Of a stretch of 37,655 bases of DNA, positions 1 through 37,655 are shown piece after piece; positions within the stretch are counted from its first letter, which is position 1, and every line of letters begins with the position of its first letter. The translations under genes were made by a program, and so were the position numbers. Source of the DNA: Candidatus Cloacimonas sp. (GTDB taxonomy: Bacteria; Cloacimonadota; Cloacimonadia; Cloacimonadales; Cloacimonadaceae). The notes beneath the pieces were generated by a model. The model did not search any database and had not been told where the DNA came from. It saw only the letters and a program-made list of their open reading frames with translations. The DNA is taken from positions 1-37,655 of the forward strand of contig JBDKSF010000032.1 in the NCBI GenBank assembly GCA_039680785.1, given 5' to 3'.

Positions 1-390
1 AAATCGGGCATTGAGAGAAGCAAAAGAGGTTAATTTCTTGATATATTTAGCTGTCTCTGGATAGTCATCCCAAATTTCCGGATGGGAAAGAATTTGTTCC
101 GAAATGAGGTTATTGGCATAAACGGCAGCAAATTCTTCAAAACCGAAAAGCGAATTGCGACTATCTTCAAATAACGGAACCAGATTGGTTAAACCGCTGA
201 AATCATAATCCACTCCCTGCAAGAGCTGCTCCTGAATTTCAGAAATCAGCGTTTGAGATTTTTTGATTGCGGCTAAATCTGCAAGTGGCTGTAAATTTGA
301 GCATTGGGATTTTCCCAAGGCACTCTGACAGTGAGAACTTAGCTGCGAAATTAGGGTCTCAAATTCCAGATCAGAATTATGGTAAGGCAT
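1..390 (-). CDS. mutS2: Endonuclease MutS2, N-terminal part (runs off window)
   Basis: An open frame starts at the ATG at 388-390 and reads without a stop to base 1, giving the first 130 residues of a longer protein. The start MPYHNSDLEFETLISQLSS, the following LADLAAIKKSQTLI stretch and the segment around GVDYDFSGLTNLVPLFED resemble the N-terminal helical region of MutS2 rather than MutS. An in-frame TAG six bases upstream makes this the earliest possible start; no clear Shine-Dalgarno is visible. The ATPase and Smr nuclease regions that would confirm the name lie outside the window. The gene order cvpA then mutS2 is a known arrangement in other bacteria (for example Bacillus, with polX between them) and supports the call. 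MutS2 acts in control of recombination or in rescue of collided ribosomes, depending on the species. Confidence 0.75.
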   Translation of the reverse strand, partial: MPYHNSDLEFETLISQLSSHCQSALGKSQCSNLQPLADLAAIKKSQTLISEIQEQLLQGVDYDFSGLTNLVPLFEDSRNSLFGFEEFAAVYANNLISEQILSHPEIWDDYPETAKYIKKLTSFASLNARF

Positions 391-530
391 TAGCTATAAA
401 GGTAGATAACTTATTTGTGTTTTTGAGGTTATGAATTCAATATGCCTAAATAAGTGACAGGCAAATGAATATTTAAGAGAAGCACAAGTAGCTCCTACAT
501 TACAATTGCACCTATATTTATTGGCTGGTT
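391..530. other. Intergenic spacer before mutS2
   Basis: AT-rich spacer between the tandem repeat and the mutS2 start. I see no gene, terminator or convincing promoter in it. Together with the repeat it makes a 334-base gap between cvpA and mutS2. Confidence 0.5.
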
Positions 531-724
531 TCACTTTTCCACCTTTCCACTTTTTCACTTTTCCACTTTTCCACTTTTCCACTTTTCCACCTTTTCACTT
601 TTCCACCTTTCCACTTTTTCACTTTTCCACCCTTCCACTTTTCCACCTTTCCACTTTTCCACTTTTCCACCCTTCCACTTTTCCACTTTTCCACTTTTCC
701 ACCTTTCCACCTTTCCACTTTTTA
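531..724. repeat. Degenerate 8-bp tandem repeat (CCACTTTT/CCACCTTT)
   Basis: About 24 degenerate copies of an 8-base unit fill the space from the cvpA stop codon to about 190 bases downstream. The plus strand is almost all pyrimidine, with one A per unit. The minus strand, which is the sense strand of cvpA and mutS2, reads as repeated AAGTGGAA/AAGGTGGA. Because 24 bases is a multiple of three, all frames stay open and produce Lys-Trp-Gly-rich pseudo-proteins; these are repeat artefacts, not genes. The array starts directly after the cvpA stop. Confidence 0.9.
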
Positions 725-1267
725 TCATTTCTCTTCAGCTTCCTTTTCTGCTTGGAAGGGGAGCTTGGGTAGCTTGATCAGGTTCTTCCTTTCGGTTAAA
801 TTCAGTTTAGTAAAAATTTCTTCTTTCATTAGATTCACACCTGCATAAACGCGATGTTTTTCACCATCTTTGAGCGGAGTGGAGACCTTGGGCATAAAAT
901 CCAGAACAACCATAAAAATGATCACTACCAGCAAACCATTGATCGCTCCTAAAACAGCTCCTAACCCGCGGTTCAAAGATGACATCCTCAATGCCTTTAA
1001 GAACTTGTTCAGTATGTAGATAACTATTCTGGCAATTACAATAATCAAAACTACGATCAAGATCACGGAAATAACCGTTGCCAGCCATTTGGCAAAGTGA
1101 AAATTAATAATCAAATTGCGTGCCACCAGCGGATAATAGTGCCCAACCAAGAAGAAAGTGAGTATATACCCGCAAAGTTGAATTATATTTGCCAGCAGAC
1201 CTTTTCGCCAGCCCCAAAAAGTGAATATAACCAGAGCAGCAAGAATGATCCAGTCAATAATTCCCAT
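725..1267 (-). CDS. cvpA: CvpA family membrane protein
   Basis: A 180-residue protein with about four hydrophobic segments (near residues 4-22, 28-46, 62-88 and 105-127) and a charged C-terminal tail rich in Lys and Glu. The opening MGIIDWIILAALVIFTFWGWRKG and the small-residue stretch RGLGAVLGAINGL match the CvpA (colicin V production protein) family of inner-membrane proteins, whose biochemical role is still unclear. Start: ATG at 1265-1267, preceded by GGAGAAAAG. The stop TGA is followed at once by the 8-bp tandem repeat. rpsU lies upstream behind a terminator, and mutS2 downstream. Confidence 0.85.
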   Translation of the reverse strand: MGIIDWIILAALVIFTFWGWRKGLLANIIQLCGYILTFFLVGHYYPLVARNLIINFHFAKWLATVISVILIVVLIIVIARIVIYILNKFLKALRMSSLNRGLGAVLGAINGLLVVIIFMVVLDFMPKVSTPLKDGEKHRVYAGVNLMKEEIFTKLNLTERKNLIKLPKLPFQAEKEAEEK

Positions 1268-1280
1268 TCTTTTCTCCGCT

Positions 1281-1313
1281 AAAAAAAGCTAACAGGGAGC
1301 AAAAGTCCCTGTT
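1281..1313 (-). terminator. Intrinsic terminator of rpsU
   Basis: The arms AACAGGGA (1291-1298) and TCCCTGTT (1306-1313) form an 8-bp stem with a 7-base loop. On the minus strand the stem is followed by AGC and seven Ts. It lies 45 bases after the rpsU stop and just before cvpA, so it should end rpsU transcription. Confidence 0.75.
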
Positions 1314-1358
1314 GCTGAAGTTTTGTGAATAAATTTGTTCCTTTGGCTTACAGGAACC

Positions 1359-1565
1359 TTACTTTAAATAGCGTTGCATCCGGCGCTGCATCTTCAAAAT
1401 TTTACGCCGGGAAGTATTTTCTTCGCGTTTTTTTCTAACGCTGGGCTTTTCGTATGCCTGATTCTTTTTTATCTCTGAAAGAATAGCTGCCTTTTCGCAT
1501 TTTTTCTTAAAGCGTTTTAATAAGATATCGAAGCTTTCATTTTCCTTCGCTACTACTGTAGGCAA
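1359..1565 (-). CDS. rpsU: 30S ribosomal protein bS21
   Basis: Small basic protein of 68 residues from the TTG start chosen here. The run ENESFDILLKRFKKKCEKA followed by KPSVRKKREE is the bS21 signature; the C-terminus is Arg/Lys-rich. An upstream TTG at 1595 would add ten residues, but the TTG at 1563-1565 is preceded at good distance by AAGGTGGTGAT, nearly a perfect complement of the 16S rRNA 3' end, and gives MPTVVAKENESF, collinear with E. coli S21 (MPVIKVRENEPF). The protein belongs to the 30S platform and helps initiation. The gene is monocistronic: own promoter at 1599-1626 and own terminator at 1281-1313. Confidence 0.93.
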   Translation of the reverse strand: MPTVVAKENESFDILLKRFKKKCEKAAILSEIKKNQAYEKPSVRKKREENTSRRKILKMQRRMQRYLK

Positions 1566-1598
1566 ATAAATCACCACCTTCTTTGTATAATTCAAGCC

Positions 1599-1626
1599 AT
1601 TATTTTAGAATGGGTTTGGCTGTCAA
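1599..1626 (-). promoter_or_regulatory. Sigma70-like promoter of rpsU
   Basis: On the minus strand: TTGACA (1621-1626), a 16-bp spacer, then AATAAT (1599-1604, five of six consensus bases). Transcription would start about 7 bases further on, giving a very short leader before the ribosome binding site at 1571-1580. Confidence 0.65.
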
Positions 1627-1654
1627 GGAAGAATATTTGGCTCGACGCAGATTG

Positions 1655-1867
1655 GTTTTTTAGCCACCGAAGGCACCGAGTTTACCGAAGGCACGGAATT
1701 TAGATTGTGCAGATTTGTTTTTAGCCACCGAAAGCACCGAGGTTACCGAAGGCACCGAAGAAAGAACTTTGAACTTTGAACTAAGAACTTTGAACTTTGA
1801 ACCCCTGCACTTTGAACTACGAACTTTGAACTTTGAACTAAGAACTTTGAACTTTGAACTTTGAACC
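1655..1867. repeat. Left copy of the direct repeat flanking the DUF cassette
   Basis: Bases 1655-1828 match 3349-3528 in the same orientation. The order is two blocks of TAGCCACCGAAGGCACCGAG-type sequence separated by a TTTAGATTGTGCAGATTT link, then runs of the 7-mer GAACTTT, then CCCCTGCACTTTGAACTACG. The 7-mer run continues here to about 1867. Internal periods are about 9 bases (accgaaggc) and 7 bases (gaacttt). No gene is seen in 1596-1893 beyond the rpsU promoter. Confidence 0.9.
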
Positions 1868-1893
1868 CTATTGTCTATAATAATGTGCTATTT

Positions 1894-2688
1894 TCATTCA
1901 TTAACCACTTTTAATTTGTTTATATTTTCTGACAAATAGCGATCACTCCAAAGGATATATTCCGTTTTCTTGTTTCGTAATGCATCAAGGTATTCTGATT
2001 TTACTTCTCGTTCTGTATCATTGATTATCGCCAAGCCAATAACTTTTTTACCAGATTGAAGTTCACGCATTGGTTGTATATCGCTCCAGGTAAACAAAAA
2101 TTGGGGTAGGTTAAGCTTATTTACTGTATTAAATGTCTTTATCACAATCTCGGTTTTTTTGTAGGCAATTTGATAATCAAAAGTGAATTCAAGCCCTGTA
2201 GTTCCTTTGGAGATGAAATTAGGAGTGTAAATGAGATCAAGTTCTTTAAAATATGTTTGCACATCTTCTTTAAACACCGACGCTACTATCTGTTTTGAAA
2301 GGACATAAAGATCGTTTGTTTCTGAAATCGCTGAAAGTAGATTCAGTTTCTTTTGGGGGAAGTTCTTTTCATTTGCTTCAACGGTTAATTCACCTTCTCG
2401 GGATAATGTAACTCCATAATTTAGTAAGATATTCTCTAAAATGTCTTTCCGCTTAGGTGAACGGAATATAGATACACCGTGTAATTCCAGATTATGAATG
2501 GTTTCTCCGTCATCAGATAGGAGAATATTTCCTTTATCCTTTTTTGCATAAATTTCTATAGAATCATTGAATAAGCCCACAAAAGGAGTGGTTATTCTTG
2601 TCCAATTGGTAACCTTATCCAAATCCATTATGGTCTTTTGTCGGAGAAATTTGTAAAATTCATCCACTAATGATTCAATCGGATTCAT
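1894..2688 (-). CDS. DUF1828/DUF1829 protein of unknown function
   Basis: 264-residue soluble protein. Residues about 30-95 contain the DUF1828-type segment ending in LLSDDGETIHNLELHGVS. Residues about 150-260 resemble DUF1829, with YTPNFISKGTTGLEFTFDY and then PQFLFTWSDI. No signal peptide, membrane segment or recognisable catalytic motif is seen. Its ATG shares one base with the stop of the upstream gene (TAATG), so translation of the two is probably coupled. The pair is bracketed by long direct repeats and sits between thiD and rpsU, genes unrelated in function, which suggests an accessory cassette. Family assignment is from memory of the motif; the biochemical function is unknown. Confidence 0.7.
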   Translation of the reverse strand: MNPIESLVDEFYKFLRQKTIMDLDKVTNWTRITTPFVGLFNDSIEIYAKKDKGNILLSDDGETIHNLELHGVSIFRSPKRKDILENILLNYGVTLSREGELTVEANEKNFPQKKLNLLSAISETNDLYVLSKQIVASVFKEDVQTYFKELDLIYTPNFISKGTTGLEFTFDYQIAYKKTEIVIKTFNTVNKLNLPQFLFTWSDIQPMRELQSGKKVIGLAIINDTEREVKSEYLDALRNKKTEYILWSDRYLSENINKLKVVNE

Positions 2689-3206
2689 TAGAATACCTCA
2701 TCTTGATATGTAATAGTTAGGTTTGATTGAAGGTTAATTAACTTGGAAATAGACAGGATGGAATTTTTTATATCCTCATTTGAATTAATTTTCTTAACCG
2801 GAAAATCATCATCTGAGAGAGGGATAGCCCAATCTAAACCATAGGTCTGCACAAAATAATGGATATGAGGAATATCCGCTTCGAAAATTTGACCTGAATA
2901 TTGCAGAAAGCGATTGGGGACATAATCATTTGCTATTTCTGGGTTTTTATGCGTTCCACTATAATCAATGCGCAATAAGGGTAACTGGCCATCAGTATTC
3001 TGAAAATGTAAAGTCAGCTTTAAAAGGAATTTTTTACTACGCTTTATTTCCAAGAAAAACTCATATTCGGCATCAGGTATGGAGACCATATTAATGCGTT
3101 CTTTGATCTTAGCAAGGTTAAATGCGTAATCATCAAATAGTTCCTTTCCCTCAAATATCTTTTTCTCTATTGCCATCAATTGATCGGCAAAGTCCTTTGT
3201 AATCAT
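2688..3206 (-). CDS. DUF6978-like protein, partner of the DUF1828/1829 protein
   Basis: 172-residue soluble, acidic protein and the first gene of a two-gene unit. The central part (about 45-110) reads like an alternating beta-rich fold, with EFFLEIKRSKKFLLKLTLHFQ and then PLLRIDYSGTHKNPE. A Tyr/His/Trp-containing stretch, IPHIHYFVQTYGLDWA, follows. It resembles the DUF6978 family, which I recall near DUF1828 genes; this is a moderate-confidence match. Start: ATG at 3204-3206 with AGAGAGAGG about a dozen bases upstream. A good promoter lies at 3271-3299. Toxin-antitoxin or defence roles are only inferred from the two-gene coupled layout and the flanking repeats. Confidence 0.55.
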   Translation of the reverse strand: MITKDFADQLMAIEKKIFEGKELFDDYAFNLAKIKERINMVSIPDAEYEFFLEIKRSKKFLLKLTLHFQNTDGQLPLLRIDYSGTHKNPEIANDYVPNRFLQYSGQIFEADIPHIHYFVQTYGLDWAIPLSDDDFPVKKINSNEDIKNSILSISKLINLQSNLTITYQDEVF

Positions 3207-3270
3207 TGTGTTATAATTCCTCTCTCTCTTTCCAGCTATTATGTATCCAAGGCATAATCACATCCAATTC

Positions 3271-3299
3271 CATTAAATCTATAAGTTATGCTATGTCAA
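3271..3299 (-). promoter_or_regulatory. Sigma70-like promoter of the DUF cassette
   Basis: Minus strand TTGACA (3294-3299), 17-bp spacer, TTAATG (3271-3276). The same hexamer pair and spacing occurs before the recA operon. It lies inside the direct repeats, so the cassette carries its own promoter. Confidence 0.6.
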
Positions 3300-3348
3300 T
3301 AGATTTTCTAAAAAACCAGAATAGACCTTTAGCGGGTTATATGAAATT

Positions 3349-3528
3349 GTTTTTAGCCACCGAAGGCACCGAGGTTACCGAAGGCACGGAATTTAGATTG
3401 TGCAGATTTAATTTTAGCCACCGAAGGCACCGAGGTTACCGAAGGCACCGAAGAAATAACTAAGAACTTTGAACTTTGAACTTTGAACTTTGAACTTTGA
3501 ACCCCTGCACTTTGAACTACGAACTTTG
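3349..3528. repeat. Right copy of the direct repeat flanking the DUF cassette
   Basis: 180-base direct copy of 1655-1828, with the same order of blocks and nearly identical text; the copies differ mainly in the number and phase of GAACTTT units. Its right end overlaps the last codons of thiD: the thiD stop codon (3517-3519) lies in the CTACGAACTTTG part of the repeat. Confidence 0.9.
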
Positions 3529-4305
3529 CACTCCTATTCCCTGATCTTGCGGATAAATTTTGGCATTATAGGCATCAAAAAGTGCACGCACAAAGTTAGA
3601 TGCCTCGGTAAATGCTTCAATCGGATCTTTTCCCAGAGCCAAAGAACAAGTAAAAAAGGTGGAAAACACACAACCCGTTCCGTGCGTATATTTCCATTTA
3701 CGACGCGGAAAATGGAAAATAGTTACTTCCTTTTTTTTTATCATAGCTTCTTGAATATTATCTGTTTTGCCGTGCCCTCCAGTAAGCAAAACAGTTACTC
3801 CAGTTTTTTGGCTAAGTTCTTTTCCTACCTCAATCGCCGTCTCAAAATCAGTTGTATCTTTTCCTGTTAACAAGGATAGTTCAGGCAAATTAGGAGTGAT
3901 AAAATCAACCAGATTCAGCAGTTGCAGAAATTCAGGCAGGGCTGATTCAGTCAAAAATGCCTTCCCTTTGGTTGGAGCAAAAACCGGATCCACAATAATT
4001 TTACGCTTTGGTTTTCGGGACAGAGTGTTTGCCAGAAGATTAACCTGTTCAACGCTGCATAAAGCACCTATTTTGCAATATTGAACTTTATCAGAAAGCG
4101 CTATTTTGCGAATACCGGCTTCAAAGTTCTGGATATTTAAGGGAATGATTTCTTCCACTCCTTTTTCGCTTTGAATGGTTAATCCGCTACAACAAAAAAC
4201 AGGAGCAAACCCCAAGCCCAAAGTCATTATATAGTCCAGTTCCAAACCCGTATGGAAGGTAGGATCTCTGGGTTCAATAAATGCCAGATTGGTTCGTAAT
4301 TGCAT
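3517..4305 (-). CDS. thiD: Hydroxymethylpyrimidine/phosphomethylpyrimidine kinase (ThiD)
   Basis: 262 residues, ribokinase fold. ThiD phosphorylates HMP and HMP-P to HMP-PP for thiamine synthesis. Supporting motifs: IIVDPVFAPTKG (about 103-114), DFITPNLPELSLLTG (about 134-148), VLLTGGHG, and the anion-hole/active-site motif HGTGCVFST, which keeps the Cys. The N-terminus is unusual. Instead of the usual GSDSSGGAGIQADLKT substrate loop it reads EPRDPTFHTGLELDYIMTLG, so the Gly-Gly-Ala is lost. The last residues (VQSS) and the stop come from the flanking direct repeat, so the original C-terminus may have been replaced. It is the last gene of the thi operon, three bases after thiC. Divergent substrate binding is possible. 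Confidence 0.85.
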   Translation of the reverse strand: MQLRTNLAFIEPRDPTFHTGLELDYIMTLGLGFAPVFCCSGLTIQSEKGVEEIIPLNIQNFEAGIRKIALSDKVQYCKIGALCSVEQVNLLANTLSRKPKRKIIVDPVFAPTKGKAFLTESALPEFLQLLNLVDFITPNLPELSLLTGKDTTDFETAIEVGKELSQKTGVTVLLTGGHGKTDNIQEAMIKKKEVTIFHFPRRKWKYTHGTGCVFSTFFTCSLALGKDPIEAFTEASNFVRALFDAYNAKIYPQDQGIGVQSS

Positions 4306-4308
4306 TGT

Positions 4309-5580
4309 TTATGACTGCTTATCCGTTTTTATGGCACATAGTTTTCCGCACATACTGCATTGATCTTGAACCTCACTGGAGGTCTCGCTTTTGCGTTTTC
4401 TTGCCAACTCGGGATCAATGCTATAACGGAATATGGTTTCCCAATCCATTTCCCTTCTGGCTTTGGCGATAATATCATCAATTTCTCTGGCGTTAGCATT
4501 TCCTTTGGCAATATCTGCAATATGGGCTGCCAGGCGAGAAGCGATAATGCCCTGTTGAACATCTTCCAGATTGGGCAGACAAAGATGCTCGGAGGGGGTC
4601 ACATAACATAAAAAATCGGCTCCCAAGGAGGCAGCCATGGCACCTCCAATGGCTCCTGTGATATGATCATAACCACAAGCAAAATCAGTTGGCAGAGGAC
4701 CCAACACATAAAAAGGAGCTGCATCGCATAATTTCTTTTCCAGCAAAACATTAGCTTCAATTTCCGGAAGCGGTATATGCCCCGGTCCTTCCACCATAAC
4801 TTGCACTCCTTTTAGGCGGGCTCTTTTAACCAGTTCGCTCAGCACAAGCAATTCAGATATTTGGGTGCAATCGGTGGCATCACCAATTGCTCCGGGTCTG
4901 AAGCCATCTCCCAAACTTAAAGTTACATCGTGTTTCAGGCAAATGTTTAGCAGGCGATCAAACTGTTCATAAAGCGGATTTTCTTTTCCTGTATGTAGCA
5001 TCCAGCGTTTCAACAAAGCACCTCCTCGGCTTACAATTCCCGTTAACCGATTTTCTTTTTGATGTGCCTGAAGTGACCATTGGTTAATACCTGCGTGCAC
5101 GGTCATAAAATCCACTCCCTGTTCTGCCTGTTTTTCTATTTCGGCAAAGAGCATTTCGGGTTCAAAAGCAGTGATATCTTTATCAGTTCTTTGTAATTCT
5201 GTAGCTACGGCATAAAGAGGTACCGTTCCCAAAATCAGGTCTGTTGCTTCCAACATTTTTATGCGGATATTATCTAAATTGCCACCCGTGGAAAGGTCCA
5301 TAACGCTATGAGCTTGATATTTTTTACACAGTTGCAGTTTGGCAAGTTCGGTATCTGGCTCACAGCAAAGTTCCGAAGTTCCGATATTGGCATTTATTTT
5401 GGTGGTCATTTTACTTCCGATGGCAGTAGGTATCGCCTTGCGGTTTTGGTTATGAGGGATAACCACTTTGCCTTCTTTGATAAGCTGCATAAGGATATCA
5501 GCTTCAATATGTTCCTCTTTGGCTGCGGTTAATATTTCGGAAGTGGCTATGCCTTTGGTTGCTTGTTGTAATTGGGTCAT
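4309..5580 (-). CDS. thiC: Phosphomethylpyrimidine synthase ThiC
   Basis: 423 residues, the short form of ThiC. This radical-SAM enzyme rearranges aminoimidazole ribotide into HMP-P. Visible motifs: MDLSTGGNLDNIR (about 93-105), VPLYAV, DFMTVHAGI, IVSRGGALLKRWM, LSLGDGFRPGAIGDATD, VMVEGPGHIPL, YVLGPLPTD and the C-terminal cluster motif CSMCGKLC, which should bind the [4Fe-4S] cluster. The spacing is C-x2-C-x3-C, one residue shorter than the C-x2-C-x4-C of long ThiCs. The ATG overlaps the thiE stop (ATGA) and follows a strong AAAGGAGG. An oxygen-sensitive enzyme of this kind fits an anaerobe. Confidence 0.97.
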   Translation of the reverse strand: MTQLQQATKGIATSEILTAAKEEHIEADILMQLIKEGKVVIPHNQNRKAIPTAIGSKMTTKINANIGTSELCCEPDTELAKLQLCKKYQAHSVMDLSTGGNLDNIRIKMLEATDLILGTVPLYAVATELQRTDKDITAFEPEMLFAEIEKQAEQGVDFMTVHAGINQWSLQAHQKENRLTGIVSRGGALLKRWMLHTGKENPLYEQFDRLLNICLKHDVTLSLGDGFRPGAIGDATDCTQISELLVLSELVKRARLKGVQVMVEGPGHIPLPEIEANVLLEKKLCDAAPFYVLGPLPTDFACGYDHITGAIGGAMAASLGADFLCYVTPSEHLCLPNLEDVQQGIIASRLAAHIADIAKGNANAREIDDIIAKARREMDWETIFRYSIDPELARKRKSETSSEVQDQCSMCGKLCAIKTDKQS

Positions 5581-6230
5581 TTTTGTGCCTCCTTTAATAA
5601 TGATTTCATTGCTCTAATTTTGGCTTTTAATTCCGCTGTCTCTTGGGAAAGAGTAAAATGCCTGATAAAAGCCAGATTTTGGGCTCCAACGGCTAAAACA
5701 TTAGGCAGATTTTCAGGAAATAACCCTCCAATCGCCACTACCGGTATAGGAGATAAATTCAGAACAGTTTTTAAATCCTCAACCCCAGTAGCGGGATCAG
5801 GTTTTTCTTTGGCAACGGTTGGATAGATGGGGCCAAAACTGAAATAATCCGGCTTTTTTAGGTTTGTTTGGGCAGTGATGCTTTCCATTAATTCTTTTGC
5901 CTGCTTTAAATTATGCGTAGAAACACCTAAAAGAGTGTTGTTGGGCAAAAAAGGTAAAACCTCTTTCCAGGGAAGATCATCCTGCCCTAAATGTAAGCCA
6001 TCTGCTTTTGTCAAAAGACAGATATCCGGTCGGTCATCAACTATGAACCTGGTTTTAGAGCCCTCGGTGATAGCTTTCAAACTTTTGCCAAGATTCAGCA
6101 ACTCTCTATCGGAAAGATGTTTATCGCGAATCTGCAGCAGCGGGACTTCTTCCTGAACACATATCTCGGTGAATGTTTCATACCCCAAAAGCGGATTAGT
6201 CATAACGATATATAAGCCGAAGTTATCCAC
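5577..6230 (-). CDS. thiE: Thiamine-phosphate synthase ThiE
   Basis: 217-residue TIM-barrel enzyme that joins HMP-PP with the thiazole phosphate to give thiamine phosphate. Motifs in order: LYIVMTNP at the N-terminus, PLLQIRDKHLSDREL (about 30-44), FIVDDRPDICLLTKADGLHL with the diphosphate-binding GQDDLP (about 77-82), GVSTHN, YFSFGPIYPTVAKEKP and VVAIGGL near the end. The start is GTG at 6228-6230, preceded by GGGAG; thi4 ends two bases upstream. The 4-base overlap with thiC (ATGA) indicates coupling. No ThiD or ThiM fusion is present. Confidence 0.96.
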   Translation of the reverse strand: MDNFGLYIVMTNPLLGYETFTEICVQEEVPLLQIRDKHLSDRELLNLGKSLKAITEGSKTRFIVDDRPDICLLTKADGLHLGQDDLPWKEVLPFLPNNTLLGVSTHNLKQAKELMESITAQTNLKKPDYFSFGPIYPTVAKEKPDPATGVEDLKTVLNLSPIPVVAIGGLFPENLPNVLAVGAQNLAFIRHFTLSQETAELKAKIRAMKSLLKEAQK

Positions 6231-6232
6231 TG

Positions 6233-7009
6233 TTAATGCTCCCGGTTTAGCGATTGCAGAATCAAATCCGCTACTTTCATTCCGGAAAGCAACATACTGG
6301 TAAAAATAGGACCCATTCTATTACTGCCGCTAACTCCACAAGCAGCCATACCGGAAACAAAAAGACCAGGATAGACCTCTTGCGTAAATTCCAAACAGGA
6401 TTTTTCGCCTGCTTCGGCATTTAAGGACTTTTCATAAGGAATGGTATCAGAGGGCAAATTCAAGTGGATAGTGTTTTTGCGGCATAAAACACTAACTACT
6501 TCACAAGGATGCCCAGTTGCATCCAAAATGGCTTGGGCGGATAAAGAAAGAGGGTCTATATGCAGCTTTTCTTTTTGCACTGTAGCCCAGTTTATCACCA
6601 CACCTGAAACCCGATTATCTTTTACCAGAACATCTTCCATACAAATACCGGTAAAAATGCCCGCTCCTTTATGAGTGGCATTGTAAATTAGAGAGGAAGT
6701 TGCTTCCACGGCATCGCAAACATATAAGTCGTTGCCAGAATAGCTATAGGAAATTGCCAAACGCTCTAAAAGCGGAAGCGAATCTTTATGGAAAACGATT
6801 TGATTAAAAAACATCGCTCCGCCCCACATACCTCCTCCGGGAGCAAGGTCTTTTTCAATGAGGGTGGTTTTGATGTTTTGCGAGGCAAGTTTCGCGGCAC
6901 AAACAAGACCCGAAGGACCTCCTCCCACAATAATTACATCACTGACGAGATGATTTTGCAGCTTGGTAAACCAGCTGTTGGTAATGGCTTTGGAAATTTG
7001 AGCTTCCAT
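6233..7009 (-). CDS. thi4: Thi4-type thiazole synthase, His-type (sulfide-dependent)
   Basis: 258-residue FAD/NAD-fold protein with VIIVGGGPSGL dinucleotide loop (about 25-36), GGGMWGGAMFFNQIV (about 58-72), ILDATGHPCEVVSVLCRK and EVYPGLFVSGMAACGVSGSNRMGP near the C-terminus. It aligns block by block with archaeal Thi4. The decisive residue is His150 in KLHIDP: suicidal yeast and plant Thi4 has the sacrificial Cys before MDP here, while archaeal enzymes have His and use free sulfide with iron. The protein should therefore make the adenylated thiazole from NAD, glycine and sulfide catalytically. Ribose-bisphosphate isomerase homologues are an alternative but less likely, given the thi operon and riboswitch. 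First gene of the operon; ATG with AAGGGG five bases upstream. Confidence 0.93.
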   Translation of the reverse strand: MEAQISKAITNSWFTKLQNHLVSDVIIVGGGPSGLVCAAKLASQNIKTTLIEKDLAPGGGMWGGAMFFNQIVFHKDSLPLLERLAISYSYSGNDLYVCDAVEATSSLIYNATHKGAGIFTGICMEDVLVKDNRVSGVVINWATVQKEKLHIDPLSLSAQAILDATGHPCEVVSVLCRKNTIHLNLPSDTIPYEKSLNAEAGEKSCLEFTQEVYPGLFVSGMAACGVSGSNRMGPIFTSMLLSGMKVADLILQSLNREH

Positions 7010-7014
7010 TTTTT

Positions 7015-7039
7015 CCCCTTGTTTAATTTTTTTAAGGGG
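7015..7039 (-). promoter_or_regulatory. Hairpin sequestering the thi4 Shine-Dalgarno
   Basis: On the minus strand CCCCTT (7034-7039) can pair with AAGGGG (7015-7020), which is the thi4 ribosome binding site five bases before the ATG. The loop has 14 AT-rich bases. It sits between the riboswitch and the start codon, so it is the likely expression platform for translational control. Confidence 0.65.
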
Positions 7040-7090
7040 TTGTATGTATGAGCTTTATCCTTCGATGGCTAAATGAGTGGTCTATAATGT

Positions 7091-7170
7091 CATCTTCCTC
7101 GCGCCGGTATTATCCGGATCAGGTTCGAAGGGTATAATCTCAGCCGGAATATTTTCCAGCACCCCTGTCT
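7091..7170 (-). promoter_or_regulatory. TPP riboswitch (Thi box)
   Basis: The minus strand shows the conserved TPP aptamer in order: GGGGTGCTGG, then GGCTGAGA (pyrimidine-sensor loop), ACCCTTCGAACCTGATC, then CCGGATAATACCGG and GCGAGG closing the 3' side. It lies about 80 bases upstream of thi4 and just after the promoter. TPP binding should lower expression of the whole thi operon. Confidence 0.98.
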
Positions 7171-7177
7171 TTATGGC

Positions 7178-7206
7178 AATAAATTTGTTAGCGTTTTAAA
7201 TGTCAA
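7178..7206 (-). promoter_or_regulatory. Sigma70-like promoter of the thi operon
   Basis: Minus strand TTGACA (7201-7206), 17-bp spacer, TTTATT (7178-7183). The predicted start falls at the beginning of the riboswitch aptamer, as expected for a riboswitch leader. Confidence 0.75.
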
Positions 7207-7239
7207 GTAAAAGATAACAATAATTAGGGGATGAACAGG

Positions 7240-7400
7240 ATTATGATAGCAGGAGTCAGAGAGCTTTGGTCGAAAAGGATTCTGTGGGATTTTAGATTTG
7301 AGTTTTCGAAACAAGAATTTTAGGATTAAGTTTTAGAAACGAGGATTTAAGGATTAGATTTAAGAAACGAGGATTTAAGGATTTTAGGATTAAGAGGATT
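7240..7400. repeat. AGGATTTAAGGATT phrase-repeat tract
   Basis: Several imperfect copies of TTAGAAACGAGGATTTAAGG and of AGGATTTTAGGATTAAG, with a period of about 9-10 bases. The same phrase occurs at 7500-7530, 8041-8060 and 8175-8195 in reverse, 36741-36780 and 37375-37410. No gene. Confidence 0.75.
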
Positions 7401-7530
7401 TCTAATTTAAAGTTCCGCTAGGAACGATACATACTAACGACGGGTTTTAACCCGGCGATAAGAAGAACGAATAAAAAAAGTCCCAGCGGGACGGCAGATT
7501 TTAGTTTTCGAAACAAGGATTTAAGGATTT
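7385..7530. repeat. Inverted repeat, arm 1 (palindrome mosaic)
   Basis: Three short palindromes in a row: GTTCCGCTAGGAAC (7412-7425), CGGGTTTTAACCCG (7441-7454) and GTCCCAGCGGGAC (7480-7492), followed by GGCAGATTTTAG and the AGGATTTAAGG phrase. The whole block recurs in reverse orientation at 8041-8195. On the minus strand the third palindrome is followed by seven Ts, like a small terminator. Confidence 0.9.
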
Positions 7531-7740
7531 TAGGATTAAATTATACACAAACTGTTGCACATCTCCAATTTTCTTTCCCAATTTCTAATCAACCTTTTAG
7601 ATACTATCACCTCCAATATATAATGGATTTATCATCAAAATAAAAAGCACACTAAGATCAATAATCCGAAGTCATAGAGATTTCCTAACACCATAACTAT
7701 TAACAACATATAAATATAGTTTTAATCTAACCCTTACTTT
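7531..7740. other. Gene-free AT-rich stretch
   Basis: Non-repetitive AT-rich sequence between the inverted-repeat arms. I see no open frame of note, promoter or RNA gene. Confidence 0.5.
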
Positions 7741-7870
7741 CTCTTACAGGTAGTCCAGATACAACTCCTCATCCACCCTATCTAAACTCCTTCTTAACCA
7801 TGGGAAAAGGAGGAGAGGAGGAGCAGATGAAGAGGAGAGGAGGATGGGTTGTTTGTGAGGTGTCCTGAAA
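7741..7870. repeat. Polypurine/polypyrimidine element, copy A
   Basis: A pyrimidine-rich arm (CAACTCCTCATCCACCC) faces a purine-rich arm (AAAAGGAGGAGAGGAGGAG and onward to about 7852). The block ends in a segment whose reverse complement, CAGGACACCTCACAA, matches CAGGACGCCTCACAA at 23384-23398, where copy B has the same layout. Confidence 0.6.
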
Positions 7871-7898
7871 ATAGCGGACTAAAATTAAGGAGAAAGAA

Positions 7899-7955
7899 AT
7901 GAACAAAAAAATTCTACCTAAAAGGATGTATATTAAAGATAGCGATGCCTTCTAA
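7899..7955 (+). CDS. Possible 18-codon remnant ORF
   Basis: ATG at 7899 follows AAGGAGA with good spacing and encodes MNKKILPKRMYIKDSDAF before a stop. It is preceded by GTCCTGAAAATAGCGGAC, which could be one end of a lost element. The basic start is reminiscent of the N-terminus of some DNA-binding proteins, but nothing follows. It may be a gene fragment left by deletion or chance; I recognise no family. Confidence 0.2.
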   Translation: MNKKILPKRMYIKDSDAF

Positions 7956-8008
7956 CCTAAAGTTGTTTATATATCTGCGTGAACTATTTTCGGTGGCTAG
8001 AAAAAAAT

Positions 8009-8039
8009 GCGGAGGAACGGCGTCCTCCGTCTACACAAC
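8009..8039. repeat. GGAGGA palindrome unit (about 31-33 bp), copy 1
   Basis: Palindrome GGAGGAACGGCGTCCTCC followed by GTCTACACAA. Two tandem copies of the same unit lie directly after hflX (23306-23370). Confidence 0.85.
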
Positions 8040-8040
8040 T

Positions 8041-8195
8041 CAATCCTTAAATCCTTGTTTATAGAACTCAAATCTGTCGTCCCGCTGGGACTTTTTTTAT
8101 TTGTTCTTTTTGTCGCCGGGTTAAAACCCTTCGTTAGTATGTATCGTTCCTAGCGGAACTTGAATTAGAAATCCTCTATATCCTAAAATCCTTGT
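8041..8195. repeat. Inverted repeat, arm 2 (palindrome mosaic)
   Basis: Reverse-orientation copy of 7385-7530: the AATCCTTAAATCCTTG phrase, then GTCCCGCTGGGAC (8079-8091) followed by seven Ts, the GGGTTAAAACCC palindrome, CGTTAGTATGTATCG and GTTCCTAGCGGAAC. Together the arms bracket about 510 bases. Confidence 0.9.
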
Positions 8196-8199
8196 TTCT

Positions 8200-8345
8200 A
8201 AAACTATATCTGTGTAATCCGTGTAATCTGTGAGAGGATATTTTTTTCGGTGATTTCGGTGACTTCTGTGGCTAAATATTCTTCTAAAATCCTCATTATT
8301 ATGCTTATGGCTTCCTGTTTTCGAGGCAGAGGAACAAAATTATAA
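8200..8345. repeat. Phrase-repeat tail (ATCTGTGTAATC / GGTGATTTCGGTGAC)
   Basis: Contains ATCTGTGTAATCCGTGTAAT and TTTCGGTGATTTCGGTGACT, inverse relatives of the cacagattacgcagatt and ccaccgaaggcaccga phrases found near thiD, nth and dapA. No gene. Confidence 0.6.
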
Positions 8346-8350
8346 AGAAA

Positions 8351-8371
8351 GGGCGAAACAGTGTTTCGCCC
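8351..8371 (-). terminator. Intrinsic terminator after the giant surface protein (bidirectional)
   Basis: A 9-bp perfect stem (GGGCGAAAC with GTTTCGCCC) and a 3-base loop. It is followed by TTTCTTTATAATTTT on the minus strand and TTTTTAATTTTTT on the plus strand. It lies 37 bases after the stop of the 8408-16756 gene. Confidence 0.85.
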
Positions 8372-8407
8372 TTTTTAATTTTTTAGTTATTTTACATTCT
8401 TGTGATC

Positions 8408-11400
8408 CTATTCCATCAGCAGCATTTTATGCGTGGAAACATATTTTCCTGCTTGCAGGCGGTAAAAATAGATACCGGAAGCAAGCGGACTGCCCTTATC
8501 ATCTTTGGCATTAAAGACAACTTTATAGTTTCCATTTGGCTTTTCTGCCTTTACCAGGGTTCTAACCAGCTGACCTTTAAGGTTATAAACCTCCAGACGC
8601 ACTTGGCATCTATCCTTAATGGAATAAGTAATGGTGGTTTCCGGATTGAAAGGATTGGGAAAGTTTCCTTGCAGTTCGGTAACGGTTGCAGGTAGATATT
8701 CATCCTCGTTTGCCACCGGACTAAGGACAAAATTCTCCGTAGTATTCTGATTGGGCAAAACAATTACTCCGCTAATGGTGCGCGGTAGATAACCTGCTGC
8801 AGAAGCCGTTACATCGTAAGTTCCGATTGCCAGAGGCAGAAAATAGGCACCTGCGGAATTGGTGGTAGCCGAAACTCCGCTGGCGCTTACAGTTGCTCCC
8901 GCGATGGGCTGATTATTTTGTTTACGAACATAACCGACGATATTGCCCATCTGGGTTTCTTTAGTCATAGTATTGGAGAAAGAGGCAACGGAAGTAACAT
9001 TAGCAGTGTAAACGGCTTTAACCGCCCAGCGGTAAATACCGTTTGGAAGCGCAGTCCAAGAAGAATCAACTGTTTCCAGAGAAGTTAGCAATTGGTTACT
9101 AAGGGGAGTCCAGCTTTGAGGATTGGTTTCATTTCCACTAATCAGACGCCACACTCGATAACCTTGAAGAGATCTTTCAGAGCGGACACGAGTGGTTGTT
9201 TTATCCTTAATGACACTGCTCACTTCTGGGAAGCGGTTGATGGTAGTCCGCACAGGATTTGGAGCGGCAATGATTTCGGGCGGAGCTGTCTGTAAAGATG
9301 CCCGGGAAGGAGCTGAAATTAGTTCCGAGCCAGCAAAACGAATAGTTTCAACCGCATTGCCAATATAGAGGTTATCGATAAACCAGCAATACCAAAGTCC
9401 TCCATTTGTAGGTGGATCATCTGCCTGAAAAGCGATTTTAATTTGCTGTCCGCCATACTGTTCCATATCTATATGGATAGGAGATGTATAATAATTCCAG
9501 CCCCCGGTTGCTGTTGAGGCATCATACAAAAGAGACCAATTGGTGCCATTATCGGTAGAGACCTTAATATTATAGTGATCACCATAAGTGGAACCACGAT
9601 AAATGTAAGCATCTATCGATAAATGGGCACTGGGCGGACAATTGAAAGCGTTGGTAATCAGCCATTCATCCTGATGATTATATGACCACCAAAGACCTGC
9701 CTGATAATTTCCTTGCGGAGGAACAACAGGAGTTCCGCTTGGATTTACAGTTCCGAATCTGCACCAAGTAGGTAAAATTCCTGGAATGACTTCAGTGCCT
9801 GTGTTGTTGATAATTTGAGTCCACTGCGCAGGTGGAAACACGCTTCCTTCAAATCCCTCAATAACATCTACCGCTGTAGGATCGGGGGCCTGCCAGCTTA
9901 GTTCAATTGCCGTAAAAGTATTATTGAAGGCAGCAACTACACCAAAAGGAGCATAGGCAACTTCGCCAAGAGTGATGGACCCCATATTGTAGTTTGTGGA
10001 ACCTACATTGATGGTTCCGGTGGCGGTAGTGTAACCAGCAGCGATAATTGTATATTCATATTCCTGATTAGCATAAACAGCTGGAAAACTGAAGGTTCCG
10101 GCAGCGGTGCTGGTTGTATTATAATTTTGATAACCAACCAGATGTATTGAGGCACCGGCAATTCCTGCTCCGGTATCACTGGCTAAAATAGTTCCAGTAA
10201 CAGAAACCGTAGGCATTGGTTGCATTGTTACATTCAGGATTTCGGTTTCATCTTCTTCAATGGTAATATTGACGCTTTGGCTGATGTATCCATATTTACT
10301 GAATTCCACTGTATAATCATCAGGTAGGATATTAGCTATGTGATAATGACCCGTAGCATCTGTAACCGTGCTGTAAGTGGAATTGGTAATATTTACAGCT
10401 ACTCCTTCTAAAGGAGTATCAGCAGAGGTAATAACTGTTCCGTCCAAATGACCAACTCCACCCGGAATTACTATTAAAGTGGTCTTGGGGAATTGACCGG
10501 AAATAGTTCCAGTGGTGGGTAGATTATTGGGATCATAAGTAGTGGAATCACTCTGAATTCGTCTTGATCTTCCTGTATTCGTTGCATCCGTTTGTGCCTG
10601 AAAATAATCGGTGGAGCTGTAATATTGGGTATCCATCGGACGCTGGACAAAGATAACCAGGTTTTCTCCATTCAGATACAGATAAGGAGCAGTGAACGGA
10701 ATAGTAATGATATTACTTCCTGAAGGGTAGTTTATCGTTCCGTCAAAAACAAGTGTCAACCCTGAAATTGGAATCCAGGCATCAGACAACGAAGTTAAAG
10801 TAGTGGTTCCGATCCAGACCTTAGTAGGCATATTTGGTAGATTGGTAATAAAATTATTATAGAACTGAATGCCGGTTATCTGACCCATAAAGTTACCCAT
10901 TTCGGCAGGATAGTATAGCCCTTCATAGATGCTGTTTTTATAAAACATATCTACCGGCATACGCGCTGTTTGATCTCCAGCTCCAATCGTGATCATAAAG
11001 ACCCCGGAAGGATTTACCAGAATATTTAAGTTGGGTGTTTGGTCATTCAAATTATTCTGATCTCCAGCCAAAACTACTTTACCGTAAATGGTCATTGCTC
11101 CATCAGTTGTAGGAGTCCAGGTAACCGGAACTTCAACTGTAGCTCCTGGGGCACAAGTTATTCCTGTCGCAGACGCCAGTTCAATTCCAGCCGCAGAAAA
11201 CAGCTTAACTGTATAAGTGTTTTGAGAAGCAGTTCCCCAGTTATGGACTGAAATATTATACTGCGATTCTTGACCTACAGAAGGAGTTACATTACCTGAG
11301 ATAGCAGTTGCCGCAAGATCATTGGTAGGAATTATTTCTATCATAACATCATCCATATAAAGTGAGCGACCGGTTCCTCCCAAACCATGTTTGAAAACGA

Positions 11401-14400
11401 TATGTTTTCCTGCTCCCGTATAAGCATTGAAGGCAACTACATATTCCGTTAAAGTAGTAGTTAAAGATATTGATTCTGTTTCCAAATAAGTGGTAGGATC
11501 AGTAGGATTTACCATTACTCCGATAGAGATAGGATAACCAGCAGTGGAGCTGCGTGCCCAAAATTTTACTCGCGTAGTATTGGTGGGAATAGCGTTTCCC
11601 AGAGGAGGAGCGATCAACATCAATGTAGCATTGGCATCCGAAGGATTATACAAACGCACACAATTGGGCTGGCTGTGAGCATAAGTAGTGGAAGCATAAG
11701 TTTCCACTACAGCTGAAGTGGAAGTTGATTGCACTATCTTCATCCAATCAACCGGTAGAATAGGAACTGTAACCTGATCGAAGTTTTGGGTATAAGGTAA
11801 AGTATTCAAGGTGGTATCAATGCAGTTTCCAGAAAGTGATACAGTGTGTGGTATGCGTTCTCTTCTATCTGTTCTACCGGAATTTAAGGTAATGGTATAA
11901 GTAGTGGCTAAATTATCAGTGATGGTAATCGTGGCTGTATGATTGCCAACAGCGGTAGGATTGTATCTGGCAGTGAAATTGATGGCCTCACAAAAGGCAA
12001 GATTTGCAGGTAGAGTTGGTAAATTCTGCAAAGAAAACATTTCACTCCCGCTAATAGTGATGTTATTGATTGTAAGAGTTCCGCCACCTGCATTTCCAAC
12101 CGTAAAGTTTTGATTATTTACGGAATTAATTAAAACAGTACCCCAGTTGTGAGAAGAAGGACCTACACTGAAGATAGGATCTGCTCCCGGGGAGGAGAAA
12201 AAGAGAGTTGTTTTGGGGAATTTTCCGGAAAGCGTTCCCACAGCTGAAGGATTCATTGGATCGTAGGTAACCGTATCAGAAACAAGCTTACGCGCTCTAT
12301 TATTGCCAATCGTTTGAGCCAAAAAGTCATCGCTGGAGCTAAAGTATTGAGTATCCATAGGGCGATTGGCATAAAGGAGTAAATTGCCACCTGTATATAG
12401 ATAGGGTGTTTGCAATTGGACAGTAATAGTATTTTGACCGTTGGGGAAATTTAGATTTCCGTCATAAACCAAAGTTAAACCATCCAAAATCCAGCCCGCA
12501 GAAAGATCCTGCAAATTGGTTGTTCCCATCCAGATTTTTATCGGTTTATCGGTTAAATTTGTAGTAAAATTATTGTAGAAGGACAGAGCGGTTATGTTGC
12601 CAAATAAACCTATCTCATCAGGATAGTAAAGGGTTTGAAATAAACTGTTTTTGTAATAAAAATCCCAAGGTATCCCGTCCAGCTGACTACCATCACCAAT
12701 TGTTACTGCTAAAACACCTGAGGGCATTACCAAGACATTGAAAGGAGAGGTAGTATTATTATCAGAATTGGTATCGGCAGTAAGTACCACTTTTCCAGTT
12801 AAGCTCATTGGACCTTCAGTTGTGGGAGTCCAGGAAACAGTAACAGCAAGTTCTTCACCCGCTGCGATAGTAGGACCGGGAACGCTTGCCAGTTCTGTAT
12901 CTCCACTCATTAGTTTTACTGAGTAACTGCCGGCCGGCTTTGCTTGAGTTCCTACATTTTCGATACCGATTGTGTAGCTGAAAGCAGTTCCCACGGAAGG
13001 TGTAGTAGAGCCGCTAATTGTATTGGCGGCAAGGTCATTTCTCATTATAAGTATCCGATTGGAAAAGCCCACAGGACCAAGTAAGTTATTGGTATAAACA
13101 CCTTTCACAGCCCAGCGATAATTTCCATCCGGTAAAGAGCCCCAGGAGGTATCAATGAAGGTTGTATCGGTAATTGTATTGGTAGTAAGCAAAGTCCAGC
13201 TATTTTCATTAGTTTCGTTACCTGAAATCAATCGCCAGACCTTGTAGCCGTTTAAAGAGCGATTCGAGTTTATCTCTTTTGAAGATTTGGAAGTAAAGTA
13301 ACGGTTATCCTGAACATACTGTTTAGAATGTAACAAGGCCTCTTCTTCTTCGGAAAGCAAATGTTCTTTTTCTGGTATTGGCTTATAGGCATAATTCACC
13401 GTTTTGTTCATAGAATGTCCAACATAGAGATCATCAATATACCATCCAGCATAAGAGACCGTAGATGTAGCAAACCATTCAAAACTTATCTCTACACTAT
13501 TCATATTAGCATAAGCGGAAAGATCTATAGTAAGTTCCTGCCAAGGCATAAAGACAGCAGAAGAACTATTTCCCCATACTGTATTGCCGTTCACCTTTAT
13601 TAATCCATAATCATAAGTATTGTAACCGTTCATATAGTGCCAAAAACTTAAGACAGGATTGGAAACAGTGGAGAAGTCAAAAGTTTTGCGCAAATAAGAC
13701 CAGGCACCACAATTAGAATAACCTCCCTCTAAAACAGTTCCCCACATCCCAGTTCCGGAATGTGCAGAGGCAGGAGGTGTATCCACATAAGTGTCTATAT
13801 CTGTGTAAGCAGTAACATTATATTGACCCCATTGCCAGTCACCGAAACCACTGGAAACCCAGCCGCCATTGTCAATTTCAAAATCTTCCGAACCAGCTCC
13901 GGTTCCGGTTGAACCGGGAGGACTCCAAGTGAGCGTAATTTGCGTTTGAGCTGTATTTTCCGTGGCTAAAATATTAACTGGAGGTAGGGCTAATTCGCTC
14001 ATAACCAAAGTGCCCATATTTACATTAGTGGAGCCAACTACCACGGTTCCCGTCAAATCCGCATAACCAATTGCCTGAATAGTATAGTTATAGGTATTTC
14101 CCGAAAGGACACCGGTGATGGTAAAATCACCATTGGCATTGGAAGTTCCTTCATAATTTAGAGGCCCATCCAAAAATATATTAGCATTGGCGATGCCTAT
14201 TGTGGGTTGATCGCTACCGACAATATGTCCACTAACGGATACCGTGCTGGAAGATACCAAGCTGATGTTCTGCACTGTATTTTGGTTTTCCATAATGGTT
14301 ACATTCACTGTCTGCGTTTCATAACCCAGCTTAGAAGCAGTAACGGTATATGTTCCAATCGGTAAATACGCAAAAGTGTATTGTCCCGTTGCAGAGGTAA

Positions 14401-16756
14401 TGCGAGTGTAATTATAATTGGCATTGCTCACTTGAATCAACACATCGGCAACAGGCGAACCGCCACTGGTAACAGTTCCGCTTAAAGAACCCATTCCCGT
14501 TACCACAAAAGTAAATGAGGTCATTGGAAATGTTCCGGAAAGGGTTCCGGTGGCAGAAGGGTTCAAAGGATCGTAAGTAACTGTATCTGACATAAGTTTA
14601 CGAGCACGGGTAGTGCCAATTGTCTGAGCTCTGAAATTATCACTGCTGCTAAAATACTGTGTATCCATAGGTCTATTTGCATAGAGAACCAGGTTACCAC
14701 CTGTATAGAGATAAGGTGTTTGCAGTGGAACTACAATGGTATTTTCTCCGCTGGGAAAGTTAAGGGTGCCATCATAAACCAAAGTTAAACCATTCAAAAT
14801 CCAGCCCGCACTAAGATCAGCCAAATCAGTTGTTCCGAGCCACAGTTTAACAGGTTTATCAGTTAAATTGGTGACAAAGTTATTGTAGAAAGTAATCGCG
14901 GTTATATTCCCCATTACTCCAAGTTCATCCTGGTAATACAGGGTTTGGAACAAGCTGTTTTTGTAGAAAAATTCCCAGGGCACGCCCTCAGCAAGATTAC
15001 CCTCTCCAATAGTTACTACAGTGGCTCCTGGAGGCATAACGGAAATATTCAAAACGGGTGAATTATCGTTAACAGAATTTACATCACCGGTAAGGACAAC
15101 TTTTCCATAAATGCTCATCGGTCCTTCCGCAGTAGGCGTCCAGGTTACAACTACAGACATAGTAGATCCAGGAGTAATTGATTGTCCGGGAACGCTTGCC
15201 AATTCTGTATTACCGCTCATTAGCTTAACTGTGTAGTTAGTTTGGGTGGCAGTTCCCCAATTTTTAACTGTTACTGTATAGTTCGAAGCGTTGCCTACGC
15301 TGGGAGTAACATTTCCGGTTATAGAAAGGGCAGCCAAATCGTTAGGAGCAATTAATTCCAAGCTGATATCATCCAGATACAAAGTGCGGCTTGTTCCACC
15401 CAGTCCATGTTTGAAAGCAATATAGCGTCCGGTTCCTGTGTAAGTAGTCAAATCAACCACATATTCAGCTAAGGTAGCGGTAAGAGCTATATTTTGCACT
15501 TCCTGATAAGTGGTTGGATCGGTTTGATTAGTTAAGACCCCTACGGAAAGAGGATAGCCGGCGCTACTGGAACGAGCCCAAAATTTAATTCTGACCGAAT
15601 GAGGATCAAGAGCATCTCCAATAACCGGAGCTACCAACATAACCGTAGCATTGGCATCCGTAGAATTATAAAGACGGACACAGTTTGGTTGGCTATGAGC
15701 ATAAGTTGTAGAAACATAAGTATCTACATAGGCAGTAGTTACGGATGCCTGCACGATGCTTGTCCAGTCATAAGGTAAAACGGGAGGAATAACTGAGATA
15801 TCGAAGTTTTGCAGATAGGGAAGTTGAGTTACAATTGGTGCCGGGTGAGTAGTAAAACTCCACACGGGACAATTTACTGCATCTCCTATAGCGTTATAAG
15901 GAGTTACTTTCCAATAGTAGGTAGTGTTAAGATCAAAATCCTGAGGGGGATTGTAAGTGGTAACCAAACCCAAATCTTGATTGTTCAATATGTTGGTAGG
16001 CGGATTATTGGTTCCCAAAGAGAGTTTAAACCCTGAGGGAGCGCCTCCACCGCTATTCCAATTTAAATTTACATCAGGATTAACAAGGGTGGCTCCATTG
16101 GCAGGAGAAATCAACATTGCCGGATTGGGAGGATTGGTTACTATAAGAGGAGCCATAACAAATTGTATATTGGAGCGGTTAGTAGATACAGTTCCAGTAA
16201 GGGATGTAGAAGCATCTGTACTATCACTTTGATAGCGAAGAGAACTGTTGAAAGTAGTGGTGGAATAGAAGCAAGAGGCATTTTGAGTATAATTTCCGGG
16301 AATTAGAGTGGTAATAATATCTACAATAAGGTTGGAAGAACCATCCCAGTTATAAGGGGTAGTGAAAGTATGAATATTCCAACCCACTACCGGCATAAAT
16401 TCCGGTGCACTCCAAACGGTAGTATAGTCCCCTACCTCAAAAGTAGTAGTAAAGGTTGTTTGAGTAGTTTGTTTTAGCTTGATAGTGTAGTTCGGCATTG
16501 GACTACAAGTATTTAGCACACTTACATTAAAGGCAATAGATGTGATATTGCCAGCTCCTCCACCAGCGTCATTAAGTTCAGATGCCAGTATTAAAAACTG
16601 CTGATGGAAATTCTTGTAATATGTTCCATAAGGTGTAGGAACTCCAGTTGTAGTATTAACTGTGGCTCCATTTCCGATGCTTACCAGGGTTTGAGCGGAA
16701 AGCATTCCTCCTGTTAGCAACAAGAATATTATGGCTAAGAAAATATGGTGTTTCAT
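8408..16756 (-). CDS. Giant modular exported surface protein with C-terminal sorting domain
   Basis: 2782 residues with a signal peptide (about 1-22). Approximate order: a divergent 'YYKN' module (23-205); Fn3-like domain (206-305); then unit 1: cleaved-adhesin/MAM-like A1 (307-470), CARDB-like B1 (470-579), YYKNSLFQTLYY module C1 (579-754), two carboxypeptidase-regulatory-like domains D1 (755-926), and E1, an Fn3 domain split by an inserted MAM-like domain (926-1238). Next B2 and C2 (1240-1523), an ASH/HYDIN-like domain (1525-1643), unit 2 A2-B3-C3-D2-E2 (1652-2594), another regulatory-like domain (2603-2685), and a C-terminal FlgD-like sorting domain with GNFPNPFNPETTI (about 2690-2782). 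All recognised modules are adhesive or structural; no enzyme motif was seen. The C-terminus suggests type IX-like export to the cell surface. Start: ATG with AAAGGAG seven bases upstream. Role in surface attachment is inferred. Confidence 0.93.
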   Translation of the reverse strand: MKHHIFLAIIFLLLTGGMLSAQTLVSIGNGATVNTTTGVPTPYGTYYKNFHQQFLILASELNDAGGGAGNITSIAFNVSVLNTCSPMPNYTIKLKQTTQTTFTTTFEVGDYTTVWSAPEFMPVVGWNIHTFTTPYNWDGSSNLIVDIITTLIPGNYTQNASCFYSTTTFNSSLRYQSDSTDASTSLTGTVSTNRSNIQFVMAPLIVTNPPNPAMLISPANGATLVNPDVNLNWNSGGGAPSGFKLSLGTNNPPTNILNNQDLGLVTTYNPPQDFDLNTTYYWKVTPYNAIGDAVNCPVWSFTTHPAPIVTQLPYLQNFDISVIPPVLPYDWTSIVQASVTTAYVDTYVSTTYAHSQPNCVRLYNSTDANATVMLVAPVIGDALDPHSVRIKFWARSSSAGYPLSVGVLTNQTDPTTYQEVQNIALTATLAEYVVDLTTYTGTGRYIAFKHGLGGTSRTLYLDDISLELIAPNDLAALSITGNVTPSVGNASNYTVTVKNWGTATQTNYTVKLMSGNTELASVPGQSITPGSTMSVVVTWTPTAEGPMSIYGKVVLTGDVNSVNDNSPVLNISVMPPGATVVTIGEGNLAEGVPWEFFYKNSLFQTLYYQDELGVMGNITAITFYNNFVTNLTDKPVKLWLGTTDLADLSAGWILNGLTLVYDGTLNFPSGENTIVVPLQTPYLYTGGNLVLYANRPMDTQYFSSSDNFRAQTIGTTRARKLMSDTVTYDPLNPSATGTLSGTFPMTSFTFVVTGMGSLSGTVTSGGSPVADVLIQVSNANYNYTRITSATGQYTFAYLPIGTYTVTASKLGYETQTVNVTIMENQNTVQNISLVSSSTVSVSGHIVGSDQPTIGIANANIFLDGPLNYEGTSNANGDFTITGVLSGNTYNYTIQAIGYADLTGTVVVGSTNVNMGTLVMSELALPPVNILATENTAQTQITLTWSPPGSTGTGAGSEDFEIDNGGWVSSGFGDWQWGQYNVTAYTDIDTYVDTPPASAHSGTGMWGTVLEGGYSNCGAWSYLRKTFDFSTVSNPVLSFWHYMNGYNTYDYGLIKVNGNTVWGNSSSAVFMPWQELTIDLSAYANMNSVEISFEWFATSTVSYAGWYIDDLYVGHSMNKTVNYAYKPIPEKEHLLSEEEEALLHSKQYVQDNRYFTSKSSKEINSNRSLNGYKVWRLISGNETNENSWTLLTTNTITDTTFIDTSWGSLPDGNYRWAVKGVYTNNLLGPVGFSNRILIMRNDLAANTISGSTTPSVGTAFSYTIGIENVGTQAKPAGSYSVKLMSGDTELASVPGPTIAAGEELAVTVSWTPTTEGPMSLTGKVVLTADTNSDNNTTSPFNVLVMPSGVLAVTIGDGSQLDGIPWDFYYKNSLFQTLYYPDEIGLFGNITALSFYNNFTTNLTDKPIKIWMGTTNLQDLSAGWILDGLTLVYDGNLNFPNGQNTITVQLQTPYLYTGGNLLLYANRPMDTQYFSSSDDFLAQTIGNNRARKLVSDTVTYDPMNPSAVGTLSGKFPKTTLFFSSPGADPIFSVGPSSHNWGTVLINSVNNQNFTVGNAGGGTLTINNITISGSEMFSLQNLPTLPANLAFCEAINFTARYNPTAVGNHTATITITDNLATTYTITLNSGRTDRRERIPHTVSLSGNCIDTTLNTLPYTQNFDQVTVPILPVDWMKIVQSTSTSAVVETYASTTYAHSQPNCVRLYNPSDANATLMLIAPPLGNAIPTNTTRVKFWARSSTAGYPISIGVMVNPTDPTTYLETESISLTTTLTEYVVAFNAYTGAGKHIVFKHGLGGTGRSLYMDDVMIEIIPTNDLAATAISGNVTPSVGQESQYNISVHNWGTASQNTYTVKLFSAAGIELASATGITCAPGATVEVPVTWTPTTDGAMTIYGKVVLAGDQNNLNDQTPNLNILVNPSGVFMITIGAGDQTARMPVDMFYKNSIYEGLYYPAEMGNFMGQITGIQFYNNFITNLPNMPTKVWIGTTTLTSLSDAWIPISGLTLVFDGTINYPSGSNIITIPFTAPYLYLNGENLVIFVQRPMDTQYYSSTDYFQAQTDATNTGRSRRIQSDSTTYDPNNLPTTGTISGQFPKTTLIVIPGGVGHLDGTVITSADTPLEGVAVNITNSTYSTVTDATGHYHIANILPDDYTVEFSKYGYISQSVNITIEEDETEILNVTMQPMPTVSVTGTILASDTGAGIAGASIHLVGYQNYNTTSTAAGTFSFPAVYANQEYEYTIIAAGYTTATGTINVGSTNYNMGSITLGEVAYAPFGVVAAFNNTFTAIELSWQAPDPTAVDVIEGFEGSVFPPAQWTQIINNTGTEVIPGILPTWCRFGTVNPSGTPVVPPQGNYQAGLWWSYNHQDEWLITNAFNCPPSAHLSIDAYIYRGSTYGDHYNIKVSTDNGTNWSLLYDASTATGGWNYYTSPIHIDMEQYGGQQIKIAFQADDPPTNGGLWYCWFIDNLYIGNAVETIRFAGSELISAPSRASLQTAPPEIIAAPNPVRTTINRFPEVSSVIKDKTTTRVRSERSLQGYRVWRLISGNETNPQSWTPLSNQLLTSLETVDSSWTALPNGIYRWAVKAVYTANVTSVASFSNTMTKETQMGNIVGYVRKQNNQPIAGATVSASGVSATTNSAGAYFLPLAIGTYDVTASAAGYLPRTISGVIVLPNQNTTENFVLSPVANEDEYLPATVTELQGNFPNPFNPETTITYSIKDRCQVRLEVYNLKGQLVRTLVKAEKPNGNYKVVFNAKDDKGSPLASGIYFYRLQAGKYVSTHKMLLME

Positions 16757-16804
16757 TGGATACTCCTTTATGGATATACCATATTATTTTTTTTACCTCA
16801 CCAT

Positions 16805-16859
16805 CGGCATAAACACATTGTTTACAGCCGGTTTTAAATAAAACACACTATAACATCAA
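16805..16859 (-). promoter_or_regulatory. Putative promoter and leader hairpin of the surface protein gene
   Basis: Minus strand TTGATG (16854-16859), 17-bp spacer, TAAAAC (16831-16836). Directly after it, 16805-16830 can fold as CGGC/GCCG plus TAAACA/TGTTTA, with a small internal bulge and an ATG loop. The promoter hexamers are weak, so this is tentative; the hairpin is seen directly. Confidence 0.4.
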
Positions 16860-16954
16860 AATAGAGTAAAAAAACACTCAATTTACCGTCTTTTTGTTAA
16901 GCAATTATGATTCCTAATTATCTAAAATTTACGAGAGTAGCGTTGGAAATTAGC

Positions 16955-17572
16955 TCATTTTTTGGTTACCTCCCAGGCAGTATGGATATCATCCAAATTA
17001 AACCCTTTTCTATAGAGAGAAGCGAACACTTTTTCTTTTTGTTTGCTTTCGGGCAATTCCCGATAACGGAGACGCAGTTTGATAATTTGATGGGTTAGAT
17101 TTTCCAGGGCTTCTTCCGGGTTGTATAGTTTGTTCAATGCCTCTTCCCAAAGTTCAGATGGCAGGCGGGTTTCTTTTAACTTCTGCATTATTTCCCGTTT
17201 GCTTTTTTTGCGGGAGATAAGTGAACTAATCAAGATTTCTACATATCTGCCGTCATCGATGTACTTTTTGGCGCAGAATTCTTCCAGCAGGGGTTCAATT
17301 ATAGTGATAGGATACATTTTACAGCTTAGAAATTGACGGCATTCGAGCGAACTGTGTTCTCTATCATTCAAATATTTCAGCAGTTGCTGTCGTGCTTGAT
17401 GTTCAAGCAACAAGATCAAATCTTTTGCTTGGTCAGCGTTAATTTCTCCTGAATATGGAACAGGGTAAAGAGGCAGGAGGATTCTATCGGGAAGAATCCC
17501 CCTGATTTGATTGTCAATATAGATTAGGTTTTTTTTATCGTTTTCAGCTTTCTTCGTTATCTTGAGAATCAT
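16955..17572 (-). CDS. recX: Regulatory protein RecX
   Basis: 205 residues, all-helical. The pattern of three-helix repeats fits Rec[17 protein letters not shown] (about 59-74), [17 protein letters not shown] (about 99-115), [15 protein letters not shown] and the late [14 protein letters not shown]. RecX binds RecA filaments and limits or modulates them. The gene starts inside the 3' end of recA (29-base overlap), as is common for recA-recX pairs. Start ATG at 17570-17572 has only a weak GAAGAA upstream, so coupled translation from recA is likely. Confidence 0.85.
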
Positions 17573-18599
17573 TTTCTTCTGCAGGAGGAGTAAAATCTTC
17601 CGGTTTTATTTTTTCCCTCAGTTTGGTTTCAATTTCATTCAGCAGTTGGGGATTTTCCGTTAAATAGAGTTTGGTTTTATCCGCACCTTGGGCAAGTTTG
17701 AGGTCTTGATAAGAGAACCAAGAACCGCTTTTTTTAATGATATCCTGTTGCACTGCCATATCCAGAATGATATCCAGTTTGGATATTCCTTGTCCGAAAA
17801 TAATCGGAAATTCCACTGTTTTAAACGGAGGGGCAAATTTGTTTTTAACTACTTTAACTCTGGTGCGGGTTCCAATTACTTGAGTATCTGAGCCCACATC
17901 TTTTATCTGACCTATATGCCTCACCTCCAGACGCACGGAAGAATAGAATTTTAGGGCTACTCCACCGGTTGTAGTTTCCGGATTCATATAGGGTGTTGCT
18001 CCAATCTTCATCCGGGTTTGATTGATGAAAATTACGGCAGTATTGCTTTTGGAAACGATGGCAGTCAATTTTCGCAATGCCTGGCTCATAAGTCGTGCTT
18101 GTAAGCCCACATGGCTATCTCCCATTTCACCTTCAATTTCCTGTTTGGGAACCAAAGCGGCTACGGAATCTATGATAATTAAATCCACCGCAGAACTGCG
18201 CACCAAAGTTTCCGTTATTTCCAATGCCTGTTCACCTCCATCGGGTTGAGACAGCAAAAGGTTGTCAATTTCCACCCCTAAGCGTTTGGCATAAGCCGGA
18301 TCAAGCGCATGTTCCACATCAATGAAAGCCACCGTTCCACCCTGTATTTGACATTCAGAAGCTATATGCAAAGCAAGGGTAGTTTTACCTGATGCTTCAG
18401 CTCCATATATTTCCGTTATTCTCCCTTTTGGGATGCCTCCAATTCCTAAAGCAATATCCAGATTTAGTGCTCCCGTTGGAATTACATCCACTACCTGATG
18501 GGGTTTATCTCCCAAGCGCATCAGAGTTCCCACTCCGTATTTTTTTTCCAGTTGCGAAATTGCCGTTTTCAAGGCGGCATCTTTGTTTTTATCCAGCAT
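17544..18599 (-). CDS. recA: Recombinase RecA
   Basis: 351 residues with all RecA blocks: Walker [10 protein letters not shown] (66-74), [10 protein letters not shown] (92-101), Walker [14 protein letters not shown] (140-152), L1 region [20 protein letters not shown] (154-173), and L2 ending in NPETTTGG. RecA forms filaments on single-stranded DNA for homologous recombination and SOS signalling. The L2 loop is odd: after KIG it reads ATPYMNPE (201-208), where E. coli has VMFGNPE, so one residue is inserted and the Phe203 position is changed to Pro/Tyr. The ribosome binding site GGAGG lies in the last codons of thpR, whose stop directly precedes the recA ATG. Acidic C-terminal tail present. 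Confidence 0.98.
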
Positions 18600-19166
18600 T
18601 TAACCTCCGGCTGATAATAAATTATGTTTATTTAGTATAGTATATTTGGGTCCTTCCGGCATTAGTTGACTTTTATACAGGCACACGGTATCAAATAAGA
18701 GAGGAGTCCGTATAATATTTTGGCTCATTATTTCTCTTTCCAGTTCCGGCGCTAAGTTTATTTTTAAGCGAGCCAGCGTGATATGTAGTTTTATGGCTTT
18801 GTTATCGGATAAAATTCCTTGTGCGGATAGTTCTCTGCCAATGTGTCTGTTTAGCTTGAAAATATCATTATTGGGGCTGGAAAGTTTCAGCCATAAGAGA
18901 TGGGGATTGATGGCAGGGAAAAATTCCAAGCCCTCAGGCGTAAAATTGAAAGCGGGAAAATCAATTAGTTGCTTGGTTAGCGCTTCTTCAATTTCAGCAA
19001 GCTGAGCGGGTTGAACATCACCAATAAAAAGCAAAGTGAGATGTAGATTTTCCGGCTTCACCCAATTTACGCCAACAGAGGTAACTCTTGCATAGTGCGT
19101 AATTATATTTTCCAGCTCCTTTTTCAATTGGTTCGGAAGCTCCAGTGCAATAAAAGTTCGAATCAT
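18600..19166 (-). CDS. thpR: RNA 2',3'-cyclic phosphodiesterase (LigT/ThpR family)
   Basis: 188 residues of the 2H phosphoesterase fold. The two catalytic H-x-T motifs are HLTL (42-45) and HITL (about 128-131). The N-terminus MIRTFIALELPNQLKKEL is typical of ThpR. The family hydrolyses 2',3'-cyclic phosphates on RNA and has weak ligase activity. The stop codon abuts the recA start, and its last codons carry the recA ribosome binding site, so the two are translated from one mRNA. The start has no clear Shine-Dalgarno but follows the preceding stop by four bases. Confidence 0.92.
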   Translation of the reverse strand: MIRTFIALELPNQLKKELENIITHYARVTSVGVNWVKPENLHLTLLFIGDVQPAQLAEIEEALTKQLIDFPAFNFTPEGLEFFPAINPHLLWLKLSSPNNDIFKLNRHIGRELSAQGILSDNKAIKLHITLARLKINLAPELEREIMSQNIIRTPLLFDTVCLYKSQLMPEGPKYTILNKHNLLSAGG

Positions 19167-19170
19167 TAGT

Positions 19171-19653
19171 TTAGCGTTTATATCCTATATCCAGCAAAAA
19201 TTTTTTCCGATGAGCCACATCTGTATCCAGTTCAATTCCTTTGGGCGAAGAACCATCTATTACGCCCAATATTCCGCTTCCTTGTTTTGTTTTAGCTAAA
19301 ATTACTTCCACCGGATTGGCTGTGGCACAAAAAATATTAACTACTTCCTGGCAGCGTTTAATTGCCGGTAGGACATTAATAGGGAAAGCATTTTGCAAAA
19401 TAATCAAAAAGCTGTGACCTGCGCCTAAACGAAACATATTTTCCGCAGCAATTTCTATCAGCTCATTATCATTGCCTTCTTTACGAATTAAGCAAGGGCC
19501 TGAGGATTCACAAAATGCCAAACCGAATTTAATATTGGGAACGCTGGTAACAAGTGCTTCATATAAATCTTCCACGGTCTTAATAAAATGACTTTGACCC
19601 AGAATAATATTGCAATCAGAGGGAAACTTGAGTGGTTCTGTAATTAGTTCCAT
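19171..19653 (-). CDS. Adenosine-specific kinase family protein
   Basis: 160 residues, first gene of the recA operon. It resembles the small adenosine-specific kinase family (PF04008, formerly DUF355), found mostly in archaea and thermophilic or anaerobic bacteria. Recognisable parts are [20 protein letters not shown] (about 43-62), [39 protein letters not shown] and the C-terminal [15 protein letters not shown]. It has no P-loop of the classical type. Strong AGGAAGGAAG lies upstream of the ATG at 19651-19653. Kinase activity is inferred from the family only; its link to recA expression is unexplained. Confidence 0.85.
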
Positions 19654-19693
19654 AGCGCTAACTTCCTTCCTGCCTCTAAATTTTAATAAATCT

Positions 19694-19722
19694 CATTAAA
19701 TAAAAATGAATAGCGCTGTCAA
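19694..19722 (-). promoter_or_regulatory. Sigma70-like promoter of the recA operon
   Basis: Minus strand TTGACA (19717-19722), 17-bp spacer, TTAATG (19694-19699); TTTAAT at 16 bp is an equally good -10. I see no clear LexA-type palindrome here. Confidence 0.65.
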
Positions 19723-19953
19723 GCAAAAGTTTTCAGATATAGACCTTCACTGAAAACTTCAAATGTCCAAGTCCCAACAAATTCCCTAACAATGCCATAT
19801 CATATTTATTGATAATGTGATAGGTTGATTTGTCCATCTTGAAGGTTGGATACCCAGGCACTGATTACCTGGGGTGTAAAATTAAGACCCCCTGTCTGAA
19901 TAGGCCTTATCTATTATTAACTGATTCGATGGTGTTGATTTTTCATGAGAATA
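19723..19953. other. Gene-free spacer downstream of the truncated protease gene
   Basis: AT-rich sequence with stops in all frames on the minus strand. It probably holds decayed remains of the gene ending near 19954, but I cannot recognise any domain in it. No terminator is seen. Confidence 0.4.
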
Positions 19954-20786
19954 TTATAGAAATACTCTGGTATCAAAAAAAGCTCTGTTTGATGCTTCCA
20001 GGTTACCGTTGTTGTCTGAATCTAATAAGCTGTTCCATTTACATTAACAGTAATGTCATGTACGACAGCCATTTCGTTAACATATACTTCTCCTGAAACT
20101 GCATCAATAACCAGCTTTCTTTCAGAGCCACCTACCCAACACAAACGATATTCAGGATCTATATCGAGCTTATATTCATTGATGTTGCAATAACCGAGTT
20201 CAAACTTAGGGGATCTGTTCGAGAAGAGATTTAGCAGTTCATCCTCAGGTACAGCGTTAGCGTAGATTTTGATTGCATCCTCGTTTGTAAGTATTGGCAT
20301 AATATAATCATCTGGTATACACACTGTTGAGTTATTGATACTGAGTTGTTTTACTTGGTAATTATAGCTTATTTTAAGTGACCCAGCTCCAAATACTGGA
20401 TAGCCATTCACAATTTGTTGATATCTGACTCTTGTTATGTAAGTGTTGCTTGATGTCTTTCCTTTGAACAGCTGCCCTTCTTGTGCAGATATATAGGGCT
20501 TTACTTTGGCAAAAACCCGATCAAAGACCTGGCTCATATAAACGGTATCTTGGGGTGCTGTTATAACTATGTCTCTAAAATTTCCGAATATGTTGGAGAA
20601 GGTCATATACTGATAATTATAACCGATATCTCCCTCAAAACCTGTTTCGGCTTTGAATCTTGCCGCCCGTTCGTTTAAAATTGCTTGCTTTTGGGTGTAT
20701 TCCTCTGTTTGCTCAAAAGGTATTCCCAGCAATGGGACAATCATAAGCAATAGATAGAATAGGCAAAACCAATACTTTTTCATCAT
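19954..20786 (-). pseudogene. Truncated exported protein with FTP/PepSY-type protease propeptide
   Basis: The open frame 20022-20786 encodes 254 residues: a signal peptide (about 1-21), then a region resembling the propeptide of M4/M36 metallopeptidases. YITRVRYQQIVNGYPVFGAG (FTP-like) is followed by YRLCWVGGSERKLVIDAVSG (PepSY-like, near 212-231). No catalytic domain follows. At the stop (20022-20024) a one-base shift re-opens the frame: the text continues LDSDNNGNLEASNRAFFDTR and VFL to a stop at 19954-19956. It looks like the start of an SdrD-like beta domain. The simplest reading is loss of one T that truncated the protein, with further decay downstream. An intact short secreted inhibitor-like protein is the alternative. 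Confidence 0.6.
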
Positions 20787-21115
20787 TCTTTCTACCTGAT
20801 TTGTTCTTTATACATCTGACTTTTTTAAAACTGAGTTCCAAATGTTGGCGCAAAATCCAACTCATTGTTTCAAAGGTTATTTGAGGACATTCCAATTATC
20901 CTCAGTTCTACACTCTATATAATATCTAACGACCACTTGTATTGTTTTCATCTTGTCAATCCTTGTCAAGTTTTTTAATTTTAAAAGGATGTGTGGATTC
21001 GAATCGAGGGCTTGTTTCTTATTATGTTATTTGCTTTTTATCTCAAGATGAGTTATTATATCTAATATAAACGAGGCAGCGTGTTTTTAGGAAACATTAG
21101 CAAAAGGAAAGGAAG
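20787..21115. other. Divergent intergenic region
   Basis: 329 bases between the minus-strand truncated gene and the plus-strand exported protein. It holds a sigma70-like promoter for the plus gene. For the minus gene I see only two overlapping TTGACA boxes, in CTTGACAAGGATTGACAAG, without a good -10. No gene. Confidence 0.5.
21031..21059 (+). promoter_or_regulatory. Putative promoter of the 21116 gene and hflX
   Basis: TTGCTT (21031-21036), 17-bp spacer, TATTAT (21054-21059), about 50 bases before the start codon. Confidence 0.45.
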
Positions 21116-21967
21116 ATGAAGAAAGAAGCATTATTTATTGTTCTATTAATTATCGGCAGTGGGTTTCTCCTATCTGCAAAAGAGGATAAGGCGATGAATT
21201 TTTGGCAGGATAATTACTGTGTGCAAAAAACCGTTAAGCCCCCAGCGGAAAACGCAAATAGGTTACAAGCCAAAGTGGATGGCAAATGGCAAGAATATAG
21301 CTTAGTTAGTTTTCCGACTGCATTTTGGCAATGGAACAAAGAAAAACGGCTGGAATATCTAAATATTATTCAAGAAATGAGTGAAAAAGGACCGCAAGCA
21401 ACTCGCACTCCACCTTTATCCGGACCCCATAATGGCATTGTGGCAACTTACGGAACAGCCAGACAGGATAGTAAGTTTAAGCTCAATAATGCTGTTAAAG
21501 GTATGGGTTTTTTACCGAAAGCGGAAAAACTTAGCGAAATTACAGACCTGCTAAAGGCAACTATCAATGAAGACCTGAATACAAAGCTGAAAATTTTAGA
21601 TTCACTTTATACCAATGCGGAGGATATTTTTGCCCCCGATCGTCTCATTTCTCTGGAACTATATTCCACCCCCGAATTTACTACGCAGACCTTTTTAAAT
21701 CAGATGACCAATCCTGCTTGCGTTACTGTTTTTCTGGATATTCCCACTTTCAAGATTAAGCAAATTGCCCGCATCATCCATCCCAATGACCCCAATTTAA
21801 GCAGCTATGAAAAGAATGCCTGTCAATATGTAAATTTGATGCATAGTTATTTTCACGGTGATTATGGGCGAGATTGTCTTGCCGTTATTTATTACAATAT
21901 AGAAATTTATGATAGTTCCCCCGGGAAAATAGGGGGGAGGGGAACTATATTAACACCTCATAATTAA
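21116..21967 (+). CDS. Exported protein of unknown function
   Basis: 283 residues starting at an ATG preceded by AAAGGAAAGGAAG. Residues 1-21 form a signal peptide ending near LLSA, without a lipobox Cys, so a soluble periplasmic or outer-surface protein is expected. The body is hydrophilic; features include FWQWNKEKRLEYLNIIQEM (about 70-88) and FKIKQIARIIHPNDPNLSSY (about 219-238). I do not recognise the family and see no catalytic motif. The last 20 codons contain a strong hairpin (21912-21948), giving the odd ending SSPGKIGGRGTILTPHN; the C-terminus may have been altered by insertion of a palindrome. hflX follows after 14 bases and is probably co-transcribed. Confidence 0.75.
   Translation: MKKEALFIVLLIIGSGFLLSAKEDKAMNFWQDNYCVQKTVKPPAENANRLQAKVDGKWQEYSLVSFPTAFWQWNKEKRLEYLNIIQEMSEKGPQATRTPPLSGPHNGIVATYGTARQDSKFKLNNAVKGMGFLPKAEKLSEITDLLKATINEDLNTKLKILDSLYTNAEDIFAPDRLISLELYSTPEFTTQTFLNQMTNPACVTVFLDIPTFKIKQIARIIHPNDPNLSSYEKNACQYVNLMHSYFHGDYGRDCLAVIYYNIEIYDSSPGKIGGRGTILTPHN
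21912..21948 (+). promoter_or_regulatory. Strong hairpin at the 3' end of the exported-protein gene
   Basis: ATAGTTCCCC (21912-21921) and GGGGAACTAT (21939-21948) form a 10-bp perfect stem with a G-rich 17-base loop, inside the coding sequence and 34 bases before the hflX start. No T run follows, so it is not a standard terminator; mRNA processing or attenuation of hflX is possible. Confidence 0.6.
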
Positions 21968-21981
21968 GGATAAAAACCATT

Positions 21982-23304
21982 ATGGAACACGAAAATTACT
22001 CAGGAATGGAAGAATATGAACTGGAACCAGAGGTCTGGGAAGAAACCGAAAAAACAGAACAGACGGCTTTTATAGCTGCTTTGGGAACGCCTTCCGAGAC
22101 AGACAAAGACATTGAAGAATCGTTAAATGAACTGGAACGCTTAGCGGAAACAGCCAGCATAGATGTTTTGGGGGCTTATCGTCAAAGAAGAACTGCTCCC
22201 GATAGAGCTACCTACTTTGGCAAGGGTTTTTTAACCGAGCTCAGCCAAAAAATGCTTCAGGCAAAGGCGGATTTACTTATTGTGAACGATGAACTTAGCC
22301 CTTCACAAGCAAGAAATATGGAAAATGAATTTCAGATAAAAGTTATCGACCGCACCGAAGTTATCCTAAACATCTTTCACCATAATGCCAAAACAAAGGA
22401 AGCCAAATTACAAGTTCGTTTGGCAGAATTGGAATATCAATTGCCCCGCTTAAAAAGATTATGGGAACATTTTGACAAAGAACGCGGCGGAGTTAGAAAT
22501 ACAGGGGGAACGGCAACCAGAGGTATGGGAGAAAAACAAATTGAAATAGACCGTCGCCTCATCAAAGATAAAATCCGCAAAATCAACACTGCCATTGAAA
22601 ATATCCAGCATCAGAAAGAAACCCAACGCAAACAGCGGAAAAAATCCCGTAAAATTTGTTTGGTGGGCTATACCAATGCCGGGAAATCAACTCTTTTCAA
22701 TCAGTTAACGCAGGCAAATGTGTTAGTTGACGATAAACTTTTTGCCACTTTGGATTCCACTACGCGTCAATTAAAACTTTCCACTGGCTATCCGGCAGTC
22801 ATTTCTGATACGGTTGGCTTCATTTCGAAGTTGCCTCATCATTTGGTTGCTTCTTTTAAGGCAACTCTGATGGAAGTTCAGGATGCCGATTTGCTTTTGC
22901 ACATTGTAGATGTTTCCGATGCACGCTTTGAATATTACATTCAGCAGGTAAACTCCGTTTTACAGCAAATTGGGGCGGAAAATATTCCGCAAATAGTGGT
23001 CTTCAACAAAGCCGACCAAGTGGATGTTTTAATGTCCTCCATCGTGAAGACACACTATCCGGAAAGTATTATGATTTCAGCTCTGCAGGGTAAAAATATC
23101 GATAATTTGCTTGCCAAAGTGGAAGAAATTTTATTGGGAAACCGAATTGTTTATCTGAAAATACCTTACGAAAAAACTGCTTTGGTTTCCAAACTGCACG
23201 CAATAGCCGACATTCTAAATGAGGACTATCAAGAGGATGGCATTTATCTAAAAGTGGAAATCGGCAAGGATGACAGATATCTGGTTGAGAACTATGTAGT
23301 GTAG
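21982..23304 (+). CDS. hflX: Ribosome-associated GTPase HflX
   Basis: 440 residues. The N-terminal HflX domain (about 30-215) includes FGKGFLTEL and NDELSPSQARNMEN, then the Gly-rich GGVRNTGGTATRGMGEKQIE and a helical hairpin. The G domain carries G1 GYTNAGKST (228-236), G3 DTVGFI (about 276-281) and G4 NKAD (about 342-345). HflX splits or rescues stalled ribosomes, often in stress. The first about 30 residues are an acidic extension. Its stop is followed after one base by tandem copies of a palindromic repeat. Confidence 0.96.
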   Translation: MEHENYSGMEEYELEPEVWEETEKTEQTAFIAALGTPSETDKDIEESLNELERLAETASIDVLGAYRQRRTAPDRATYFGKGFLTELSQKMLQAKADLLIVNDELSPSQARNMENEFQIKVIDRTEVILNIFHHNAKTKEAKLQVRLAELEYQLPRLKRLWEHFDKERGGVRNTGGTATRGMGEKQIEIDRRLIKDKIRKINTAIENIQHQKETQRKQRKKSRKICLVGYTNAGKSTLFNQLTQANVLVDDKLFATLDSTTRQLKLSTGYPAVISDTVGFISKLPHHLVASFKATLMEVQDADLLLHIVDVSDARFEYYIQQVNSVLQQIGAENIPQIVVFNKADQVDVLMSSIVKTHYPESIMISALQGKNIDNLLAKVEEILLGNRIVYLKIPYEKTALVSKLHAIADILNEDYQEDGIYLKVEIGKDDRYLVENYVV

Positions 23305-23305
23305 C

Positions 23306-23370
23306 CGAAGGAACAGCGTCCTCTGTCTACACAATTTGCGGAGGAGCGGCATCCTCCATCTACACAATTT
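23306..23370. repeat. GGAGGA palindrome units, tandem copies 2 and 3
   Basis: Two 32-33-base units in tandem: GAAGGAACAGCGTCCTCTGT then CTACACAATTTG, and GGAGGAGCGGCATCCTCCAT then CTACACAATTT. They start right after the hflX stop. The third copy in the window is at 8009-8039. Confidence 0.85.
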
Positions 23371-23374
23371 TCCA

Positions 23375-23515
23375 ATTTTTTCAGGACGCCTCACAACTTG
23401 CTTGCCACTCCTCATCCTCTCCTCTTTCGCTCAACCTCAACGAGGCGTAAAGGAGGAGAGGAGGAGGAGAGGCATTAGGGAAGCGAGCAGGGAGAGAGAG
23501 CTCCAAAAAGTGAAA
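23375..23515. repeat. Polypurine/polypyrimidine element, copy B
   Basis: TTTTTTCAGGACGCCTCACA leads into a pyrimidine arm (ACTCCTCATCCTCTCCTC), a loop, and a purine arm (AAAGGAGGAGAGGAGGAGGA and onward), then GGGAGAGAGAG. The arms could form a long imperfect hairpin. It is related to 7741-7870 in opposite orientation. No gene. Confidence 0.6.
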
Positions 23516-23521
23516 AGGAAA

Positions 23522-23568
23522 GCAAAAAAAACAGCCATTCTTTCTCCGCAAACGAAGGGAATGGCTGT
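23522..23568 (-). terminator. Intrinsic terminator of the CoA-transferase operon
   Basis: A 10-bp stem, ACAGCCATTC (minus-strand 5' arm at 23559-23568) with GAATGGCTGT (23531-23540), is followed on the minus strand by a run of Ts (23523-23530). It lies about 20 bases after the 23591 stop. Confidence 0.9.
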
Positions 23569-23590
23569 AAAAGTAAAAAATGGCGTCCGT

Positions 23591-24244
23591 TTAGAAGGTA
23601 TTGACTCTTTCGGGAATAATCAATTCCGCTTCGGTGGCATTCACCACTTCGTCTATGGAAAGTCCTTCGGCAATTTCTAATAATAAAAGCCCTTCCGGAG
23701 AGACCTCCATAACTGCCATATCGGTGATGATAAGATTCACTTTTCCTTTGGCGGTGAGAGGCAAAGTGCATTGTTTCAAGATTTTGGAATTGCCATATTT
23801 ATCACAATGCTCCATTGCGACGATAACTTTTCGGGCTCCTGTCACCAAATCCATTGCTCCACCCATACCGGGAACCATTTTGCCCGGAATTAACCAGTTG
23901 GCTAAATTGCCTTCTTGATCAACTTGCAGGGCTCCTAAAACGGTGGCATCGATATGCCCGCCGCGAATAATGGCAAACGAGGTGGCGGAATCAAAAAAAC
24001 TGGCTCCTGGCAGGCAAGTGATATATCCTCCTCCGGCATTGATCATATCTTTATCTTCCTTGCCTTCTGGGGGTTTGGGTCCGGCGCCTAAAAGTCCATT
24101 TTCCGATTGGAAAATAACCTGAATTCCTTCGGGAATATAGTTGGCAGCTTCGGTGGGCAGGCCAATTCCCAGGTTTACATAATCGCCGTCTTTAAATTCT
24201 CTGGCGATGCGTGCACCAATCATAGCTCTTTTATCCATAGCCAT
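23591..24244 (-). CDS. CoA-transferase subunit B (3-oxoacid/acetate type)
   Basis: 217 residues from the ATG at 24242-24244, chosen because AAAGGAG lies just upstream; an ATG 24 bases earlier lies inside the previous gene and has no such site. Family I CoA-transferase beta subunit: GIGLPTEAANYIPEG (26-40) and SENG (47-50) with catalytic Glu48, then GGGYITCLPGASFFDSATSF, GGHIDATVLGALQVD and MVPGMGGAMDLVTGA. With the alpha subunit encoded just upstream it moves CoA between acyl-CoA and a carboxylate such as acetate, butyrate or acetoacetate; the exact substrate cannot be read. A role in amino-acid or short-chain acid fermentation is likely. Last gene before a terminator. Confidence 0.92.
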   Translation of the reverse strand: MAMDKRAMIGARIAREFKDGDYVNLGIGLPTEAANYIPEGIQVIFQSENGLLGAGPKPPEGKEDKDMINAGGGYITCLPGASFFDSATSFAIIRGGHIDATVLGALQVDQEGNLANWLIPGKMVPGMGGAMDLVTGARKVIVAMEHCDKYGNSKILKQCTLPLTAKGKVNLIITDMAVMEVSPEGLLLLEIAEGLSIDEVVNATEAELIIPERVNTF

Positions 24245-24245
24245 T

Positions 24246-24902
24246 TTAATTCTCCTTTGCCAAAACAAGATAATTTACAAAAACGCCGGGAGTTATAATT
24301 TCTTCTGGATCAAGCTCGCCGATTTCCACAATTTCATCCACTTCCGCAATAGTGATTTTACCCGCCATAGCCATAATGGGATTGCTGTTACGAGCTGTTT
24401 TGCGGTAAGTTAAATTGCCCAGTTTATCTGCTTTATGAGCTTTGATGAGGGCAAAATCACTGGGGATGGCGGTTTCCAAAAGATAATCCTTGCCTTCGAT
24501 ATTGATTATCTGCTTGCCTTCAGCTACGATTGTGCCCAATCCGGTGGGGGTTAAAACACCTCCCAATCCGGCTCCGAAGGCGCGAACTCTTTCCATTAGC
24601 GTTCCCTGGGGGACAAGTTCAATTTCAATTTCGCCGTTATTCATTTGAGCTTGAATGGCTTTATTGGTTCCCATATGAGAGACCTGTGCGCTTTTAACCA
24701 TCCGGTTAACGACTAATTTTCCCACGCCTCTGTCTTCCCAGTCCGAAGCAATGACGATTATATGTAAATCTCTATTACCGTTTTCCACCATAGCGTCTAT
24801 GATAGTTTCCGGGGCTCCAACCGCTAAAAAACCACCGATGGCAACTCTGTGATCGGTTTTGATCATTGCGGCTGCTTCAGCTGCACTAATAATTTGAACC
24901 AT
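24246..24902 (-). CDS. CoA-transferase subunit A (3-oxoacid/acetate type)
   Basis: 218 residues. VAIGGFLAVGAPETIIDAMV (20-39) is the glycine-rich CoA-binding start of family I alpha subunits; NNGEIEIELVPQGTLMERVR and FGAGLGGVLTPTGLGTIVAEG follow, and the C-terminus has ITIAEVDEIVEIGELDPEEI. The stop precedes the subunit B start by one base, so the pair forms one heteromeric enzyme. Upstream is the HD-GYP gene, 29 bases away in the same direction; a link between signalling and this enzyme is not evident. Confidence 0.92.
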   Translation of the reverse strand: MVQIISAAEAAAMIKTDHRVAIGGFLAVGAPETIIDAMVENGNRDLHIIVIASDWEDRGVGKLVVNRMVKSAQVSHMGTNKAIQAQMNNGEIEIELVPQGTLMERVRAFGAGLGGVLTPTGLGTIVAEGKQIINIEGKDYLLETAIPSDFALIKAHKADKLGNLTYRKTARNSNPIMAMAGKITIAEVDEIVEIGELDPEEIITPGVFVNYLVLAKEN

Positions 24903-24931
24903 ATTATCTCCTTCTCTTAATACTAAAATAA

Positions 24932-26014
24932 CTATATAAGTTCGGAAAGCAAATTGGAAGTGGCGGGGGCATCATTTAGGGGCTCAATTATATCGTAGAA
25001 CTTGTTGAAAAATAACTTGGCAAATTCCGGATCAAATTGAACGCCTACTTTATCCATCACTTCCTTTCTGGCGGCTTTGGGCTCCAGATTTTTACGGTAT
25101 GCTCGTTTACTGGTCATCGCATCATAAGAATCAGCAACCGTAACGATTCTTGCCAAAGGTGAAATATTATTGCCGGCAAGACCGTAAGGATAACCACTTC
25201 CCCCAAACCATTCATGATGTTGCAAAATAATTTTATACACAGTATCGGGCAAACCAATGGGACGAATAATGTCCGCTCCGATGACGGGGTGCTGTTTAAT
25301 CATTTCATATTCGCCTTTGGTCAATGCTTCCTTTTTATTCAGAATAGTGTCGTAGATGCCTAATTTACCCAAATCGTGAAGCAAAGCGCCAATGCGTAAA
25401 AGTTTTAATTGCTCGGAATCCAAGCCCATAAATTTGCCCATCATAATACTTAGCAAAGTTACCCTTTCAGAATGACCTCGAATATATTCATCACTGGCTT
25501 CCATGGCATTTACCATTGCATGGATTGTGTTTAGATAGTTCTTTTCCAGCTTACTTTTAGCTTCAAAAACTTCTTTGGTGCGCTGCTGAACGAGATGTTC
25601 CAAGTGCGTTCGATACATTTCATTTTGCAGCAACAGATTGTTTTTCTGTAGGGCTTGATTGACCGCTATATGCAAATCGGATAAAACAAAGGGTTTACGC
25701 AGGATGTCCGAAGCTCCTAATTGAATGGCGGAACGCAAATTATCGGATTCCGTAGAACCGGTGATCAGAATTACAGGCGTATTAGGACTTAATTTACCAA
25801 TGTATTCTAACAATTCAAAACCGGAAAGATTGGGCATATTGATATCCGCTATCACTAAATTGTAAGTGTTGTTTTTGATCAAATCCAATGCTTCGAGAGA
25901 ATCGCTGGTGGTAGTTAACTGGCAAGAAATATCTTTTTTCAAGCTCATGCGGATGCAATCCAGAATGGCGATGTCGTCATCTACCACTAAAATGTGCTGT
26001 CTTATATTTTCCAT
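24932..26014 (-). CDS. Response regulator with HD-GYP output domain
   Basis: 360 residues. The receiver domain (about 7-125) has acidic pocket DDD (12-14), phosphoacceptor Asp57 in VIADINMPNLSG, the ITGS switch and RKPF Lys. A short coiled linker (130-160) leads to the HD-GYP domain (about 165-345), with HSERVT, HDLGKLG (about 213), QHPVIGADII, HHEWFGGSGYP and VADSYDAMTSKRAYR. HD-GYP domains usually hydrolyse cyclic di-GMP (or cGAMP in some delta-proteobacteria); all metal-binding motifs appear intact. No partner histidine kinase is in the window. It starts two bases after the SRAP gene's stop, with AGGATAATT before the ATG. Confidence 0.95.
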   Translation of the reverse strand: MENIRQHILVVDDDIAILDCIRMSLKKDISCQLTTTSDSLEALDLIKNNTYNLVIADINMPNLSGFELLEYIGKLSPNTPVILITGSTESDNLRSAIQLGASDILRKPFVLSDLHIAVNQALQKNNLLLQNEMYRTHLEHLVQQRTKEVFEAKSKLEKNYLNTIHAMVNAMEASDEYIRGHSERVTLLSIMMGKFMGLDSEQLKLLRIGALLHDLGKLGIYDTILNKKEALTKGEYEMIKQHPVIGADIIRPIGLPDTVYKIILQHHEWFGGSGYPYGLAGNNISPLARIVTVADSYDAMTSKRAYRKNLEPKAARKEVMDKVGVQFDPEFAKLFFNKFYDIIEPLNDAPATSNLLSELI

Positions 26015-26016
26015 AA

Positions 26017-26718
26017 TTATCCTAAATTAAAATTATTACTTGCGGAAGGCAGTTGAATTGGTTTTAAGCAATCTGAATCGTTGCTTTGGGGATTGTTTAT
26101 TCTTTTATCCACTGGGTAAACATTTAGCTCAATTTCGGGAGCCGGGGATAGCAAAGCCCTTAAGTCATCAGGATTTTGAGCGTGGGGATTCAGCCATAAA
26201 TCAGACAGGGAAGGAGGAAGCAATAGCGGCATCCTGTTATGTAAGGGCTGGATATATTTATCCGCTGCCGTGGTTATGATTCCCAAAGAAGGAATAAAGC
26301 TGCCATCCGGCGCAGACCAAGTATCATAAATCGCTGCCAGATAAATCAAATCAGAATGGGCGGCTTGCACAAAAAAGGGCTGCTTATCATTTTTACGCCA
26401 TTCGTAAAAACCATTGGCCGGAACCAGGCAACGCCTTCTGTTAAAAGACGCTTTGAAACTTGGCTTTTCCATAATGGTTTCTTTCCGAACATTGATAAGC
26501 GCTTGGCTCGGAATTGTTTTGGACCAGGAAGGAATTAACCCCCAACGGAAAAAACCCACATAACGAATGGCATCTTTAGCTACAATGGCTGCTACCATAT
26601 TCGTAGGAGCTACATTGTAGTTAATTTCAATCTGGTCTGTGGTTTCCTTAATTTTTAGTTCGTCGGTTAATCTCTTTAGTTCTTTATGTCCGATCACCTG
26701 CGCAAAGCGTCCACACAT
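26017..26718 (-). CDS. SRAP-family protein (YedK/HMCES, abasic-site crosslinking)
   Basis: 233 residues. The protein begins MCGRF, giving the catalytic Cys2 once Met is removed. The other active-site residues of E. coli YedK can be matched: Asn76 in LINVRKET, Glu106 in ANGFYEW and His160 in LHNRMP. The family forms a thiazolidine link with abasic sites in single-stranded DNA and protects them during replication. The C-terminus (about 205-233) is a Ser/Asn-rich tail not needed for the fold. The gene is divergent from nth, which processes oxidised bases and abasic sites, so the two share an intergenic region and a DNA-damage theme. ATG with AAAGGAG upstream. Confidence 0.95.
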   Translation of the reverse strand: MCGRFAQVIGHKELKRLTDELKIKETTDQIEINYNVAPTNMVAAIVAKDAIRYVGFFRWGLIPSWSKTIPSQALINVRKETIMEKPSFKASFNRRRCLVPANGFYEWRKNDKQPFFVQAAHSDLIYLAAIYDTWSAPDGSFIPSLGIITTAADKYIQPLHNRMPLLLPPSLSDLWLNPHAQNPDDLRALLSPAPEIELNVYPVDKRINNPQSNDSDCLKPIQLPSASNNFNLG

Positions 26719-26789
26719 ACATTTCTCCTTTCAAGTTGACAAAGTTTATGAAAGCCAATTTTTAGGCAATAACTTTTTTCTGCCCTCTA

Positions 26790-26822
26790 TATAATAGGGG
26801 GTGACAAATGTCTTTTTGTCAC
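26790..26822 (+). promoter_or_regulatory. Palindrome next to a TATAAT box upstream of nth
   Basis: GTGACAAA-N6-TTTGTCAC (26801-26822) is a perfect 8-bp inverted repeat starting five bases after TATAAT (26790-26795). It could be an operator covering the start site, or the base of an mRNA hairpin. No good -35 accompanies the TATAAT, so the promoter itself is uncertain. Confidence 0.4.
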
Positions 26823-26938
26823 TTTTAGGGTGGCAAATTCTGATTGGTCACGCAAAACGAGGGTAAGAAAAAATTGGCATACCTGTCTTGTGCTTTTGCC
26901 ATAGTAAAAAATATTGGTAATTTAAGAAGGAGAAGATT

Positions 26939-27622
26939 ATGGACACGCGCGATCTGGAAAGCGTGATTGAACGCTTGGAAAAACACTTCCACAGCGTAAA
27001 AACACCGATTGTAGATCTAATCCAAATTAAAACGGAAGATCCTTTCAAGGTTCTGGTGACGACCATTTTAAGCGCCAGAACCAAAGATGAAACAACCGCT
27101 AAGGCCGCGGAAAAATTATTTCAAATAGTGCATAATGCGGAGGACTTGGAAAAAATATCCTATGCGGAATTGGATCAATTGATTACCCCCGTTGGCTTTC
27201 ACAGAGTAAAAACCAAACATCTGAAAGAACTGCCCAAAGCGCTGCAAGAAAAATTCAACGGCAAAATTCCGGATGCAATAGACGATCTGCTGTTACTGCC
27301 CGGGGTGGGAAGAAAAACGGCAAACTTGGTTAGAGCCGTGGCTTTTCATAAACCAGCCATTTGTGTGGATGTTCATGTGCATAGAATTTGTAATCGCTGG
27401 GGCTATGTGCAAACCAAGACCCCGTTGGAAACGGAAATGGCTCTGCGGGAAAAATTACCGGTAAAATACTGGCTTAATTTTAATTCTTATGTGGTTGCCT
27501 TTGGACAAAATCTGTGCACTCCGCGTAAACCCCAATGCGAAAGATGCCCGATTGCTGAATTTTGTGATTGGGGAAAGGGGCTTTCACAGATAGCACAGAT
27601 CACACAGATAGAAAAAAAGTAA
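26939..27622 (+). CDS. nth: Endonuclease III
   Basis: 227 residues. The helix-hairpin-helix LPGVGRKTANLV (120-131) contains catalytic Lys126, and VDVHVHR holds catalytic Asp144. The [4Fe-4S] ligands are Cys193, Cys200, Cys203 and Cys209 (spacing 6-2-5). The enzyme removes oxidised pyrimidines and cuts abasic sites. ATG follows AAGAAGGAGAAG. The extra C-terminal tail SQIAQITQIEKK is encoded by cacagat-type repeat DNA, so the repeat has extended or replaced the natural end. It is divergent from the SRAP gene and convergent with nfeD; I see no terminator in the 93 bases after it. Confidence 0.97.
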   Translation: MDTRDLESVIERLEKHFHSVKTPIVDLIQIKTEDPFKVLVTTILSARTKDETTAKAAEKLFQIVHNAEDLEKISYAELDQLITPVGFHRVKTKHLKELPKALQEKFNGKIPDAIDDLLLLPGVGRKTANLVRAVAFHKPAICVDVHVHRICNRWGYVQTKTPLETEMALREKLPVKYWLNFNSYVVAFGQNLCTPRKPQCERCPIAEFCDWGKGLSQIAQITQIEKK

Positions 27623-27660
27623 GGGCTCCAATAGATTATGCAGATTACGCATAGGGAAAG
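27575..27660. repeat. CACAGAT/GCAGATTACGC phrase repeat overlapping the nth 3' end
   Basis: TTTCACAGATAGCACAGATC, ACACAGATAG and, after the stop codon, ATGCAGATTACGCATAGG. The same phrase family occurs at 36680-36735 and 37050-37105. Confidence 0.65.
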
Positions 27661-27715
27661 GTTCTCACACATAACCATAGTTCAGATGGAAAATAGGTGA
27701 AGAAAAAGAAAGGAG

Positions 27716-28159
27716 TTACGGGATTTTTTTAACGATGACTTTATTACCTTCGATTCCTTCTACGATTATTTTAGCGCCAACTTCTACTGCTTTTTGGTCT
27801 GTTTCTATGGCAGGCCATTCCTCACCTCCGATTTTTACATAACCTTTTCCTTCGGCGGGAATTTCTTTGGTGACAAATCCATTTTTACCTTTTAAAGCAT
27901 AAACATTGGTATTGCTACCAGGATTGGACAGGACTTTCTTTCCCAGCTTGCGCATAAAAAGAAAAGCAATAAAACTTAAAATGGCAAAAATGAGAATCTG
28001 GAGTGGAACACTGTTTCCCAAAAAAGGAATTAGAGAGAGGAGGGAAGTGATGATTGCTCCAATCCCCAAAGAGAAAAAGAAAAAGGCAGGATCAAATATC
28101 TCTATGATGATGAAGCCGATGCCTAAAATCATCCAAATTTGCCAAGGTAAAAGTTCCAT
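27716..28159 (-). CDS. nfeD: NfeD-like membrane protein
   Basis: 147 residues. Three hydrophobic segments in the first about 70 residues (near 6-26, 28-46 and 52-69, with FDPAFFFFSLGIGAI typical of NfeD) are followed by a small beta-barrel (about 85-147) with GKNGFVTKEIPAEGKGYVKI and ending VEGIEGNKVIVKKI. Short NfeD proteins usually work with a slipin/flotillin-type partner; none is in this window. Last gene of the dapA operon, three bases after the DUF4349 gene. Confidence 0.88.
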   Translation of the reverse strand: MELLPWQIWMILGIGFIIIEIFDPAFFFFSLGIGAIITSLLSLIPFLGNSVPLQILIFAILSFIAFLFMRKLGKKVLSNPGSNTNVYALKGKNGFVTKEIPAEGKGYVKIGGEEWPAIETDQKAVEVGAKIIVEGIEGNKVIVKKIP

Positions 28160-28162
28160 ACT

Positions 28163-29080
28163 TTAACTTCCTTTTTCTGGTGTTTCATCTTCTTCGCTAT
28201 CGGAATCAGGTGTAGAGCGTTTGTCTTTATATATTCTTTTTACTTTTCGCTTTCCTTTTCCATAACCATAACGGCTATAATAACGGTTATAATAATTTCC
28301 GTAGCCACCGTAATTGTAAGAACCACCTAATCCTCCGGAACTATTTCCTTTTATTCCTAAAGCAGCCAGGAAATACATTAGTAAACGGGTTCCAAAATAA
28401 ACAAGCACGGCTCCCACGGCAAAAACAATTAACCAACTGAAGAAATTAACCGCCAAAATAGAAAGCGTAACTTCCCAGGAAGCAGTTTTCTGTTGTGGAA
28501 CCAAAGATACATACAGAAGAACGCTTTGAGCATCTTTCAGCTTATCCAAATTGGAACGAGTGCTTTGGATCAGTGAATGTAATTCTTCCTTGCGTCGATT
28601 TTGAGCGTCTGTGGGAAAACGAACATTATTGAGGTCTGCCTGTTCTCTTTCGTAACCTTGTAAGCGGGCAAGTTCACTTTCGTAATCCAAATTAACCAAG
28701 GAAGTATCCACCTGTTCCGTTTTGGAAGCGATGGTGCCAAACTTGCCTAATTTTTCGATTATGGAATGAAGGTCTTGTTGGGGAACACTGAAAATATATG
28801 CGCCAAAAGATGTCTCACTCTGCTTTCTAATCTGCTTATTGGAATATTCAGCAATAATTTTCTCTATTTCAGCTTGAGCTTTAGTAACATTGGGAGAAAC
28901 AAAAGAAATTTGAGCTTTATTAACGAATTTAAGATCACGATAATCATTTTGTGCGGGTTTGAGATCGTAGGTGGGATGTTTACCGGCATTATTTTGCCAT
29001 TCAAAAATAGAAGCTGCAACTGCCAAGAATACGATGAAAATCGCTATTCCCTTCACTCTGCGTTTAGTTCTTTTATGCAT
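28163..29080 (-). CDS. DUF4349-type membrane protein with Gly/Tyr-rich tail
   Basis: 305 residues. One N-terminal membrane segment (about 9-25), an extracytoplasmic DUF4349-like region (about 45-205) with a coiled-coil stretch around YESELARLQGYEREQ and the RRKEELHSLIQSTRSNLDKL helix, then a long hydrophobic segment (about 207-242). The tail is low-complexity: Gly/Tyr/Asn-rich (GGSYNYGGYGNYYNRYYSRY), followed by a basic patch (KGKRKVKR) and an acidic end. Function is unknown; similar proteins are simply annotated DUF4349. The start is one base after the recN stop, with AGAGG upstream. Confidence 0.75.
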   Translation of the reverse strand: MHKRTKRRVKGIAIFIVFLAVAASIFEWQNNAGKHPTYDLKPAQNDYRDLKFVNKAQISFVSPNVTKAQAEIEKIIAEYSNKQIRKQSETSFGAYIFSVPQQDLHSIIEKLGKFGTIASKTEQVDTSLVNLDYESELARLQGYEREQADLNNVRFPTDAQNRRKEELHSLIQSTRSNLDKLKDAQSVLLYVSLVPQQKTASWEVTLSILAVNFFSWLIVFAVGAVLVYFGTRLLMYFLAALGIKGNSSGGLGGSYNYGGYGNYYNRYYSRYGYGKGKRKVKRIYKDKRSTPDSDSEEDETPEKGS

Positions 29081-29081
29081 A

Positions 29082-30785
29082 TTAACCTCTTTTGGTTATT
29101 TTATCTAATAATTCGGCTGCATGGGCAAGAGCTTTGGCGCTTAAAGAACCGGAAAGCATTCTGGCAATTTCCTTTAACCGCTCTTCGGAATTTAGCTCGT
29201 GCAATGCGACCAGCGTTTTTTCGGCGTGGGTAAATTTTTCTATTGCCAAATGTTTATCGGCGCGGGCAGCAATTTGTGCTAAATGCGTGATGCACAAAAT
29301 CTGCTGTCTTTGGGAAAGCAAGGCAATAAAATCAGCCACATTTTCTGCTGTTTTTCCTCCAATACCACTTTCAATTTCGTCCAAAATAATCAGCTTGGGC
29401 TCCAGCCGTTCTGCCAGCACTTGCTTTATTGCCAGAAGAATTCTGGATAATTCACCTCCGCTGACGACGGAAGATAAGGATTTTTTTTCAAATCCAGGGT
29501 TGGCGGAAAAAAGAAATTCCACAGTATCTTCTCCGCATTCCGTAACAGCAAAAAAATAATCTGATATTAAAAAATTATCCTCTGCTTTTTTGTCAATCCT
29601 AATTTCTAAAATTCCTTCCGGAATACTTAGGGCGCGGATACTTGTTTGGAGCTGTTGGCTAAGTTGCAGAGCTGCCTTTTGCCTTTTCAGAGAAAGTTCC
29701 GCTCCTTTTATTTTCAGTAAAGAATAGGAGTTTTCCAATTGTTTTTCGAGAGCGGCAATTTCTTTTTCGCTTTTGTCCTGGGCAGCAATTTGAGCGGATC
29801 TTTCTTCAAATAGAATCAGCAGTTCTTCTATGCTGCGAACCTTATGTTTGTGAATCAGAGAGTTTAATAAATCCAGCCGGGCTTGAATGTTTTCCAGACG
29901 CTGCGCATCGTAATCAAGATTATCTCTGTAATTGGAAAGCAGATTGGCTGTTTCTTGCAAATCTTCCAATGCCTGCTCCAGATTTTCCGCACACACTTTA
30001 ATTTCGGGGCTTAAGTGCTGATAGCGTTTTAATTTGCTTAAATGTCCATTTACGATGTCAAATACGCTATTATCTTTTTCTAACAGGTCAGTGTTAATTT
30101 CATCGCAAAGTTCCGTTATTTCCAAAGAACGAGACAGCAATTCATATTCGTTTTGGAGCTCTACATCTTCTTTGATATGTAGTTTGGCATTTTCCAGTTC
30201 TTCATATTGAAAGCGGTAGAGATCGCTCAGTTCTTTTTGATTTTTGGCTTTGGCTTTTAGTTCCTGCAAGGTTTTCAGTGTGGATTTCACTTCTCTGAAC
30301 TGGCTGGCATAACTCTCTCTGAGAGGTAACAGTCCTGCATAAGCATCCAGTAAATCAAGTTGGTAGGAAGAAGAAAGTAGCAGTTGCTGGTCTCGTTGAT
30401 GATGAAAATCGATCAAATATCTTTTCAGCTCTCTGATGAAGGCAGCTCCTGTTTTGCGGCCATTGATAAAATAGCTGGATTTGCCGCTCTGGTTTATTTC
30501 CCTGGCGACAATTAATTCCGTTTCCGTCTCTATGGCGTTTTTAGAGAGGAAGTCATTCAATTCTACGGAGTCCTGGGTATTGAAAGTTGCCTCCAGGTAA
30601 ATTGGCTGATCTTTATCAAATGCTTCAATACCGGGTAAATTATCTCCGAAAATAAGAGAAATGGAGCCAACCAGAATGGATTTGCCCGCTCCCGTTTCAC
30701 CGGTGATTACATTTAACCCTTTATCAAATGAAAGACGAGTTTCTTGTAGCATCAGATAGTTTTTTAGGTATAATTCAGTGAGCAT
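29082..30785 (-). CDS. recN: DNA repair protein RecN
   Basis: 567 residues, SMC-like. Walker A GETGAGKS (29-36), INGRKTGAAFIRELKRYLID in the head, then two long coiled-coil segments (about 155-390). The C-terminal head has signature VVSGGELSRILLAIKQVLAE, Walker B KLIILDEIESGIGG and the LCITHLAQIAA switch. RecN acts in double-strand break repair. The ATG overlaps the nadK stop by one base (TAATG); the nadK-recN neighbourhood is common in bacteria. No separate promoter is seen. Confidence 0.97.
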   Translation of the reverse strand: MLTELYLKNYLMLQETRLSFDKGLNVITGETGAGKSILVGSISLIFGDNLPGIEAFDKDQPIYLEATFNTQDSVELNDFLSKNAIETETELIVAREINQSGKSSYFINGRKTGAAFIRELKRYLIDFHHQRDQQLLLSSSYQLDLLDAYAGLLPLRESYASQFREVKSTLKTLQELKAKAKNQKELSDLYRFQYEELENAKLHIKEDVELQNEYELLSRSLEITELCDEINTDLLEKDNSVFDIVNGHLSKLKRYQHLSPEIKVCAENLEQALEDLQETANLLSNYRDNLDYDAQRLENIQARLDLLNSLIHKHKVRSIEELLILFEERSAQIAAQDKSEKEIAALEKQLENSYSLLKIKGAELSLKRQKAALQLSQQLQTSIRALSIPEGILEIRIDKKAEDNFLISDYFFAVTECGEDTVEFLFSANPGFEKKSLSSVVSGGELSRILLAIKQVLAERLEPKLIILDEIESGIGGKTAENVADFIALLSQRQQILCITHLAQIAARADKHLAIEKFTHAEKTLVALHELNSEERLKEIARMLSGSLSAKALAHAAELLDKITKRG

Positions 30786-31639
30786 TATTTACCCAAATTC
30801 AATTTTCGGCGTAGGATTTGATAGAAAGTGCGATTGGAAAGTTTGATGAAGGAAACGCTACGCTCCGAAGCGGTAACCAAAATTTCATCTTCGTCCAAAA
30901 TAGGTATGGAATTTTGACCGTCAATTTGTAACATTGCCGGTTGCTTTAAACCATAAACCTTCATCGTTAAATGTTCAGTGGAAGGGAAAACCATTGGCCT
31001 GATGGCTAAAATATGAGGATTTAAGGGAGAAAGAACAATTGCTTCCATTTCGGGAGCAAGAATCGGTCCCCCTGCCGCAAGTGAATAAGCGGTTGAACCA
31101 GTGGGCGTGGCAGCAATAACTCCATCGCATCGAGTATCAAACACATATCTGCCTTCGGCTTTGATTCTGATATGAATTAAACCGGGGCTGGCTGCTTTGT
31201 GAATGACGGCATCATTTAAAGCCAAAGCTTCGTAAATGATTTTTCCGTTGCGTTTCAACCGACAGTTAATCAACATTCTGTGCAGCAGGCGGTATTTTCC
31301 CTGTTGCAAATTTTCGATGGAAGAGGCAATTTCCGGTAAAACGCTTTCGGAAAGAAAACCCAGATAACCTAAGTTAATGCCTAAAATTGGAGCTCCGGTT
31401 AAAAGAGCCAAGTCCTTGGCGTTCAAAATAGTTCCATCGCCCCCGAATACAAGGATGCAATCGATTTGTTTGCGGTTCATTGGTTTAGGCAAAGGTCTAA
31501 ATAGCTCTTTGGGCAAATCGGGTATGCTATCTATGCTGAAAAAATTGATCTCGGAATTGTTCTTCAATTTCTCCAGTAATTTATAGATGCTGTTTTTATC
31601 GCTAAAAGCGGGGTTGATGTAAACGGCAAAATTTTGCAT
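30785..31639 (-). CDS. nadK: NAD kinase
   Basis: 284 residues. FGGDGT (65-70) contains catalytic Asp68, followed by APILGINLGYLGFLS, the LNDAVIH motif, and the conserved DGVIAATPTGSTAYSLAAGG with PILAPEMEAI. It makes NADP from NAD using ATP or polyphosphate. Its ATG shares one base with the rsgA stop (TAATG), and its stop shares one base with the recN ATG, so rsgA-nadK-recN translation is probably coupled throughout. Confidence 0.97.
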   Translation of the reverse strand: MQNFAVYINPAFSDKNSIYKLLEKLKNNSEINFFSIDSIPDLPKELFRPLPKPMNRKQIDCILVFGGDGTILNAKDLALLTGAPILGINLGYLGFLSESVLPEIASSIENLQQGKYRLLHRMLINCRLKRNGKIIYEALALNDAVIHKAASPGLIHIRIKAEGRYVFDTRCDGVIAATPTGSTAYSLAAGGPILAPEMEAIVLSPLNPHILAIRPMVFPSTEHLTMKVYGLKQPAMLQIDGQNSIPILDEDEILVTASERSVSFIKLSNRTFYQILRRKLNLGK

Positions 31640-32703
31640 TATAAACTTCCATATAGATATTGATAGCTATCGTAGCGTTCAAACGGAATAATGCCTTTTT
31701 CCACTGCATCCAAAACGGCGCATCCTTCTTCCTGAATATGGCTGCAATTACGAAATCGGCATTTATTAAACAGATTTTCAAAACCGGGGAAGACCCTGGG
31801 AATCTGTTCTTTATTTTCTTTATGCAAAGTGATGGTTTTAATTCCGGGGGTATCTAATAAGTGACCTCCAAAACTCCAAGGAAGTAAAATGGACCGGGAA
31901 GTGGTATGCTTTCCTTTTTCATTGAAGTCGCTTACTTCCGCGGTCAGAAGATGTAAAGACGGCTCCAAATAGTTTATGATGGAGGTCTTTCCAGTTCCAG
32001 AGTGTCCTGTAAAAACAGAATCCTTATCTTTCAGCAAGTCCTTCAAATCGTTGATCCCTGTGCCGTTAACTACAGATGTATAAAGCAGAATGAACCCATT
32101 TTCTTTGTAATAGTTAGTTTGTTCTTCCAGCTCATCCGTATCTTCCAAAAGGTCAATCTTGTTAATCACGATAATCGGTTTCAAACCTTGCAGAGCGACA
32201 ATGCAAAGATAGCGATCTACAAGTCCCGCTTTAAATATCGGTTTTAAGCAGGAACAAGTGATAACAACCTGATCAATATTGGCAGCCAGAATAATTTCTT
32301 TTTGGAAACTACCTGTTCCATAACGGATAAGAGCTGACTGGCGAGGCAGGATATTTTCAATGCGGTTTTCACCCTTTAGGGAAAGATCAACTTCCACAAA
32401 ATCACCTACGGCGGCAATGGTATTACTTTGATACAAAAATTGTTTCAAGCGTCCGCTTAATTTTGCCGGGCAAAGCTTACCGTTTATTTCAACTATAAAG
32501 CTATAGTTACTTTGAATTTCCACAATTCTGCCCGGCACAATGTTCAGGTCTCTTTTATATGATTGGCTTGCTTTTGTGCCGATGCGGGCGGTTTTGAATA
32601 TAGCTTTGTCTTTCAGCTCATCCAGAATATCCGGATCTGGCAATTTAACATTCTTTATTCTTTCCGACCAGCGACCAGTTTTCTTTTTATCCTTTTGTTT
32701 CAT
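31639..32703 (-). CDS. rsgA: Ribosome small-subunit-dependent GTPase RsgA
   Basis: 354 residues with the circularly permuted GTPase order of the family. An OB-fold (about 55-120) is followed by G4 NKID (181-184), G1 TGHSGTGKTS (232-241), GKHTTSRS, and G3 DTPG (about 278). The C-terminal zinc motif is CRFRNCSHIQEEGC. RsgA helps late maturation of the 30S subunit. G1 is slightly unusual: GHSGTGKT where GQSGVGKS is typical. The N-terminus has a basic extension of about 50 residues. Start ATG at 32701-32703 with AAAGG closely upstream. Confidence 0.95.
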   Translation of the reverse strand: MKQKDKKKTGRWSERIKNVKLPDPDILDELKDKAIFKTARIGTKASQSYKRDLNIVPGRIVEIQSNYSFIVEINGKLCPAKLSGRLKQFLYQSNTIAAVGDFVEVDLSLKGENRIENILPRQSALIRYGTGSFQKEIILAANIDQVVITCSCLKPIFKAGLVDRYLCIVALQGLKPIIVINKIDLLEDTDELEEQTNYYKENGFILLYTSVVNGTGINDLKDLLKDKDSVFTGHSGTGKTSIINYLEPSLHLLTAEVSDFNEKGKHTTSRSILLPWSFGGHLLDTPGIKTITLHKENKEQIPRVFPGFENLFNKCRFRNCSHIQEEGCAVLDAVEKGIIPFERYDSYQYLYGSL

Positions 32704-32724
32704 CTCCCTTTGCCGGGGATATTT

Positions 32725-35646
32725 TTATTTTATAGCGGGAATTATGGCGTCAAATAGGTCTGCCGCTTCTTTTACTTTGGTTTCCGAGCCGAAAACGGCA
32801 TAGTGATTTTTACTCATAACCGCTTCAATCAGCTCAGCATAATGGCGAATATCTTCTATTTTAGTGGAGAGAAGTTCAGTGCGGATTTGCTGTCTATCTT
32901 CAAAAGTGAAACCGGTAATGAAATCCTCATCGGCTTTTTCACCTGTTGCTTCCGGAGTTAAGGGAAAATCCAGCAGAGAAATTTCACCGATGATGTATTT
33001 ATCAAATTCTCTTTTATCACAATCAAAATTTCTTAAAAACTCTGGGATGGTATTATAGACCTCCAGGGTCTCTCTTAAGTTCGGATCGCGGTAAGAAACG
33101 AAATATACATAACCGCCGAGGGTGAAATCACTCATATTGCCATAAGCGCCTCTTTTTACGCGCAGTTCTTGATATATGTAGTTATTGCGTAAAATATTGT
33201 TCAGCACTTTTAGTTTTCCGCTGTAGGAATAGCCCTTGCGGAAAAAGTTTCCTCCTTTTGCACAAAATTGAACCTGGATAGGAGCATAAATGCCTTCGTT
33301 ATAATCTTTAATGGCAAAATGGGTTTCTACGGGGGCAAAGGCCTCGGTGGAGACCGAACTGATTAAAGTATTCAGTTCATTCTTCGCAGCCGGCATATTT
33401 TCCGCATCAGTTGTAATGCTGAGGATCAAATTATGGGTAGTGAAGAAGGTCTTTTTTATCCAGTTCAGTTCATCCATAATTTCGTCTATACCTGAATCCA
33501 TATTGTTTACCAAATTACACAGGAAATGATAATAACCCAGTCCGTGAGTGATATCCGTCCAGTGATAGATTTGAGATAAGGGTTTCAGCATCCGTTGCAG
33601 AGCAATTGCATGTCCTCTGAAAGATAGCATTGCCTCGCTTTTAGCTTTTAATTCAGCCAACAGAACCTTTAAGCGTTCGGGATCATCAAAAAGTGGTTTT
33701 AAAGCATATTCGGAAGCCAATTCCATCAATTTGCCAAATTTATCCTTAACTGCTTTCCCGCGGAGAACTATTTTGGGTAAGATGTCGTCCGGGGTCTGAT
33801 AGCTATTATACAAAGAAATATCCATAGAAATGCCACCCGTATTACTATCAATTTCCGTAGAGCGTTTGGCATAGTTATATCCTTCGCTGTTCAGCCAGTC
33901 AGCCAGTTGGGTGTAAAGTTCAATCCAGGGTAGGTCTTCTTCTTCTGAATGGCAAATATCGAAGTATGCTTTGAAATAGACAATGCCGTTTGTGCTTTCG
34001 GGATGTTCCAACAGAGTAATGTCATTCAATGTTTCTGCCTCGGTCAGAAAAGGTTTGGCATCGGGATTTAAGTCCTTCAGGGAAAGCATCGGTATTTTTT
34101 CCAGATTTTCCTTTGTTTCCGGTTGCTGTTGCCATTCCACCAGTTTATGATTAAATTCGATGAGGTTTGCTATCTCTTTTTTAGTCATTTTCTTTTTTAG
34201 AGCGGCCAGTTTTTCAGCGGTTTTCTCTTCCATTTTTTGAATCAATCCGGGGACGGGAACGAAGGTTATCTGACTGGAGTGTTTGTTATTCAGCAAGACC
34301 TTTTCGATCAGTTCCTCAAAATATGGTTCTTTCAAGCCGCGACGCAATTCCTTCAGCATCGGTTCAAAGGCAAGTTTATCAATTGGGTTACCATTATGCA
34401 TCCAAAGCGCTTGTGAATTTAAGGCATAAATCAAGCCCTTGGGATAATATCTAAATTGAGCTTCGCGCAGAGAAAATTCCGTTTTATTGATTACTGCTTC
34501 AATCAGCTTTTTATCCAGACCTTCTCTCACTATTCTTTGCAGTTCTTTTTTGATCAGTTGTGTTAGGGGCTCTATATTTTCCTCTTTCACTTGTTTGCAC
34601 ACCAGAAAGATAGTTGGTTGCAGGATATCTTCATCTACCGTTAAAGTGCTGTCTTTTGCATAGCCGGAATCCTGAATTGCCTTTTTCAAAGGTGAAGCGG
34701 GGCTATCCATCAGCATTTCCGTTAATGCTTTTAATGCTTGAGGCAGGAATTTGTCCGTGATTTGTCCATAAGTCCAATTCATAGAGAGATAGTATTGATC
34801 TTCAATATCTTTACCCTCTTCCACCGGAATTTCCATTCTCAGCGTTTTGGCCTTGCTAAAGGGCTTTTGAAGGGGCATTTGCACTGCTTGTCCGTTATTT
34901 TCAAACTGGGATAAGTATTCTTCATCTATGATTTGCAAGGTCTGGTCAATATCCAGATCTCCATAAAGGGTAATTTTACTATTGGCAGGGTGATAATATT
35001 TGCTATGAAAGGCAAGGAACTTTTCGTAAGTAAGTTCAGGTATTGCTTCCGGATCGCCACCACTTTCAAAACCGTAAGGTGTATCTGGAAACTGGGCTTG
35101 TTTGCTTTTGCGATTAATATTATTTTCGGGAGAGGAAAAAGCACCCTTCATTTCGTTGTAAACCACACCGCGATAGTTCAGGGGATCCTCTTCAGAGAGT
35201 AATTCCAGATGCCAACCTTCCTGATGCAAGATATTGGGCTCTCTATAAATATTAGGGAAAAACACTGCATCCAAATAAACTCGCATCAAGTTTACAAAAT
35301 CCTTGTTATTGGTACTGGCTACGGGATAGCAAGTCATATCGGGAAAGGTCATAGCATTGATAAAAGTGTTCATACTTCCTTTTATCAGTTCCATAAAAGT
35401 GCTTTTCGCCGGGAAGTTTTTACTGCCGTTCAAGACGGAATGTTCCAAGATATGAGGGCAACCGGTATTATCTTCGGGGATGGTTTTAAACCCGATCATA
35501 AAGACCTTGTTATCATCTTCACATTGATAGTGGATAAGTTCAGCGCCGCTTTTTAAATGTTGATAGTGGTTAACGGTGATTTTTATCTCTTTAATTTCTT
35601 TCTTTTCAATCAGCTGAAAGCCGTGGAGCAATTTCTGTTGTTTCAT
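32725..35646 (-). CDS. M16C-family zinc metallopeptidase (presequence-protease type)
   Basis: 973 residues, the usual length for single-chain M16C enzymes. The inverted zinc motif HILEH gives His65, Glu68 and His69, and the third ligand Glu165 lies in YNEMKGAFSSP. MNWTYGQ and the central M16C-associated region follow, with a second, catalytically silent half ending near residue 960. Related enzymes (PreP, falcilysin, Bacillus YmfH-like) degrade peptides. No signal peptide is visible, so action is probably cytoplasmic. It lies 14 bases after dapA, with AGAGG before the ATG. Confidence 0.95.
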   Translation of the reverse strand: MKQQKLLHGFQLIEKKEIKEIKITVNHYQHLKSGAELIHYQCEDDNKVFMIGFKTIPEDNTGCPHILEHSVLNGSKNFPAKSTFMELIKGSMNTFINAMTFPDMTCYPVASTNNKDFVNLMRVYLDAVFFPNIYREPNILHQEGWHLELLSEEDPLNYRGVVYNEMKGAFSSPENNINRKSKQAQFPDTPYGFESGGDPEAIPELTYEKFLAFHSKYYHPANSKITLYGDLDIDQTLQIIDEEYLSQFENNGQAVQMPLQKPFSKAKTLRMEIPVEEGKDIEDQYYLSMNWTYGQITDKFLPQALKALTEMLMDSPASPLKKAIQDSGYAKDSTLTVDEDILQPTIFLVCKQVKEENIEPLTQLIKKELQRIVREGLDKKLIEAVINKTEFSLREAQFRYYPKGLIYALNSQALWMHNGNPIDKLAFEPMLKELRRGLKEPYFEELIEKVLLNNKHSSQITFVPVPGLIQKMEEKTAEKLAALKKKMTKKEIANLIEFNHKLVEWQQQPETKENLEKIPMLSLKDLNPDAKPFLTEAETLNDITLLEHPESTNGIVYFKAYFDICHSEEEDLPWIELYTQLADWLNSEGYNYAKRSTEIDSNTGGISMDISLYNSYQTPDDILPKIVLRGKAVKDKFGKLMELASEYALKPLFDDPERLKVLLAELKAKSEAMLSFRGHAIALQRMLKPLSQIYHWTDITHGLGYYHFLCNLVNNMDSGIDEIMDELNWIKKTFFTTHNLILSITTDAENMPAAKNELNTLISSVSTEAFAPVETHFAIKDYNEGIYAPIQVQFCAKGGNFFRKGYSYSGKLKVLNNILRNNYIYQELRVKRGAYGNMSDFTLGGYVYFVSYRDPNLRETLEVYNTIPEFLRNFDCDKREFDKYIIGEISLLDFPLTPEATGEKADEDFITGFTFEDRQQIRTELLSTKIEDIRHYAELIEAVMSKNHYAVFGSETKVKEAADLFDAIIPAIK

Positions 35647-35660
35647 TTTTTTTTAACCTC

Positions 35661-36536
35661 TTAGATCAGTTTATAGTCCTGCAGGCATTGTTTTAGCAGA
35701 GCCCGATTGTTATCCAACAAAGGACACATAGGACTGCGGAATTCTATATTTATTTTTCCCATCATAGCCAATGCCTCTTTGGCAGGAATAGGATTGGTCT
35801 CAATAAACATCATTTCATTTAAGTGCGCCAAATATTGATGCTGTTTGGCTGCCGTGTTCAAGTCACCTTTCAAACAAGTAGCGATATGTTCACTTACCAA
35901 GCGGGGAGCTACATTGGCAGTTACCGAAATGGTTCCTTTGCCACCAATGGCTATAATGGGAAAGTTCAAAGCATCTTCTCCGCTCAAGACAAAAAAATCC
36001 TCTGGGGCATCGCGAATAATTTGCGTTGTCTGCACCAAATTTGCACTGGCATCTTTTAATCCCGCAATATTGGGATAATTTCTCGCCAGTTCAACAGTTG
36101 TGGCTGCGGACATATTTACCCCCGTTCTACCGGGAACATTATAAATAATAATCGGAATATCCACTTTAGAGGCAATGGTGCCAAAATATTCCAGCATACC
36201 TTTTTGCGTGGGTTTAATGTAATAGGGAGTAATTATCAAAGCATAATCGGCTCCCAATTCTTTTGCTTTTTGGGTGGAAGCTAAGGTTTGATGTAAGTTA
36301 TTGGTTCCGGTACCAATTATCACCGGTAGTTTTCCAGCTATTTTTTTCAACGCAAAACGCAATAAAGCGTCTTTTTCATCGGACGCCAGAGCGCTTGTTT
36401 CAGCAGTTGTTCCTAAAAGGACAATACCCGTAGTTCCATTGTCCAGATGAAACTGAATTAAATTTTCCAAAGCAGTCCAGTCAATACTGCCATTTTTGAA
36501 AGGCGTAATCAGGGCAACATAAGTTCCTTGCAGCAT
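35661..36536 (-). CDS. dapA: 4-hydroxy-tetrahydrodipicolinate synthase
   Basis: 291 residues from the ATG at 36534-36536, chosen for the GGAGG eight bases upstream; a start 15 bases earlier would overlap that site. Class I aldolase fold with Schiff-base Lys161 in IAGLKDAS, Tyr132 in IYNVPGRTG and the GTTAETSAL active-site loop (usually GTTGES). It condenses pyruvate with aspartate semialdehyde in lysine/diaminopimelate synthesis. Other members of this family use different aldehydes; the conserved YNVPGRTG with Arg137 favours DapA. First gene of the seven-gene operon ending with nfeD. Confidence 0.92.
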   Translation of the reverse strand: MLQGTYVALITPFKNGSIDWTALENLIQFHLDNGTTGIVLLGTTAETSALASDEKDALLRFALKKIAGKLPVIIGTGTNNLHQTLASTQKAKELGADYALIITPYYIKPTQKGMLEYFGTIASKVDIPIIIYNVPGRTGVNMSAATTVELARNYPNIAGLKDASANLVQTTQIIRDAPEDFFVLSGEDALNFPIIAIGGKGTISVTANVAPRLVSEHIATCLKGDLNTAAKQHQYLAHLNEMMFIETNPIPAKEALAMMGKINIEFRSPMCPLLDNNRALLKQCLQDYKLI

Positions 36537-36541
36537 TTTGT

Positions 36542-36556
36542 TAACCTCCAAGGTTA
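36542..36556 (-). promoter_or_regulatory. Small hairpin enclosing the dapA Shine-Dalgarno
   Basis: TAACCT-TGG-AGGTTA, a perfect 6-bp inverted repeat on the minus strand with the GGAGG site in its loop and 3' arm. Stability is modest; it may tune translation of dapA. Confidence 0.35.
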
Positions 36557-36589
36557 TATCTCTACTATATGTTATACAAATTTCGTTCC

Positions 36590-36618
36590 ATTTTAGCCAA
36601 AGAGATCATTTTCGTCAA
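36590..36618 (-). promoter_or_regulatory. Sigma70-like promoter of the dapA operon
   Basis: Minus strand TTGACG (36613-36618), 17-bp spacer, TAAAAT (36590-36595). Leader of about 45-50 bases before dapA. Confidence 0.75.
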
Positions 36619-36654
36619 TCAAAAAAAGAAGATGCCTTGTTTTTGTGCTATTTT

Positions 36655-36785
36655 GCCACCGAATCCACAGAAAAGATTTCCCGCAGATTACGCTGATTTG
36701 TTCTCACGCAGATAACGCAGATTACGCAGATTTAATTTTAGAAACAAGGATTTAAGGATTATAGGATTTAGAGGATTTTTTAAGA
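36655..36785. repeat. Phrase repeats upstream of the dapA promoter
   Basis: In order: CCACCGAATCCACAG, GCAGATTACGCTGATTTG, CACGCAGATAACGCAGATTA, CGCAGATTTAATTTTAGAAA, then CAAGGATTTAAGGATTATAG and GATTTAGAGG. These match the phrase families near thiD, thi4 and nth. Similar text recurs at 37050-37110 and 37310-37410. No gene. Confidence 0.75.
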
Positions 36786-36820
36786 TAACAGGATATGAAC
36801 ACGATATAGAAATAATGGAG

Positions 36821-37031
36821 GGTTGACGTCCTCGTCAACCACAACAAACAAACTATCAAGCTTGTATGAAATAATGCGGAAACTATATAAATCAAGCTGT
36901 TATAAAATAATGCGGAAACTACATAAATCAAGCTTGTATGAAATAATGCGGAAACTACATAAATCAAGCTTGTATGAAATAATGCGGAAACTTGATAACT
37001 CGGTTGTCAGGGGAACGACGAGATGTCGTTC
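36821..37031. repeat. Composite hairpin / 36-bp repeat / hairpin element, copy 1
   Basis: Hairpin GGTTGACG-TCCT-CGTCAACC (36821-36840), a short A/C-rich link, then 36-base tandem units starting ATCAAGCTTGTATGAAATAA at 36855, 36891, 36927 and a 30-base partial at 36963. A TTGATAACTCGGTTGTCAGG link and hairpin GAACGAC-GAGAT-GTCGTTC (37013-37031) close it. Total 211 bases. The units abut without spacers. One plus frame is open through the repeats (12 codons per unit) but has no ribosome binding site and begins in the first hairpin. Confidence 0.9.
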
Positions 37032-37148
37032 TTCCTTTGGATTATCTTCTCTCAAAGATTGCGCAGATTTATTCTCACGCAGATAACGCAGATTACGCAG
37101 ATTTAATTTTAAAAACAAGAATATTCACAAGGTGGTAAAATATTGGAG

Positions 37149-37287
37149 GGTTGATGTCCTCGTCAACCACAACAAACAAACTATCAAGCTTGTATGGAAT
37201 AAAGCGGAAACTACATAAATCAAGCTTGTATGAAATAATGTGGAAACTTGATAACTCGGTTGTCAGGGGAACGACGAGATATCGTTC
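37149..37287. repeat. Composite hairpin / 36-bp repeat / hairpin element, copy 2
   Basis: Same layout as copy 1 but with one full unit (37183-37218) and one 30-base partial (37219-37248). Total 139 bases, exactly 72 (two units) shorter than copy 1. The left hairpin has one G-T wobble and the right hairpin has lost its innermost pair. Confidence 0.9.
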
Positions 37288-37433
37288 TTCCTTTGGATTA
37301 TCCTCTCACAGATTATACAGATTCCACAGATTTATTTTCACGCAGATTGCGCTGATTACGCAGATTTAATTTTAGAAACAAGGATTTAAGGATTATAGGA
37401 TTTAGAGGATTTTTTTAGAAACCAGGATTTGAA

Positions 37434-37543
37434 GCCCTGAGGGCGACACAATCATAGCGATGGTGGCGTAAGCCCCTCGAAATTAAACACAAAATGAAAA
37501 AAGTCCCAGCGGGACGACAGATTTAAGCGACGGGTTTTAACCC
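37434..37543. repeat. Palindrome mosaic between composite copies 2 and 3
   Basis: GCCCTGAGGGC (37434-37444), then GTCCCAGCGGGAC (37503-37515; followed by six Ts on the minus strand) with GACAGATTTAAGCGA, then CGGGTTTTAACCC (37531-37543). The last two palindromes are shared with 7385-7530 and 8041-8195 but in swapped order. Confidence 0.85.
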
Positions 37544-37561
37544 AGCGCAAAAATATTGGAG

Positions 37562-37655
37562 GGTTGACGTCCTCGTCAACCACAACAAACAAACTATCAA
37601 GCTTGTATGGAATAAAGCGGAAACTACATAAATCAAGCTTGTATGAAATAATGTG
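37562..37655. repeat. Composite hairpin / 36-bp repeat element, copy 3 (cut by window end)
   Basis: Left hairpin (37562-37581), one full unit (37596-37631) and 24 bases of the next unit before the window ends. Its units match those of copy 2 more closely than copy 1 (TATGGAATAAAGCGG in the first unit, AATGTG in the second). Confidence 0.9.

Follow-up and report, generated by a model that had tools for sequence, protein, structure and literature searches.

Three copies of a hairpin-bounded element at the end of the window

The right end of the window, that is, of the whole 37,655-nucleotide stretch of DNA analysed here, raises the question of what kind of element is built from a hairpin, a series of 36-bp units and a second hairpin, and whether the variable number of units is what defines it. 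This three-copy structure, first noticed in a sequence-only reading, was confirmed by reading the sequence directly and by independent repeat finding. All copies lie on the forward strand, with their GGA foot and hairpin 1 (GGGTTGACGTCCTCGTCAACC) starting at 36817/36820, 37145/37148 and 37558/37561, respectively. Hairpin 1 is common to the three copies and hairpin 2 is found in both complete ones. Copy 1 (36817..37035) is 219 bp long, which corresponds to the base form plus three units. It consists of the GGA foot, hairpin 1 (36820..36840; arms GGTTGACG and CGTCAACC, loop TCCT), in which covariation was detected, a spacer with four 36-bp units (36855..36998, starting at 36855, 36891, 36927 and 36963) and hairpin 2 (37010..37035), in which GAACGAC and GTCGTTC are followed by the inverted foot TTCC and which was terminator-like in a consensus scan. 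Copy 2 (37145..37291) is 147 bp long, the base form plus one unit, with units at 37183 and 37219 and hairpin 2 at 37266-37291. Copy 3 (37558..37655) has a unit at 37596 and is cut by the contig end inside its second unit.

Measured from hairpin 1 through hairpin 2, copy 1 spans 216 nt and copy 2 spans 144 nt; the two thus differ by exactly 72 nt, or two 36-base units, as the first reading had it. Its count of three full and one partial unit against one full and one partial unit becomes four against two units here, a slightly different last unit having been scored as partial; copy 3 holds at least one. Copies 2 and 3 look like a recent block duplication, because they are 99% identical over 106 comparable nucleotides. 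No exact sequence overlap was found that would join copy 3 to contig C63. Repeat finding also revealed a flanking dispersed repeat module (ACGCAGATTACGCAGATTT..AAACAAGGATTTAAGGATTATAGGATTTAGAGGATTT, strand not assigned) at 36684..36799, with further copies at 37055-37170 (65%, extending into element copy 2) and 37318-37433 (90%).

The element is dispersed in the home genome and in two relatives

The home genome (G000) is a Cloacimonas-group draft of 2.07 Mb in 122 contigs. Searching it with the hairpin 1 pattern, at most one mismatch being allowed, gave 76 matches and none for the backwards-read control, and 79 hairpin 1 matches were counted among the stretches fetched from this genome, so that the total is about 75-80 copies. 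Their hairpins are conserved and their boundaries fixed, which makes the element a defined cassette and not random satellite DNA; this had been claimed from the window, with a lack of further copies named as what would speak against it.

A covariance model built from 41 copies led, at E<=1e-4, to 105 matches in the home genome, a number in which the same copies are also counted on the reverse strand, 34 in the congener G001 and 19 in the complete congener genome G008 (2,246,820 bp), which is presumably Ca. Cloacimonas acidaminovorans. The same search gave no match in six other Cloacimonas members. At E<=0.01, G001 and G008 had 40 and 36 matches, and only one marginal match was obtained from 32 genomes outside the genus. 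The exact pattern was absent from viral contigs, phages and plasmids, and a collection of genome contigs contained it in two contigs only, both UBA5835. Mean identity among aligned copies is 80% within G000, 70% within G001 and 62% within G008, and the family appears amplified and comparatively uniform in the home genome. One genome rich in copies, one with a moderate number, one with old and diverged copies and six without any provide a natural comparison for tracing the mobilising enzyme. Several assembly contigs end within element copies, and the element therefore probably accounts for some of the contig breaks in this assembly.

The number of 36-bp units is a secondary feature

Units were counted in 66 complete copies. 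A single unit is present in 58 of them, whereas five carry one extra unit, two carry three and one carries five, each step in spacer length being 36 bp. The window holds a rare expanded form, the usual genome copy having one unit. The sequence-only reading had taken the internal 36-bp VNTR as the defining feature; since 58 of 66 complete copies are single-unit, it is a secondary one and the number of units is not definitional. Copies elsewhere show other tandem registers, of 96, 113 and 116 bp, which use other parts of the element. Slippage or unequal recombination would duplicate the spacer unit in a few copies that were already dispersed, and the same processes would tandemly duplicate whole elements and other segments. 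It is very improbable that the family consists of satellite or VNTR DNA only, produced by local slippage expansion without transposition: such an origin would explain the arrays in these registers and in that of 36 bp, as well as the near-identical block duplication in the window, but not some 80 fixed-end copies, mostly single-unit, dispersed over dozens of contigs.

The length of the unit had also suggested a CRISPR link. This length is the one trait that a degenerate CRISPR-like array would account for, whereas the units are contiguous without spacers, variable in sequence and enclosed in a hairpin-bounded element, and we give this reading practically no credence. The hint of coding capacity seen in a unit made of whole codons was likewise abandoned, as copy lengths fall into all three modulo-3 classes and the best frame is stop-free in only 24 of 42 cases.

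The two ends are inverted relatives around a spacer of conserved length

The base form, from GGA to TTCC, is 110-114 bp long in 54 of the 56 home-genome base-form copies measured from GGA to TCC. Copies in G008 are mostly 107-112 bp long despite a differing spacer sequence. Read inwards, GGA-GGGTT-GACGTCCTCGTC-AACCA forms the left end, and GGA-AGAAC-GACGTCCTCGTC-GTTCC the right one. Ungapped comparison of the end modules (GGAGGGTTGACGTCCTCGTCAACCA against the reverse-complemented GGAAGAACGACGTCCTCGTCGTTCC) gave 17 identical positions out of 25, all 12 central positions among them (p 3.5e-5 against shuffles). The two ends are thus inverted relatives of the general form GGA-5nt-GACGTCCTCGTC-5nt, and for this reason the covariance model matches the same copies full length on both strands, with reverse-strand E values down to 1.7e-10. 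The core is common to both hairpins, the basal stems are not. The ends of the G008 copies (CCGGAAGGTTGATGTCCTCGTCAAC.. and ..GAACGACGAGGACATCGTTCTTCCGG) keep the same design around another spacer of about equal length, and the foot is GGAG or GGAA (GGAR) in nearly all copies.

Conservation peaks at the ends, reaching 93% in hairpin 1 and being high in the arms of hairpin 2, compared with 78% in the spacer unit, and it declines beyond the A-rich stretch that precedes GGA and the CTTT that follows TTCC. A covariance analysis of the hairpins, which the first reading had proposed, showed that the hairpin 1 column pair 18-23 is G-C in 22 sequences and C-G in 10, and that the change from GACGTCCTCGTC to GACCTCCTGGTC is a frequent compensatory swap. 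Double-change cells numbered 13 against 6.0 expected, a value reached by none of 500 shuffles, although the count is inflated by related copies and part of the signal comes from a single pair. This covariation supports conservation of the hairpin, short of proof. An internal spacer stem (TATCAAG/CTTGATA) that a consensus-like copy forms when folded was rejected, being missing from many copies and from the consensus fold.

These properties could also be expected from a selected functional non-coding RNA or a protein-binding array, such as an mRNA stabiliser, a terminator or a nucleoid or gyrase site, in which the units would be repeated binding sites. The hairpins are conserved and partly covarying, the consensus-like copy folds well as DNA (z of -4.7 and -6.3 on its two strands) and both complete copies in the window have a terminator-like hairpin 2. 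That much of the structured RNA with protein-binding sites envisaged by the sequence-only reading stood, and nothing further specific was found in its favour. An Rfam search of the window and element region, permissive threshold included, gave no element match; moreover, orientation and distance to genes are inconsistent, the spacer differs from species to species and most copies are single-unit. We consider such a primary function unlikely, though with some chance of being right; a mobile repeat with a secondary cellular use is possible.

The copies lie between genes and show no target duplication

Nearly all copies (64 of 65) are intergenic, in mixed orientation to the flanking genes, and the sole gene overlap concerns a 121-codon ORF on the opposite strand. 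On contig C68, a block of about 760 bp lies between two conserved genes and holds two copies of the element and a fused partial third, along with other repeats. In G001, the orthologous site has the two genes side by side and no such block. This was the only empty orthologous site seen, and the other repeats are absent there too, hence the comparison leaves the exact element junction undefined. The ppdK/gspF site gave no empty-site comparison, synteny being broken there in the relatives. A special recombination hot spot upstream of dapA, as once suggested for the window copies, does not agree with some 80 sites in the genome or with the dapA upstream region of G001, which has no element nearby.

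Target duplication had been put forward as something to look for at the insertion sites, and flanking direct repeats of k = 4-8 were no more frequent than in shuffled pairings in any of G000, G001 and G008. This result counts against a MITE of the DDE type and would fit Y1-type movement. A MITE-like element derived from a cut-and-paste (DDE) insertion sequence, for which GGA..TCC would represent the terminal inverted repeats, would share with our element its short length, non-coding nature, inverted ends and many copies. However, the hairpins at both ends are unneeded by DDE elements and no autonomous partner was seen among the loci examined, so that, together with the target-site data, we hold this origin to be improbable.

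The element resembles REPINs and BIMEs but has another foot

Among the options offered by the sequence-only reading, a non-autonomous mobile element is the best supported, and the dispersed paired-hairpin repeat is probably mobile. The explanation that we favour, and consider likely, is that of a non-autonomous, REPIN/BIME-like repeat for which no RAYT was identified, its spacer growing by ordinary tandem duplications. Its unit is made of two imperfect inverted palindromes about 110 bp apart, with a GGA(A/G) foot outside each. A RAYT-type Y1/HUH transposase would move the copies in trans as single-stranded hairpin DNA, this single-strand-specific HUH enzyme recognising foot and hairpin at each end; the length of the spacer would matter and its sequence would matter little.

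REPINs are inverted REP doublets whose spacing is fixed, at 71 or 110 bp in SBW25, and in which spacer length is kept rather than sequence (Bertels and Rainey 2011, PMC3116915). The element resembles REPINs and BIMEs in having an inverted palindrome pair as one unit (here the 17/25 end match and the both-strand model matches), in its fixed spacing, high copy number and extragenic location (110-114 bp, about 80 copies, 64/65 intergenic), in forming tandem copy clusters that include flanks and in conserving spacer length above spacer sequence. In contrast, its foot is GGAR, whereas that of REPs is GTAG or GTGG in the literature (PMC2817692, PMC6006769, PMC8266576), its hairpins share the core and not the basal stems, some copies have a spacer VNTR, and no cognate RAYT lies near it, the sole Y1/RAYT gene found in the draft home genome adjoining another family. 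The GTAG foot and an association with RAYT were looked for and not found, and for this reason we do not class the element as a canonical REPIN.

CGTC-tagged REPs also occur without a dedicated transposase (Di Nocera 2013, PMC3733652). Like them, the element forms dispersed palindromes and frequent dimers with no dedicated transposase identified; unlike them, it has neither an unpaired CGTC tag nor a CCA tail, CGTC being inside its stem. No REP/REPIN-like repeats were reported for Cloacimonadota in the literature searched. A family that combines REPIN anatomy with another foot, and for which no cognate RAYT was found, is relevant to the origin and persistence of tag-variant, transposase-less REP families.

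A RAYT gene of the home genome adjoins a different hairpin family

In G000, a single Y1 transposase gene was detected (C77:15835-16182). NCBIfam NF047646 (81 bits against a cut-off of 80) and a weak resemblance to the solved TnpA-REP structure 4er8 class it as a RAYT. Several tandem inverted hairpin pairs of a different family (GTACCGGCGCTCGCTGAGCGCC..GGCGGAACGGCGTCCGCCAGTAC) flank the gene (L065 6660-7829); this family has a GTAC foot and a period of 65-66 bp and is also present elsewhere in G000. This family is similar to our element in its order of hairpin, AT-rich linker and inverted hairpin, in its tandem arrangement and in its inverted tags, but its sequence is unrelated, its foot is GTAC and it physically adjoins the RAYT gene. 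The home genome thus holds a RAYT with another inverted-hairpin family in the same layout as the element, and the RAYT and its GTAC hairpin pairs are likely to be a REPtron in Cloacimonas, with an unusual foot.

None of the RAYT loci retrieved from G000 and relatives had a significant match to the element model nearby, and RAYT matches were obtained in five of the six congeners without element copies. The cognate enzyme may have been lost or may be absent from the draft assembly. The RAYT genes of G008 (L106) and G001 (L107) are located between long repeats (GAAGTTTTGACTCTAAACCGAT.. and ..GCTCGGTTTAGAGTTAAAAC), also tandem beside them, in the manner of TIR-flanked Y1 transposases.

The element could instead belong to a separate class of paired-hairpin mobile repeats with a GGAR foot, moved in trans by a non-RAYT enzyme and having a functionally tuned number of 36-bp units, for instance for end geometry or as repeated binding sites; we attach a low probability to this proposal.

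Neighbouring repeats and other features of the window

A second dispersed module (GTCCCAGCGGGACGACAG..GCGACGGGTTTTAACCCGGCG) is often located directly upstream of the element; it was seen in the window at 37502-37547 on the reverse strand, and in L061 (2933-3112) and L063 (10761-10806). Its two hairpins and the linker resemble those of the Rfam family RF01687 (Acido-Lenti-1), with scores of 25.7-34.4 bits against a gathering threshold of 37 bits, and RF01687 RNAs may themselves represent a dispersed repeat of the REP-like kind or be related to one. A further hairpin family (GTAGCCGGAGGAC..GTCCTCCGGCTACA) directly adjoins element copies, in L120 (5951-6023) and, after the element, in L172. The window also has short tandem repeats with units of 7-8 bp (CACTTTTC, GAACTTT) at 532-722, 1764-1866 and 3464-3532, and a TPP riboswitch on the reverse strand at 7078-7176 exceeds its Rfam gathering score.
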